From positions 744,001 through 808,000 of the forward strand of contig NZ_CP048263.1 in assembly GCF_019469165.1 (NCBI RefSeq): a stretch of DNA of 64,000 nt, written 5' to 3'. Below the pieces are notes generated by a model. It saw only the letters and a list, made by a program, of their open reading frames with translations, searched no databases and was not told the DNA's origin. Each line of letters begins with the position of its first letter. Positions within the stretch are counted from its first letter, which is position 1. Origin of the DNA: Gilliamella sp. ESL0443 (GTDB taxonomy: Bacteria; Pseudomonadota; Gammaproteobacteria; Enterobacterales; Orbaceae). Of this stretch, positions 1-64,000 are shown piece by piece. The position numbers and the translations under genes were made by a program.

Positions 1-1411
1 TTTAAGATCGCCTAGTCGATCGTTGTGGCGATCGTCATTTGGATCATCTCGTCGATCATCTCTCGGATCTAAATTACTCCGACAGATCTTTTTACCGCCC
101 GTTCTTTTGCTAATACCTTTTTATTCTAGCCATGCATTAACGGCTAAAACCTCGAATATGATTCGCGGTAATGCGCCTTATTTAACTTTCGATGGTGGTA
201 AGACACGTGTTCTTAATATTGAAGCTTTGCTCGGTATTACGCTATCTAACGGAAAACAGTACACGACTACAACGAATACTTCATCATCTTCAAACCCCAT
301 TGAGTTACCGGTTGCAGGTCAAAGTTTTGCTGATATAGATATGATCGTTCCAACGAATGTCGATTTAATCAATTTAAAAACGCTTATTGGTCCTCCCAAT
401 AATTATTGGGGGGATGATGATGGTGATGATGAGATTAAGGTTAATGGTTTTTTAGAGTTATCTCTCGTTGATTATAGAAATAGAACAGTATCACGTAATA
501 CAGTGTTAAGGCCTTGTAACGCGCCTTATGAGGTTATATTAACTAATACAAATGGTACATTAACAACGCGTTATGGTATTCCAAATAGTAGTGATTTCAA
601 TCCTAGTCGGGTCACTTATTTTGTCAAACCTAAGGGGCAGGAAATTTGTTTTGCCACTCCAAGTCTATCTTTCGAAGGCAATGGAGGTGTAAAAGCGGGT
701 CCACCTGAAATTTTTGATCCATCTCTTGGTTTTTTGCCTCAGTCAACTGACTCATATGGTAAGAACTTTCCGACTACAGGTGCTAACAACATGTACTTTG
801 ATTTAAGCATTGCTGGTAATAAACAAGCATTGTCTTGGTCTCCTGTCTCGCGAGGTGGTATCACGGCGACTATGACCAATTCTACAGCGACAGGCGTACG
901 GGTTACCTTAACTGGCCCTGTTGCAACTGAATCCCAATGGAATTCCAGCAATCCTGGTCCTATTACTAAGCCTACTTTGCCTCAGACATTCGAGTTAGTT
1001 GGTCGAGATAGTAGTGGTAAAGCTATCGTTAAATATGGTTTTACGTTAAAACAATGGTTTGTCAACCGAGGTAAAACTTATTACAGCTATCCTAGCATGG
1101 AATCCTGGTGTAATAGTATTGGTTATCGCCTGCCTAAAGTTAAGGATTTAACTAATGCAAAACGTTATGAAATTATTGGTGGTACACCTTCATCATCAGG
1201 TGATTATTATATGCGTACAATTGGTGCAGGCTTGCTTGCGGAGTGGGGTAATATAGGCAAATATGATCGAACCAACTTTGACGCCGTCCAATGGTACTGG
1301 ACCAGTGATGTAAAAGGTTTGAGCCGGTTCGTCGTTTTTCCTAAAGATGGTCATGTACATTGGGCTGAACCCTCGTATGATAAATCGGTAGGGCTTTGCA
1401 CTTTGCCTTAG
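1..1411 (+). CDS. Secreted lectin-like family protein, member 1 (5' end outside window)
   Basis: The frame is open from the first bases, so the start codon lies upstream of the window. The visible part begins with a Ser/Arg-rich stretch (RSSFGSSRRSSLGSK), then a hydrophobic signal segment ending near SSHA^LTAKTSN, then a mature region of about 420 residues. Family landmarks are an acidic loop (YWGDDDGDDE), a block with NFPTTGANNMYFDL, a beta-rich block with VRVTLTGP, and a Cys/Trp-containing tail (WCNSIGYRLPKVKDLTNA ... WTSD ... GLCTLP). The tail resembles C-type-lectin-like adhesin and DUF1566/Lcl-type tails by motif only. Surface adhesion or glycan binding is inference. It has five paralogues in the window, all on the + strand. 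A strong terminator follows. Confidence 0.75.
   Translation, partial: LRSPSRSLWRSSFGSSRRSSLGSKLLRQIFLPPVLLLIPFYSSHALTAKTSNMIRGNAPYLTFDGGKTRVLNIEALLGITLSNGKQYTTTTNTSSSSNPIELPVAGQSFADIDMIVPTNVDLINLKTLIGPPNNYWGDDDGDDEIKVNGFLELSLVDYRNRTVSRNTVLRPCNAPYEVILTNTNGTLTTRYGIPNSSDFNPSRVTYFVKPKGQEICFATPSLSFEGNGGVKAGPPEIFDPSLGFLPQSTDSYGKNFPTTGANNMYFDLSIAGNKQALSWSPVSRGGITATMTNSTATGVRVTLTGPVATESQWNSSNPGPITKPTLPQTFELVGRDSSGKAIVKYGFTLKQWFVNRGKTYYSYPSMESWCNSIGYRLPKVKDLTNAKRYEIIGGTPSSSGDYYMRTIGAGLLAEWGNIGKYDRTNFDAVQWYWTSDVKGLSRFVVFPKDGHVHWAEPSYDKSVGLCTLP
6..72 (+). repeat. 12-bp-period GATC tandem repeat in member 1 presequence
   Basis: GATC begins at 6, 18, 30, 42, 54 and 66, exactly every 12 bp, with one more at 85. 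Each unit encodes four residues (RSxx or GSxx), giving a charged Ser/Arg stretch ahead of the signal helix. Loss or gain of a unit would keep the reading frame. Confidence 0.85.
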
Positions 1412-1453
1412 CATGGTCGTACAATAAAAGCAATTTTGTGGGCATAGCTCACA

Positions 1454-1481
1454 TAAACCCCACCTTGGTGGGGTTATTTTT
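1454..1481 (+). terminator. Rho-independent terminator after lectin-like member 1
   Basis: The stem AACCCCACC/GGTGGGGTT lies at 1456-1475 and is followed by a T-rich run. It is preceded by the loop motif AAAAGCAATTTTGTG, which recurs after members 3 and 5. Confidence 0.85.
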
Positions 1482-1501
1482 GCGTTTTTTATTGCAATAA
1501 A

Positions 1502-1521
1502 GTTGAGGAGCGGGGTTTTTG
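1502..1521 (+). repeat. Cassette-boundary direct repeat, copy 1
   Basis: Exact copy of GTTGAGGAGCGGGGTTTTTG, between lectin-like members 1 and 2. The following stretch (about 1522-1660) is AT-rich with no gene seen. Confidence 0.8.
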
Positions 1522-1660
1522 GCATTTAAAACCCTACCTTAAAATCAATAAATGAACAAAATTTAAATAAAATTAAATTTTCTCGGGATTAAAAACCATA
1601 ATTTTAAAGATTTGTAAAGTTCGCTTTTATCAATTAAAACATAACCTAGATAGTAATTAT

Positions 1661-1774
1661 TTAGATCTTTTTCTGATCATATTTACAAAAGTTAACGATC
1701 TAGAGTGAAATAATTATTGCGTCATATTCTTCCAATCACTATACTTCTAGATCACTTTAGCTGAATAGCTAAAG
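1661..1774 (+). promoter_or_regulatory. Conserved promoter and leader hairpin of lectin-like member 2
   Basis: A box TTAGATC-N7-GATC lies at 1661-1678. The promoter is TTGCGT (1717-1722), 17 bp, TATACT (1740-1745). A leader hairpin follows at 1755-1774, with stem CTTTAGCT/AGCTAAAG and loop GAAT. The same layout precedes members 3, 4 and 6. The predicted transcript start near 1752 gives a leader of about 84 nt to the ATG at 1836. AGGA lies 9 nt before that ATG and could serve as the ribosome binding site. Confidence 0.7.
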
Positions 1775-1835
1775 TTTAATCAATAAACAAAAAATAGTAA
1801 ATAAATCATAAAATTACTTGACAGGATAGTCGAAT

Positions 1836-3364
1836 ATGTTCTATAATTTTCAACAGGCAACAGGCAACAGGCAACTTGGCCAACCTATAATTTAAATTCG
1901 CCAAATTTAAACTCTCAGCCTCTTTTTTTACACTTCAGTTTATTAATTGACAAAAATTTAAGATCACGCAGTCGATCGTCGTTCCGATCGTCATTTGGAT
2001 CATTTTGTCGATCTAAATTATTTCGAGAGATCTTTTTACCGCTAGGCCTTTTACTCATACCTTTTTATTCCAGCTATGCATTAACTTCACAGACAACAAG
2101 AAATCATATTCAGGGTAGTGCGCCTTATTTTGTTTATAAAAATGTCGGCGCTAGCATACTTGCGGTTGATACTGATGGTTTACTCAGTATTGCTTTTAAC
2201 AATGGTGTGCAATACACGCCTTCAACTAATACTTCATCTCCTGAAAATCCAATCGTCTTGCCTATTGCTAACCAACCTGTTAGTGGCATTCACATGTTTA
2301 TTCCAGTTGACAAAGATTCAGTGGAATTCAGTATGCTTGGTTGGAAGGATGATGATGGCGATACAGACGTTACAGCTACAGGTACTTTAAGTTTATCTGT
2401 CACCGATAAATACAACCGAGCTGTACCACGTGATCGAACATTAGGGCCTTGTGGTGCCCCTTATCGTCTTAAATTAACCAGTACGAATGGTTCTCTATCC
2501 ACACGTTATGGGGTTCCACGTAGTCGTAGTTTCAATGCAAGTAGTGTGACTTATTATGTTACTCCTAACCCTAAGACTGAACCAGAGGTTTGTTTTGCCA
2601 AACCCGTTTCGGTTGCAGATGAACCTAATAACGATGGTCCATCTTCTATTTGGAACCGTTATAAGGGTTTTTTCACTCAGGATACTAGGCCTGATTATTA
2701 TGGTAAAAACTTTCCGACTACGGGTGCTAATAACATGTACTTTGATTTAGAAATTGCTGGTAATAGTCAGCTATTGGCTTGGTCTTCTGTCACTCGGGGA
2801 GGTATTACTGCTACTGTGGGCAATTTTACACCGACAAGCGTACGGGTTACCTTAACCGGTCCAGTTGCGAAGGCATCCCAATGGAATTCTAACAATCCTG
2901 GTCTTATTGCTAAGCCTACTTTGCCGCAGACTTTCGAGTTAATAGGTCATTATGTCCATAATGGTAAGAAAGCTGTCAAGTATGGATTTGAGATAAAACA
3001 ATGGTTTGTCTACCGAGGTAAAGGTTTTTATACCTATTCTAATATGGAGTCTTGGTGTAATAAAATTGGTTATCGTATGCCTACGGTTAAAGATTTAACT
3101 AATGCAAAACGTTATGAAGTGACTGGTGCTACACCTTCCTCATCAGGTGATTATTATCAGCGTAGAATTGGTGCTAGCTTTATTGCGGAGTGGGGTAATC
3201 TAAGCAAATATGAAAAAGCCGACTTTGGTGTTACCAGGTTCTGGACCAATGTTATAGGTCCTGGCAGCAATAATCGGTATGTTGTTTACCCTGAGGATGG
3301 TCATATACATTGGTTTTATACTGGCTATGAAAGCATTTTGGAAGGGATTTGTACTTTACCTTAG
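1836..3364 (+). CDS. Secreted lectin-like family protein, member 2, apparently phase-OFF
   Basis: The ATG at 1836 follows the family leader, but its frame ends at a TAA after 19 codons. The main frame is open from about 1847 to 3364 and has no ATG, GTG or TTG until the GTG-ATG around 2204-2207, inside the mature domain. Between the two lies a (CAACAGG)3 CAAC tract. Adding one heptamer (n=4) or reducing to n=1 would join the ATG to the main frame. The predicted ON product has a long Ser/Arg-rich presequence, a signal peptide ending at SSYA^LTSQT, and the family mature regions ending in GICTLP. I read this as a switched-off gene rather than a decayed one, because the rest of the frame is intact. 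A fixed frameshift cannot be excluded from one sequence. Confidence 0.7.
1851..1875 (+). repeat. Heptanucleotide tract (CAACAGG)3 in member 2
   Basis: Three perfect CAACAGG units plus CAAC start five codons after the ATG. Seven is not a multiple of three, so each unit gained or lost shifts the frame. The present number puts the ATG out of frame with the gene. Confidence 0.9.
1962..2013 (+). repeat. 12-bp-period GATC tandem repeat in member 2 presequence
   Basis: GATC begins at 1962, 1974, 1986, 1998 and 2010, each 12 bp apart, with another at 2029. The 12-bp unit encodes RS/GS tetrapeptides, as in member 1. Confidence 0.85.
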
Positions 3365-3466
3365 CATCATTACTTGGGTGAAAAAATAATTATATTCACT
3401 AAAGAATCGAAAATTCAACGTAATCGAGCGATAACAAGCAATTTTATAGTGTCTAACTCTTAAACC

Positions 3467-3496
3467 ATCCGCCCCAACTAGGGCGGATTTTTTTAG
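3467..3496 (+). terminator. Terminator between lectin-like member 2 and the TonB receptor gene
   Basis: Perfect stem ATCCGCCC/GGGCGGAT with loop CAACTA, followed by T7. It lies between convergent genes. Confidence 0.85.
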
Positions 3497-3531
3497 GCAT
3501 AGGGATTCTTTTGCCTTGCTATATCGCAGCT

Positions 3532-5649
3532 TTAGAATTTCATACTGGCGCTAATGATAGCGTGGAATTTAGCTGCTGGTATTGATTCGTAAGCTGTGGT
3601 GTAGTTTCTGTTTAAGATATTGTTGAGGTCTAACCCAATATGGTACTGGCGATTAGCGCCAAATGAGGTTGTGGTTGATAAGTTTAATGTTGACCATCCG
3701 CTGTAGTGATAAACAGATGAATCACCGCGTTTTGTTGCGTTGGTGGCAAATCGCATAAATAGGTCTGAATCAATATCAAATTTATCAAAATAAGCTGTAT
3801 GTTTTATCCCTGCACTCCCTGTAAAGCGTGGGTTGCCGGTGTCACGAGTGCTGTAGGTATCTGTCTCGATTTTACGGCTTAGGTAATTCCCTTTTAGATA
3901 AGGATTCACCGGAAGGTCTAGGTATTCAACACTTAATTCTAAGCCATGGGTTTTGGCTTTGTTGGCATTGCCATAATAAGTAATAGAACGTCCGGATGCG
4001 CCACTACAAATCGATGAGCCATTACAGTTCATTTGAGTGATATAGTCTTTTGCATCCGAGAAGTAGATCGCCCCATCAACTAATAATTTGTTATTGTTAT
4101 AACGTAAACCAATTTCGTAGTTGTTGGATTTTTCAGCTTTTAGATGCGAGTTTCCATAAATCGTTTGCGAAGCAGCCGAGGTGACGGCATAAAGATGTGC
4201 AAGGGTTGGGTAAACATAACCTTGTGCAAACGAGGCTCTTAGTTGGGTGTTTTTAAAACCTGAGTAGGTTAATCCTGACGATACAACAAAGTTGTTATCA
4301 TGAGTTTTCTTTTTTCGATCGATACTGTGGCTGGTTGTTGCCGATCCCATAACCGGGATTTTATTTATGGTGGTATTGCCGTTTTTTAGTTTTGATTCGA
4401 CCCAATATTTACGAGCACCAAGATTCCAAGAGATATCATCGGTTATTGCCCAATCATTTTGCCCAAATAGTGCGATACTCGATTGTTGCCATTTGTTAGT
4501 TAGGTATTTATGTTGGGTATAACTAGCTGGTGGTGCAGGCATTTTTGATATCACGACATTATGTGAGTCTTGGTCAACATTATCTTGTTGATACTGTACA
4601 CCAGCAATTAATGTCATATCTTTATGTGGTTGCATGTCTGATTGGAATGTCATGCCATAGGTTTTTTGTTCGTCATTGGTGGCCGTGTTGGTCGTTACTT
4701 TCATTATCGGTCTAGGTGATACTACGACATGGTTTCTAAATTGACGATTTAGTTTTTGGGCGTAAGCATCATAATGCAGTTTTTTTAAGAAACCTGCTTC
4801 AACGTCATAATCATAAAAGAATCCCACTTTTTCACGTTTTAGTAGTGGAATGTTTACCCAAAACTCTTTTATTTCTGGTGAGTTATCATCGGTGTAGGTT
4901 TTGGTATTCAGTTTATAACGATCTAATGATATACCAAATTTGTGTTTATCCAGATTGAGTCCTAACCATGAGCTTATGCTGTTATTATCAAAGTCGGTAT
5001 CATGCAGTTTGCCTTGATACGCTTTGCGATCATTGTTTTCAGAGTAGGTTCCACTAATTCGGTAATCAAATATTTCATCAATCGTGCCGTTTACCGTGCC
5101 CATTTCGGTAAAGCCATTGGTTGATTGGTTATAGATTAATTTGGCATCTCCAGTTAGTGGTTTTCCATCTTTACTTCCTTTACGGGTTATAAAGTTAACC
5201 ACGCCACCAATCGCTTGCGAGCCATATAATACTGAGTGAGGCCCTTTAATCACTTCGATGCGTTCAACTGATTCCATGTCGATTAATACACCAGCACTTG
5301 AACCGTGTCCGGAACGATGATAAGTCACTTCTTGACCATCAATTAACATTAATATACGCGAAGGCGCTTCACCACGAATCATGATTTGTTTGCGTCCTGC
5401 TAGTGCGTTATCGGTAATTTCAACGCCTGGAATATCACGCAGTGCTTCAACCACAGAATCGCCATTGAGTTTTTCAATCTCGTCACGGTTGACTGCATTA
5501 ACAGATACTGAGCTATCCCATACTGTCTTTTCATTCCGATCAGCGGTAACGATAATGGTATCTTGTGGATTGCCTTTTTTTTCTTCTGCATAACTATCTG
5601 CACAAAAACAGATGGTTAATATTGCAACATAATGTAATTTTGGGGTCAT
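3532..5649 (-). CDS. TonB-dependent outer-membrane receptor
   Basis: A 705-residue protein with a signal peptide (MTPKLHYVAILTICFCADSYA), a TonB box (DTIIVTA), a plug domain (IPGVEITD ... RILMLIDGQ ... ERIEVIKGPHSVLYGSQA) and a 22-strand-type barrel ending in a C-terminal Phe. The plug type is that of heme, hemoglobin or catecholate siderophore/colicin I receptors, and the exact ligand cannot be told. I chose the ATG at 5649, preceded by AGAGAAG, over a TTG at 5700, because the former starts directly at a normal signal peptide. A Fur box lies about 50 bp upstream, so iron-repressed expression is likely. The gene is monocistronic here and divergent from alr. Confidence 0.85.
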   Translation of the reverse strand: MTPKLHYVAILTICFCADSYAEEKKGNPQDTIIVTADRNEKTVWDSSVSVNAVNRDEIEKLNGDSVVEALRDIPGVEITDNALAGRKQIMIRGEAPSRILMLIDGQEVTYHRSGHGSSAGVLIDMESVERIEVIKGPHSVLYGSQAIGGVVNFITRKGSKDGKPLTGDAKLIYNQSTNGFTEMGTVNGTIDEIFDYRISGTYSENNDRKAYQGKLHDTDFDNNSISSWLGLNLDKHKFGISLDRYKLNTKTYTDDNSPEIKEFWVNIPLLKREKVGFFYDYDVEAGFLKKLHYDAYAQKLNRQFRNHVVVSPRPIMKVTTNTATNDEQKTYGMTFQSDMQPHKDMTLIAGVQYQQDNVDQDSHNVVISKMPAPPASYTQHKYLTNKWQQSSIALFGQNDWAITDDISWNLGARKYWVESKLKNGNTTINKIPVMGSATTSHSIDRKKKTHDNNFVVSSGLTYSGFKNTQLRASFAQGYVYPTLAHLYAVTSAASQTIYGNSHLKAEKSNNYEIGLRYNNNKLLVDGAIYFSDAKDYITQMNCNGSSICSGASGRSITYYGNANKAKTHGLELSVEYLDLPVNPYLKGNYLSRKIETDTYSTRDTGNPRFTGSAGIKHTAYFDKFDIDSDLFMRFATNATKRGDSSVYHYSGWSTLNLSTTTSFGANRQYHIGLDLNNILNRNYTTAYESIPAAKFHAIISASMKF

Positions 5650-5696
5650 AAAACTTCTCTTTGTCTCTTTTGTATAACGTTGTATTGATATAAAAC

Positions 5697-5715
5697 GCAA
5701 ATGATAATCATTATT
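5697..5715 (-). promoter_or_regulatory. Fur box of the TonB receptor gene
   Basis: Matches the 19-bp Fur consensus GATAATGATAATCATTATC at 16 of 19 positions, with a perfect core ATGATAATCATTAT. It is placed just upstream of the receptor start. Confidence 0.8.
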
Positions 5716-5893
5716 ATTATTGATGTAAATAATTAAATTAATTCGAATTGTATTAATTGCGAGGATAAGTGTGGATTTTTTAACTTTGTCACATTTTTAA
5801 CAACAAAATCACGCAAATTGCCGATTTTTTATTTGTGATTATCGATAACAAATTTTACAATAACCATTCAATATATAAGTTAGGTTATGCAAA

Positions 5894-6967
5894 ATGTCTA
5901 TTGCTGTTGTAGAAGTTAATCGTAAATCAATTTTACACAATGTTGAATTTTTTAAACAAAAATCTCCAAACTGTACTTTAATGGCAGTGGTTAAAGCGAA
6001 TGCTTATGGCCATGGCATGGAAGGGGTTGCTCAGTTGTTGGATGGTAAAGTTGATTGTTTTGGTGTTGCACGAGTTTCAGAAGCAATAGCTTTGCGTCAA
6101 GTTGGTATTCGTGGTCCTATCGTGCTTTTGGAAGGTTTTTTTCCGCATGATGATATTAACGATTTGCTTGATTTTAATTTGCAACCAGTTATCCATTCAA
6201 GTTGGCAAATCGATGTTTTAAATACGATCCCTTTTGCAAATGAGATCACAGTTTGGTTTAAGATTGACACTGGTATGCACCGTTTAGGTTTTCATATTGA
6301 TGAAGCAATAAACGAGTTTCATCGTTTAGCTAGCTGTAAAGCTGTTCGCCAGCCGATCAATATTATTAGTCATTTTAGTAGTGCAGATGAGTTAGGTTCT
6401 TCACAAACCAATACGCAAATAGCACGTTTTAATGAATTTGCTCGTTCAGTTAATGGCTGTCAACAATCGATTGCAGCATCAGGTGGTTTGCTTGCTTGGC
6501 CTGATTCTCATCTTGATATGATTCGAGTTGGTATTGCGTTATATGGGGTTTCGCCATTTTCTGATGCAGTCGCTGATTTACAACCCGCTATGACGCTCAA
6601 ATCTGAATTAATCGCAGTACGTAAGCACGAAAAAGGACAATCAGTTGGTTATGGTCAAACTTGGACAAGTGAAAGTGACACTGTACTAGGGGTTGTGGCG
6701 ATGGGATATGGTGATGGTTATCCGCGCGATATTCCAGAAAATACACCCGTGAGTATTAATGGTCGCTTGGTACCGATTGTTGGTCGTGTTTCTATGGATA
6801 TGATTGTGGTCAATTTAGGACAACACTGCCAGGATAAACCCGGCGACGAAGTCATTTTTTGGGGCAAGGAGTTGCCGGTTGAACAAATCGCTAAGCACAC
6901 GGGAATGAGTGCTTATGAGTTATTAACGCGCTTAACTTCACGCGCAAAAATTCGTTATAAAGACTAG
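5894..6967 (+). CDS. alr: Alanine racemase
   Basis: A PLP enzyme interconverting L- and D-alanine for peptidoglycan. It has 357 residues, the usual length. The PLP lysine is in VVKANAYGHG near residue 34, and the C-terminal domain carries GYGDGYPR and GRVSMDM. All canonical motifs are present. The gene is followed after 3 bp by mltG, so the two wall-related genes are probably co-transcribed, an arrangement different from E. coli. Confidence 0.95.
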   Translation: MSIAVVEVNRKSILHNVEFFKQKSPNCTLMAVVKANAYGHGMEGVAQLLDGKVDCFGVARVSEAIALRQVGIRGPIVLLEGFFPHDDINDLLDFNLQPVIHSSWQIDVLNTIPFANEITVWFKIDTGMHRLGFHIDEAINEFHRLASCKAVRQPINIISHFSSADELGSSQTNTQIARFNEFARSVNGCQQSIAASGGLLAWPDSHLDMIRVGIALYGVSPFSDAVADLQPAMTLKSELIAVRKHEKGQSVGYGQTWTSESDTVLGVVAMGYGDGYPRDIPENTPVSINGRLVPIVGRVSMDMIVVNLGQHCQDKPGDEVIFWGKELPVEQIAKHTGMSAYELLTRLTSRAKIRYKD

Positions 6968-6970
6968 GTT

Positions 6971-7987
6971 ATGATTAAAAAATTTATTTTGTATACGTTA
7001 CTGACGGTAGTTTTACTCGTCGGTGGTTCATTAGCTATTGGTTATTATTATTTACAACAATTTTCTAAGCAACATATGAATGTCACGGCTGATAATCAGA
7101 TGTTTGTGTTGAAAAAAGGCACCTCTTTGCATCAATTAGTTGAGCAAGTTAAGGAGAGTGATTTAATGCAACAAGCGTATTTGTTGCCTTATTTGTATAA
7201 ACTCAATCCCTCTTTAAGTTCGATTAAAGCGGGAACTTATCAATTACATCCTCATATGACTGTTGATGAGTTTTTAAAATTGTTGGTGTCGGGTAAAGAG
7301 AGCAGTTTTTTTGTGCAATTTGTTGAAGGTAAGCGTGCTAAGGATTGGTTAAGTGTGCTTAGTAATACGCCTTATATCAAGCAAACATTGACCGGTAAGT
7401 CACATGATGAGATTGCGAAGATATTGGGCATTGATGATGGAAAATTGGAAGGTTGGTTATCACCAGATACATATCAATATACCGCAGATAGTTTAGATAT
7501 TAATATTCTTAAGCGCGCCCATTTGACTATGAAAAACAATCTACAAAAAGTGTGGGATAATCGCGATAAAGATCTGCCTTATAAAACACCTTATGAGTTG
7601 CTGATTATTGCCTCGATTATTGAAAAAGAAACAGGCATAGGCTCTGAACGTGCTAATGTTGCTTCGGTTTTTGTTAATCGTTTAAAAGCAAATATGAAGT
7701 TGCAAACCGATCCAACCATTATTTATGGGTTAGGGGATAATTATACGGGTACGATTAGGCGTGTTGATTTGACTGATACCAATAATCCTTATAATACTTA
7801 TGTGATTGAGGGGCTACCACCAACACCAATTGCTATGCCAAGTTTAGCATCACTTGAAGCAGCCGCACATCCAGCTAAAACGAATTATCTATTCTTTGTT
7901 GCTAATGGTACTGGTGGCCATACATTTAGTAGCAATTATAGTAATCATCAACAAGCGGTTAATGAATACCGCAGAATGAACAATTAA
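6971..7987 (+). CDS. mltG: Endolytic murein transglycosylase MltG
   Basis: An inner-membrane lytic transglycosylase that cuts nascent glycan strands. It has 338 residues, one N-terminal membrane helix (about 5-27), a LysM-like region (KKGTSLHQLVEQV), then the YceG catalytic domain with the glutamate in IIEKETG and the signature LQTDPTIIYGLG. In E. coli mltG lies between pabC and tmk. Here it follows alr and is followed by the convergent ampD. Confidence 0.93.
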   Translation: MIKKFILYTLLTVVLLVGGSLAIGYYYLQQFSKQHMNVTADNQMFVLKKGTSLHQLVEQVKESDLMQQAYLLPYLYKLNPSLSSIKAGTYQLHPHMTVDEFLKLLVSGKESSFFVQFVEGKRAKDWLSVLSNTPYIKQTLTGKSHDEIAKILGIDDGKLEGWLSPDTYQYTADSLDINILKRAHLTMKNNLQKVWDNRDKDLPYKTPYELLIIASIIEKETGIGSERANVASVFVNRLKANMKLQTDPTIIYGLGDNYTGTIRRVDLTDTNNPYNTYVIEGLPPTPIAMPSLASLEAAAHPAKTNYLFFVANGTGGHTFSSNYSNHQQAVNEYRRMNN

Positions 7988-8031
7988 TTTTTCAATTTTA
8001 CAGCCACGGTTGTGGCCGTCTCTCTTTTCGA

Positions 8032-8895
8032 TTATTCATCTGTTGACCGAGTGGTGGTTAATTCATCAAGTTGTTTAATTAGCGCTAATAAATCATCTAC
8101 CTCTATTTCTTGCTGTTTGAATGCCTCTTCAAAATATGGGTGAAGAGCAAATTTAGGTATTTCGCTTTTAGCATCGATTAACGCCTGTATGCGCGGAATA
8201 AAGATCCACTGTAACCATTCATGCGGTTGCATGGTGTCGAGTGCAAATGGCTGCTCACTTAAAAAAGCTTCTGCCTCAGGGGGTGAGGGTTGCCATAAGT
8301 TAAGGTTTTGCAGTTCATCTTTAATTAAGTTCAGTTGTATTGAAATTGTTTTCATATTAATCAGTGTTTGATAATAATTCCAATCAAAATAAGGACCAGG
8401 ATCGGTTTTGCGATCTGGGGCGATGTCACTATGTCCAGTTATATTTTCGATTGGGTAGGTTTGTTGTAATAGTATGGTAACGTTGGCAAGTTGCTGGTAT
8501 TGTGCCTCGGTAAAGTTGTCGGTATCACATCCTTCCATTTCTATGCCAATTGAGAAGTCGTTGCAGTTTTCTTTATCTTCAAATACTGATTTACCTGCGT
8601 GCCAAGCACGTTTATTAAATGGCACAAATTGAATAATTTCGCCATCGCGTCTTATAAATAGGTGACTTGATACTTGTAATTTATAGATATCGGCAAAATA
8701 AGGGTGCTGATTCGGATCGAGCTTACCGGTAAAAAGTTGTTCAACATAAGGACCGCCATATTGGTTGGGTGGCAGGCTAATATTATGAATAACTAATAAT
8801 GTGATGGGGTCAGTGCGATCATTATAATACGGCGATTTGACCTGTTTGATATTGCTTATCCAACCATCAACTATTTTTAACACTTTCAAGGTCAT
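8032..8895 (-). CDS. ampD: AmpD amidase fused to a YqcC/DUF446 domain
   Basis: N-terminal residues about 1-178 are cytosolic 1,6-anhydro-N-acetylmuramyl-L-alanine amidase. Visible are zinc ligands in LLVIHNIS and ITGHSDIAP, the catalytic Glu in GIEMEG and DRKTDPGPYFDW. Residues about 185-287 match the separate E. coli protein YqcC: DTMQPHEWLQWIFIPR, then ALHPYFEEA and a C-terminal LD-rich helix. E. coli AmpD is 183 residues and stops where the second domain starts. I chose the ATG at 8895 (GGAG 5 nt upstream) rather than 8967. AmpD recycles muropeptides and controls AmpR-type beta-lactamase induction. YqcC's role is unknown. The gene is divergent from the pilus cluster, as in Haemophilus. Confidence 0.88.
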   Translation of the reverse strand: MTLKVLKIVDGWISNIKQVKSPYYNDRTDPITLLVIHNISLPPNQYGGPYVEQLFTGKLDPNQHPYFADIYKLQVSSHLFIRRDGEIIQFVPFNKRAWHAGKSVFEDKENCNDFSIGIEMEGCDTDNFTEAQYQQLANVTILLQQTYPIENITGHSDIAPDRKTDPGPYFDWNYYQTLINMKTISIQLNLIKDELQNLNLWQPSPPEAEAFLSEQPFALDTMQPHEWLQWIFIPRIQALIDAKSEIPKFALHPYFEEAFKQQEIEVDDLLALIKQLDELTTTRSTDE

Positions 8896-8916
8896 TATGG
8901 CTCCAATAGTGTGTAT

Positions 8917-8932
8917 TGCGATCTTGTTCACA
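8917..8932 (+). promoter_or_regulatory. Possible CRP-S-like site between ampD and the pilin gene
   Basis: TGCGATCTTGTTCACA has the competence-type half TGCGA, N6, and a canonical TCACA half. In Haemophilus and relatives such Sxy-dependent CRP sites drive pilABCD. It lies 139 bp from the pilin start and its distance to a -10 is not settled. Confidence 0.4.
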
Positions 8933-9070
8933 ACTTTGATTAATACAATGTTGATTGTGGTAATCAATTTGTATTTTAACTTCCAAATCTTTTATCTGGT
9001 TATTATTTCATTTTTTCAGTTTGCTATAAAGTCACTCTATCTATCATTTGATTAATCTTTAGAGGAATTT

Positions 9071-9502
9071 ATGTACAAGCAGTCTGGATTTACCTTATTT
9101 GAGTTAATGATCGCCATTGTGGTAGTCGCCATTTTAACAGCTATCGGTTTGCCAGCCTATCAAAGTTATGTCAAAAAGGCCGCTTTAACCGATATGCTTC
9201 AATCAATGACAGCCTATAAAACAGCGATTGAAATTTGTGCTATTGAGCAGGGCGCATTAAATAAATGTAATGCTGGAGCAAATGGTGTGCCCACGACAAG
9301 ATCGACTAACTATGTTACTTCGATCAATGTTACTAATGGCGTGATTACTATTGTCGGTAAGAGCGCGTTATCTAACTTAACCACAACTTTAACACCTAAG
9401 TTGAACTCATCGTTAGGCAATTTAGATTGGTCACGTACCTGTGTCACCAATCCTGTTGATGACAGTTTAAAAGCTGCTTGTGAAGATATTTTTAAATTTT
9501 AA
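9071..9502 (+). CDS. pilA: Type IV pilin (PilA/PpdD-like)
   Basis: A 143-residue prepilin with a short positive leader MYKQSG and cleavage before FTLFELMIAIVVVAIL, the classic N-methyl-Phe helix with Glu5. Two Cys near the C-terminus (SRTCVTN ... AACEDIF) form the usual D-region. It is the first gene of a four-gene cluster (pilin, ATPase, platform protein, peptidase) facing ampD. That order is the one known in Haemophilus for DNA uptake and, without the peptidase, in E. coli as ppdD-hofBC. The SD is AGAGGAA. Confidence 0.9.
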   Translation: MYKQSGFTLFELMIAIVVVAILTAIGLPAYQSYVKKAALTDMLQSMTAYKTAIEICAIEQGALNKCNAGANGVPTTRSTNYVTSINVTNGVITIVGKSALSNLTTTLTPKLNSSLGNLDWSRTCVTNPVDDSLKAACEDIFKF

Positions 9503-9508
9503 TAAATT

Positions 9509-10627
9509 ATGATGCAAGAAGATCAATTGGTTGAAAGTCTCGATAAGCTATTATTATCAGCACTGGATAAGCGAGCATCTGATATTCATTTCGAGCCTTA
9601 TCAAAATTACTATCGAATACGCATGAGAATTGATGGCGTTTTGCAAAATAGGCTAATACCACCACTTAGCCTTGCTAAGCAGATCACCGCCCGATTAAAA
9701 ATTATGGCTAATTTAAATATTGCTGAACACCGCTTACCGCAAGATGGTCAATTGGTAATTAATAACTATGCAATGCGAATTGCTACCTTGCCGGTGATCA
9801 ATGGTGAAAAGATTGTATTGCGGGTTATGGATAATCATGAATCTGAGCTAACCATTAATGATTTAGGATTAACCGAACAAGATCTTCTCACACTTAAACA
9901 GATTTTAGATTATCCGCAAGGGTTGATTTTGGTTACTGGCCCAACCGGCAGTGGTAAAACTATGACTTTATATAGTGCGTTAAAGCATCTAAATAAAGCT
10001 GAATGTAATATTTGTTGTGTTGAAGATCCGATCGAAATACCTTTAGAAGGTATTAATCAAACTGCGATTAATCATAAAGCCGGTCTAACTTTTTCGGTGA
10101 TATTACGCGCTTTATTGCGCCAAGATCCAGACGTGATGATGATTGGCGAAATTCGTGACCATGAAACTGCCGAAATTGCCATTCAAGCAGCTCAAACAGG
10201 CCATTTAGTATTATCCACTTTGCATACTAATTCGAGTGTTGAAGCAATAGTTCGGTTAAATCAAATGGGCATCAAAAATTATCTTTTATCGTCCAGTTTG
10301 AAATTGGTTATCGCTCAACGCTTGGTACGAAAGCTCTGCCAACATTGCAAAGTCGTTGCTAGTGAACTAACCCTTATTGATAATCAACCTTCACCACACT
10401 TTATCGCCATGGGGTGTGACAAGTGTGTTGGTGGTTATTTAGGCCGAGTAGGTGTATATGAACTGTTAATGGTGACCCCAGAAGTGCAACAACAGATTAT
10501 AACTAATCAACCAATCTCACCCCAAAATAGAGTCACATTACTGCAAGCTGGCTTTAAGTTAGTACAACAAGGTATCACTACTTTGGCTGAACTAAATCGG
10601 GTTTTAGGTGAAGTTGTCATTGGGTGA
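9509..10627 (+). CDS. pilB: Type IV pilus assembly ATPase (PilB/HofB)
   Basis: A GspE-family hexameric ATPase that powers pilin assembly at the inner membrane. It has Walker A GPTGSGKT, an Asp box, Walker B around MMIGEIRD, and a His box (STLHTNSS). A four-Cys zinc site is made by LCQHC and GCDKC. At 372 residues it is shorter than PilB (about 570) and than E. coli HofB (461). It starts almost directly at the N2-type domain, so the extra N-terminal domain is missing. It is spaced 6 bp from both neighbours. Confidence 0.9.
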   Translation: MMQEDQLVESLDKLLLSALDKRASDIHFEPYQNYYRIRMRIDGVLQNRLIPPLSLAKQITARLKIMANLNIAEHRLPQDGQLVINNYAMRIATLPVINGEKIVLRVMDNHESELTINDLGLTEQDLLTLKQILDYPQGLILVTGPTGSGKTMTLYSALKHLNKAECNICCVEDPIEIPLEGINQTAINHKAGLTFSVILRALLRQDPDVMMIGEIRDHETAEIAIQAAQTGHLVLSTLHTNSSVEAIVRLNQMGIKNYLLSSSLKLVIAQRLVRKLCQHCKVVASELTLIDNQPSPHFIAMGCDKCVGGYLGRVGVYELLMVTPEVQQQIITNQPISPQNRVTLLQAGFKLVQQGITTLAELNRVLGEVVIG

Positions 10628-10633
10628 TAGTGT

Positions 10634-11803
10634 ATGAAGCGGATCTATTTTTGGTATGACATTAATTTTCATCAAAATAAGATTATTGCCACATCAAAGC
10701 AAGATGTGAAAAGACAGCTATTATTGCAAGGGAAAATCGCGATTAAAATTCGTGCCGGTAGTATTATTACTAAAAAAAGTTTTAATCCGAGCGATTTGTT
10801 AATTATCACAAAACAGTTAGCCACTATGTTAAAGGCAGGATTATCGATTATTGATAGTTTGAGATTACTTCTTGATGATCAGCCTAAACCTCAATGGCAG
10901 TATTTGTTATCAGACATTAGTCAGCAAATCGCCAAAGGTGAATCACTGTCATCTGTTTTAAAACAATATCATTCGGTATTTCCTGCGCTTTATTGTGAAA
11001 TTATTGCTATTGGTGAATTAACCGGACAACTCGATCACAGTTTTGAACAACTAACTGCGCATCTTGAAAAATCATTGCAATTACAAAGACAGATTAGAAA
11101 GGCAATGCGTTATCCGCTTTTTTTATTGTCAGTGTCAGTAGTGGTTATTATCGTGATGATGTTTATTGTATTACCAAAATTCGCCGACGTTTATCAAAGT
11201 TTTGATGCTCAATTACCTTATTTTACCCAGCTAGTGATTGATATTGCTAATAAGGTTCAGCAAAATGGTGTACTCATATTATTAGTGCCATCGCTGGGTT
11301 ACTTTTTATTCCAGCGTTTTTTTAAAGTCCGCTATCAACTCACGATTGATCGGCAAAAATTAGCATTGCCGTTATTGGGGCAAGTGATTCAATCACAATG
11401 CTTAATGCAGATTTTCCATACATTAGCCATCACTCAGCAAGCAGGCATTCCATTACTAACAGGGCTTAGAGCTTCGGCAAATACAACAGGAAATAGTTAC
11501 TATCGTGACATCATCAAAAAAATGATTAGCGGTATTGAACAAGGCAATGCTTTTAGTCAGATGTTATCGTCCTATTTTCCTAAACTTTGCGTGCAGCTAG
11601 TTCATGCTGGGGAAGAGTCAGGCGCATTAGATGTTATGCTTAATAACTTATCCCTCTACTATCAACAACAAAATCAAACTTTAACCGATAATTTAATTAA
11701 AGCATTTGAACCTCTATTAATGTTATTTTTAGCTGTCATCATCGGAGGATTAGTGATTGCGATGTATTTACCGGTTTTCCAAATGGGCGAGGTGATTCAT
11801 TAA
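10634..11803 (+). CDS. pilC: Type IV pilus inner-membrane platform protein (PilC/HofC)
   Basis: A 389-residue GspF-family protein with two T2SSF domains (about 50-175 and 255-375), each ending in membrane helices (FLLSVSVVVIIVMMFIVLPKF and LLMLFLAVIIGGLVIAMY). Conserved GELTGQLD and GEESGALDVML mark the two repeats. It acts with the ATPase PilB. Its stop overlaps the next ATG by one base (TAATG), so translation is coupled. Confidence 0.92.
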   Translation: MKRIYFWYDINFHQNKIIATSKQDVKRQLLLQGKIAIKIRAGSIITKKSFNPSDLLIITKQLATMLKAGLSIIDSLRLLLDDQPKPQWQYLLSDISQQIAKGESLSSVLKQYHSVFPALYCEIIAIGELTGQLDHSFEQLTAHLEKSLQLQRQIRKAMRYPLFLLSVSVVVIIVMMFIVLPKFADVYQSFDAQLPYFTQLVIDIANKVQQNGVLILLVPSLGYFLFQRFFKVRYQLTIDRQKLALPLLGQVIQSQCLMQIFHTLAITQQAGIPLLTGLRASANTTGNSYYRDIIKKMISGIEQGNAFSQMLSSYFPKLCVQLVHAGEESGALDVMLNNLSLYYQQQNQTLTDNLIKAFEPLLMLFLAVIIGGLVIAMYLPVFQMGEVIH

Positions 11804-12558
11804 TGGCTGTCATGATTTTTTGTGTTGGGCTTGCTGTCGGTAGTTTTTTGCAAGTTGCTTATTGGCGATATTCGCCTTCACAATCTTTGTTTGATTATTT
11901 AATCGCTATCACGTTTCCTCGTTCTTCGTGCCCACATTGTCAACACTCACTTTCTGCTTGGCAGTTAATTCCAGTGCTATCATGGTTAATATTAAAAAGG
12001 CGATGTTATTTTTGTCAGCAAAAGATCGCTTTTTGCTATCCAATTTTTGAGTTGGCTGTAGCGGGATTATTTTTACTAATATATTTGAACAAAGATCTCA
12101 ATTTTCAAAGTATGTTATTAATGCTACTTGCGAGCTATTTTTTGCTTTTAGCACTGATTGATTTTCGCTATTTTTTACTGCCTGACTTTTTTACTCAACC
12201 GTTGATGTGGGGTGGGTTGATGATGGCTTATTTTGATTTAAATTCATTAACCATTAGCGACGCTTTAACAGGGATTTTTTGTGGTTATTTAATGCTTAAA
12301 TTACCTGCTGTCTGTTATTTTTGCCTAACTAAACGAGAAGGTTTAGGCGATGGTGATATCAAACTCGCTGCAGCTTTGGGGGCTTGGCTGCCTTATCAAT
12401 TAATTCCATTATTGTTAATTATGGCTTCATTGTCAGGCATAGTCTTTTTTATTTTTGCAAAATATAAGCAAACTAAATACAAGCAAAATATGCATGACAT
12501 GATCGCCTTTGGTCCTTTTTTGTTGTTATCTGGTTATTTAATCATTTTCAGTTTGTAA
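11803..12558 (+). CDS. pilD: Prepilin peptidase/N-methyltransferase
   Basis: A polytopic aspartyl protease that cleaves and methylates prepilins, 251 residues. The cytosolic zinc loop has CPHC and CYFC. The catalytic aspartates are in LIDFRYFLLPD and GLGDGDIKLAAALG. The first TM contains the normal N-terminal signature, slightly reduced (VGLAVGSFLQVAYWRY). It completes a pilus locus able to process its own pilin. Confidence 0.93.
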   Translation: MAVMIFCVGLAVGSFLQVAYWRYSPSQSLFDYLIAITFPRSSCPHCQHSLSAWQLIPVLSWLILKRRCYFCQQKIAFCYPIFELAVAGLFLLIYLNKDLNFQSMLLMLLASYFLLLALIDFRYFLLPDFFTQPLMWGGLMMAYFDLNSLTISDALTGIFCGYLMLKLPAVCYFCLTKREGLGDGDIKLAAALGAWLPYQLIPLLLIMASLSGIVFFIFAKYKQTKYKQNMHDMIAFGPFLLLSGYLIIFSL

Positions 12559-12735
12559 TCTTGATTGTTTTTTAATAACTATCTCTTTCGGTATTCACTT
12601 AAAATTCTTGCACCACTTTGCTTATAACTAAAAAAGATAACGTTAAAAGAATTAGTTATTTTTACTTTATTCAAATTAAGATTATAGTGCGAATAAAGTC
12701 TTTTCAGATTTATCGCTAAATGTAAGGAATAATCA

Positions 12736-13902
12736 ATGACGAGTACTACCGCTAAAAGCATTGCTGCATTAAAAGATGAGATGATTACATGGCGCCATCA
12801 AATTCATTCTCACCCTGAAACTGCATTCGAAGAGAAGCAAACAACCCAGTTTATTATCGAAAAGCTAAAATCGTTTGGAATAACCGAACTGTATACCGAC
12901 TTTGCGCCAACTGGTGTGGTGGGGGTGATTCATGGTAAGAATAAAGGTCGTACTATTGCTTTACGTGCAGATATTGATGCGTTGGATATTGTTGAAGAAA
13001 ACAAAATTGGTTACTGTTCAAAAATTCCCGGTAAAATGCATGCTTGTGGGCATGATGGTCATACTGCAACATTGTTAGGCGCAGCAAAATATTTAAGTGC
13101 TAATCGTGATTTTTCTGGTACGGTGGTGGTGGTCTTCCAACCCGCTGAAGAAAACGAAGGCGGTGGTCGAGTGATGGTGGAAAATGGTCTATTTGAAAAA
13201 TTTCCTATCGAAGCTGTTTATGGTATGCATAATCAACCTAATTTAGCGTTAAACCATTTTTTAATTAATCATGGTCCGGTCATGGCATCATATGATGTTT
13301 TTGAAATTAAGATTACCGGTGTTGGTTCACATGCTGCTGCACCACATTTAGGTAGAGATACCATTTTAACCGCTACTAATATTGTCAATAGCTTGCAAAC
13401 AATTGTCAGCCGTAATTTAAATCCAACTGATTCGTTGGTTATTAGTGTGACACAGATTCATAGTGGCGATACTTGGAATGTGCTTCCACAACATGCGGTG
13501 ATTCGTGGAACAGTTAGGGCATTGAGTGCTGAAGATCAAGATTTGGCAGAAGAAAGAATCAAACATATTTCAACCGGAACCGCTTTAACGTTTTGTACTA
13601 AAGCCGAAGTTGATTATCAACGCCGTTACCCAGCAACTATCAATCATGCTAAACAAGCGGATATAGCAATTAAAGTTGCCCAAAAGCTTGTAGGTAACGA
13701 TAAGATTGTGATTGATTCACCACCAACAATGGGGTCAGAAGATTTTGCTTTTATGTTGCAAAAAGTGCCGGGCGTTTATATCAAAATTGGTGCGGGAGAG
13801 GGCGCGAATCTTCATAATCCGTCGTATAATTTCAATGATGAGCTGTTAATAACTGGTGCACAATATTTTGTTGAAATTGTTCATCAAGAGTTAGGAAATT
13901 AA
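12736..13902 (+). CDS. M20-family amidohydrolase (hippurate hydrolase type)
   Basis: A 388-residue metallo-amidohydrolase of the HipO/IAA-amino-acid hydrolase group. It has metal ligands in HACGHDGHTA, EENEGGG and GMHNQP, a dimerisation domain in the middle, and the last ligand region in LHNPSYNFNDE. It starts at the ATG with AAGGA 8 nt upstream. The substrate (N-acyl or N-benzoyl amino acid, or an N-acetyl diamino acid) cannot be decided from sequence. The gene appears monocistronic between the pil cluster and convergent ygfZ. Confidence 0.85.
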   Translation: MTSTTAKSIAALKDEMITWRHQIHSHPETAFEEKQTTQFIIEKLKSFGITELYTDFAPTGVVGVIHGKNKGRTIALRADIDALDIVEENKIGYCSKIPGKMHACGHDGHTATLLGAAKYLSANRDFSGTVVVVFQPAEENEGGGRVMVENGLFEKFPIEAVYGMHNQPNLALNHFLINHGPVMASYDVFEIKITGVGSHAAAPHLGRDTILTATNIVNSLQTIVSRNLNPTDSLVISVTQIHSGDTWNVLPQHAVIRGTVRALSAEDQDLAEERIKHISTGTALTFCTKAEVDYQRRYPATINHAKQADIAIKVAQKLVGNDKIVIDSPPTMGSEDFAFMLQKVPGVYIKIGAGEGANLHNPSYNFNDELLITGAQYFVEIVHQELGN

Positions 13903-13956
13903 GATATTAAAAAGCAGGAATAATTATAAAACTATTCCTGCTTGATCGATATTAAA

Positions 13957-14832
13957 TTATAAATTTAATTCACTATCAGGTTGGCCTTTGACTCTGAATT
14001 TTGTTTCACTATCAAGACCATTTGCTAACACTACTTGAACATAAATTTCATCATTTTGCCCAACTTTTAATGCCGCCAAGACCTGACCACCTTCACGCCA
14101 GTTTCCTTCAAGTTCATATTCAAGTTTATCACCGATTTCCGGTAATGCTTTACTATGACCTTTTAATAGATAAAGCCCGCGATTATTTGCACCTCGGAAT
14201 TGCGCTCTAGCTACCATTTCTTGCCCACAATAACAACCTTTATCAAAGCTTATTGCTTTAAAATGTTGTAAATTACAAGCTTGAGGAAGCAGACTTTCAA
14301 TATTAGGAGCATCGATAATAGCGTGACCAGCTTCTAATTCAAGTTGTAACCAGTGATCAGATGGCTGTAAATCAGTAGGTAATGGTTCAGACGATACTTT
14401 TATCACTCGCAATTTAGGCGATGTGAGTTTAATATAAGTCACACCACCAATAGTAATACAATTGTGATCGCCCAATGCTGAAATCACAGAAGGATCTATT
14501 GCATCATCTTCCAATCCGACTAGATTTAAATCCAGAACGGGCTCTATAGTTACTTTAGAAAAAACTGCCGTTTTTTTCAATTCACTAATTTGTCTTTCGG
14601 CAACACTTTTACGTAAGATATAGAATATATCTTCACCTCGTTGGAATAATATAAAATTACTCCACATACGTCCTTTTGCGTCACAATGTGCTGCGAATGA
14701 TGCTGAGTTTTCGTTAATACGACTAAGGTCAGCTGTTACTTGTCCCTGTAAAAATGTACGGTTATCCATACCTGATACTTTGACTAATTGCCAATCAGAT
14801 AGGGAGGTTTGTTTGTAATAAGAATTGGCCAT
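13957..14832 (-). CDS. ygfZ: Folate-binding protein YgfZ (Fe-S/tRNA modification factor)
   Basis: Related to the GcvT aminomethyltransferase fold, with the diagnostic KGCYCGQEMVAR motif carrying the conserved Cys. It assists repair or assembly of certain Fe-S enzymes, including MiaB, with folate. It is 291 residues from the ATG at 14832, which has AAGG at a good distance. A GTG three codons earlier overlaps that SD and is less likely. Confidence 0.92.
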   Translation of the reverse strand: MANSYYKQTSLSDWQLVKVSGMDNRTFLQGQVTADLSRINENSASFAAHCDAKGRMWSNFILFQRGEDIFYILRKSVAERQISELKKTAVFSKVTIEPVLDLNLVGLEDDAIDPSVISALGDHNCITIGGVTYIKLTSPKLRVIKVSSEPLPTDLQPSDHWLQLELEAGHAIIDAPNIESLLPQACNLQHFKAISFDKGCYCGQEMVARAQFRGANNRGLYLLKGHSKALPEIGDKLEYELEGNWREGGQVLAALKVGQNDEIYVQVVLANGLDSETKFRVKGQPDSELNL

Positions 14833-14925
14833 TAAAAACACCTTTTAATTATAATGAGCCCTAATATACATATATAAAAGAGCGTAAACAAAAGCGAAAA
14901 CGCCTTTAATAATTCAAAATTAATC

Positions 14926-14945
14926 AATTAGTCGATCGATTAATT
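14926..14945. promoter_or_regulatory. 20-bp near-perfect palindrome upstream of ilvI
   Basis: AATTAGTCGATCGATTAATT is symmetric except for one mismatched pair. It is a possible operator for ilvIH or ygfZ. No known regulator consensus was recognised. Confidence 0.3.
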
Positions 14946-15129
14946 TCTCACTATTATTGCATTAAAATAGATAAAATAAACTTTTACAAGTTATTTCTTT
15001 CAAAAATGAGTACTAGTACCCAAAATTGAGAATAAGTTAACTTATATTGTTGACTTTATTGATTTTCTGTATTAGTTCATGCAAAATGGGGAAAAAATGA
15101 CAAATTAGTTATAAATGGAGGCAACAACC

Positions 15130-16848
15130 ATGGCAAAACTGTCAGGCGCAGAAATGGTCATTCAATCCTTGATTGATCAGGGAGTTAAGCAAATTTTTGG
15201 TTACCCAGGAGGCAGTGTTCTAGATATTTATGATGCCATTCATACCCTAGGTGGAATTGAGCATATTTTAGTTCGTCATGAACAAGCTGCTGTCCATATG
15301 GCTGATGGTTATGCCAGATCAACTGGTGATGTCGGTGTCGTTTTGGTTACCTCTGGTCCTGGCGCAACGAATACTATTACCGGTATTGCTACTGCTTATA
15401 TGGATTCTGTGCCTTTAGTTATCTTATCAGGTCAAGTCGCCAGTAATTTAATTGGTAATGATGCTTTCCAAGAGTGTGATATGGTTGGGATCTCTCGCCC
15501 GATTGTTAAACATAGCTTTTTAATAAAAGATAGCAAAGATATTCCAGAAACGATAAAAAAAGCATTTTATATTGCCTCAACAGGCCGACCAGGTCCAGTT
15601 GTGATTGATTTGCCAAAAGATATTGTTAATCCGGCAAACAAATATAACTATAGCTATCCACAATCAGTCTCAATGCGCTCTTACAATCCAACCATTCAAG
15701 GGCATAAAGGACAAATCAAAAAAGCATTAACTACATTATTATCAGCTAAAAAACCTGTTCTATATATTGGTGGCGGTGTAATTAGTGCCAATGCTAGCGA
15801 CGCGGTTAAATCTTTAGCTGATAAATTAAATCTTCCTGTTGCCTCAACATTAATGGGAATTAGTGCTTTTCCAGGAACTGATAAAAAATATTTAGGTATG
15901 ATTGGTATGCATGGTGTCTATGAAGCGAATATGGCCATGCATAACGCCGATGTGATTTTTGCTGTCGGTGCTCGCTTTGATGATAGAACGACTAATAATG
16001 TTGAAAAATATTGTCCTAAAGCAAAAATTATTCATATTGATATTGATCCAACGTCAATATCTAAAACAGTATCCGCTGCAATTCCGGTAGTTGGCGATGC
16101 TAAAAAAGTACTTGAAACAATGTTAACTCAACTCAATGAAATTAATGTTGATCGTGATTTAGATGCGCTAATCGATTGGTGGAAGCAAATAGACCATTGG
16201 CGTGCACGTAAATGTTTAGCATACAGCCACAAAGGTAAAAGCATTAAACCACAAGAAGCCATTGAAGTTTTATATAAATTAACCAAAGGTGACGCATATA
16301 TTGCTACCGATGTAGGTCAACATCAAATGTTTACGGCGCTTTATTACCCATTTGACAAACCGCGTCACTTTATTACTTCTGGTGGACTGGGTACTATGGG
16401 ATTTGGTTTGCCAGCGGCATTAGGTGTTAAACTTGCGTTTCCTAAAAAGCATGTAGTTTGTGTGACTGGTGATGGAAGTATTCAGATGAATATTCAAGAG
16501 CTTTCAACCGCATTGCAATATGGTTTGCCAGTGATTGTATTAAATCTTAACAATCGCTTTTTAGGGATGGTTAAACAGTGGCAAGATATGATTTATGCAG
16601 GTCGTCACTCTTCATCTTATATGGAGTCACTCCCCGATTTTGCAAAAATTGCCGAAGCTTATGGTCATGTAGGTATGAGGATTGATAAACGTGAAGATCT
16701 GGAACCGAAACTGAAAGAAGCGCTTTCGATAAAAAATCGTTTAGTCTTTATTGATGTCATGACGGATGCTACGGAACATGTTTATCCAATGCAAATTCGT
16801 GGTGGAGCAATGAATGAAATGTGGCTAAGTAAAACGGAGAGAACCTAA
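15130..16848 (+). CDS. ilvI: Acetolactate synthase large subunit
   Basis: A ThDP enzyme of valine, leucine and isoleucine synthesis joining pyruvate with pyruvate or 2-ketobutyrate. It has 572 residues. The ThDP glutamate is in [16 protein letters not shown], and the ThDP/Mg motif is [15 protein letters not shown]...NN. E. coli isozyme III (IlvI) is the closest by feel and by pairing with ilvH. I chose the ATG at 15130 with GGAGG 8 nt upstream rather than the ATG at 15115. It overlaps ilvH by one base. Confidence 0.93.
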
Positions 16849-17345
16849 TGCGTTATATACTATCAATTTTAACAGAAAACGAACCGGGTGCTTTGTCACG
16901 AATCATTGGTTTATTTTCGCAACGTGGATTCAACATTGAATCGATTACTACTGCACAAACCGAAGATCCAACCATGAGTCGTATGACGATTCAAACAACG
17001 GGGGATGAGCATGTAATTGAGCAGATCCAAAAACAACTGCATAAGCTGGTCAATGTTTATCGGGTGAATGATTTAACCGAAGGTCCTCACGTTGAGCGTG
17101 AAATCATGCTGGTTAAAGTGGCGGCGAAAGGTTCTGATGCGCGTGATGAAGTAAAACGCTGTGCTGATATTTTTCGAGGCTCGATAGTCGATGTAACTGC
17201 TACTCATTATATTGTACAGTTATCAGGAACGAGCGAAAAGTTAGACTCGTTTTTAGCCTCAATTCGTGAAACGTGTAATATTGTTGAAATTGTGCGTTCT
17301 GGAATTATCGGTCTATCCCGGAGTGAAAAAACAGTCAATCATTAA
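16848..17345 (+). CDS. ilvH: Acetolactate synthase small regulatory subunit
   Basis: A 165-residue regulatory subunit that confers valine feedback inhibition. The N-terminal ACT domain ([20 protein letters not shown] ... ERGF-like [10 protein letters not shown]) and the C-terminal ALS_ss_C domain are complete. Its ATG overlaps the ilvI stop (TAATG), so translation is coupled. Confidence 0.94.
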
Positions 17346-17409
17346 TTTTATAATTAAAAGTTAAATTTTTACTTTATTATAAAATAAGACTTATAAGGAA
17401 TAAGTTTTA

Positions 17410-19101
17410 ATGCCATTTATTGTTTTTTTGACGATAATTCAATTAATTATTTCATTTATTTATTCTATTATTTCTTATCCAATAAAAAAATTTAGAATAA
17501 ATAAATATAAAAATAAGCTAATAGCCGGTAGTTTTACTGACCTCAAACCTTTTAGAATGTTAACTAAACAGGAAAGAGATGGTTTAGAAACCTATTTATC
17601 GATGAACCAATCTTCTGGGAAAAAAAAGTCATCATTAGTTTCTCGAGAAGTGATGTTAATATCCGGTAGTTGTGTCAAACAAACTAAATTTTCGCATACC
17701 GAAAACACTTGTTCCTATAAAATCCAAAATATTGATGTTGTATTTCCTTTCAATATGGATCGTTACCTTACTGATTATAACGAAGTTGAAATTGCGCTTA
17801 CGCAAAATTTCGCTATTGCTGTTAAGGTCAATGATCACCAAATAGGTTCAGCATTATATGCGACCTATTTGGCTGATGAAAAAAATGATAAACAGAGTTC
17901 GGTATATTGGCAGAGCGGCGTTTCAAAATACTCCAAAGACGAAAACTTCGATGAAAATGCTATTCATACAGTAAGGCCAAACGTTAAACTCAGTAAAAAA
18001 TTGGGTTACGAAATTTTATCAGTTCGAAAAGAAACATCTCAAGAATCAGCTTCCCGTAACAAATTAAATAAAGGAATACTCACGGTATTTTTTTGTTCTT
18101 TTGTCGTAAGCTATTTTAATCGTTTTTGGGACACAAAAGAATTAAACGATCTGTTTTGGTTTGCAGTGAATTTGCTGGTTGCTATTTACTTTTATTTTCG
18201 TAAACCAAAAAATAAAGCTAAAGTACGATTTATTAATCAAATAAAAGGAAAAATAGATAAAAAAATTGTTAAATCTAATGAGATTATAATTGGCCATGGT
18301 TTGAAATTAAAGTATCCCAAAAATTGGCAATCATTTATCCCTGAAAATAGCGCTTTTGATGTTGATTTAGATGTTGATGTTGAGAGTAAAAAAATTGTCC
18401 GTTATGGCTACGATATGTCGGTTAATAAAGAGGTTGAACAATTTGGGACACCAAAATTTTGGGGACGTAATCTATGGCTTTTTTTAGCTGGCATGTTCTA
18501 CCTTTATGCTATCAATAATCAAGCAAAGGTGAGTGACAATTTCTTATTTGCTTATCATCAATACAATCACGATTCTAAAAGTTGGTTTTTTGATGATCCA
18601 TCAAAATTAGTTACTAGCGACATCAAGTCGGGTGATGTAGTGAAATTAAATTTTTTAGATGTGTCATGTGAAGTACCTGTTAAAAATAAAGCCGATAGAT
18701 GTATTGAAGCATTAATTCAAAGTGCCGATACCTCTTTTCATTTAGCCAGTTCCTCAAGCTATTTTCTTCTACATGGTTTAAAAGAAAATACAACTTCTCA
18801 ATCAGGTGAGAGTGAAGATCCACAATCTATCGTTCATGCAGATCATGTCACGGTGTCGGGATTCGTTTCGAATGTTGATTATGACGCTAATCATACCATT
18901 TCAACATTAACCATAAATACGCAAGAGTTATACCAAAAAGATATAAGCGAAAATCTATTACCAATTTGTGTAAACCTGCTGTTATTTTTGCTTTTCGCAT
19001 CAGCCACCGTTTTTAACGGTATTATGTTGTTATTGAAACCCATTGTGAATCGAATTCGTAACTTTAAAATTAAAAATATCTATACTTATCGTCTACTTTA
19101 A
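17410..19101 (+). CDS. IgaA/YrfF-like inner-membrane protein, paralogue 1
   Basis: A 563-residue membrane protein. An N-terminal TM (about 3-22) leads into a cytosolic domain with LTKQERDGLETYLS, a VVFPFNMDRY block and an AVKVNDHQI block. Two TMs follow near 225-260, then a second cytosolic domain (LKYPKNWQSFIPEN, KIVRYGYDMSVNKEVEQFG), a TM near 350, a short periplasmic domain with two Cys, and a last TM near 520-540. The order and motifs follow E. coli IgaA/YrfF, which restrains the Rcs phosphorelay through RcsD. The periplasmic part is much shorter than in E. coli IgaA (711 residues). I recognise the family by motif memory at low identity. Function in Rcs control is inference. Confidence 0.7.
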   Translation: MPFIVFLTIIQLIISFIYSIISYPIKKFRINKYKNKLIAGSFTDLKPFRMLTKQERDGLETYLSMNQSSGKKKSSLVSREVMLISGSCVKQTKFSHTENTCSYKIQNIDVVFPFNMDRYLTDYNEVEIALTQNFAIAVKVNDHQIGSALYATYLADEKNDKQSSVYWQSGVSKYSKDENFDENAIHTVRPNVKLSKKLGYEILSVRKETSQESASRNKLNKGILTVFFCSFVVSYFNRFWDTKELNDLFWFAVNLLVAIYFYFRKPKNKAKVRFINQIKGKIDKKIVKSNEIIIGHGLKLKYPKNWQSFIPENSAFDVDLDVDVESKKIVRYGYDMSVNKEVEQFGTPKFWGRNLWLFLAGMFYLYAINNQAKVSDNFLFAYHQYNHDSKSWFFDDPSKLVTSDIKSGDVVKLNFLDVSCEVPVKNKADRCIEALIQSADTSFHLASSSSYFLLHGLKENTTSQSGESEDPQSIVHADHVTVSGFVSNVDYDANHTISTLTINTQELYQKDISENLLPICVNLLLFLLFASATVFNGIMLLLKPIVNRIRNFKIKNIYTYRLL

Positions 19102-19173
19102 GTTGATTTTTACCATTATTGAGATTTTTTTTAAAAAAAATTGGCAGATTAAAGACGAGAAAATTTAAATCTA

Positions 19174-19197
19174 ACGGCGCATTAAGCGCTTTTTTTA
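19174..19197 (+). terminator. Weak terminator after IgaA-like paralogue 1
   Basis: A short GCGC-ATTAA-GCGC hairpin followed by T7. The stem is only about 4-5 bp. Confidence 0.4.
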
Positions 19198-19329
19198 TCA
19201 ACAGTCATTTATTTCCAAATTAATTTCTAAAAATGTGGCATAGAACATTGGCTTCGGACTTATGTCCTAGTTAACTGAAAAATTTCCTTATTATAATTAA
19301 TTCAAATCACTAATTATTTAGGAAATATT

Positions 19330-20037
19330 ATGACCGCACATATTAATGCTAATCCCAACGACTTTGCACAAACCGTTATCATGCCAGGTGATCCTTTACG
19401 GGCGAAATTTATTGCAGAAAATTACTTAACCGACGCCAAAGAGGTTTGTAATGTACGTAATATGCTTGGATATACTGGTTTATATCAAGGAAAAGCCGTG
19501 TCAGTAATGGGGCATGGAATGGGAATTCCATCAATAACCCTTTATGCACATGAACTAATTAATGACTTTAATGTTAAACGGATTATTCGAGTAGGTTCTT
19601 TAGGTGCCACACAGCAAAGCGTTAAAATGCGTGATGTTATTTTAGCTGTAGCAGCAGGAACCGATTCGATGACAAATCAAAAAAGAGCAAATGGTTATAA
19701 CATTGCTACATCAGCGACATTTTCCTTATTACATCGAGCTTATGAAATGGCTAATAACATGAATTTACCGGTTAAAGTAGGGAATGTATTTAGCGGTGAT
19801 CTTTATTATGATCCTGACGAAACATTAATAAGTACACTCGAAAAATCAGGGGTGTTAGGTATCGATATGGAAGTGGCTGGTCTATATGGAATTGCTCAAC
19901 AATTCAATGTCGAATCGTTAGCGATTTTAACCGTTTCAGACCACTGCTTAACTGGTGAAGAAACAACCGCGGAAGAGAGGCAAATGACATTTAATAATAT
20001 GATCAAACTTGCTTTAAACGTGGCTGTTAACTCTTAA
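19330..20037 (+). CDS. deoD: Purine nucleoside phosphorylase DeoD
   Basis: Hexameric phosphorylase that splits purine (deoxy)ribonucleosides with phosphate. It has 235 residues with the family signatures VIMPGDPLRAKFIAE, GHGMGIPSITLYAHEL, RVGSLGA, DMEVAGLY and the catalytic Asp region TVSDHCLTGE. It is not next to deoCAB here but upstream of a TsgA-like transporter gene 25 bp away, which may be co-transcribed. Confidence 0.92.
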   Translation: MTAHINANPNDFAQTVIMPGDPLRAKFIAENYLTDAKEVCNVRNMLGYTGLYQGKAVSVMGHGMGIPSITLYAHELINDFNVKRIIRVGSLGATQQSVKMRDVILAVAAGTDSMTNQKRANGYNIATSATFSLLHRAYEMANNMNLPVKVGNVFSGDLYYDPDETLISTLEKSGVLGIDMEVAGLYGIAQQFNVESLAILTVSDHCLTGEETTAEERQMTFNNMIKLALNVAVNS

Positions 20038-20062
20038 TTTATTGCGTTTCTCGGATGGAAAT

Positions 20063-21235
20063 ATGAAAAATAAATTATCGCTCACACTTATTAGTTTTTT
20101 AGCTAATTTTATTATGGCTGGCTTTGCCAGTCAGTTTGGTATGCTAATAGAACCCATAGCGCAGAGTTTTAATGCAGATGTAAACAGTGTCGCATTCATT
20201 TTTTCTTTATTAAATGGTGGGGCGTTAATAGGCACTATTTTGGCATTCTTTTTAATCGATATTATTGGGATTAAACGCATCACCTTGCTTAGTTATTCGA
20301 TTATAATTGCCTGTTCGCTCATTTTATATATCACAAACTCGCTTTTGATACTTCAAGTTTGTATGACTTTGATTGGTTTGTGTGGTGGAATAGGGCTCTG
20401 CATTGCGGGGACGATTGTGGTATCAACTTGGCAAGATAAGATACAAAGTACAATGTTAGTTGTACAAGATGCGACATTTAACATTGCTGGTGTCATCTTC
20501 CCACTGATTACTACCTACGCTTTAACGCATGACTTATCTTGGGCAAGTAGCTATTTAATGGTTGGGTTGGTAACAGTCTTAATGTTATTCATCATTATAT
20601 TGACTAATTTCGATTTAGTTAGTCATCCAACAGTCAGACAGTCTCAGCCATCAGAGTGGAATTTTGGGATATTATCTGCTGGTATTGGATTATTTTTGGC
20701 AATGTTAGCATTATATACCTTCTTAACGTGGGCCCCGTTATTTGTTAGCCAAAAATTTTCTATATCGTTTGAATTGGCTGGCAATATTATTACCCAATAT
20801 TGGGCAGCAGCTTTAATTGGGGCATTAGTTTCAACGGTGATCGTGACGCGAGTTAAAATTGTACACTTTTTTATCTCAATTATTTTATTAGCTTTTATTA
20901 TGACATTGATGATCGTCAACACCGAATACAGTGATAACGATAGCCTTGATCGCATTGGCTACTTAACTTATGGATATGGATTCGTCTGCTCTGCTTTATA
21001 TAATGCCTTTGTCGCTTATGGTGTAACCTTTGTAAAAAATGCATCAAGCAAAAATGTTTCATTTATTTTAATCAGTGGCAGTGCAGGGGCGATGTTTAGC
21101 CCAGCTATTAGCTCAATACTGCATAACTATTTAGACATTCAAGTTATTATGAATACCATACCAATATATTATGCCGTTATTATCGTTATGTTGGCTATAT
21201 CAATGTTCTTAAAGAAAAGAGCTCTAAAAAAGTAA
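20063..21235 (+). CDS. tsgA: TsgA-like MFS transporter
   Basis: A 390-residue, 12-TM major facilitator with the overall pattern of E. coli TsgA: N-terminal LTLISFLANFIMAGFASQFG, SLLNGGALIGTILAFFLIDIIGI, LIGLCGGIGLCIAGTIVVS, NIAGVIFPLITTYAL and the C-terminal half FILISGSAGAMFSPAIS. The substrate is unknown. Closeness to deoD hints at nucleoside or base transport, but this is only context. The ATG at 20063 has GGATGGAA upstream and is preferred over a TTG at 20042. Confidence 0.72.
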   Translation: MKNKLSLTLISFLANFIMAGFASQFGMLIEPIAQSFNADVNSVAFIFSLLNGGALIGTILAFFLIDIIGIKRITLLSYSIIIACSLILYITNSLLILQVCMTLIGLCGGIGLCIAGTIVVSTWQDKIQSTMLVVQDATFNIAGVIFPLITTYALTHDLSWASSYLMVGLVTVLMLFIIILTNFDLVSHPTVRQSQPSEWNFGILSAGIGLFLAMLALYTFLTWAPLFVSQKFSISFELAGNIITQYWAAALIGALVSTVIVTRVKIVHFFISIILLAFIMTLMIVNTEYSDNDSLDRIGYLTYGYGFVCSALYNAFVAYGVTFVKNASSKNVSFILISGSAGAMFSPAISSILHNYLDIQVIMNTIPIYYAVIIVMLAISMFLKKRALKK

Positions 21236-21280
21236 TCAATGAAATTAACTTAGGATATCGCTTTTATTACAATGGTTGAC

Positions 21281-21349
21281 TATAATGATGCCTCTTCAGA
21301 ATGAGATAACGCGATAGATAATTAACTATCAACATGTTATCGATTCTGA
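21281..21349 (+). promoter_or_regulatory. Promoter and 5'-terminal long hairpin of the Crp-like regulator gene
   Basis: TATAAT at 21281-21286 predicts a transcript start near 21293. From 21296 to 21349 the RNA could fold as a three-part stem: TCAGAAT/ATTCTGA, GATAAC/GTTATC and GATAG/CTATC, with small internal loops and an ATAATTAA apical loop. GGGGT directly follows it, 10 or more nt before the start codon. Confidence 0.55.
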
Positions 21350-21364
21350 TGGGGTATATATTTT

Positions 21365-22078
21365 GTGGTTAAAAACTTCGGTGATATGCAATTAAAATCT
21401 TTAAATAAAGGTCGATTTAGCCGTTATTGGCAGGAAAACAATAAATTACTCGAGTCAATTATAGAACAATGCATTGTAGAAAAGAAAATTGTCGATGAAA
21501 AAACCACTCTTTTTCATCAAGGATGTAAAGTCGATAATTTAGTTGTTGTTTATAATGGTACGATTTCGATACGCTATCAGGCTAATAATGGTCGTCGATT
21601 CCATCTTGGTACAGTAGATTGTGATGAGCATATATTTGGTGAAATGGAGTTTTTTACCGACTATTTATGTCAATTTGATATTATTGCCGAAGAAGCCCTA
21701 ACTGTCGCTATCGTCAGCATTGATAAATTATATCAATCATTACTCAAATATCCTAAATTAGCACTGTTTTTTGCAAGTGCTATTGCTTTTGATTATCAAG
21801 AAACATTAGATATCTTCTTAAAAAGAACTTTATATTCAATTTGTTATAACATTGCTTATGATATATATCAGCATCATCTAAATATTCATCCCGTTAATAA
21901 TTTTCAAAAAAACTACTTAGAAGCAGAACGTTTTGGCACTACCGATCGTGTCTATCGTCGGGCCGTTAATGAATTAATTCATTTAGATATTATTCATAAA
22001 GTTGCTGGTAAATTGGAAATTAAGGATATTGATAATTTAAAAGATTTTATCGAATTCAGAGGAAAATTCGCTAAATAG
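21365..22078 (+). CDS. Crp/Fnr-family transcription regulator
   Basis: About 237 residues. An N-terminal cyclic-nucleotide-binding-type beta roll (TTLFHQGCKVDNLVVVYNGTIS, FGEMEFFTD) leads into a long dimer helix and a winged-helix domain (ERFGTTDRVYRRAVNELIHLDIIHK). It resembles the YeiL-type subgroup more than CRP or FNR. No Fe-S Cys cluster is seen, and the effector is unknown. The start is either the GTG at 21365 or the ATG at 21386. The former is kept because GGGGT lies at a workable distance. It stands directly upstream of IgaA-like paralogue 2. Confidence 0.72.
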   Translation: MVKNFGDMQLKSLNKGRFSRYWQENNKLLESIIEQCIVEKKIVDEKTTLFHQGCKVDNLVVVYNGTISIRYQANNGRRFHLGTVDCDEHIFGEMEFFTDYLCQFDIIAEEALTVAIVSIDKLYQSLLKYPKLALFFASAIAFDYQETLDIFLKRTLYSICYNIAYDIYQHHLNIHPVNNFQKNYLEAERFGTTDRVYRRAVNELIHLDIIHKVAGKLEIKDIDNLKDFIEFRGKFAK

Positions 22079-22157
22079 AGTAGGAATAGATTAAAAATAA
22101 AGTCGCTTTTAAAAACGCTGTTTGTCAATAAAAGAATTATTGGATTAAGGAAAAACT

Positions 22158-22835
22158 ATGGATTGGTTTACGCTCGTAAAAATTGGCATTTTAATTTTTG
22201 GAATGGTTAGCTTTATTCTTTTTAAAGGCGAGCGCAGTATAAATAAGGATAATTTAGACGACCACTTAAGCCTACGTGAACCAATAAGAGATCTAACGGA
22301 TGAAGAGCTAGACCTATTACAACCTTTTTTAACCAGTAAAATGGCGGTTTATCCCTATAAATTTCAATCCTCATTAGTTGATAACAAAGTATCACAACTT
22401 CAAGGGATTTGTTGTCGTCATAGTCTTAACAAAAATACTGATGAAATTGACTATTATTATGAAATAGACGATATAGAGCTGTTCTTTCCATATAATATGG
22501 ATAAGTATATTGATCAATTTAATCTCATAGAAGTTGTATTTACCAAACGGTATGGGATTGTCGTTAACATTAATAATCACGATATTAAGACAGCACAAGA
22601 AAACTATGATCCAAACGAGGAATATGAATTTAAAGATTTTGGGCATTTAAAAGAGCATGCTGACAAATTTTATGAAAAACGCAACGATAATATAGATGCT
22701 TTTGATATTGAATCACTCACTATTTATGATGGTGAGCGCGATTACACGCAAATTGATCAAAAAAATGATTTGAAAAACCTCGATGAGGTAAATTCAGACG
22801 ATTTAATTAATAAAAAACTCTACCAACGAGAATAA
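22158..22835 (+). CDS. Truncated IgaA-like paralogue 2
   Basis: A 225-residue protein with one N-terminal TM (VKIGILIFGMVSFILF) and the first IgaA-type cytosolic domain: LTDEELDLLQPFL, IDDIELFFPYNMDKY, EVVFTKRYGIVVNINNHDI. It aligns with residues about 1-200 of paralogue 3 and then stops before the second TM pair. A decayed C-terminus follows in the same frame, so the gene has lost its centre by deletion. It may still be expressed as a one-TM cytosolic fragment. Confidence 0.7.
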   Translation: MDWFTLVKIGILIFGMVSFILFKGERSINKDNLDDHLSLREPIRDLTDEELDLLQPFLTSKMAVYPYKFQSSLVDNKVSQLQGICCRHSLNKNTDEIDYYYEIDDIELFFPYNMDKYIDQFNLIEVVFTKRYGIVVNINNHDIKTAQENYDPNEEYEFKDFGHLKEHADKFYEKRNDNIDAFDIESLTIYDGERDYTQIDQKNDLKNLDEVNSDDLINKKLYQRE

Positions 22836-23040
22836 ACACCATTGGAAGCCACAATTCGAAGCAAATTTAGAAATTATTTACCATTTGCTATTAGCAATGT
22901 TTTTATTGATATTGTCATGTCATTAACCACGATGATTAACGGTGTTAAAAGAGTTAATAAAAAAAGTTAATCAACGTCGAATTAAAGAAATTAAAAAATA
23001 TTATGAAAATAGATTAGGTACTATCATTAATCTTGAATAA
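22836..23040 (+). pseudogene. Remnant of the C-terminus of IgaA-like paralogue 2
   Basis: Directly after the stop, the same frame reads LPFAISNVFIDIVMSLTTM...INGVKRVNKK, which matches the last membrane helix of the IgaA family (INGV/YNGV). It ends at a TAA at 22968. A shift to another frame at an A7 run continues as RRIKEIKKYYENRLGTI, like the C-terminal tail of E. coli IgaA. This shows internal deletion plus a frameshift. Confidence 0.7.
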
Positions 23041-23081
23041 ACCGTTTTAATATAAAGTTTAAATAAAAAGATCTTAAAATT

Positions 23082-24725
23082 ATGTTAACTATTTTAGCCA
23101 CTTTAGCCACTATTTTTTTCGTATTCGTGATGGTTTGTTCAATCATCTTGATACGACAAGTAAAGAAAGATTTAAATAAAAAAAGGCCCACTAAAAAAGA
23201 AACCTTTATCCGTGAAAATGCAACTCGACAACTGACTGAAGAAGAAGCTACTTTTCTTCAGCCTTATCTTGATGATAAAGAAAAAATTACGCCGCCTTAT
23301 CAATGGGAAAGCTCACTAATTAATTCTGATGTTACGACAATAAAAGGGTATATTGAAAAAGAATTTACTGATGCAATCAGTTATGAATATTATTACAAGA
23401 TAGGTAATATTCAGTTATTTTTTCCTTATAATATGGATATCGGTATTATGGGCTTTGAAGCTCGATATCAAGGGGAATTTATCACCAAGACTAAAATTCT
23501 CAATACGGTTGAAATTGTCTTTACTAATAGTTATGCAATCGTTGTTAAAATAAACAGTTATGATTTATTGCAAGCTAGTTTAAAACTACCATCTCGTAAA
23601 CAGGAACAACTCAATGATTTTTGGCAGACGGGAAAAATTAAACCTATTCGTATGAATAATATAGAAAGATCTAATGAGACCTTAACACAACTAGTAACAG
23701 AGACATCTGAAAAAAAACCGCCTTTTGAAATTCTTAGCAAACGAGAAAAAAATCAATTTGAAACCGCGCTTCAAGACCGAAGCAATTCTGGCAAATTAAT
23801 GACAGTTTTTTTTGTTTTAGGCGTAATATTTTTATTAGCTTTAGAACATTTTCAGTCGATTGCCTTGGTTATTTTTTCAATCATCTGTTTTATTTTTTCC
23901 CTAATAGCATCGCATATAAAACGAGAATTGCCGACCGAATATGTTAATCATATCAAAGCTGAAATAAGGCTTAACAAGCCTAGCTATTGCCGATTGTTTA
24001 TCGATTCGAACATTGATGTTTACTATCCTGCATACTGGAAAATGTTTCTCCCCAATAACACCGATATACCGATTGATATGCAGGTCGAACTTAAAACTAA
24101 ACAATTGCTTAGTTGTGGTGAATATTTATCGATTAGCGAAGAAGTAAAAAACTATGGTGCCCCCAAATTTGTTCATCATAATATTATATTAGCCATTACG
24201 GGATTTATATTGGCTATCTTAATTTTCTTTTTTACTTATGCGGGTGAAAAATTTGATTTTACGTATCAGCAATTAACCGCGCCAGATACTACTTGGATTA
24301 TTGATGATAAAGTAAGTTTGAAGCAATCCGCCATCCACTCTTTGGATCGAGTTAATTTGGATCTATCTCGTATTTTATGTGATATTCAAAATACGCAAGA
24401 TATCAAATCTCAACACCTTCAATGTGATAAAATAAAGGGTATTTCATCAGGTAATAGTAGCAAAATTACGGATCAAGTTAGCAAAGAAAACTATCATAAT
24501 GGAGAAATTTCGAAACTAACACTTTCAACTGATTATGGAAATGATATCGATAAAAATCAGTTATTTTCATCGCCAATTTTGATCAACAATTTTGTCTTTC
24601 TGTTTGTTATCTTCATCGCCTTAATTAATACTATTATTTATATATGGAAAAAAGCCGCCAACCAATTTAGGCTCGAAAAAATTATTAGTCATTATCAAGA
24701 TAAAATTCTTGAATATAACGATTAA
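23082..24725 (+). CDS. IgaA/YrfF-like inner-membrane protein, paralogue 3
   Basis: 547 residues with the full IgaA-like plan: TM1 (about 5-25), LTEEEATFLQPYLDD, IGNIQLFFPYNMD, EIVFTNSYAIVVKINSYDL, paired TMs near 240-275, NIDVYYPAYWKMFLPNN, CGEYLSISEEVKNYGAPKF, a TM near 365, a short periplasmic domain with two Cys, and a last TM plus basic tail. The SxEVKNY motif matches E. coli IgaA (SLHDEVKNF). It is likely an inner-membrane brake on an Rcs-type relay, by family analogy only. It is not interrupted, unlike paralogue 2. Confidence 0.72.
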   Translation: MLTILATLATIFFVFVMVCSIILIRQVKKDLNKKRPTKKETFIRENATRQLTEEEATFLQPYLDDKEKITPPYQWESSLINSDVTTIKGYIEKEFTDAISYEYYYKIGNIQLFFPYNMDIGIMGFEARYQGEFITKTKILNTVEIVFTNSYAIVVKINSYDLLQASLKLPSRKQEQLNDFWQTGKIKPIRMNNIERSNETLTQLVTETSEKKPPFEILSKREKNQFETALQDRSNSGKLMTVFFVLGVIFLLALEHFQSIALVIFSIICFIFSLIASHIKRELPTEYVNHIKAEIRLNKPSYCRLFIDSNIDVYYPAYWKMFLPNNTDIPIDMQVELKTKQLLSCGEYLSISEEVKNYGAPKFVHHNIILAITGFILAILIFFFTYAGEKFDFTYQQLTAPDTTWIIDDKVSLKQSAIHSLDRVNLDLSRILCDIQNTQDIKSQHLQCDKIKGISSGNSSKITDQVSKENYHNGEISKLTLSTDYGNDIDKNQLFSSPILINNFVFLFVIFIALINTIIYIWKKAANQFRLEKIISHYQDKILEYND

Positions 24726-24805
24726 CTGTTCTGGGTTAATAGCAGTAATTAAATAATAGACACCAAGTTAGTAAACAAACTGAATAATTAAACTCAATTA
24801 TTCAA

Positions 24806-24834
24806 TTGTGAGAGAAACCATATTCTGTTATACT
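24806..24834 (+). promoter_or_regulatory. Predicted sigma-70 promoter of pyrG
   Basis: TTGTGA, 17 bp, TATACT, about 90 bp upstream of the pyrG start. The start region reads TTTCCCG. Confidence 0.55.
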
Positions 24835-24905
24835 AATTTCCCGTCTGATTCATCATATATTGCATGGGTTTTATCATTTAAACTAATGTGATATTGTTCA
24901 ATTAA

Positions 24906-26564
<1,659 letters not shown>

Positions 26565-26580
26565 TTTATGTTTACATTAG

Positions 26581-27912
<1,332 letters not shown>

Positions 27913-27934
27913 TTCGTTTTTTTAAACGATCATA

Positions 27935-27963
27935 AAAACGGTGACACAGTTCACCGTTTTTTT
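27935..27963 (+). terminator. Terminator of eno
   Basis: A 10-bp stem AAAACGGTGA/TCACCGTTTT with loop CACAGT, followed by a T run. Confidence 0.9.
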
Positions 27964-28117
27964 ATTCATCACACCGCTAGGGTTGCGTTGACTAAGGTTG
28001 TGTTGTACTCTTATCAGCTTACTTAAAACATTTAAATTTACGTTAATATTAAATTGATATTTAATAATTTAGCCACATATAATTTTCTTACAAACTTACG
28101 AACACATTTTTCTGCTT

Positions 28118-29062
28118 ATGAACAATATTACGAATATGTCCCAGCCTAAAAGTAAATGGCAACTTTTTAACTGGCTTTGTACAGGTAAACTACCGCTTAA
28201 TGAACTATGGCTTAAACCGACTTATCGTTATAAATTTTTTTTCAGGACCCTATTTTTAAGCCCAATAACGCTTAAATTATTAGATAAATTAAGACAATAC
28301 CCATTACTTGGATACTATCTATCATGCCAAACCAATTTACCCTGTAAATTACAACGACCTTATTTAGCATCTTGCTTAAGTCAACAAGAGCGCTATGAAG
28401 CCTTAGCCTATCATTATGACTTTTTAGCAAATCATCCTGATAGCATGACTAAAGCTTTTTACAATCCAAATTCATCATTTGAACTAGCAAGTGTTGTGGC
28501 TAAGAACGAAGCTAACATAAAAATCGCCATCCAAGCACGTAACAAGTTTGCTCGTGAAGGTGAGCTAAGCTTATATTTTTATGACAATGATGGCATTGAT
28601 TTAGCCACGTTAACCTTCACCATTAACCAATACCAACAAAAACCAACACTGTTTATAGCAGGATTACAAGGAACAGGGCATCAAGACGCTCGCACCAGAG
28701 TTCAGCAAGCAACAAAACAGAGTTATGGACTATTTCCTAAACGTGTTGTGGTGGAAGCCGCATTAATTATTGCTCGTTATTTCCAGCTTGAACAAATTAT
28801 TGCTGTGGGCAATAAAACCCATGTTTACAACAACTGGCGCTACAACAGCCGACAAGAAAGAATCTTATCTGATTATGATGATTTTTGGTTAACTATTGAC
28901 GGTAAACAAGACGAAAGATCGTTATTTATTTTACCCACCCAAATCAACCGAAAAGCCATTGAAGATATTGCCAGTAAAAAACGTTCTGAGTATCGCAATC
29001 GTTATGCATTATTAGATGAACTGCAAAATAAAATTGAAACTCAATTAGCAGCATTAACATAA
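28118..29062 (+). CDS. VirK/YbjX family protein (DUF535)
   Basis: 314 residues with DUF535 hallmarks: an N-terminal YRYKFFFRTL, a middle HYDFLANH, LFIAGLQGTG, and a C-terminal GNKTHVYNNWRY with DYDDFW. E. coli YbjX and Shigella VirK belong here. They are linked to envelope stress and antimicrobial-peptide resistance, but the biochemical function is unknown. There is no signal peptide. It is neighbour to lysO (ybjE), which in E. coli also lies near ybjX. No strong SD is seen before either of the first two ATGs. Confidence 0.85.
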   Translation: MNNITNMSQPKSKWQLFNWLCTGKLPLNELWLKPTYRYKFFFRTLFLSPITLKLLDKLRQYPLLGYYLSCQTNLPCKLQRPYLASCLSQQERYEALAYHYDFLANHPDSMTKAFYNPNSSFELASVVAKNEANIKIAIQARNKFAREGELSLYFYDNDGIDLATLTFTINQYQQKPTLFIAGLQGTGHQDARTRVQQATKQSYGLFPKRVVVEAALIIARYFQLEQIIAVGNKTHVYNNWRYNSRQERILSDYDDFWLTIDGKQDERSLFILPTQINRKAIEDIASKKRSEYRNRYALLDELQNKIETQLAALT

Positions 29063-29086
29063 TAGTATGGATTAACGACAAAAAAA

Positions 29087-29112
29087 ATCGCTTGTTTAAA
29101 TTAGCAAGCGAT
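29087..29112. other. Perfect 8-bp inverted repeat before lysO
   Basis: ATCGCTTG/CAAGCGAT with a 10-nt loop. It is preceded by A7 on the + strand, so as a terminator it would fit the minus strand better. It may instead be a lysO leader structure. Confidence 0.35.
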
Positions 29113-29155
29113 ATAAAAAATTCGACTTTTAAAAATGAAAATAAAGGAATAAAAC

Positions 29156-30058
29156 ATGTATTTTGGTATTCTTATTGCTTTAGTGCCGTTATGTCTAGGT
29201 TATTTGATTAAATTCAAAGAGCAAAAATGGATCACCAAAATAAACCTAATCTTAAGTTGGATGGTCTATTTTATTTTATTTATCATGGGAACCGAGTTGG
29301 CTCACTTAGATAATCTAGCTTCTAACATAAAAGTTATCCTATTTTACACCGCGATCATTTTTGTTTGCACCTTTGGTGGCAATTTCATCTTTTTAGCGCT
29401 AATTGACCTATTTTTACCGTGGCGCACCACCCATAGTAAACAAAATTATGAATCACGATTCAAAATGATCTTAGAATCACTGCGAGTGTGCATAGCGCTA
29501 ATCGCCGGCTTTATTGCCGGACTCTTTCCACTCTTTATTTGGCAATATAGTGAAGACATCACCAAAGTGGTACTCGTCTTTTTATTGCTACTTATTGGTA
29601 TACAATTACGAAGTAACAACATCTCACTAAAACAGATCCTACTCAACAAAGTCGGCATAGTTACCACTATTATTGTGGTACTAAGTACCTTCTTAGGCGG
29701 GATTATTGCAGCACTCATATTGTCACAACCCGTACGAGTAGGGCTGGCAATGTCATCAGGCTTTGGCTGGTATTCACTATCAGGAATACTCATGACCGAA
29801 GCTCATGGCCCAATTATAGGCAGTGCCACTTTCCTAAATGACATCCTACGCGAATTATGCGCCATTATCCTAATCCCAACCCTAATCAAACGATACAAAT
29901 TCACAGCGTTAGGTTTATGTGGGGCTACATCGATGGACTTTACGCTACCTATGCTACAAAAAGGCGCCGGAATCAGCATCGTACCACCCGCCATCGTCCA
30001 AGGCTTTCTATTAACCTTAATCATGCCGATTTTTATGACCTTGTTTAATTATGGTTAA
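29156..30058 (+). CDS. lysO: Lysine exporter LysO (YbjE)
   Basis: A 300-residue polytopic protein. It has the two LysO halves: LSWMVYFILFIMGTELAHLDNLASN at the N-terminus, LLIGIQLRSN, SSGFGWYSLSGILMTEAHGPIIGS and LCGATSMDFTLPMLQKGAG. E. coli LysO exports L-lysine and the analogue thialysine. The SD is AAGGA. The third lectin-like cassette begins 22 bp after the stop. Confidence 0.92.
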   Translation: MYFGILIALVPLCLGYLIKFKEQKWITKINLILSWMVYFILFIMGTELAHLDNLASNIKVILFYTAIIFVCTFGGNFIFLALIDLFLPWRTTHSKQNYESRFKMILESLRVCIALIAGFIAGLFPLFIWQYSEDITKVVLVFLLLLIGIQLRSNNISLKQILLNKVGIVTTIIVVLSTFLGGIIAALILSQPVRVGLAMSSGFGWYSLSGILMTEAHGPIIGSATFLNDILRELCAIILIPTLIKRYKFTALGLCGATSMDFTLPMLQKGAGISIVPPAIVQGFLLTLIMPIFMTLFNYG

Positions 30059-30080
30059 GAATTGATATTAGAGTAAAAAA

Positions 30081-30100
30081 GTTGAGGAGCGGGGTTTTTG
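30081..30100 (+). repeat. Cassette-boundary direct repeat, copy 2
   Basis: Exact copy of GTTGAGGAGCGGGGTTTTTG just after lysO and left of lectin-like member 3. The AT-rich stretch 30101-30210 holds no gene. Confidence 0.85.
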
Positions 30101-30210
30101 GGATTTAAAATCCTCCTTAAATAAATAAAACTTTTATAGTCAAAAATGATGTTTTTTAGAAAGTTGTAAACTTGATATTTATCAAATAATAAATACTTTA
30201 TTTAATGATT

Positions 30211-30325
30211 ATCTTTAGATATTTTCTGATATTCTTTACAAAGATTAACTATCCTAAACGCAAAAAATATTGCGTCATATTTTTCGGGTCACTATACTTT
30301 GAAATTGGGTTAGCTGAGTAGCTAA
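30211..30325 (+). promoter_or_regulatory. Conserved promoter and leader hairpin of lectin-like member 3
   Basis: TTGCGT (30270-30275), 17 bp, TATACT (30293-30298), then a hairpin TTAGCT/AGCTAA with loop GAGT (30310-30325). The upstream box has GATA in place of GATC. The leader to the ATG is about 83 nt. Confidence 0.7.
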
Positions 30326-30387
30326 AACATTAGCAGCAAACATAAAAAATAAATAAATCAAGAGCTTAATTGACAAGGCAGTCTAAA

Positions 30388-31920
30388 ATGCATTATAATT
30401 TTCAATTGGCAACTTGGCCAACCTATAATTTAAATACGCTTAATTTAAACTCTCAAACTCCTTTTTTTCACTTCAGTTTATTAATCGACGAAAATTTAAG
30501 ATCGCGTAGTCGATCGTTGCGTCTACCGTTACTTCGATCGTCATTTGAATCATCATTCCGATCATCTCTAGGATCTAAATTATTCCGACTGATCGTTTTA
30601 CCGCTAAGCTTTTTGTTAATACCTTTCTATTCCAGCTATGCATTAACCTCTAAAACCTTAAATCAGATTCACGGTAATGCACCGTATTTAACGTTTGATG
30701 GTGGTTATACACGAGTTACAAGCACTGACGGTCTGCTTGGTATTACGTTATCTGACGGTACACAATATACGCCTTCAACCAATCCTTCATCTTCTTCAAG
30801 ACCTATCGCCTTGCCGGTTGTGGGGCAGAGTTTTGCTGATATAGGTATGTTGGTTCCTACTGATACTAATTCAGTCACTTTAAGTTCTCTTATCGGTCCA
30901 CCTTATAATTATTGGGGGGATGATGATGGTGATTCTGGCGTTACAGCTACAGGTTCTTTGAGTTTATCTATCGTCGATAAAAACGGGCAATCAGTATCAC
31001 GTAATGCAGTACCAAAAATTTGTAATGCACCTTATCAAGTAAAATTAACCAATACAGATGGTATATTAAGCACACGTTATGGTCTTCCAAGTCATAGTAA
31101 CTTTAGTGCAAGTAATGTGACCTATTATATCAATCCTAAACCATCGCCAACGGTTTGTTTTGCAAGGCCTAACCTATTGTATGGTAAGAACAAGGAGAAT
31201 AATTGGCCGCTAGATTTTAGCGGTCCTGCCTCGATTTGGGACCCTGCTAATGGTTTTCTTCCTCAATCATCTTACGGTTTAAATTTTCCGACTACTGGTG
31301 CTCATGGTTTATACTTTGATTTAGTCATTTCGAGTAGTAATCAGGCATTGTCTTGGGCTCCTGTTTCTAAGGGGGGGATAACCGCTACTATGAGCAATTC
31401 CACAAGTACAGGTGTTCGAGTCACATTAACAGGTCCTGTCGCCACTGAGTCCCAACACGATTCTGGCTTTCCAGGTCCAATACCTAAGCCACCTTTACCT
31501 CTGACCTTTGAATTAGTCGGTCGCGATAGTCAAGGTAATGCAATTGTTAAATATGGTTTTACGCTAAAGCAGTGGTTCGTTAACCGTGGTACTAGCTATG
31601 AGGACTTTTATCCTGATCTTGTCTTTTGGTGTAACAATTTAGGTTATCGCGTATCACGTGTAAGTGATTTAACTAATTCAAATCATCGTATGGGCGCAAT
31701 CCCTTCGTCATCTGGCAATCATTATCAGCGTCGCATTGGTTCAGGTTTTTTCACGGAGTGGGGCAAAATGGACGATTACTCAGGAGCTGACTTCATAAGC
31801 GCTTACTATTGGACTAGTGATCAGGATGGTAATCGCAATTTTATTGTGTACGCACTCAACGGTTATGTGAATTCGTACCAAAATGACGCAAATAACGGCG
31901 GACTTTGTACTTATCCTTAG
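30388..31920 (+). CDS. Secreted lectin-like family protein, member 3, in frame (ON)
   Basis: 510 residues. The ATG at 30388 is the family start and is in frame with the whole gene. The position of the heptamer tract reads CAATTGGCAAC, equal in length to one unit. A presequence of about 85 residues contains LNSQTPFFHFSLL, an RS-rich 12-bp repeat region and a signal helix ending SSYA^LTSKT. The mature protein has HGNAPYLTFDGG, YWGDDDGDSG, VCFARPNL, NFPTTGAHGLYFDL, VRVTLTGP and the C-terminal WCNNLGYRVSRVSDLTN...WTSD...GLCTYP. A C-type-lectin-like adhesin role is inference. A TTG at 30370 in the same frame is less likely as start. Confidence 0.8.
   Translation: MHYNFQLATWPTYNLNTLNLNSQTPFFHFSLLIDENLRSRSRSLRLPLLRSSFESSFRSSLGSKLFRLIVLPLSFLLIPFYSSYALTSKTLNQIHGNAPYLTFDGGYTRVTSTDGLLGITLSDGTQYTPSTNPSSSSRPIALPVVGQSFADIGMLVPTDTNSVTLSSLIGPPYNYWGDDDGDSGVTATGSLSLSIVDKNGQSVSRNAVPKICNAPYQVKLTNTDGILSTRYGLPSHSNFSASNVTYYINPKPSPTVCFARPNLLYGKNKENNWPLDFSGPASIWDPANGFLPQSSYGLNFPTTGAHGLYFDLVISSSNQALSWAPVSKGGITATMSNSTSTGVRVTLTGPVATESQHDSGFPGPIPKPPLPLTFELVGRDSQGNAIVKYGFTLKQWFVNRGTSYEDFYPDLVFWCNNLGYRVSRVSDLTNSNHRMGAIPSSSGNHYQRRIGSGFFTEWGKMDDYSGADFISAYYWTSDQDGNRNFIVYALNGYVNSYQNDANNGGLCTYP
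30500..30575 (+). repeat. 12-bp-period GATC repeat in member 3 presequence, partly degenerate
   Basis: GATC starts at 30500, 30512, 30536, 30560 and 30572, then at 30591. The 12-bp register is kept, while the units at 30524 and 30548 have lost the GATC (GAATC at the latter). Confidence 0.75.
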
Positions 31921-32003
31921 TTCTTATTTCTTCGTCCTTATCCTTAGGCCGGGGGGGAAGTGATAAAAAATAGTATTAAGTCATTAAAAGTAAGCTACGA
32001 GTC

Positions 32004-32049
32004 AACGTCGTTTAGCCATAAAAAAGCAATTTTGTGGCTAAGCGACGTT
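32004..32049 (+). other. Long 3' hairpin after lectin-like member 3
   Basis: A 15-bp stem AACGTCGTTTAGCCA/TGGCTAAGCGACGTT, with one G-U pair, carries a loop containing AAAAAGCAATTTTG. The same loop and a shorter stem follow member 5. Confidence 0.7.
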
Positions 32050-32055
32050 TGAATT

Positions 32056-32078
32056 ACCCGCCTAGGCGGGTTTATTTT
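32056..32078 (+). terminator. Terminator after lectin-like member 3
   Basis: ACCCGCCTAGGCGGGT palindrome followed by TTATTTTT. Confidence 0.75.
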
Positions 32079-32100
32079 TGAGGTGTTTTATCGAAAAAAA

Positions 32101-32120
32101 GTTGAGGAGCGGGGTTTTTG
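32101..32120 (+). repeat. Cassette-boundary direct repeat, copy 3
   Basis: Exact copy of GTTGAGGAGCGGGGTTTTTG, 2020 bp after copy 2. The two bracket lectin-like member 3. Confidence 0.85.
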
Positions 32121-32147
32121 ATTATTTTGGCTAAAAAATATTTATCT

Positions 32148-32672
32148 TTAAATAGCGGTTCCTTTTTTGGGGACAAAAAAATCTTTTATATCAACTTGTT
32201 CATGTTCTAGCAACCACACCTTTTTATCAATTCCGCCTGCATAACCTGTTAAGTTGCCATTTGTGCCTACTACGCGGTGACAAGGAATAATGATGGAAAG
32301 GGGGTTGTGGCCGACGGCACCGCCGACTGCTTGGCTGGACATGTTGGCGCTGATTTGTTTAGCAATATCACCATAGGTAATCACCTTACCATAAGGGATT
32401 TGTACCAATATATCCCACACTTTATGTCTAAATTCGCTACCTTGTGGTGCTAAAGCCAGTTTTGTGATAGTTGGTTTTTTGCCGGCAAAGTAGTCATCCA
32501 ACCATTTTTTGGTTTGATTAAATATGGCTAAATTTGGCGCCTCTTCTTTTTGGGCGCTTAGCATTTGGCCAAAATATTTTTGTCCTTCAATCCAAACACC
32601 CACTAATTTATTGTGCTGACTTGCTAGGGTGATTTGCCCCAGTGGTGATGAATAATGACTGGTGTGATACAT
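32148..32672 (-). CDS. ogt: Methylated-DNA--protein-cysteine methyltransferase
   Basis: A suicide repair protein that takes alkyl groups from O6-alkylguanine. It has 174 residues with the acceptor Cys in IIIPCHRVVG, preceded by GGAVGHNPLS and followed by GYAGGIDKKVWLLEHE. Length and the lack of an AraC domain favour Ogt over Ada. It is convergent with the lectin-like cassette. Confidence 0.92.
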   Translation of the reverse strand: MYHTSHYSSPLGQITLASQHNKLVGVWIEGQKYFGQMLSAQKEEAPNLAIFNQTKKWLDDYFAGKKPTITKLALAPQGSEFRHKVWDILVQIPYGKVITYGDIAKQISANMSSQAVGGAVGHNPLSIIIPCHRVVGTNGNLTGYAGGIDKKVWLLEHEQVDIKDFFVPKKGTAI

Positions 32673-32812
32673 ATAAAATCCTTTTTGACCGATTATATTA
32701 TTATAGCAAGTTCTTATATTGAAATTAGAAATATTACTTTTTTTATTTATGATGGTAAACGGAATAACTATAATATTTGCACTTATTTAAAAATAAAATA
32801 ATTTTGGAATGA

Positions 32813-34096
32813 ATGATGAATACTAAACCAGCCAATTCAATGTCGAACGTAGCGTTAGCTAGTTTTATCGGCACTGCAATTGAATTTTATGATTTTTATA
32901 TTTACGCCACCGCTGCTGCGCTAGTGATTGGGCCGGTATTTTTTCCTGATAGTTCGCCATCGGCTCAAGCGTTGCAATCATTTGCAACGTTCGGTATAGC
33001 TTTTGTTGCAAGGCCTATTGGGGCGATTTTGTTTGGTCATTTTGGTGATCGTATTGGTAGAAAGTCCACCCTAGTTGTATCGCTTATTTTGATGGGCGTT
33101 GCTACGGCGTTAATTGGTTTGTTACCTGGGTATAGTGTGATTGGCTTTTGGGCGCCATTTTTGTTGTGTATTTTACGTTTGGCACAAGGCTTAGGTCTTG
33201 GTGGTGAGTGGGGTGGTGCAGCATTATTGGCAACGGAAAACGCGCCAAAAAATAAACGCGCTCTGTTTGGGATGTTTCCTCAGTTAGGCCCTTCGATTGG
33301 GTTTTTATTATCTAATGGGGTATTTTTATGTGTTACGCTTTCGCTGAGTAATGAGCAGTTTTTAGATTGGGGTTGGCGTATTCCTTTTGTTCTTAGTGCG
33401 GTTCTTGTGGTTATTGGTTTGTATGTCCGATTAAAATTAGTTGAAAGCCCCATTTTCACTCAAGCTTTAGCCAATAAAAAACAAGTTAAAATGCCAGTAA
33501 TGAATATGTTTGTTCACCATTGGAAAGCGTTGACGTTAGGCTCCTTTTCGATGGTAGGTTGTTATACGCTTTTTTATATAACCACAGCCTTTTTATTGCA
33601 ATATGGCACTAAATACTTGGGCATTGAAAAAGGTCATTTTTTAGGATTTTTGTGTGTAGCGATTGTATTTATGGCGATCGCTACCCCGATTTCTGCCCGA
33701 CTTAGCGATAAATACGGGCGTAAGCCGGTGTTAATTGTTGGCTTAATGCTTGTTGCGCTATCTGGTCTGTTGATGACTCAATTTATGGCTAGTGGTAGTG
33801 AATTATTGGTGATGACCTATTTATGCTTATCACTATTTTTGATGGGGATTATTTTTGCGCCTATGGGGGCATTTTTACCCGAGATTTTTCCGACTAATAT
33901 TCGTTATACCGGGTCGTCAGCAGCGTATAGTATTGGTGGGATTTTAGGGGCATCAATTGCGCCAATTATTGCTAATTATTTAGTGGCACATGGTAGTTTG
34001 ACGTGGGTAGGCTATTATGTGGCGGTGGCGTCAATCATTAGTATCATCGCAACATGGTTGATTAAAGAGACATTAAATAGTGATTTTTCTGAGTAA
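32813..34096 (+). CDS. yhjE: MFS metabolite:H+ symporter, YhjE-like
   Basis: A 427-residue 12-TM transporter of the metabolite:H+ symporter family (ProP, ShiA, YhjE). It has GTAIEFYDFYIYATAAAL, the loop 2-3 motif GHFGDRIGRKSTLV, and RLAQGLGLGGEWGGAALLATENAP. The middle and end (SLFLMGIIFAPMGAFLPEIF, GASIAPIIA) follow E. coli YhjE closely. The substrate is unknown. Confidence 0.8.
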   Translation: MMNTKPANSMSNVALASFIGTAIEFYDFYIYATAAALVIGPVFFPDSSPSAQALQSFATFGIAFVARPIGAILFGHFGDRIGRKSTLVVSLILMGVATALIGLLPGYSVIGFWAPFLLCILRLAQGLGLGGEWGGAALLATENAPKNKRALFGMFPQLGPSIGFLLSNGVFLCVTLSLSNEQFLDWGWRIPFVLSAVLVVIGLYVRLKLVESPIFTQALANKKQVKMPVMNMFVHHWKALTLGSFSMVGCYTLFYITTAFLLQYGTKYLGIEKGHFLGFLCVAIVFMAIATPISARLSDKYGRKPVLIVGLMLVALSGLLMTQFMASGSELLVMTYLCLSLFLMGIIFAPMGAFLPEIFPTNIRYTGSSAAYSIGGILGASIAPIIANYLVAHGSLTWVGYYVAVASIISIIATWLIKETLNSDFSE

Positions 34097-34102
34097 AAAG
34101 TT

Positions 34103-34130
34103 AAAAGGCTCACTTCGGTGAGCCTTTTTT
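34103..34130. terminator. Bidirectional terminator between yhjE-like gene and phosphatase gene
   Basis: AAAAGGCTCAC/GTGAGCCTTTT stem with a TTCG tetraloop and T/A tails on both sides, between convergent genes. Confidence 0.9.
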
Positions 34131-34135
34131 ATCGA

Positions 34136-34900
34136 TTATTTTACTGCTTTGCCTTTTTCGACATAGCTCATGTCACCTAATGATTCAACAATGAATTTGC
34201 CATCATCAGTGTAACGAATTTTAGTGACGCTCGCGTTACCTAGTCCACTTGTGATTGGTTTATCTAACATTTCTTCAACCATAGCCATAATTGCCATGCC
34301 GTGAGAAACAACAAGAACATTACCGCCACCTTGTTCTTGGGCTGATTTTGCAATTGCTCTTAATGATGCTTGCATACGTGTTTTAACGGCATTGTAGTCT
34401 TCTGCTTCGCCTGATTTTTCAACGGCTTTGATCGCATCCATCATTTTTTTAAGGGTGACTTTACCTTTAGCTAAATCAGCCATTAATGCTTTGTCAGACT
34501 CATAACCTAGGTGCTGTGCTGCGGGGTTCCACATGTTGGGATCAAGATCGCCTTCAAAATCACCAAAACACGTTTCTCGTAATCCTTCCATTTCGTTGAT
34601 GCTTAATTTTGTATCACCTTTAGATTCAAGAACAATGCGCGCAGTTTGTCTTGCTCGGCCTGAATCGCTTGAATAGACCGAAATAAAGTCGATACCTTTT
34701 AAGCCACGACCAAGTTGCTGTGCCACTTCAATTCCCGGTTTTGTTAGTGGCGTGTCTGACCATCCTTGAGCACGATGGACGTTGTTGAACATGGTTTTAC
34801 CATGACGGGTAAAATAGATATTCACTTCGTCAGCAAATGATTGTGCAATTGATGCGGTAAGGATAGCGGTTAATCCAATAAGTTTAATGAGTTTTTTCAT
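34136..34900 (-). CDS. Periplasmic histidine phosphatase family protein
   Basis: 254 residues with a Sec signal peptide ending near AQSFA. The phosphatase core has the nucleophile motif FTRHGKTMFN, SDSGRARQTA, the acid region LRETCFGDFEG and the second His in VVSHGMAIM, so it should be active. The exact substrate is unknown. It is the last gene of the bgl-type operon, 14 bp after the porin, and has a lipoprotein paralogue three kilobases upstream. Phosphate-ester removal in the periplasm during glycoside use is inference. Confidence 0.82.
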   Translation of the reverse strand: MKKLIKLIGLTAILTASIAQSFADEVNIYFTRHGKTMFNNVHRAQGWSDTPLTKPGIEVAQQLGRGLKGIDFISVYSSDSGRARQTARIVLESKGDTKLSINEMEGLRETCFGDFEGDLDPNMWNPAAQHLGYESDKALMADLAKGKVTLKKMMDAIKAVEKSGEAEDYNAVKTRMQASLRAIAKSAQEQGGGNVLVVSHGMAIMAMVEEMLDKPITSGLGNASVTKIRYTDDGKFIVESLGDMSYVEKGKAVK

Positions 34901-34914
34901 AGTTTCTTCCTTTT

Positions 34915-36255
34915 CTATAATAAGTTGAATCGATAATCAATAACGGTTTCGGCTGAAAGTGTTGGTGAACGTTGAGCTTTGCCGTCTCTTAATTTTGGCG
35001 TAATGTCTTTACTGCTTAAGGTTTTATAAGACCAACCATAACCAAATTTTGACAAAATAGATAGATTTTTAAATGTGCCACTTGTTGGTTTAAAGATGTT
35101 AAACACGTTGATTTCGCCATTTTTTAAGGTTTCATGTTTGTAGTTAAATTCACCGTAGTTGAGATATAAACCTGTGGTATTGTCTTTAAAGAAGTCGTAA
35201 GTCAATATGCTTGAAAATACCAGTTCGCCATCACGCATATAGTCGGCCGCAGCTGCTGCCATACCGTTAAAACGTCCACGATTGTTTTTACCAATATGAC
35301 GACCATAGTAACCGATAGCACCTTTGCGGTTAGCGTCAGTATAGGCGATACCGAATTTAGCACTCCAGTCGGCTTCTTTCCATTCAATGTCAGTTGCGTA
35401 ATGCCATGCTGAATCATCAAAATCACGGACATTAGCTTTCATTTTGTCATGGTTTTTAAGTGCGGTACTACCGTAAATTTGTGAACCAAGAATAAGTTTA
35501 TCCATCGGTTTATAAGAGAACTCGATTGCATGACGTTTGATGTAGTCTTTAGCAACGCCATAGGAGTAATCAAGTTTTACTATTTTGTCATTATACGCAA
35601 TACCGGCCGTTTTGATATTATCAATGACGTGTTTTCTATCTAAGCTATAAAAATGCACTTTTTTCGATGATTCACGCGGGAAGGCGCTGTCGATGTAAGC
35701 AAGTTGTAGCGCTAAGTTTGAGTATTTTAATACGCCACTGTATCCCAAATAACTATAACGAGTTAAATGTTGTGATGAACTCATTACCCCCGTATCTTTT
35801 AAGCTATGCCATCCGACTTTACCATTAAAGTTGATATTTTTATCACCGAGTTTGACTTTGGCATAACGTTGAGTAAATTTGTTAAAACCATGCGCATTGT
35901 GTTTGTTTGGTTTTTTGCCTGAGTTATAGAGTAGGTTACGAGTTGCAAAGTAGTCACTAGCACCAAGTTTTATAACGTTATCATAGGTGAAATCAAAACC
36001 TAGGGTATCGAATAAATAACCCGATTTATAATTGAGCGTAAATGCTTGACCCCATGCACTATGGACTTCTTTAGGTTGGGATGCGTTTTCTTTTAAATAC
36101 TTCCAATGGTTACGTGTTGAAAATTCAAATTTAGTATCTTTGAAAAAGGCATTATTCAAAAAGCCATTTTCACTATTGATTGAATTTGAATCAGCGGCAA
36201 TAGCTGAAAAACACATGATGTTAAGTAATGCTAAGGAGACGTACTTTATTTTCAT
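34915..36255 (-). CDS. OprD-type outer-membrane porin
   Basis: 446 residues with a signal peptide (MKIKYVSLALLNIMCFSAIAA) and an OprD-family barrel: an N-terminal FKDTKFEFSTRNHW element, alternating beta strands and C-terminal VIDYRFNLL. It probably lets oligosaccharides or aryl-glucosides through the outer membrane. It sits directly downstream of its own BglG-type antiterminator RNA site, so expression should depend on beta-glucoside sensing. SD AGGAAA precedes the ATG. Confidence 0.78.
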   Translation of the reverse strand: MKIKYVSLALLNIMCFSAIAADSNSINSENGFLNNAFFKDTKFEFSTRNHWKYLKENASQPKEVHSAWGQAFTLNYKSGYLFDTLGFDFTYDNVIKLGASDYFATRNLLYNSGKKPNKHNAHGFNKFTQRYAKVKLGDKNINFNGKVGWHSLKDTGVMSSSQHLTRYSYLGYSGVLKYSNLALQLAYIDSAFPRESSKKVHFYSLDRKHVIDNIKTAGIAYNDKIVKLDYSYGVAKDYIKRHAIEFSYKPMDKLILGSQIYGSTALKNHDKMKANVRDFDDSAWHYATDIEWKEADWSAKFGIAYTDANRKGAIGYYGRHIGKNNRGRFNGMAAAAADYMRDGELVFSSILTYDFFKDNTTGLYLNYGEFNYKHETLKNGEINVFNIFKPTSGTFKNLSILSKFGYGWSYKTLSSKDITPKLRDGKAQRSPTLSAETVIDYRFNLL

Positions 36256-36286
36256 TATTATTTCCTATTTTTATAAATTTTTTTTC

Positions 36287-36365
36287 CAAAAAAAAACCTA
36301 AACACAACCCAAACTATCAAGCTTGAGTCATATTTAGGTTTTGCCTGCAAAAGCAGTAACAATCC
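36287..36365 (-). promoter_or_regulatory. BglG-type antiterminator (RAT) and terminator before the porin gene
   Basis: On the minus strand, 36365-36337 starts GGATTGTTACTGC and ends GCAGGCAAAACC, the classic 29-nt RAT. It overlaps a terminator whose stem pairs AACCTAAA with TTTAGGTT, ending in T9 (to 36287). Binding of active BglG to the RAT would block the terminator. Confidence 0.9.
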
Positions 36366-36392
36366 TATTCGACTAAATTTTACTAATTGTTT

Positions 36393-37223
36393 CTAATTTT
36401 GACGATTTTCACCGATATTTAATGATGATTTACCCTCATTAACATAGTCCATACTGCCAATTTCAACGACCTTATATTTACCATTTTGGTAAACAATTTT
36501 GACGACAGTTGCATTCGCTAATGGTCTGTTTTTAATAGGATTATCAGTTAAGTCATAAATCATTGCTTGAATCGACATGCCTGATGAGATCACCAATATA
36601 TTTTTTTGATGCTTAGCCAGTGCGGTCTCTACAATAGTGTGGAGTGCGTTTTGAGTGCGCTCTTTAACTTGGGTAAAGTTTTCCGCTTCATGCTTAGGAT
36701 CACTTTTGGCAATCGCTTCGGTTAACGTTGTTACTGGGATCTGCCCTTGTACATAACTTTTATAAAAGGCATCAACCGACTTGTAACCCAGTGATTTCAT
36801 AGCTGCGGATACCATTTTCGCATTAGTACCGCCTTCAAATCCGCCGTAAAAAACTTCGCGTAGGCCTTTTAACTCTTGTATTTTGTAATGTTTTACCCCT
36901 TTTTGAGCTAACAACACTTGCATGGTTTCGCGTTGACGACCTGAATCGCTGGTGTAATAAGCATCAAATCTGATGTATTTCTTTTTAAAGCCTTCACCTA
37001 AATAACGCGCCGTTTCTATTCCTTTGTCGGTTAAGGGTGAATCGGCCCAGCCTTGTACTAGATCATAGGTATTGAATAACGTTTTACCATGCCTTGCAAA
37101 ATAGATGGTAACCACATCATCACGATTAGCATTAAACCTACTGCTTGGTTGATTACTACATCCAGTCGAGAGTGCGGTCAACAACAGTAAACTGGTGGTG
37201 ATTTTAATTATTTTATTTATCAT
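36393..37223 (-). CDS. Histidine phosphatase family lipoprotein with altered second histidine
   Basis: 276 residues with a lipoprotein signal (LSTGC lipobox, Cys22). It carries the phosphatase core FARHGKTLFN, SDSGRQRETM and LREVFYGGFEGG. Where the family has SHG (VVSHGM in the paralogue at 34136), this protein reads VISSGM, so the second catalytic His is Ser. Reduced or changed activity is expected. It lies between bglA and the porin antiterminator in the operon. Confidence 0.8.
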   Translation of the reverse strand: MINKIIKITTSLLLLTALSTGCSNQPSSRFNANRDDVVTIYFARHGKTLFNTYDLVQGWADSPLTDKGIETARYLGEGFKKKYIRFDAYYTSDSGRQRETMQVLLAQKGVKHYKIQELKGLREVFYGGFEGGTNAKMVSAAMKSLGYKSVDAFYKSYVQGQIPVTTLTEAIAKSDPKHEAENFTQVKERTQNALHTIVETALAKHQKNILVISSGMSIQAMIYDLTDNPIKNRPLANATVVKIVYQNGKYKVVEIGSMDYVNEGKSSLNIGENRQN

Positions 37224-37289
37224 CTTTATCCTCGTAATCTGCTCAGTACATTTGCAGGTAATGCCGAGCAGACATTACCAGCATGATCA

Positions 37290-40553
<3,264 letters not shown>

Positions 40554-40570
40554 TTATCCTTATTTAAGCG

Positions 40571-40651
40571 CAAAAAAAAACCTAAACCCCAGTAAACACG
40601 GGATTTAGGTTTTGCTTGCATCGATAAAATTAACCAATGCAATAACAATCC
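40571..40651 (-). promoter_or_regulatory. BglG-type antiterminator (RAT) and terminator before bglF
   Basis: On the minus strand the RAT begins GGATTGTTATTGCAT (40651) and ends ATGCAAGCAAAACC (40608). It is 44 nt instead of 29 because the apical loop is enlarged by 15 nt. It overlaps a terminator with stem CCTAAATCCC/GGGGTTTAGG and T9. Confidence 0.85.
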
Positions 40652-40735
40652 AAAAAAAGATTCCTTATTAAATTAACATAAAATAAATTAGCTTGTTGAC
40701 AATTCATTCGTTAATTTGTGATGTATATCACATAA

Positions 40736-41575
40736 TTATTTTTTTAATTCCGACCTCAATCGTTCAATATGAATAGTGAGATATAAACTTTCATCATCAG
40801 ATAGCGGATGTTGATATTGTTGGATTAAATGAAGATCTATCTGTTTAGTGCAAAGATAGGCTTGTTCATATTTTTCACGGATAATCTCATACAACGAGGT
40901 ATCTTGCTGTGCGGATTTACCTTTACTCAAAATTCGGTGTGCAAAAAACTTTAAATGGGTAACAAATCGTTGATAAGAAAGGCTGTTTTCGTCATATTCG
41001 AACCGAAAGTGATATTTTACGATATTTAAAATTTCACGCATGATTTTGGTCATATTAACAATATTGGGCATGGTATCGTTAAGCTCAGCATTGATAATAT
41101 GAAACGTAATAAATCCTGCTTCATCTTCATGAAGCTCAACACCCAACCGTTTTTTAATGACATCTAAAGCGTACACACCGATTTCATACTCTTTAGGGTA
41201 GAATTTTTTTATCTCCCAGATAAAGTTATTAGGAATATTAAAACCTTGTTTATGCCGCTCAATGGCAAAATAAATATGGTCAGTTAATGAAATATAGATA
41301 CTATCTTGTAATTTACTGCCTAAAAATTGTCTGGCATGATTGATAATAATATCGGTTGTGGTATGAACTTCGATTGGAATTTCAGAAAGCAGTTCAGCAA
41401 ATTTGGGTAATATTTCTTGATTATTTAATGAAAACTGTTTTTCGATAAGTTTCGGGTCGATCTCATCACCTTCCCGTTTTTTAAATCCAACTCCTCGACC
41501 CGTAACAATCAATTCATTCCCTTTGGAATCTAAAGTCACTACAACATTATTATTTAATATTTTATGAACTTTCAT
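40736..41575 (-). CDS. bglG: BglG/LicT-family transcriptional antiterminator
   Basis: 279 residues from the ATG at 41575. The N-terminal RNA-binding CAT domain (MKVHKILNNNVVVTLDSKGN ... GRGVGFKKREGD) is followed by two PRD domains with conserved His in SLTDHIYFAIERH, AGFITFHIINAE, LKFFAHRI and LTIHIERL. It binds RAT RNA to prevent termination and is controlled by PTS phosphorylation. Two RAT sites lie downstream, before bglF and before the porin. An earlier in-frame start at 41722 would overlap the htpG terminator and is rejected. Confidence 0.92.
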   Translation of the reverse strand: MKVHKILNNNVVVTLDSKGNELIVTGRGVGFKKREGDEIDPKLIEKQFSLNNQEILPKFAELLSEIPIEVHTTTDIIINHARQFLGSKLQDSIYISLTDHIYFAIERHKQGFNIPNNFIWEIKKFYPKEYEIGVYALDVIKKRLGVELHEDEAGFITFHIINAELNDTMPNIVNMTKIMREILNIVKYHFRFEYDENSLSYQRFVTHLKFFAHRILSKGKSAQQDTSLYEIIREKYEQAYLCTKQIDLHLIQQYQHPLSDDESLYLTIHIERLRSELKK

Positions 41576-41694
41576 CTGATTCTGTCTAAATTTTAAGATT
41601 GATTTATTATCTATCGCAAAACGAAAATGGAAAGGAGGAATATAAAAAAGTGTGACTGACTTCATAAATTTGAGAAAAATAAATTGATTATTCT

Positions 41695-41731
41695 CAAAAA
41701 ATAAACCCGATAGGCGAGCCATATCGGGTTT
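41695..41731 (-). terminator. Terminator of htpG
   Basis: AAACCCGATA/TATCGGGTTT 10-bp stem followed on the minus strand by TATTTTTTG. Confidence 0.88.
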
Positions 41732-41750
41732 GGGTGAATAAATTAATTAA

Positions 41751-43619
41751 TTATTGTGCAAGTAGTTTATTCATTGTTTGAATAAATTTGCTTGGATCAT
41801 TTAACGATCCTTTTTCTGCTAGTAACGCTTGATCTAATAGCAATTCAATCCAATCACTAAATGCGGTTTCGTCTTGCGTATCAGCAACACGTTTAACTAA
41901 TTGATGATCAGGATTGATTTCAAAAGTATATTTTATCTCTGGTGCTTTTTGTCCTGCTGCTGCAAAGAGTTTTGCCATTTGAGTAGACATCTCGTCGGCA
42001 GCGGTAGTGACAATTGCTGGCGTATCAGTTAAACGATGTGTTAATTTAACTTCTTTAACTTTATCGCCTAATACTTTTTTAACACGTTCGATAAATGGCT
42101 CAAGTTCTTTTTCGACTTGTTTTTGCTCATCACTATTTTGATCAGCTAACTTCTCGATTGACTCGTCAGATTTACTGATTGATTGGAACTGTTTACCATC
42201 AAATTCAGTTAAATTGCTCATCATCCACTCGTCAATACGATCAGATAATAATAAGACTTCAATGCCTTTTTTGCGGAATAGCTCAAGGTGAGGACTATTT
42301 TTCGCTGCGCCATAACTATCAGCAGTGATGTAATAGATCTTCTCTTGGCCTTCTTGCATACGGCTAATGTAATCGTCTAAAGATACAGTTTGCGCCTCGC
42401 TATCACTTTGTGTTGTTGTAAAGCGTAATAATTTCATAATCGCTTCACGATTAGCATAGTCTTCACCAGTACCTTCTTTTAAGACTAAACCAAATTCACT
42501 CCAAAATTGTTGATATTGTTCTTTATCATCTTTGGCAAGTTTATCTAGCATTTGTAAAACACGTTTAGTACAAGCATTACGAAGATTTTGTGTCACTTTA
42601 TTATCTTGTAATATTTCGCGTGATACATTTAATGGCAAATCATTTGAATCAATTAAGCCTTTAACAAAACGTAAATAATTAGGCATAAATTGCTCAGCAT
42701 CATCCATAATAAACACACGTTGTACATAGAGTTTTAAACCGTGTTTATTGTCACGATTCCACATATCCCAAGGCGCTTTAGATGGAATATAGAGCAAACT
42801 TGTATACTCTTGTTTACCTTCAACACGGTTGTGGCTCCAGCTTAGTGGATCGGCAAAATCATGTGAAATATGTTTATAAAATTCTTTATACTCTTCATCA
42901 CTCACTTCTGATTTGCTTCGTGTCCAAAGTGCTTGGGCTTTGTTGACTTTTTCCCACTTAACTTCATTTTCTTCAGTAGTTTGAACTTCAACCGGTAATG
43001 AGATGTGATCTGAATATTTGCTAATAATTGAACGTAGACGCCAATCATCTAAAAACTCTTTTTCATCTTCTTTTAAATGTAAAATAATTTCAGTACCGCG
43101 ACTCTCTTTTTCTGTATCAGAAATCGTGTATTCACCTTCACCAGCTGATTCCCACATTACTGCTTCATCGGCTTTAGCTGTTGCAGCGCGGGTTTTTACT
43201 GTCACTTTATCGGCAACAATAAAGGCAGAATAAAATCCAACACCAAATTGACCAATTAATTGGCTGTCTTTCGCTTGATCACTACCAATGGATTCTAAAA
43301 AGGCTTTGGTACCTGATTTGGCAATCGTACCTAAATTTTCAATGACTTCATCACGAGTCATCCCAATACCATTATCTGCAATGGTTAATGTGCCAGCTTC
43401 TTTATTTGTTGAAATGCGAACACCAAGCTCAGCATCACCCGCATATAAATCTGCATTTTCAAGTGCTTTAAAACGGAGCTTGTCGGCTGCGTCAGATGCA
43501 TTTGAAATAAGTTCTCTTAAAAAAATCTCTTTGTTTGAATACAAAGAGTGAATCATTAAATGCAGAATTTGTTTAACTTCGGATTGAAATCCACGCGTTT
43601 CTGTTCCTTGCTTACTCAT
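41751..43619 (-). CDS. htpG: Chaperone HtpG (bacterial Hsp90)
   Basis: 622 residues (E. coli 624). The GHKL ATPase domain has [25 protein letters not shown] and [11 protein letters not shown]. The middle domain has the catalytic Arg region [11 protein letters not shown], and the C-terminal dimerisation domain is complete. An ATP-dependent cytosolic chaperone. Monocistronic, with its own terminator. Confidence 0.97.
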
Positions 43620-43789
43620 TGACTAATACCTCAACTATTTTTAGCAATTAAAAGTGATCGATACATTTTAATTGATTAACTTTGACATAATGTTTTGATT
43701 AATTGTTGTATTGCTATATGGGAATTAAAAAAAGAATTTCAAGAGGAGAGGTTGTGATAAAAAGTTGATTGGTGATTTTTTAATTGATT

Positions 43790-43818
43790 AAAAAAAGCCC
43801 TGATAATGTATCAGGGCT
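43790..43818 (-). terminator. Terminator of the NSS symporter gene
   Basis: AGCCCTGATA/TATCAGGGCT perfect stem followed on the minus strand by T7. Confidence 0.9.
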
Positions 43819-43834
43819 ATTGATGATAATTTAA

Positions 43835-45208
43835 TTATCGAGTTTCTGGTAAAAAGCCACAAACTAAAATAAGAACAACGGCAACCGGAATAATTACGCG
43901 AGTTAAAATCGTCCAAACGCCAAACCAGAAGCTATTTAAGTTAAGCTCTTTACGAATGACTTTTTGGTTCATCATCCAAGCACCAAAGATAACAGTACCT
44001 AATCCTGTCACAGGTAACATAATCTTACTTGTGAGGTAATCAAGCAGATCGAAAATATTTTTATCAAATAGTTTCAGGTCTGCCCATTCATTGAATGATA
44101 AAATACAAGCGATACCCAATGCCCAAATTAATACACTACTAACCACTGTTGCGGTTTTACGACCCATGTGCGTTTTTTCTTCTAATAACTCTACCGTAGG
44201 CTCAAGTAATGATATTGATGAGGTTAACGCAGCAAAAGTTAGGAAGATAAAGAATAAACAACCTAAAATTGAACCTGCTGCCATATTACCAAAAGCGATA
44301 GGTAACGTTACAAAGATCAGACCAGGACCAGAACCCGCTTCTAAACCATTAGCAAATACTAATGGGAAGATCGCCATACCTGACAACATCGCAACGATAA
44401 CATCTAAGATAACAACGGTGCGAGCAGTAGAGATTAAGTTCACATCTTTACCAAGATATGAACCGTAAGCCATCATAATCCCCATTCCTAATGATAAGCT
44501 GAAGAATGCATGACCTAAAGCCGCTAAAATGGCAGTACCATTTAATGCCGACCAGTTTGGTGTGAATAAAAAGTCAAACGCTTGACCAAATGATGATCCA
44601 CTAACGATGGCTGCATAAGCAACTAAGACCAATAATAAAATGCCAAGGCCAGGCATCATTACCTTACAAGCACGCTCTAAACCAGCGCCAACGCCCATTG
44701 CAACAATAATGGTATTGGCTGCCATAAACACCGTATGCCAAATCAACAAGCTAGAGGTATTACCAAGAAAACCTTTGAAGATTTGCGCCGTTACGGCACC
44801 ATTCGCACCATTAAATGTACCATTGATAGCTAAAAAGATATAATCGGTAGCCCAACCGCCAATTACACTATAAAACGAGAGAATTAAAAATGAGCCAAGT
44901 ACGCCGATAATCCCAACCCAGCGCCACAATTTTGAGCGACCTTCTGAAACAGCAACATCTTCCATGGTATGGATTGGATTTTTTTGCCCGCGACGGCCAA
45001 TTAACCACTCTAAAACTAGAATAGGCAGACCAATAACAAACATAAATAGTAAATAGGTAAGCACGAATGCTGAACCACCCATTTCTCCAGCCATGTATGG
45101 AAATTTCCAAATGTTACCTAAACCCACAGCAGAACCCGCAGCTGCAAGCATGAATCCCATGCGAGAGCTCCACTGTGAATGACTTTTCTTCATAGTACCT
45201 GTACTCAT
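43835..45208 (-). CDS. Sodium-dependent symporter, NSS/SNF family
   Basis: 457 residues, LeuT fold. It has the family start SRMGFMLAAAGSAVGLGNIWKFPY with the Na+/substrate unwound TM1, then GGSAFVLTYL, LEWLIGRRGQKNP, and TM6/TM8 regions (LGHAFFSLSLGMGIMMAYGSYL, LTSSISLLEPTVEL). It imports an amino acid with Na+; which one is unknown. The ATG at 45208 has AAGGGAA upstream and is preferred over 45256. Confidence 0.88.
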   Translation of the reverse strand: MSTGTMKKSHSQWSSRMGFMLAAAGSAVGLGNIWKFPYMAGEMGGSAFVLTYLLFMFVIGLPILVLEWLIGRRGQKNPIHTMEDVAVSEGRSKLWRWVGIIGVLGSFLILSFYSVIGGWATDYIFLAINGTFNGANGAVTAQIFKGFLGNTSSLLIWHTVFMAANTIIVAMGVGAGLERACKVMMPGLGILLLVLVAYAAIVSGSSFGQAFDFLFTPNWSALNGTAILAALGHAFFSLSLGMGIMMAYGSYLGKDVNLISTARTVVILDVIVAMLSGMAIFPLVFANGLEAGSGPGLIFVTLPIAFGNMAAGSILGCLFFIFLTFAALTSSISLLEPTVELLEEKTHMGRKTATVVSSVLIWALGIACILSFNEWADLKLFDKNIFDLLDYLTSKIMLPVTGLGTVIFGAWMMNQKVIRKELNLNSFWFGVWTILTRVIIPVAVVLILVCGFLPETR

Positions 45209-45438
45209 GAATATATTTTCCCTTGAGTTTTTGATTAAATATTTAATTTCTAGCATCAGCCGAGGCTGAACTATTTTTTATTAGATAAATAAAGTGCTAA
45301 ATCATGCCATGAATTAAGCCTATAGACAAGAAAACATTACGATTTATAGTTATAGCCAATGAAAAAATTTAGCCTATATCGCTAAGTAAAACAGAGTTTT
45401 TAAGTGGTTTAGTATAGAAATTATGAGTAATAAAAAAA

Positions 45439-45458
45439 GTTGAGGAGCGGGGTTTTTA
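45439..45458 (+). repeat. Cassette-boundary repeat, solitary copy 4
   Basis: Matches GTTGAGGAGCGGGGTTTTTG at 19 of 20 positions. It lies between the symporter gene and ubiG with no lectin-like gene near, so it looks like an empty site. Confidence 0.75.
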
Positions 45459-45531
45459 AAACGGTTTGATATTGCTAATCATCAACTCATCGCATATATT
45501 ACATCAATTCCCCTTTTTGATAAGAATACCC

Positions 45532-46236
45532 ATGACACAAAACATCGATTTAAACGAGATAGATAAGTTTGCCAAGTTAGCTGCACAATGGTGGGATCCA
45601 AATGGTCAATGCAAACCATTGCATATCATCAATCCATTGCGAGTTGATTACATTAAATCAAACGATTTGAATCAAAAAAATGTATTAGATGTTGGTTGTG
45701 GTGGGGGAATATTGTCTGAAAGTTTAGCCAAGTTAGGTGCAAATGTAACCGCTATCGATCTGGCTGATGAATCATTAGCAGTAGCGAAATTACATGCCGA
45801 GCAAAATGGTCTTTCTATCAACTACCAAAAACAAACCGTTGAAGAGCACGCCACACAGTTTCCATCACACTATGATGTGATAACTTGTATGGAGATGTTA
45901 GAGCATGTGCCTGACCCATTTTCTATTATCAATGCCTGCGCAAAACTGCTCAAACCGAACGGAAAACTCTACTTATCGACCATCAACCGTAACCATAAAG
46001 CAAAACTTATGTTGATTTATGGCGCTGAATATATAGCGCGCTTAGTGCCAAAAGGGACTCATGATTTTAATCGTTTTATCCGTCCTTCTGAATTGATGAA
46101 TTGGGTTGAACAAGCGCAGTTAACGGTTAAAGATATTATTGGAATGGAATATCACTTACTCAGCAATCAATTCCGTTTAGGTCGTAATGTTGATGTAAAT
46201 TATATTTTGATGGCTCAAAAAGACGAGCTCAATTAA
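45532..46236 (+). CDS. ubiG: Ubiquinone biosynthesis O-methyltransferase
   Basis: A SAM methyltransferase for both O-methylations of ubiquinone synthesis. It has 234 residues with FAKLAAQWWDPNG at the N-terminus, the SAM motif VLDVGCGGGILSE, TCMEMLEHVPDP and the typical AEYIARLVPKGTHDF. I chose the ATG at 45532 because it begins at the conserved MTQNIDLNEIDKF. The track of in-frame codons before it has no family match. Confidence 0.94.
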   Translation: MTQNIDLNEIDKFAKLAAQWWDPNGQCKPLHIINPLRVDYIKSNDLNQKNVLDVGCGGGILSESLAKLGANVTAIDLADESLAVAKLHAEQNGLSINYQKQTVEEHATQFPSHYDVITCMEMLEHVPDPFSIINACAKLLKPNGKLYLSTINRNHKAKLMLIYGAEYIARLVPKGTHDFNRFIRPSELMNWVEQAQLTVKDIIGMEYHLLSNQFRLGRNVDVNYILMAQKDELN

Positions 46237-46358
46237 AAGTGGGTGATTGATTATCGCCTAAAAATAAATATCAAATTCTACTAGTCTTTTATATCGAATG
46301 TGAGTAAAATGCATCGGCAATATTTTATCAACAATCCAACTCAATGGTGAATATTGTC

Positions 46359-47822
46359 ATGTCTCGTATAGTTAAAGAAGCCCTCACGTTCGATGATGTT
46401 TTATTAGTTCCAGCTCATTCAACTGTTTTACCTAATACTGCTGATATTACAACTCAACTGACGCAAACCATCAAATTAAATATTCCAATGCTATCTGCTG
46501 CCATGGATACGGTAACCGAAGCCGAACTGGCTATTGCCCTTGCTCAAGAAGGTGGCATTGGTTTTATCCATAAAAATATGCCAATTGAAGTTCAAGCTGA
46601 GCATGTAAAGCGTGTTAAAAAACATGAAAGCGGAATTGTTCAAGATCCAGTAACAGTACTACCAACAGCAACTATTCAACAAGTAATCGATCTTGCTAAA
46701 GAATATGGTTTTGCAGGGTTTCCGGTTGTGACAGAATCACAAGAATTAGTCGGTATTATCACTGCTCGAGATGTTCGATTTGCAACTGACTTATCACTAT
46801 CTGTAACTGCGGTAATGACACCTAAAGAGCGCTTAGTCACCGTTAAAGAGGGCGAATCTCGAGAAAGTGTACTGCAAAAAATGCATGAACATCGTGTTGA
46901 AAAAGTTTTAGTGGTTGATGATAGATTCCACTTAAAAGGCATGATAACCGTTAAAGATTACAATAAAGCAGAACAAAAACCTAATGCATGTAAAGACGAA
47001 AAAGGTCGCTTACGCGTTGGCGCAGCAGTGGGTGCGGGTGCGGGTAACGAAGAGCGTATTGCTGCTTTGGTTGAAGCCGGCGTTGATGTTTTACTTATCG
47101 ACTCATCACATGGCCATTCAGAAGGGGTACTTGAACGCATTCGCCAAGCAAGACAAGCCTATCCAAATTTGCAAATTATAGGTGGCAACGTTGCTACGGG
47201 TGAAGGCGCAAAAGCGCTAATTGATGCAGGCGTGAGTGCGGTAAAAGTGGGTATTGGACCGGGTTCTATTTGTACCACGCGTATCGTCACTGGGGTAGGG
47301 GTACCGCAAATTAGTGCCATTATGGACGCTGTTGAAGTGGCTAAACAACACAATATTCCAGTTATTGCTGATGGTGGCATTCGTTTTTCAGGTGATATTG
47401 CTAAAGCTATTGCCGCTGGCGCATCTTGCGTTATGGTTGGTTCAATGTTTGCCGGAACTGAAGAAGCACCTGGCGAAATCGAACTATTCCAAGGTCGTGC
47501 TTATAAATCTTATCGCGGTATGGGTTCGCTCGGTGCGATGGCAAAAGGATCATCGGATCGCTACTTCCAATCAGATAATGCTGCCGATAAGCTAGTACCA
47601 GAAGGTATTGAAGGCCGAATTGCTTACAAAGGTTTATTAAAAGAGATCATCCACCAACAAATGGGTGGCTTACGCTCATGTATGGGGCTAACGGGTTGTG
47701 GAACTATCGATGAATTACGCACCAAATCGAAGTTCTACCGCATTACTGGCGCAGGTATGAAAGAGAGTCATGTTCATGACGTCCTAATCACTAAAGAGCC
47801 ACCTAATTATCGAGCGGGTTAA
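46359..47822 (+). CDS. guaB: Inosine-5'-monophosphate dehydrogenase
   Basis: Oxidises IMP to XMP for guanine nucleotide synthesis. It has 487 residues. The TIM barrel has [17 protein letters not shown] and the catalytic Cys in [11 protein letters not shown], followed by the flap region ([10 protein letters not shown]). A CBS pair sits at about 95-205. The ATG at 46359 has GGTGA 8 nt upstream. guaA is not next to it, since lectin-like cassettes follow guaB directly. Confidence 0.96.
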
Positions 47823-47836
47823 TCAATAAATATAAA

Positions 47837-47866
47837 TAAAAAAGGATTCAGTGTAATCCTTTTTTT
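47837..47866 (+). terminator. Terminator of guaB
   Basis: AAAAAGGATT/AATCCTTTTT stem with loop CAGTGT and a T tail. Confidence 0.85.
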
Positions 47867-47892
47867 ATGAGTAAAATTTGCTTTCTAAAAAA

Positions 47893-47912
47893 GTTGAGGA
47901 GTGGGGGTTTTG
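47893..47912 (+). repeat. Cassette-boundary repeat, copy 5
   Basis: GTTGAGGAGTGGGGGTTTTG, two changes from the consensus, after the guaB terminator and left of lectin-like members 4 and 5. A further weak look-alike (AGCGGTTTTTGGGG) occurs near 47993. The rest of 47913-48110 shows no gene. Confidence 0.7.
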
Positions 47913-48110
47913 GGGGTTAAAATCACGCTTTATAGCGCTGCATACATCGCTTAACACATTTATTTTATAGGTGCTTCATAAAAATTTGAATAGCGGTTTT
48001 TGGGGAGGCAGCCCTAAAATCCAAAAACATCAAATTTTAATTAAAAAATTATGAATTTTTAAAGGTTTGTTAAGGAAATATTTTTAATTAAAACAATAGT
48101 ATATGGTCAT

Positions 48111-48231
48111 TTTTAGATCTTTTTGTAATCTCCTTTACGAATGTTAGCAATTAAGTCTGTTGAGGGCTATTGCATCGTATTTTTGCCGTAACTATAATCT
48201 CCAAGTGTTATAGATTTGCAGTTAGAATCTA
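48111..48231 (+). promoter_or_regulatory. Conserved promoter and leader hairpin of lectin-like member 4
   Basis: TTTAGATC box at 48112-48119, TTGCAT (48170-48175), 17 bp, TATAAT (48193-48198), then a hairpin with a different stem, TAGATT/AATCTA (48211-48231), at the place of the CTTTAGCT stem in the other members. The leader to the ATG is about 77 nt. Confidence 0.65.
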
Positions 48232-48281
48232 AAGTGTTAATTATATAAAAAATCATAAAGTTACTTGACAGGATTGTCGTT

Positions 48282-49784
48282 ATGCATTACAATTTGCACC
48301 ATTGTTCGACTTTAAATTCATCAAAGTTAAGCTCTCAACTTTCATTTTTCCGAGAACTTCATTTTTTCATCTGTTCAAGCAAAATTCTACGAATTTTGGC
48401 GCGATCTTTTCATCGATCCAAATTATTTCGGCTGATCTTTGTCGTACTATTACTTCCTTCTTTTAGCCATGCATTAACCGTTAATACCTCGAATTCTATT
48501 CACGGAAATGAGCCATATTTAACTTACGATGGCGGTCGTACTCGTGCGGTTAATAATGACGGTTTGCTCGGGATTACACTATCTGACGGCACGAAATATA
48601 CGCCTTCAACCAATCCTTCACCTACAACCCCAATCGTCTTGCCAGCTACAGGTCAAAGCTTTGCTGATATAAGTATGTTCGTCCCAACTAATACTAATTC
48701 AGTCGATTTAAATTCTCTTATTGGTCCTCCTAATAATTATTGGGGAGATGATGATGGAGATGGTGATGTTTCTGCGACGGGTAGTTTAAGTTTATCTATC
48801 GTGGATAACAGTAATCAAGCTGTATCACGTAATACCGTGCTCGATATTTGTAAAGCACCTTATCAAGTAAAATTAACTAGTACTAATGGCGAATTAACTA
48901 CGCGTTACGGTCTTCCTCCTAATAGTACTTTCAATGAAAGTAGTGTCACTTATACTGTTAATCCTAAGGCTGTTCCGGTGGTTTGTTTTGCTAGACCAAA
49001 CTTAAAAAATGGTAAGTATGGCGATTTTGGTATTTCTCACGACTTCGCTGGTCCGTCTTGGATGTGGGATCCTGCTAATGGCTTTATTCCTCAATCAACT
49101 GACTCATCACGTTATAGTTCAAACTTTCCTACTACTGCTGCCAACAAAATGTACTTTGATTTAATCATTGGTGGTGTTAATCAGGCTTTGTCTTGGTCTC
49201 CTGTTAAGCTTGAAGGTATCACTGCGACTATGAGCAATTCTACAGCTACAAGTGTACGCGTTACCTTCACTGGTCCTATCCCAACCGAGACAGGCATGAG
49301 TCCTACTCCTAAACCTATTGGCCAACCTAATTTACCTCAGACTTTTGAGTTAGTTGGCCGTGATAGCAATGGTAACCCTGTCGTTAAATATGGATTTGTA
49401 TTAAAGCAATGGTTCGTCAACAGTGGGCCCGCGGCAAATTCTTATTCTCGTGCAACACTTTGGTGTAATGGTCTGGGTTATCAAGTGGCTGAGATAAAGG
49501 ATTTAACCAATGCATCTTGTCGTGGTAAGGAGTCAGGTAATTGGTGTAGAGGGTTAGTCGGTGCTACTCCTTCCTCACCTAATAATTTTTATCAACGTTA
49601 TATTGGTGGAGGTTTTGTTTCTGAATGGGGGATGATGAGCGGTTACCCCGACGTCAAATTTTACGGCGATACGTACTGGACAAGAACCCCAAACAATGAT
49701 GGTAAGACTTATGTCTTGGATATGAGGCATGGTTCAGCGCTTAGGGACAGTTACAGCTCGAATGCGGTTTGTGTTAATCGTTAG
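48282..49784 (+). CDS. Secreted lectin-like family protein, member 4
   Basis: 500 residues, in frame from the family ATG (MHYNLHHCS), with AGGA 8 nt upstream. There is no heptamer tract. The presequence of about 60 residues (SQLSFFRELHFF ... ILRILARSFHRSKLFRLIF) ends at a signal helix and SHA^LTVNTSNSIHGNEPYLT. The mature part has YWGDDDGDGDVSATGSLSLS, VCFARPNL, MYFDL, VRVTFTGP, and a tail with an extra Cys pair (NASCRGKESGNWCRG) and a C-terminal NAVCVNR. It probably shares a transcript with member 5, which lacks its own family promoter. Confidence 0.78.
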   Translation: MHYNLHHCSTLNSSKLSSQLSFFRELHFFICSSKILRILARSFHRSKLFRLIFVVLLLPSFSHALTVNTSNSIHGNEPYLTYDGGRTRAVNNDGLLGITLSDGTKYTPSTNPSPTTPIVLPATGQSFADISMFVPTNTNSVDLNSLIGPPNNYWGDDDGDGDVSATGSLSLSIVDNSNQAVSRNTVLDICKAPYQVKLTSTNGELTTRYGLPPNSTFNESSVTYTVNPKAVPVVCFARPNLKNGKYGDFGISHDFAGPSWMWDPANGFIPQSTDSSRYSSNFPTTAANKMYFDLIIGGVNQALSWSPVKLEGITATMSNSTATSVRVTFTGPIPTETGMSPTPKPIGQPNLPQTFELVGRDSNGNPVVKYGFVLKQWFVNSGPAANSYSRATLWCNGLGYQVAEIKDLTNASCRGKESGNWCRGLVGATPSSPNNFYQRYIGGGFVSEWGMMSGYPDVKFYGDTYWTRTPNNDGKTYVLDMRHGSALRDSYSSNAVCVNR

Positions 49785-49983
49785 AACTTATTATTAAGGT
49801 AGATCAATAGCAAAAGTAAATCAATTCGCTGATGAATCGTTAATTTGATGGCTTTGGAATGATATTTTTTATACATTTTTATCTAAATGACTAAAATAGT
49901 ATAAGTATAAAAAAGTTGGTAATGTATTGATTTATAGAGTTTATTTGTGGTGTATGTTATAGTTTTAAAGAGTTAAACTTTCG

Positions 49984-51444
49984 ATGTTTATTTTTTACAA
50001 AAGTATAATTTTAAATATTCTCCATAGTGGATCGCGAATTTTGGTGCGATCCTTATTTCCAACCTTTCATTTATTATTTAGGCAAATTTTTTTAACTATT
50101 TTGCTTTCTATTTCTTTTTACAGTTATGCATTAACAGTTAAAACTTCAAATATTATCCATGGTAATGCTCCATATTTAACGTTTGATGGTGGTCATACAC
50201 GAGCTATAAATACTGATAGTTTACTAGGAATAACTTTATCTGATGGAACTCAATATACGCCATCAACCAAACCTTCATCCATTACACCGATTGAGTTGCC
50301 AGCTGTAGATCAAAGTTTTGCTGATATTGGAATGTTTGTTCCAACTGATAGTGATTCAGTCGAACTCAGTACGCTTATTGGTTCTCCTTATAATTATGGA
50401 GAGGATGATGATGGTGATGGTGATTTCTCTGTTACTGGTAGTTTGAGTTTATCTATTTGGGATAAAAACTATAAGTATGTATCGCGTAATGCAATGGTAG
50501 ATATTTGTAAGGCGCCTTATTACCTTCGTTTATCTACGACAGGTGGTAAATTAGCTACACAATATGGTATTCCAAACAGTATTAAATTTGGTGCCGGTGA
50601 TGTCATTTATATGATAAATCCTAAGAACGCTGTGCCGAAGCTTTGTTATGCTAGGCCTAATTTATCACCCGGTGATATGGATGAGAACTATTCTCATGAC
50701 TTCCGTGGTCCAGCTACGATGTGGAGTCCTTCTGATGGCTTTCTTCCTCAATCATCTTATGATTTAAATTTTCCTACAGCTGGTGCTCATGGATTGTACT
50801 TTGATTTAGATATTGGTGGTGGTGGTGAAGATTTATCATGGGAACAAGTCTCTCAAGGTGGCATCACTGCGACTATGACAAAGTCACCGGTTACATCAGG
50901 TGTTCGTGTTAAATTAACAGGTCCTTTTGCAACCGAGTCCCAATGGAATTTAGACAATCCAGAGCGTATTGCAACACCTGTTTTACCACAAACATTCGAG
51001 TTAGTTGGTCGTGATAGTAATGGTAACGCTGTTGTTAAGTATGGGTTTGTGTTAAAGCAATGGTTTGTCAATCGTGGTACTAATAGTTACACTTATCCTT
51101 CGACACTATCTTGGTGTAACAGTTTAGGTTATCGTGTGCCTAAGGTAAAAGATTTAACTAATGCATCTTGTCAGGGAAGCAATTCGCGCACAGAGTGTGA
51201 TGGTTCAGTTGGTGCGACTCCTTTTTCACCTGATAACTTCCACCAACGTCACATTGGTGCTGGCTTTTTTTCCGAATGGAGCGACTTGTCTCGCTACTCT
51301 GGAGCCAATTTTGACTACGGTGAGGTTTGGACTAGTGACGCTAATGGTAGCAATCGATTTACCGTGAACTCAATATTAGGTTCTGTGTATGGATCTGAGT
51401 ATTCTGGCGACCCCAACAATGGGGGAATCTGTGTTTGGCCTTAG
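49984..51444 (+). CDS. Secreted lectin-like family protein, member 5
   Basis: 486 residues. The shorter presequence MFIFYKSIILNIL ... SRILVRSLFPTFHLLFRQIF is followed by a signal helix ending YSYA^LTVKTSNIIHG. It has the family landmarks NAPYLTFDGG, EDDDGDGDFSVTGSLSLS, LCYARPNL, NFPTAGAHGLYFDL and a tail WCNSLGYRVPKVKDLTNASC ... GICVWP. No heptamer tract and no TTGCrT-N17-TATAmT promoter is seen in the 199-bp gap before it. A conserved 3' hairpin follows. Ligand and location are inferred only. Confidence 0.78.
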   Translation: MFIFYKSIILNILHSGSRILVRSLFPTFHLLFRQIFLTILLSISFYSYALTVKTSNIIHGNAPYLTFDGGHTRAINTDSLLGITLSDGTQYTPSTKPSSITPIELPAVDQSFADIGMFVPTDSDSVELSTLIGSPYNYGEDDDGDGDFSVTGSLSLSIWDKNYKYVSRNAMVDICKAPYYLRLSTTGGKLATQYGIPNSIKFGAGDVIYMINPKNAVPKLCYARPNLSPGDMDENYSHDFRGPATMWSPSDGFLPQSSYDLNFPTAGAHGLYFDLDIGGGGEDLSWEQVSQGGITATMTKSPVTSGVRVKLTGPFATESQWNLDNPERIATPVLPQTFELVGRDSNGNAVVKYGFVLKQWFVNRGTNSYTYPSTLSWCNSLGYRVPKVKDLTNASCQGSNSRTECDGSVGATPFSPDNFHQRHIGAGFFSEWSDLSRYSGANFDYGEVWTSDANGSNRFTVNSILGSVYGSEYSGDPNNGGICVWP

Positions 51445-51522
51445 TTTTTATTTTTTGTTCTTAATCCATAGGCTTTAGTCATATAAACGATAGCGTGAAA
51501 AGAGTAGCGGAATCGAAGGCTC

Positions 51523-51566
51523 AACGTCGTTGAGTGATAAAAGCAATTTTGTGGCTTAGCGACGTT
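51523..51566 (+). other. 3' hairpin after lectin-like member 5
   Basis: AACGTCG/CGACGTT stem extended by G-U pairs to about 13 bp, with the loop motif AAAAGCAATTTTGTG, like the structure after member 3. Confidence 0.55.
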
Positions 51567-51619
51567 TGAATTACTCGCTTAGGCACGTTTATTTTTGCGG
51601 TTTTTTATCGCAAAAAAAA

Positions 51620-51639
51620 GTTTAGGAGTGGGGTTTTCT
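51620..51639 (+). repeat. Cassette-boundary repeat, copy 6 (degenerate)
   Basis: GTTTAGGAGTGGGGTTTTCT, 16 of 20 matches to the consensus, closing the member 4-5 unit. Confidence 0.55.
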
Positions 51640-51891
51640 AAGCCCCCAAAATATTATTTTTATAACCCTTTTTTTACTCAAAAAATAAAATAATTAAAAA
51701 TCACAATGTTAAAAAAATACTAAAAAAAAGGGTTTTTAAAACTCCAAATGCACTTTGCCTTTTTGCAAACAACGATTATAGTATGTCTTGTTCTAGGTTT
51801 ATGCCGTGTAGGCAGTTTATAAAATATAATTTTCGAATCAATCAACATCAGTCAGTTTATTCAGTGCAGATAATATCCTGTTTCTTAAAAA
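51640..51891. other. Non-coding AT-rich spacer between cassettes
   Basis: No gene is seen here. It holds poly-A/T runs and one sequence resembling a type I-F CRISPR repeat, listed separately. Confidence 0.6.
51796..51823 (+). repeat. Solitary sequence resembling a type I-F CRISPR repeat
   Basis: The 28 bp match the Enterobacterial I-F repeat (GTTCACTGCCGTGTAGGCAG...) at 22 of 28 positions, with an uninterrupted core GCCGTGTAGGCAG and a matching TTA.AAA end. No second copy lies 60 bp to either side, and no cas gene is in the window. It is not an array. Confidence 0.4.
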
Positions 51892-51911
51892 GTTGAGGAA
51901 CGGGGTTTTTG
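51892..51911 (+). repeat. Cassette-boundary repeat, copy 7
   Basis: GTTGAGGAACGGGGTTTTTG, one change from the consensus, left of lectin-like member 6. The stretch 51912-52060 holds no gene. Confidence 0.8.
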
Positions 51912-52068
51912 AGGGGTTAAATTTTACTTAAAAAATTATTCAAATATCAAAATCACTAAATTTCTAATTCAAAGCCCTAAAATAAAATTTTTCAGGATCA
52001 ATTACCCTGATTTTAAAGATTTGTAATGACAATATCTTTAGTTAAAACAGTGTATAATCAATTATAAT

Positions 52069-52184
52069 TTAGATCCTTTTTAGATCCCGCTTACAAAAGT
52101 TAACATAAATGAGCGAAAAAAAGTGTTGCATCGTGTTTTTCCAATCACTATACTTTTTACACGGTTTTAGCTAATAGGCTAAAA
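52069..52184 (+). promoter_or_regulatory. Conserved promoter and leader hairpin of lectin-like member 6
   Basis: TTTAGATC-N7-GATC at 52069-52086, TTGCAT (52126-52131), 17 bp, TATACT (52149-52154), then hairpin TTTTAGC/GCTAAAA with a 6-nt loop (52165-52184). The leader to the ATG is about 85 nt. Confidence 0.7.
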
Positions 52185-52245
52185 TTTGACAGAAAAGTAT
52201 AAAATTGTAAATTAATCAAGAAATTACTTGACAGGGTGGTCTAAA

Positions 52246-53891
52246 ATGCATTATAATTTTCAACAGGCAACAGGCAACAGGCAACCTGGCCAACCTATCT
52301 TTTAAATTCGCCTAAGTCCAGTTCCCAGCGTTTATTTTATATACAAGCACATTTTTCCACGAGAACAAGTAGAATTCTTCGAATTTTGGTGAGTTCCTAC
52401 TGTCGTTCTAATTTATTTCGGCAAATTTTTTTGAGTGTACTTTTTTTGCTTACTTTTTCTAGCTATGCATTAACATCTAAAACTTCAAATGTAATTTATG
52501 GTAGTGCTCCATATTTGACCTTAGATCATGGTCAAACCAAAGTTATGACTTCTGAAGCTTTATTAGGGATTACATTAGAAAATGGTCAACAATATATAGC
52601 GCCGGGGAGTACAGCAAATTTATATCCTAATGCTATTGTTGATTATTCCAGTCAGTCTAACCCGATTACGTTACCAAATGGATCAAATCAGTTTAGTAGT
52701 GTTAAAACACTTGTTCCAATTACAGGAAATAATAATTATCCAAAAATTAATCTTAGTAATTTAATTGGTTCCCCTTATAACTATTGGCAGGATGATGACG
52801 GAGATAGTGATATTAGTGCTACAGGCTCTTTGACTGTTAAATGGCAAGATGTGGTAGGTAATGATATTACTTCAGTTGTAAAACACAACCCTTCACAAAA
52901 ACTTTCAGCATGTGATGCTCCTTATAAATTAACTGTTACAGCAACTAATGGGCAACTATCTACTCAATATGGCCATCCGAAAAGTAGTACTTTTCGTAAT
53001 GGTTACCATGTGTATTATTTAAATCCAACAATTGATCGACCTAATGTTTGTTATGCTCAACCTAATTTAAATGGCACCGGTGGTGATGAATTATCTTCGC
53101 AATGGAATGCGATGAAAGGCTTTAAGGTACAGAATATTAATTCACCAGAAGTAAACTTTCCTACAACAGGCTTTAATGGTGCTGTTTTTTACCTTTTATT
53201 AGGTGGAATTAGTCCTGAACAGGTTATATCAGCCAATGGATCTACCATTTATCCAACAAATGGTAGATCAAATGTTTCATTAGCACTTTCATCAACAGTG
53301 ACACCAAGATGGGGTTCTTATTCTTCAATACATAAAGGCGGTGATATTGCATTAAGAGTTGAATTGCGAGGACCTACTATAAATTCTTCAAATCCTCAAT
53401 TTAATCCTTCAGTATTTAAAATTTATTCCGATAGTTCAAGACGTAATATTTTGTATACTTTTAAAATTCAACGTTGGTTTATTGTAAAACCGTATGGATT
53501 TGGAGGTCGTTATCGTGCAGAAGATTACTGTGCGGGATTTAGTGGTTATAGATTACCAAGTTTAAGGGATTATAATAACGCTAACGGTCAAGGTTGGACA
53601 GGAGGGATTCTTGGGCGCACTGATAGATCTGGGCGACGAGAAATTAGCTATAAAAATTATAATAATGAATGGGTAGGGGGATTATCAAATGAATGGGGAT
53701 ATCTTATTAAAGATGTAGATAGATCACCACAATATCCAAATGCTGAATGGGAGTTTGAACGTTATTGGGTTAAAGAAATTAAATATTCTAATCGGCCCTA
53801 TATAGCAGTTAATTCACCTTTTGAGGCTGGAGCTGTTTATTATAATGATTGGGATGATCGGTCCCCTCGCGTTAGCTGCGTATCTCCATAA
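52246..53891 (+). CDS. Secreted lectin-like family protein, member 6, apparently phase-OFF
   Basis: The family ATG at 52246 is followed by (CAACAGG)3 CAAC and its frame stops at a TAA after 19 codons. The main frame is open from about 52257 to 53891 and continues the family presequence (WPTYLLNSPKSSSQ ... SRILRILVSSYCRSNLFRQIF). The first usable codons in that frame are a TTG at 52386 and a GTG at 52389, just before the signal helix, so low-level expression of a short-leader form is possible. The mature part is the most divergent of the six: HGQTKVMTSEALLGITLENG, YWQDDDGDSDISATGSLT, an insert of about 40 residues around EQVISANGSTIYPTNG, and the tail YCAGFSGYRLPSLRDYNNAN ... RVSCVSP. One extra heptamer would switch it ON. 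Confidence 0.7.
52261..52285 (+). repeat. Heptanucleotide tract (CAACAGG)3 in member 6
   Basis: The same tract and copy number as in member 2, at the same distance from the ATG, and out of frame in the same sense. Confidence 0.9.
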
Positions 53892-53952
53892 TCAATCTAC
53901 CTTTAAATTTAAGTTTTATTAATTAATGAAGATTCAGATAATTAAATAAAAA

Positions 53953-53972
53953 AATCAGAAGCGGGGTTTTGG
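53953..53972 (+). repeat. Cassette-boundary repeat, copy 8 (degenerate)
   Basis: AATCAGAAGCGGGGTTTTGG, 15 of 20 matches, 2061 bp after copy 7. The two bracket member 6. Confidence 0.5.
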
Positions 53973-54033
53973 GCGCTAATAAATAATTATATTTAGCTTT
54001 ATTACCCCGTTTATCCGTTAACTTATTAGCTTT

Positions 54034-55665
54034 TTATTTTATTGCTTTTGCCACTATTTGTTGTGCTTCTTGCTGTAAGGTGGCAAGGTGTTCGTTGCTG
54101 ATAAAGCTTTCGGCATAGATTTTATATGCGTCTTCCGTTCCCGATGGGCGAGCTGCAAACCAGCCGTTTTGGGTGATCACTTTTAATCCACCAATTGGCG
54201 CATTATTTGCTGGCGCGGTAGTGAGGCATTGGGTTATTTCTTCACCGGCTAGTTTGTCTGTGGTTAATTGGCTTGCATCAAGTTTGGCCAGTTTTTGTTT
54301 TTCAGCAAATGTAGCCGAAGCTTGAATGCGTCCATAGTATGAGATACCAAAATTGTCTTCAAGCTCTTGATATTGTTCTTGCGGATTTTTGCCAATTTTG
54401 GCAGTCATTTCTGCAGCAAGTAGACATAAGATGATGCCGTCTTTATCAGTTGTCCAGACTTTGCCGTTGGTTCTTAGGAATGATCCGCCTGCGCTTTCTT
54501 CACCAGCAAATCCGAGTTTGCCGTGATAGAGTCCATCAGCATACCATTTAAAACCAACCGGATATTCAAGGTATTTTTTGTTTAAGCTGTTAGCTACGCG
54601 GTCGATCATTGAGCTAGTTACAAGTGTTTTACCGATTGCGATATCTTTGTGCCATTGTGGGCGGTTTTGGAATAGGTAGTTTACACAGGTTGATAAGTAG
54701 GCATTTGGGTTCATTAGTCCTTTTGGGGTGACGATACCGTGGCGGTCAGCATCGGTGTCGTTGCCAAAGGCTAGATCGAATTTGTCTTTTAGATTTAGTA
54801 ATCCTGCCATTGCCCAACGGCTTGAGCAATCCATGCGGATAATTTCATCATGGTCAAGATGCATAAAGCTAAATGTTGGGTCGATTTTGTTGTTAACGAT
54901 TTCTAGGTTTAGGCCATATTTTTCAGCAATGCGTGGCCAATAGGTAATACAGGCGCCACCAAGCGGGTCAACCCCAATTTTGAGTGATGATGATTTGATA
55001 AGCGATAGATCGACGATGTTTTGCAGATCATTAACATAATCGGTTTCATATTCTTTAGTATGCAGGTAGTCAGATTTTATCGCTTTTTCGATCGTGACGC
55101 GTTTGACACCATTTAGGTTGGCTTTGAGTAGTTCGTTAGCGCGATTTTCGATCTGTTTGGTGATGTCAGTATCAGCAGGCCCGCCGTTAGTTGGGTTGTA
55201 TTTGATTCCGCCATCTTCAGGTGGGTTGTGTGATGGCGTGATAACGATGCCGTCAGCTAATTGTGATTGTTTATTGTAAGTTAAGATGGCGTGCGATATT
55301 ACTGGCGTTGGTGTGTAACCCCAGTTTTGAGCGATAACTACGGTTTGTTCGTTAGCAATAAAGACTTCTAAAACGGATTTTAGCGCAAGTTCGGATAAGG
55401 CGTGGGAATCTTGGCCAATAAAGCAAGGACCAGTGATGTTGTTAGCTTTGCGGTATTCCGCCACCGCTTGTGCAATGGCTAGAATATGAGCTTCGTTAAA
55501 GGTGCCTTTGTTTGAGCTACCACGGTGACCCGATGTACCAAAGATGACCAGTTGGCTGATATTGTCTGTATCTGGTTTGATTTGGTAGTAATTGTTTTTT
55601 AATGTTTCGACATTTATTAGGTCTGTCGGTTGCGCTAACAATCCCGCACGACTTGGCTTATCCAT
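54034..55665 (-). CDS. pgm: Phosphoglucomutase (alpha-D-glucose specific)
   Basis: Interconverts glucose-1- and glucose-6-phosphate. It has 543 residues. The phosphoserine loop is [11 protein letters not shown], the Mg loop is DTDADRHG, the sugar loop is GEESAGGS, and the phosphate loop ends in [12 protein letters not shown]. It lies 57 bp downstream of seqA on the same strand, the conserved seqA-pgm order of enterobacteria. Confidence 0.96.
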
Positions 55666-55722
55666 TTTTTACTCCTCTTTCACAATTCGTTTTATTCACT
55701 TTTGTGTTCATTGCGTGAATTT

Positions 55723-56235
55723 TTATTTACTTGATGGTGAGAATGCATGAGTCACTTGGTTTATCATGCTTTCTGATATTCCCATGTCACTCATAATCGA
55801 TTCAATAATGAGTATTTTACGAGCAGTATTGGTGTTGCTAATGACCCAGTATGGGGTGCCAATGATTTCTCGTGGTTTGGTATTTTTACCTGAGGTTTCA
55901 AGTGCTTTTTTGTCTTTAGCTAGGTATTGACGCTTTCTACCATGGAGTGAGGTCGCTGCAATGGAGAATAGTGCTGAGTTGTAGTTGTATAGCGCGTTTA
56001 ATACCGTTAAAAATCGACTGATGGTAGATCTTTCTTTTGTAAATCTTTCACTTTTAATGAGGTTTTCAATAACTGAATAATTGTTTTCAGTGAGTTCTGA
56101 TGGGGCAATTTCGATTGCTGACAATTGGTTGAACTTTAATAATCGTCTTAAAATACTTGAAGCATCTTCACCTATATGTTGAGTTTGACCTGCAATAAAT
56201 TGATAAAGTTCTTCGTCGATTTCGATAGTTTTCAT
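55723..56235 (-). CDS. seqA: Negative modulator of replication initiation SeqA
   Basis: Binds pairs of hemimethylated GATC sites, sequesters oriC and organises new DNA behind forks. It has 170 residues. The N-terminal multimerisation domain is MKTIEIDEELYQFIAGQT ... SSILRRLLKF. The C-terminal DNA-binding domain has FLTVLNALYNYNSALFSIA, GRKRQYLAKDK and GTPYWVISNTNT. Its presence implies Dam methylation in this organism, relevant to the GATC-dense lectin-like genes in the same window. Confidence 0.95.
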   Translation of the reverse strand: MKTIEIDEELYQFIAGQTQHIGEDASSILRRLLKFNQLSAIEIAPSELTENNYSVIENLIKSERFTKERSTISRFLTVLNALYNYNSALFSIAATSLHGRKRQYLAKDKKALETSGKNTKPREIIGTPYWVISNTNTARKILIIESIMSDMGISESMINQVTHAFSPSSK

Positions 56236-56256
56236 GCTGTTATTTTGCCTATAAAA

Positions 56257-56436
56257 TTATTTTACTGGACAACCATCAGCTGCGATGGCGTCAAGATTTA
56301 AATTCGGTTTGTCATTCATACAATCAAGCTTAGATTGATGAGTGACGGTTTCATTTTTCGTCGTTGCTTTTTGATTTTCATCATGACAGGCAGTTATCAT
56401 AACTGATAATATTAAAGGAAAAAATAACCGTTTCAT
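56257..56436 (-). CDS. Small lipoprotein of 59 residues, unknown function
   Basis: Starts MKRLFFPLILSVMITAC, a short lipoprotein signal with lipobox ITAC and lipidated Cys17. It is followed by a charged linker (HDENQKATTKNETVTHQ) and a tail with two more Cys (LDCMNDK ... DGCPVK) that could form a disulfide. No family is recognised. It sits 21 bp upstream of seqA on the same strand. The SD is weak (AAG). The signal peptide makes it credible despite its size. Confidence 0.65.
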   Translation of the reverse strand: MKRLFFPLILSVMITACHDENQKATTKNETVTHQSKLDCMNDKPNLNLDAIAADGCPVK

Positions 56437-56602
56437 GTACTTATTGTATGGTAGATTAACTATTGAGCTGAGTATAACCTAAGTTGATTATAAATTGTAT
56501 TATCAAATGATAAAATTGTGAAAATGATGTTGTCGTTTTTGCAAAAGAATATTATGCTATTAGAGGTATAAAATTTTATACTCAATATATGAGGAATAAA
56601 TT

Positions 56603-57094
56603 ATGAAAAAAATCGTCACATTAACTATACTAGCAGCAATTTTATCTGGGTGCAGTAATAGTGATATTTATTCTGGCGATGTTTATACAACCGATCAAGC
56701 TAAGCAAGTTCAACAAGTAAGTTATGGTACAGTTGTTGCTGTAAGAGCTGTGAAGATTCAAGCTAACTCTGATGGCAAAAATGGTGGCAATGTTGCGGGT
56801 CCTTTAGGCGGCGCAGTCATCGGGGGAGTATTAGGTAATACAATTGGTAATGGTACTGGGCGAATTTTAGCTGCAGCTACCGGTGCTGTAGGTGGTGCAA
56901 TTTTAGGTGATGCTATCGAAAACAAAGCAAGCCAAGCTGCAGCGGTTGAATTAGAAATCAAACAAGATAAAGGTTCAACGATTGTTATTGTTCAAAAAGG
57001 TGATGCTAAGCAGTTTTACCCTGGTCAAAAAGTGAAACTGATCTCTAACGGTAAACGTATTAGTGCAGCACCAAAATATAATTCAAGATATTAA
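56603..57094 (+). CDS. slyB: Outer-membrane lipoprotein SlyB
   Basis: 163 residues, lipobox LSGC (Cys17), then VYTTDQAKQVQQVSYGTVV, a glycine-zipper pair (GPLGGAVIGGVLGNTIGNG, ATGAVGGAILGDAIE) and a C-terminal beta domain (VIVQKGD...FYPGQKVKLIS). SlyB/Pcp proteins help maintain outer-membrane integrity and are PhoP-regulated in enterics. No PhoP box was identified here. SD GAGGAA. Confidence 0.92.
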   Translation: MKKIVTLTILAAILSGCSNSDIYSGDVYTTDQAKQVQQVSYGTVVAVRAVKIQANSDGKNGGNVAGPLGGAVIGGVLGNTIGNGTGRILAAATGAVGGAILGDAIENKASQAAAVELEIKQDKGSTIVIVQKGDAKQFYPGQKVKLISNGKRISAAPKYNSRY

Positions 57095-57316
57095 AGGTTC
57101 CTTTTCAAATCTTACTGATTTGTTCGCCTTCACTTATTGTATGATTCGTGAAGGCATTTTTTTTCTTCTCTTTCTTCCATTTTTTCCTTTTTTCCCATTT
57201 TACCTATTTTTAAATTCTCTTAATTGATTATTTTGTCAGCATAAAAATTTGCTTGGTTTGGTGCAAATAGATAAACTCAAGTTAGATGTTTAATTGTAAT
57301 AAGGAACAGTACTGCA

Positions 57317-57724
57317 ATGCGTATTTTACATACTATGATCCGCGTCGGCGATCTAAAACGTTCAATTGATTTTTATACTCGTATAATGGGAATGAAGTTG
57401 CTTAGAACAAGTGAGAATCCTGAATATCAATACTCGCTTGCTTTTGTTGGTTATAGTGATGAGTCTGAAAGTTCGGTGATTGAGTTGACCTATAATTGGG
57501 GGACGGATAAATATGATCATGGTACGGCGTTTGGTCATATTGCTATTGGGGTTGATGATGTGGCTAAGATGTGCGAAGACGTTCGTCAAGCGGGTGGTCG
57601 TGTGACTCGTGAGGCGGGGCCGGTTAAAGGTGGTAAGACGATTATTGCTTTTGTTGAAGATCCCGATGGTTATAAGCTGGAGTTAATTCAAAATAGCCAA
57701 GCGTCTGAAGCGTTAGGTAATTAG
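57317..57724 (+). CDS. gloA: Lactoylglutathione lyase (glyoxalase I)
   Basis: Converts the methylglyoxal-glutathione hemithioacetal to S-lactoylglutathione. It has 135 residues, two beta-alpha-beta-beta-beta units. The metal ligands are His5 ([11 protein letters not shown]), Glu in [10 protein letters not shown], His in [11 protein letters not shown] and Glu in GYKLELIQ. It is the bacterial Ni2+ type by length. Confidence 0.96.
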
Positions 57725-57732
57725 TACGTTAT

Positions 57733-57760
57733 ATCGCCGATTTTTCGGCGATTTTTTTTC
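57733..57760. terminator. Terminator between gloA and gmk
   Basis: ATCGCCGA/TCGGCGAT with a TTTT loop, followed by T8 on the + strand. Confidence 0.85.
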
Positions 57761-57767
57761 AATTCTA

Positions 57768-58397
57768 TTAGTATGTTGGTGCAAGCAGGTCATCAATAAG
57801 TTGTTGGTGTGTGATGGTTTGTTTTGCTTGCTCAAGACTCGCTGTTGTCATAATGGCATTAAGTGCTGTTAATGATTCATCAAAATCATCATTTATTATG
57901 ATGTAGTCATATTCGTTATAATGCGATATTTCAGATTGGGCTTTGTGCATTCTTTTGCTGATGATATTCGCGTCGTCTTGGCCTCGTTTAATCAGTCTAT
58001 TTTCAAGCTCTTTTAGTGATGGCGGTAAAATGAAGATGCTTTTTGATTCAGGCATTTGTTGTCTTACTTGCTGTGCACCTTGCCAATCGATATCAAGAAA
58101 GACATTTATTCCTTGCTGTAATGATTGTTCGATTTCAGCTTTGGATGTGCCATAGTAGTGGTCAAAGACGTGAGCATATTCAACAAAGGCATTTTGTTTT
58201 ATAAGTGATTCAAATTCTTGATTGTCTACAAAATAGTAGTGTTCACCTTGTTTTTCGCCCGGTCTTGGGTTTCTGGTTGTATGAGAGATTGAAACTTTAG
58301 CCGGATGGTGATTAGTTTGTGCTAAATAGGCGCGAATCAGGCTTGATTTGCCTGCACCACTTGGTGCTGAAATGATAAATAAAGTGCCTGTATACAT
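57768..58397 (-). CDS. gmk: Guanylate kinase
   Basis: Phosphorylates GMP to GDP, 209 residues. The P-loop is [14 protein letters not shown], the GMP-binding region is [20 protein letters not shown], and [11 protein letters not shown] and [15 protein letters not shown] are conserved. rpoZ is not found downstream on this strand, where a convergent gloA lies instead. Confidence 0.96.
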
Positions 58398-58567
58398 AAA
58401 TAATTTTACCGTAATATAATAAATAGTTTTAATAGAGCGTTGTTATACTCTATTATAGCAAAGTTTGATTATAAAATGCGGTTAATTGTTTTTAGTCTAA
58501 TTAATTGTCTGCAATCTAATCTTTATTATTATAATTATTCAGGATATCAGTTTGTAAGGAATGAAAG

Positions 58568-59263
58568 ATGTCATTAACGTTTGAAGATGGTGTGCGCGCC
58601 TGTATTCCCACCTTATTGGGGTATATTGGAATTGGTATCGCTGCGGGTGTAGTGGGTAAAGCCTCTAATTTGTCAGTGTTAGAAATCACCTTGATGGCTG
58701 CTATCATTTATGCGGGTGCATCGCAATTTATCATCACGGGTTTAATGATTGTAGCAACTCCGATTTCGGCTGTGATATTTACTGTTTTTTTGGTTAATTC
58801 ACGCCATTTTTTGATGAGTATGGCTACTGCACCTGCTTTTCGGCGTTTTTCGCTTTTAAATAATATTGGGATTGGTAGCTTATTAACCGATGAGAGTTTT
58901 GCGGTTGCGATGAATGCCATTGCTAATAAAACGCCGATCAATCCGCCTTGGATGCATGGGCTGAATGTTACTGCTTATTTGGCGTGGATATTATCCTGTT
59001 TAGTTGGTGCATTGATTGGCGAGTGGTTGCCGAATCCTGCTCAGTTTGGTTTAGATTATACATTAGTTGCGATGTTTATTGGTTTATTATATTTGCAGTT
59101 AACTGGTGATAAAACAAAAACCATTAGAAATCTGATTATTGCAATGTTAACTGTAACTGTGGTGCTGGTCTTTTTATTGCGATTTGTATCGTCCGAAATG
59201 GCAATATTATTTAGTACTTTTGCTGGCTGCTTTATGGGTATTATTGTGGAGCGTAAAGCATGA
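58568..59263 (+). CDS. ygaZ: Branched-chain amino-acid exporter large subunit (AzlC/YgaZ)
   Basis: A 231-residue AzlC-family membrane protein. It has GVRACIPTLLGYIGIGIAAG, MAAIIYAGASQFIITGLM, the VNSRHFLMS signature and TDESFAVAM. With its small partner it exports valine and related amino acids in E. coli. It overlaps the next gene by 4 bp (ATGA). Confidence 0.9.
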   Translation: MSLTFEDGVRACIPTLLGYIGIGIAAGVVGKASNLSVLEITLMAAIIYAGASQFIITGLMIVATPISAVIFTVFLVNSRHFLMSMATAPAFRRFSLLNNIGIGSLLTDESFAVAMNAIANKTPINPPWMHGLNVTAYLAWILSCLVGALIGEWLPNPAQFGLDYTLVAMFIGLLYLQLTGDKTKTIRNLIIAMLTVTVVLVFLLRFVSSEMAILFSTFAGCFMGIIVERKA

Positions 59264-59583
59264 GTTTGTATAGTTTGTTGATTATTTTGGGGAGTGGTGT
59301 GGTGACTTGGTTACCGCGAGTTATTCCATTTTTATTAGTTAGAAAATTGCAATTGCCTGAAATCGTGATTCGTTTTCTATCTTATGTGCCTATCTGTATT
59401 TTAACTGCGCTATTTGTGCAAAATTTGTTTATTGTTAAGCAAGGTGAGTTTCCTACTTTTAATTTGGAATATTGTTTAGCCGCTGTGCCAACTATTATTG
59501 TGGCGGTATTGACACGAAACCTGATGTGGGTGGTGATTACGGGCATGAGTTGTATGGCTTTGATTCGGTATTTTATTCTCTAG
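59260..59583 (+). CDS. ygaH: Branched-chain amino-acid exporter small subunit (AzlD/YgaH)
   Basis: A 107-residue AzlD-family protein with three or four short TMs. The conserved N-terminal GSGVVTWLPRVIPFLLVRK and a middle LSYVPICILTALF are typical. It is translationally coupled to ygaZ by the ATGA overlap. Confidence 0.9.
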   Translation: MSLYSLLIILGSGVVTWLPRVIPFLLVRKLQLPEIVIRFLSYVPICILTALFVQNLFIVKQGEFPTFNLEYCLAAVPTIIVAVLTRNLMWVVITGMSCMALIRYFIL

Positions 59584-59591
59584 CGATAAAT

Positions 59592-59620
59592 AAAAAACAG
59601 GGCGATTGCCCTGTTTTTTA
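59592..59620. terminator. Bidirectional terminator between ygaH and hemY
   Basis: AAAAACAGGGC/GCCCTGTTTTT with a GATT loop, between convergent genes. Confidence 0.9.
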
Positions 59621-59622
59621 TG

Positions 59623-60516
59623 TCAACATTGTTCTTTTTGCTCTAATCGCATGATGTTTCTTTTTAGTCTTTCAGCTTCGGCGGTTTGACCTAATTGAGT
59701 TAGGTAGTTGGCCATTGCTTTTTGATTGGCAAGATTGTTAATGATAGATTTTGGTTGTTTTTTCCACCATTTTATTAAAGCTAAAGAATCAATATCCGTA
59801 GATAACTGTTTTATACGACCAATATAAGCCGCTTGTTTGAACTGATCGAGTTGCGAATCAGGGTAAGCTTTGGTTTTGTATAAGATCGGTAACAGTTCTA
59901 TCACCGCTTGATAATCTTGTGATTCATAATATAGCTGGTCTGCTAATTTTAGGAGCTCAATGTTACGCGGTTTTTCGTTTAGCAGTTTTTCGATTGTGAT
60001 TTTGGCTGAGCTATATTCGTGATTTTTGATTTGTAACCGAATTTGTACAAGCTGAAAAGCAAATAATTCATTTGGTTGACAACTTTTAGCTGCTTGCTCT
60101 AAAGATTGATTAGCGGCGATAAGTTGGTCATCATCAATTTGTGCTTGAGCAGCAAGTAAGTAAGATAGTGTCGAACTTTTTGCTCCTTTGGCACTTTTCA
60201 TAAATAGTTTTGCTGCTTGTCGGTAATCACCTTCTAATAAATAAAATTGCGCTTGTTCAATACGTTTAATTGATTTTTTTGGCGATCGTAATCTAAACCA
60301 ATTACCCAATTTGGTATTGAAGATTTTAGAGAATAATTTATAGATTAAGTATAGGCAGAGCAAACCAATGATTTGCAAAATCATAAATGAGTTAAATGAC
60401 ATGCTGATACGATATTTGGCAACTTCGAATACCGCAGAACCTTGGTGGCCTTCAAACAATGGCCCAAGGAAAAATCCACCAACTAATACTAGGAATATAA
60501 TGAGTATTTTGAACAT
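59623..60516 (-). CDS. hemY: HemY-like TPR membrane protein
   Basis: The HemY_N domain (about 1-105) has two TMs (FKILIIFLVLVGGFFLGPL and FMILQIIGLLCLYLIYKLF) and is followed by TPR helices (LLEGDYRQAAKLFMKSAKGA). It is 297 residues, about 100 shorter than E. coli HemY, with the loss in the C-terminal TPR part. Its role in heme synthesis is by context. It is the last gene of hemCDXY, 11 bp after hemX. Confidence 0.88.
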   Translation of the reverse strand: MFKILIIFLVLVGGFFLGPLFEGHQGSAVFEVAKYRISMSFNSFMILQIIGLLCLYLIYKLFSKIFNTKLGNWFRLRSPKKSIKRIEQAQFYLLEGDYRQAAKLFMKSAKGAKSSTLSYLLAAQAQIDDDQLIAANQSLEQAAKSCQPNELFAFQLVQIRLQIKNHEYSSAKITIEKLLNEKPRNIELLKLADQLYYESQDYQAVIELLPILYKTKAYPDSQLDQFKQAAYIGRIKQLSTDIDSLALIKWWKKQPKSIINNLANQKAMANYLTQLGQTAEAERLKRNIMRLEQKEQC

Positions 60517-60526
60517 TATTATTCTC

Positions 60527-61882
60527 CTATTTACCTAATATCGATTTAACGCGGGTTTGCATTAATTTTTCAAGTTCAGTAATGCTGTCGAGTTTATCAG
60601 GTATATTTTGGTTACTGATTGGTTGGTTTTGTAAGTTTTCAAGCTCATCTATGAATGCTTTTACGCTAGGGGCATTGCCATCAAAATAAGCATTGACCCA
60701 AATTGCGGTATCATTTAGTGCTTGTTGATAAATGAGTTCTTGATGTCTTGGTACTGCTTGAGCAGCAATCAATAAACGGAAACGGATGTTTTCGCGCAGG
60801 TAAAGTGATTGTTCTGCACTAAGTGGTGTTTTTAGGATCTGGCATTTTACAATTTGTTTTTCGTCACTTCCTGCTTTTTCTAGACACTCAGAAAAATGGT
60901 TATCTTTTACATCTAACTTTTCAATTTTGATGAATTTATCCATAAATGTTGAAGCATTAGCAAATAAATTATCTGACCAATCATCTGTTGAATGGGTAAC
61001 ATTATCTGCTGAAGTATTGGCGTTGTTAGCAAGGGTGTCGTCATGTTGATTCATACCCAGATCGATATCTTTATAGTTTCCAACTAATGGTAATTCTGTT
61101 ATTGATTCAGTTAAACCAAGTAATTTTAGGATTATGCCATCAGCGTCAACAAAAGTGACTTGAGATAGTGAGTTAATATCTTTGGTGATGGCTTGTCGAG
61201 CAGGGAGTAAGCTTGGATCATTTGTTTTCGCTAAGCTTTCATCTGCACTTTTGAGTAATAAACGGGCGCTGGTGTAGTCTTGATCGCTCCAGATTTTTCT
61301 TCCAGCTAAATGCACTAGGTAGTTTGCTTGCGAGATGAGCCAAACGTTGTTATCCAGAGTCGATACAGCTGCTAAACGTTCGTTGAGGCTGTTTAGATTT
61401 TGCTCGTTTAATTTATTGGTATCGTTAACTTGTTCAGTAAGTTGCTGTTGAGCTTTTTGGTTGTCGCTTAATTGACGGTCAACGCGTTGTGTTAATAATG
61501 AAAACTGTTGGTTTTGTTTATTGATGGCATCATCAATATTACTTTGAAGATCTTTAATTATACTTGCTTTGGTATGTTGTTTTAAATTGGCAATTTCAGT
61601 TTGTAGCGTTGAGATTTCATGTGTTTGGTTTTGAAGCTGTCTATAACCTTGAAAATAGATCAATCCACCTAAGCAAACTGTTAATCCGATGGCGAGTATT
61701 GAGAGTTTTGATACTGGCGCTTTTAGCGTATTGACTGATGGCTCAGGTTGAGGACTAGAAGGTTTTGTCTCTTTTTTATTTATATTCATCATATTATTCG
61801 CTTCTGTCTTTTTTATTTGGCTAAATGAAGTGGTGCTGATGTTTGATAGTGTTGCATTGGCACCATAATATCTAGATGGCAT
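60527..61882 (-). CDS. hemX: HemX-like protein
   Basis: 451 residues: a cytosolic N-terminal tail of about 65 residues, one TM (LSILAIGLTVCLGGLIYF), a coiled coil (about 85-175, rich in Gln/Asn) and a HemX domain with NVWLISQANYLVHLAGRKIW and QDYTSARLLLKSAD. It is named after its operon place. Methyltransferase activity once claimed is not supported by motifs. The start has GAGG 6 nt upstream. Confidence 0.9.
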   Translation of the reverse strand: MPSRYYGANATLSNISTTSFSQIKKTEANNMMNINKKETKPSSPQPEPSVNTLKAPVSKLSILAIGLTVCLGGLIYFQGYRQLQNQTHEISTLQTEIANLKQHTKASIIKDLQSNIDDAINKQNQQFSLLTQRVDRQLSDNQKAQQQLTEQVNDTNKLNEQNLNSLNERLAAVSTLDNNVWLISQANYLVHLAGRKIWSDQDYTSARLLLKSADESLAKTNDPSLLPARQAITKDINSLSQVTFVDADGIILKLLGLTESITELPLVGNYKDIDLGMNQHDDTLANNANTSADNVTHSTDDWSDNLFANASTFMDKFIKIEKLDVKDNHFSECLEKAGSDEKQIVKCQILKTPLSAEQSLYLRENIRFRLLIAAQAVPRHQELIYQQALNDTAIWVNAYFDGNAPSVKAFIDELENLQNQPISNQNIPDKLDSITELEKLMQTRVKSILGK

Positions 61883-61890
61883 AAATTACC

Positions 61891-62631
61891 TCATTTAGAT
61901 TTTTGAGAAATATTTTCCGCATTATGACATAGAGTTATCATTGTTTTAAATAAAAATTCATTATTTGCGCTAACAATTTGTAAAACGTTATGCCATTTTA
62001 GTTGCTTGGCTTTTTCGAATATCCGTGGGCTAGTTACCACCAATTGTGCTTCATATTTATGTTTATTTTGGCAATATGTGTCGAGTTGGAGTAGGTGATC
62101 GACACTTGTTACGAGTAGGATTTGTTGAGCAATATCATCAGTTAGTATGTTGGCTGGATATTGAATTGGTTGACGAAAATAACATTGTATTGAGGTCACG
62201 TTTGCTTTTTGTTGCAACTCTTGAGACAGCAATTGCCGTCCATTGTTTCCACACAAAATTAAAACGGAACGGCCTTGCAAGTCAGTCAATAGTGGTAATA
62301 ATCCCTCACTATGTTCTTCATTTGGATAATCAACGTGAACGTCAGCTTGTTGACTAAACAATTGAGCTGACTTTTTGCCAATGGCAAAATAGCGTAGATG
62401 TTTAGGAAAGCTTAGATTAGGTTGATGTTCTTTTATCATATAGCTGACTTGTGGCGATACCACAATTACGATATCTGATGGCGCAAGTTGGTTAAGCTGT
62501 TGTTGAAGGCTATTTAGTCCGTGACCTGCTAAGATTTTGAATAATGGGAGATGGGTTGCCGGAATATTTGCTTGATTTAATTGCTGGGTTAGCTTATCCC
62601 CTTCGGGGGAAGGGCGAGTAATATAAATCAT
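61891..62631 (-). CDS. hemD: Uroporphyrinogen-III synthase
   Basis: Cyclises hydroxymethylbilane to uroporphyrinogen III. It has 246 residues in two similar alpha/beta lobes. The family is weakly conserved. Visible signs are [30 protein letters not shown] and LILCGNNGRQLLSQEL. It starts at the ATG whose A is the last base of the hemC stop (TGATG). A TTG one codon earlier is less likely. Confidence 0.88.
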   Translation of the reverse strand: MIYITRPSPEGDKLTQQLNQANIPATHLPLFKILAGHGLNSLQQQLNQLAPSDIVIVVSPQVSYMIKEHQPNLSFPKHLRYFAIGKKSAQLFSQQADVHVDYPNEEHSEGLLPLLTDLQGRSVLILCGNNGRQLLSQELQQKANVTSIQCYFRQPIQYPANILTDDIAQQILLVTSVDHLLQLDTYCQNKHKYEAQLVVTSPRIFEKAKQLKWHNVLQIVSANNEFLFKTMITLCHNAENISQKSK

Positions 62632-63560
62632 CAATCAATTATTTCCGCTAAAATTTTATCAGCTCCTTTGGCTAACAATTCTGATGCCAGTTGTTGACCT
62701 AAGGTTTCAGGCTCGGTTGCTGATTTGGTTAGCGTCGCTTTAATGATTTTGCTTCCATCAATACTACCAACTAACCCGGTTAAAGTTAATAAATCATTCG
62801 TTAATTGACTATAGCAGGCGATTGGCACTTGGCAACCACCTTGTAAGGCTTGATTCATTGCTCTTTCTGCTTGGATACAAATCCGGCTGTTTTTATCGTC
62901 TAGAGGTGCAAGTAATTTAAGAATCGTGTCATCATTTGATCGGGTTTCAATGCCAACCGCACCTTGCCCAACCGCCGGTAAGATTAGATCTGTTGTTATA
63001 TATTGTTTGATTCGTTCTTGTAATCCTAATCGCTTTAAACCGACAGCAGCGAGGATGATTGCATCGTATTGTTGATCGTCTAATTTCGCTAGACGAGAGC
63101 CTACATTTCCACGTAAATCTTTTATAATGAGATGTGGATATTTTGCTCGCAATTGACATTGGCGTCTTAGACTTGAGGTACCTACAATGGCACCTTGCGG
63201 TAAATCGTCCAAGCTTTGATATTGGTTTGATATGAGTGCATCACGTACGTCATCGCGTTGGCAGATGGTTGATAGGGTTAGTCCCTCCGGGAATTGGGCG
63301 GGAATATCTTTTATTGAGTGAACAGCAATATCAGCTTCGTTGTTTAATATGGCTTGCTCTAGTTGCTTTACAAATAATCCTTTTCCACCAATTTTTGACA
63401 GTGGACTATCTAAAAGCACATCACCTTTGGTTACCATAGGAAGCAGTTCCACGGTCAGATCGCTATGGATAGCTGTCAGTTGTTCTTTTACATAGTTAGC
63501 CTGCCAAAGTGCTAAGGGGCTTTTACGAGTGGCGATGCGAATTTTCAATGGTGTTTCCAT
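62631..63560 (-). CDS. hemC: Porphobilinogen deaminase (hydroxymethylbilane synthase)
   Basis: Joins four porphobilinogens on a dipyrromethane cofactor. It has about 309 residues with [19 protein letters not shown], the active Asp region [26 protein letters not shown] and the cofactor Cys in [12 protein letters not shown]. The start is uncertain: the ATG at 63560 abuts an AAAGGA that is too close. An upstream TTG (63569) or a downstream TTG (63548, giving MKIRIATR) are alternatives. Confidence 0.92.
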
Positions 63561-63672
63561 TCCTTTCAAATCTTTGTTTATCTTTTCTTTAACTCTTGAG
63601 TCGATTTGCCTAAAGTTTTGAACGCTTTAGGCATGAAGACATTTTTATTTTTTTACGGTTTAAATGTGCCGC

Positions 63673-64000
<328 letters not shown>

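Follow-up and report, generated by a model that had tools for sequence, protein, structure and literature searches.

The second of a series of lectin-like genes in Gilliamella sp. ESL0443 raises the question of why an intact reading frame should be preceded by an ATG in a different frame, with a short heptamer array between them, and whether the array acts as a switch. We addressed this in a 64-kb stretch of DNA (the window, positions 744001-808000 of the single 2.40-Mb contig; coordinates below are those of the window), and among the members of the same gene family in this genome and its relatives. The gene, member 2 (L031), and its upstream region have the following features.

1682..1696, plus strand: conserved upstream box TTTACAAAAGTTAAC / TTTACRAAAGTTAAC, a candidate regulator site (per-genome consensus of array genes)
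1717..1745, plus strand: predicted promoter P1, TTGCGT-17-TATACT (motif counts in array genes)
1755..1774, plus strand: perfect 8-bp stem-loop CTTTAGCT-GAAT-AGCTAAAG in the 5' leader (sequence reading)
1818..1847, plus strand: promoter-like TTGACA-18-TATAAT element across the RBS-like bases and start codon (motif counts)
1823..1826, plus strand: Shine-Dalgarno-like AGGA, 9 nt before the ATG (sequence reading)
1836..1895, plus strand: ATG and 19-codon frame closing in TAA at three units (n=3; frame read from the sequence)
1847..3364, plus strand: main reading frame of the adhesin, intact and out of frame with the ATG
1851..1875, plus strand: heptamer array (CAACAGG)3CAAC (direct reading and TRF)
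2063..3361, plus strand: mature part, with model residues 172-433 forming the Ig-like and C-type-lectin-like fold of invasin/intimin tips (structure model)

The first-pass annotation had described an ATG at 1836, a (CAACAGG)3CAAC tract and a TAA after 19 codons, and all are exact on direct reading: the ATG occupies 1836-1838, the TAA in its frame 1893-1895, and the 19-codon peptide is MFYNFQQATGNRQLGQPII. TRF reports the array with period 7, 3.6 copies and a 100% match. The main frame is open from 1847, is closed by the stop codon at 3362-3364 and, as had also been claimed, holds no ATG, GTG or TTG ahead of the mature domain, the earliest one listed being a GTG at 2207. When the window was dinucleotide-shuffled 100 times, two adjacent CAACAGG units occurred at a mean of 0.00, and a two-unit search of the window itself, allowing at most one mismatch, gave four matches, all perfect: two in the member 2 array and two at 52261-52285. 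Member 2 adjoins a minus-strand gene (3532-5700), which from its motifs we take to be TonB-dependent-receptor-like.

The protein had been called lectin-like, and the structure model agrees, in that residues 172-433 match the C-terminal tips of invasin and intimin (PDB 1cwv, 1f00). The family differs from these proteins in having no visible beta-barrel and in its length of ∼430 aa after the signal peptide; Pfam found no barrel family in five members, and no barrel-length set of strands is present in the 433-residue model. Scans against Pfam, NCBIfam and PHROG, of five, three and two proteins, respectively, gave no match, and the weak matches from a profile search of solved sequences (8pjs and 7qof) were judged to be unrelated. 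Five plasmid records aligned by tblastn with 22-28% of the query length at 28-30% identity; their annotations are inverse autotransporter or Ig-like proteins. The adhesin would presumably lie at the cell surface and bind some target.

A protein search of the genome gave 34 matches, of which 30 were examined, omitting four weak or short ones. The two-unit CAACAGG pattern has 31 exact matches on the two strands of the whole genome, and the reversed control pattern has none. There are 17 CAACAGG arrays (14 with three units and three with two), and L038 and L043 carry arrays of the unit CAACAGC; overall, 19 of the 30 examined members have a heptamer array, 16 of three units (two of them CAACAGC) and three of two. 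All of these are out of frame except for L034, which has three units plus an extra C and is in frame (18/19 out). The remaining 11 have no perfect array, and all have an in-frame ATG. For nine of the 11 this is the homologous ATG, which was sought without regard to frame and is in frame in 9/9; these include L049 and L053, in each of which one degenerate unit is present. The starts of L052 and L057 are less similar, and L052 may carry an imperfect array. Further family members within the window include the following.

2..1411, plus strand: member 1 (L034), its start beyond the window edge; three units and an additional C; the ORF and its ATG share one frame
30388..31917, plus strand: L049; single degenerate unit CAATTGGCAAC; in frame
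48282..49784, plus strand: L056; array-less, with the homologous ATG as start; in frame
49984..51444, plus strand: L057; array-less, with another leader and its own in-frame ATG
52246..53891, plus strand: L059; ATG at 52246, (CAACAGG)3CAAC at 52261-52285; out of frame

L059, which carries the second array of the window, has the same layout as member 2. As a separate observation, an Arg-Ser-rich stretch before the signal peptide (1950-2040 in the window, and the same stretch in other members of this genome) contains a cluster of GATC sites, at 17.5 per kb (shuffles 3.5, gene bodies 1.2), with 85 of the 99 sites in the phase CGA TCN. This excess is weaker in relatives G013, G020, G025 and G032, and is absent from the larger sets G009, G014, G015 and G017.

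The family is present in 30/35 genomes of the genus (with one query) and in 38/44 of the taxonomic family (with another), with up to 60 matches per genome among relatives, pieces included. We read the leaders of 205 members in 13 genomes, the 30 described above and 175 more from 12 genomes, with the fullest reading in G009 (39 of 42 matches), G013 (22/26), G014 (31/48), G015 (26/33) and G017 (32/60). With the search condition of an ATG 12-18 nt upstream of the array, we found that an ATG is followed, at a distance of 14-17 nt, by a perfect array in 146 of the 205 members, from 11 of the 13 genomes; in these genes a repeat with a unit of 7, which is not a multiple of three, thus lies between the putative start codon and the ORF. 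Two units are present in seven arrays, three in 132 and four in seven. As a relation of frames, the rule proposed for member 2, that the gene is ON only when n = 1 mod 3, holds in the relatives: arrays with n=4 are in frame with the ATG in 7/7, those with n=2 are out of frame in 7/7, and those with n=3 in 131/132, the one exception having an extra base beside the array. Unit number thus sets the frame, with 138/139 arrays of two or three units out and all of those with four units in. Only 8/146 arrays are in frame, versus one third under random phase (binomial 4e-16, with rows that are not independent). Per genome, the in-frame copies number 1/19 in G000, 1/36 in G009, 1/15 in G013, 0/29 in G014, 2/9 in G015 and 1/25 in G017, and in the smaller sets 1/4 in G028, 1/1 in G032, 0/6 in G034, 0/1 in G004 and 0/1 in G008. 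The first-pass annotation treated the switch as a property of one gene; the frame rule supports its reading of a switch, yet the arrangement is found across the genus.

A looser scan found arrays at other loci, outside these 146, in G006, G016, G018, G021 and G023. These include a four-unit copy of G021 that is in frame, a 28-nt out-of-frame array (L162) that we read as three units with matching flanks, and a two-unit in-frame array beside masked bases (L138). A three-unit array in G006 (L158) has a stop codon inside the unit, and counts against the phase-switch reading. In a divergent branch of six members in G015 (among them L251, L254, L257 and L259), a (GCCA)19-29 tract lies eight codons after the ATG, and one of the six is in frame, a pattern in keeping with the switch. 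The exact leader pattern is confined to ESL0443 among the 35 genomes of the genus because the relatives carry other units; its 16 matches in named genomes (a scan from which ESL0443 itself may be missing) are in unrelated taxa and were taken as chance.

The units fall into 18 classes by rotation among the 146 arrays, and differ both between and within genomes. None of the 18 classes contains a stop codon in any frame; the chance of this is ∼0.001 for random uniform heptamers but ∼0.12 once their A/C-rich composition is matched (stop chance 0.11), so the absence of stops says little. No array (0/146) has a one-mismatch unit next to it, a count that starts from perfect arrays and would miss one with a changed middle unit. 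In G014, L212 and L262 have different units, with the same change in each of the three, in sequence that is 100% identical upstream and 96% downstream. Such concerted change, together with the uniformity of the arrays, points to a unit turnover faster than point mutation.

Unit number was compared among near-identical paralogs, and some differ by one unit. In G013, near-identical copies (L200) have n=2 and n=3 with 99% identity in both the flanks and the first 600 nt of the body. In G015, L192 and L197 have n=4 and n=3 (flanks 97-98%, body 90%), as do L260 and L258 (flanks 96-98%, body 97%). The partners of the other odd-numbered copies are less similar, down to 0.6-0.7 downstream. Slippage is the presumed cause of these differences, and they would be expected to be reversible.

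The 59 array-less members bear on whether the ATG is a start codon at all. We searched these for a leader-type ATG without regard to frame, using either a strict motif or the motif plus RBS-like bases. The strict form was found in 22/59 and is in frame in 22/22, with 37 lacking it; the looser form was found in 29/59 and is in frame in 28/29 (the exception being L278), with 30 lacking it. By homology with these members, the ATG of the array genes is, as far as sequence can tell, a start codon, and its use in translation is likewise presumed. RBS-like bases of at least 3 nt are present in 146/146 array copies, and of at least 4 nt in 92. With the last 15 codons ahead of the mature start set aside, 88 of the 138 out-of-frame (OFF) genes have no main-frame ATG, GTG or TTG, and 50 have one somewhere. 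Of the 25 arrays in G017, 11 have their first unit overlapped by an ATG that, at n=3, lies in the main frame; these copies may therefore not be OFF.

The OFF genes are intact and constrained, as expected of phase variation. In 138/138, no stop interrupts the main frame between the array and the start of the mature part. Between array and signal peptide, in 120 OFF genes of five genomes, there are no main-frame stops in 5,377 codons, versus 33-176 stops per genome in each of the shifted frames. Conservation of the pre-signal amino acids was not borne out: this stretch is under little amino-acid constraint, with pN/pS at 0.69-0.92 in the main frame versus 0.57-1.16 in the shifted frames. Over its first 300 nt, the mature part has a pN/pS of 0.29-0.48; there is a single stop in G013, among 1,400 codons. 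In ESL0443, 18/18 OFF ORFs are intact beyond the array, and over 900 nt pN/pS is 0.49 in OFF copies versus 0.51 in those in frame.

Together, the frame rule, the one-unit differences, the open and constrained OFF genes and the homologous in-frame ATG support a phase switch, and we consider it likely that the heptamer array is a translational phase-variation switch that is usually OFF. An mRNA, probably from P1, would begin upstream of the ATG, and a ribosome initiating at 1836 would read on through the array. With three or two units it would be in the wrong frame and reach a stop after ∼15-26 codons (19 in member 2), yielding no adhesin; with four units or one, the same ATG would lead through a long N-terminal extension into the signal peptide and mature adhesin. 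Slipped-strand mispairing at replication would add or remove one unit and flip the state. Each array-bearing copy would be a separate switch with three units as the common OFF state, and zero to two array copies per genome are caught in frame.

Transcripts that include the ATG are plausible from the motifs upstream. TTGCRT-N15-19-TATAMT is found upstream of the ATG in 58/146 array genes (shuffles 0.0), although it is confined to G000, G013, G014, G015 and G034, with none in 6 of the 11 genomes; TATAMT at -150 to -40 of the ATG is present in 142/146 (shuffles 39.1), mostly near -97. We note that the box at 1682-1696, upstream of this promoter, is conserved in several genomes and is perhaps a shared regulator site.

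The distribution of unit numbers argues against part of this scheme. Two units, although OFF, are as rare as four, which is against slippage that is indifferent among OFF lengths, and 25-nt arrays are short for fast slippage. The switch model of the first-pass annotation is partly opposed by this excess of n=3, and it leaves over the promoter-like element across the ATG. The TTGAC of this TTGAC-17/18-TATAAT-like element is present in 146/146 array genes versus 9 of the 39 array-less genes tested, both hexamers match at 5/6 or better in 131/146 and 8/39, and the third codon reads TAT or TAC in 145/146 versus 20/39; the 39 were picked by their in-frame ATG, leaving out the 20 without one, and include three doubtful picks (L255, L256 and L258). 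An improbable alternative that would use these patterns is that n is no switch and the array a fixed part of the leader that goes with this promoter, which would be real and start its transcript inside the array; transcription or the function of the leader would then require three units (the number in 132/146). Such a transcript would be without the ATG, however, and 88/138 OFF genes have no other start up to 15 codons before the mature part; it is also left unexplained why n=4 copies occur in frame, why the frame is open across the array in every OFF gene and why array-less copies have their ATG in frame. Reading the ATG as a mere promoter spacer is kept as a rival and not as the main reading. 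A reading of the TTGACA region as an RNA hairpin was weighed by eye and set aside. A speculative idea, to which we give similarly little credence, is that array and promoter-like element are one device, in which initiation or pausing would open the array DNA and drive or limit one-unit changes; most copies would be held at three units with about one array copy per genome in frame, giving a near one-at-a-time display of adhesins without a central controller.

Out-of-frame copies could instead be a silent archive feeding expressed copies by gene conversion, for which the many intact OFF copies and a possible mosaic (by eye, the N-terminal stretch of L053 is common with L033 and then divergent) could be cited; an archive has no need of RBS-like bases kept in 146/146, an ATG or a frame open through the array, and we regard it as very unlikely, though compatible with the switch as an addition. 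That the OFF copies are decaying pseudogenes, as 18 out-of-frame copies among 30 might suggest, is scarcely credible with all 18 intact beyond the array and constrained like the in-frame copies. Expression of n=3 copies by recoding (a frameshift or near-cognate start) would account for intact frames with no canonical start in 88/138 up to 15 codons before the mature part, but is just as hard to credit, as the shift required at n=3 is not the one required at n=2 and, by eye only, the unit sequences share no slippery site.

If the translational switch is real, a genus of probably commensal gut bacteria has a large repertoire of individually switched adhesins, in which one unit gained or lost toggles a single gene among dozens of related surface-protein genes. 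It would be a minimal heptamer switch, of three units, whose unit sequence drifts as its length stays fixed, and strain-level surface variation would be readable from DNA. How so short a repeat stays three-unit and homogeneous is the question that this would open. None of the open-licence titles listed for this group, taken as Gilliamella, concerns this heptamer arrangement.

Opa proteins are beta-barrels, and the present family, with a heptamer in place of the CTCTT pentamer and an invasin-tip fold in the model, falls outside the Opa family. The arrangement of the repeats is nonetheless similar: Neisseria opa genes carry (CTCTT)n in the leader-peptide region, with unit number setting the reading frame (PMC3960869), and both are multigene adhesin families with frame-setting repeats in the 5' coding or leader region. 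Whereas opa has a pentamer of one sequence, the arrays here are heptamers of 18 unit classes, usually with three units, before an invasin-tip-like protein. In Haemophilus hmw1A, (ATCTTTC)n is flanked by two promoters ahead of the gene and adjusts the amount made, with 11-24 units reported (PMC8262952). There, as is proposed here, a heptamer controls an adhesin, and it does so beside a promoter; the present arrays differ in lying inside the reading frame and having two to four units, with the promoter-like element abutting an array downstream of the ATG. Because the hmw1A heptamer is beside a promoter and promoter strength is said to affect opa phase variation (PMC3960869), transcription and slippage could conceivably be linked. 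The TAACTGA direct repeats of Beggiatoaceae occur in two to six copies, mostly upstream of start codons and at many gene types (PMC4679880); they resemble the present arrays as heptamers near the start codons of many genes, and differ in having one unit sequence, whereas the Gilliamella arrays vary in unit, lie downstream of the ATG and belong to one gene family.
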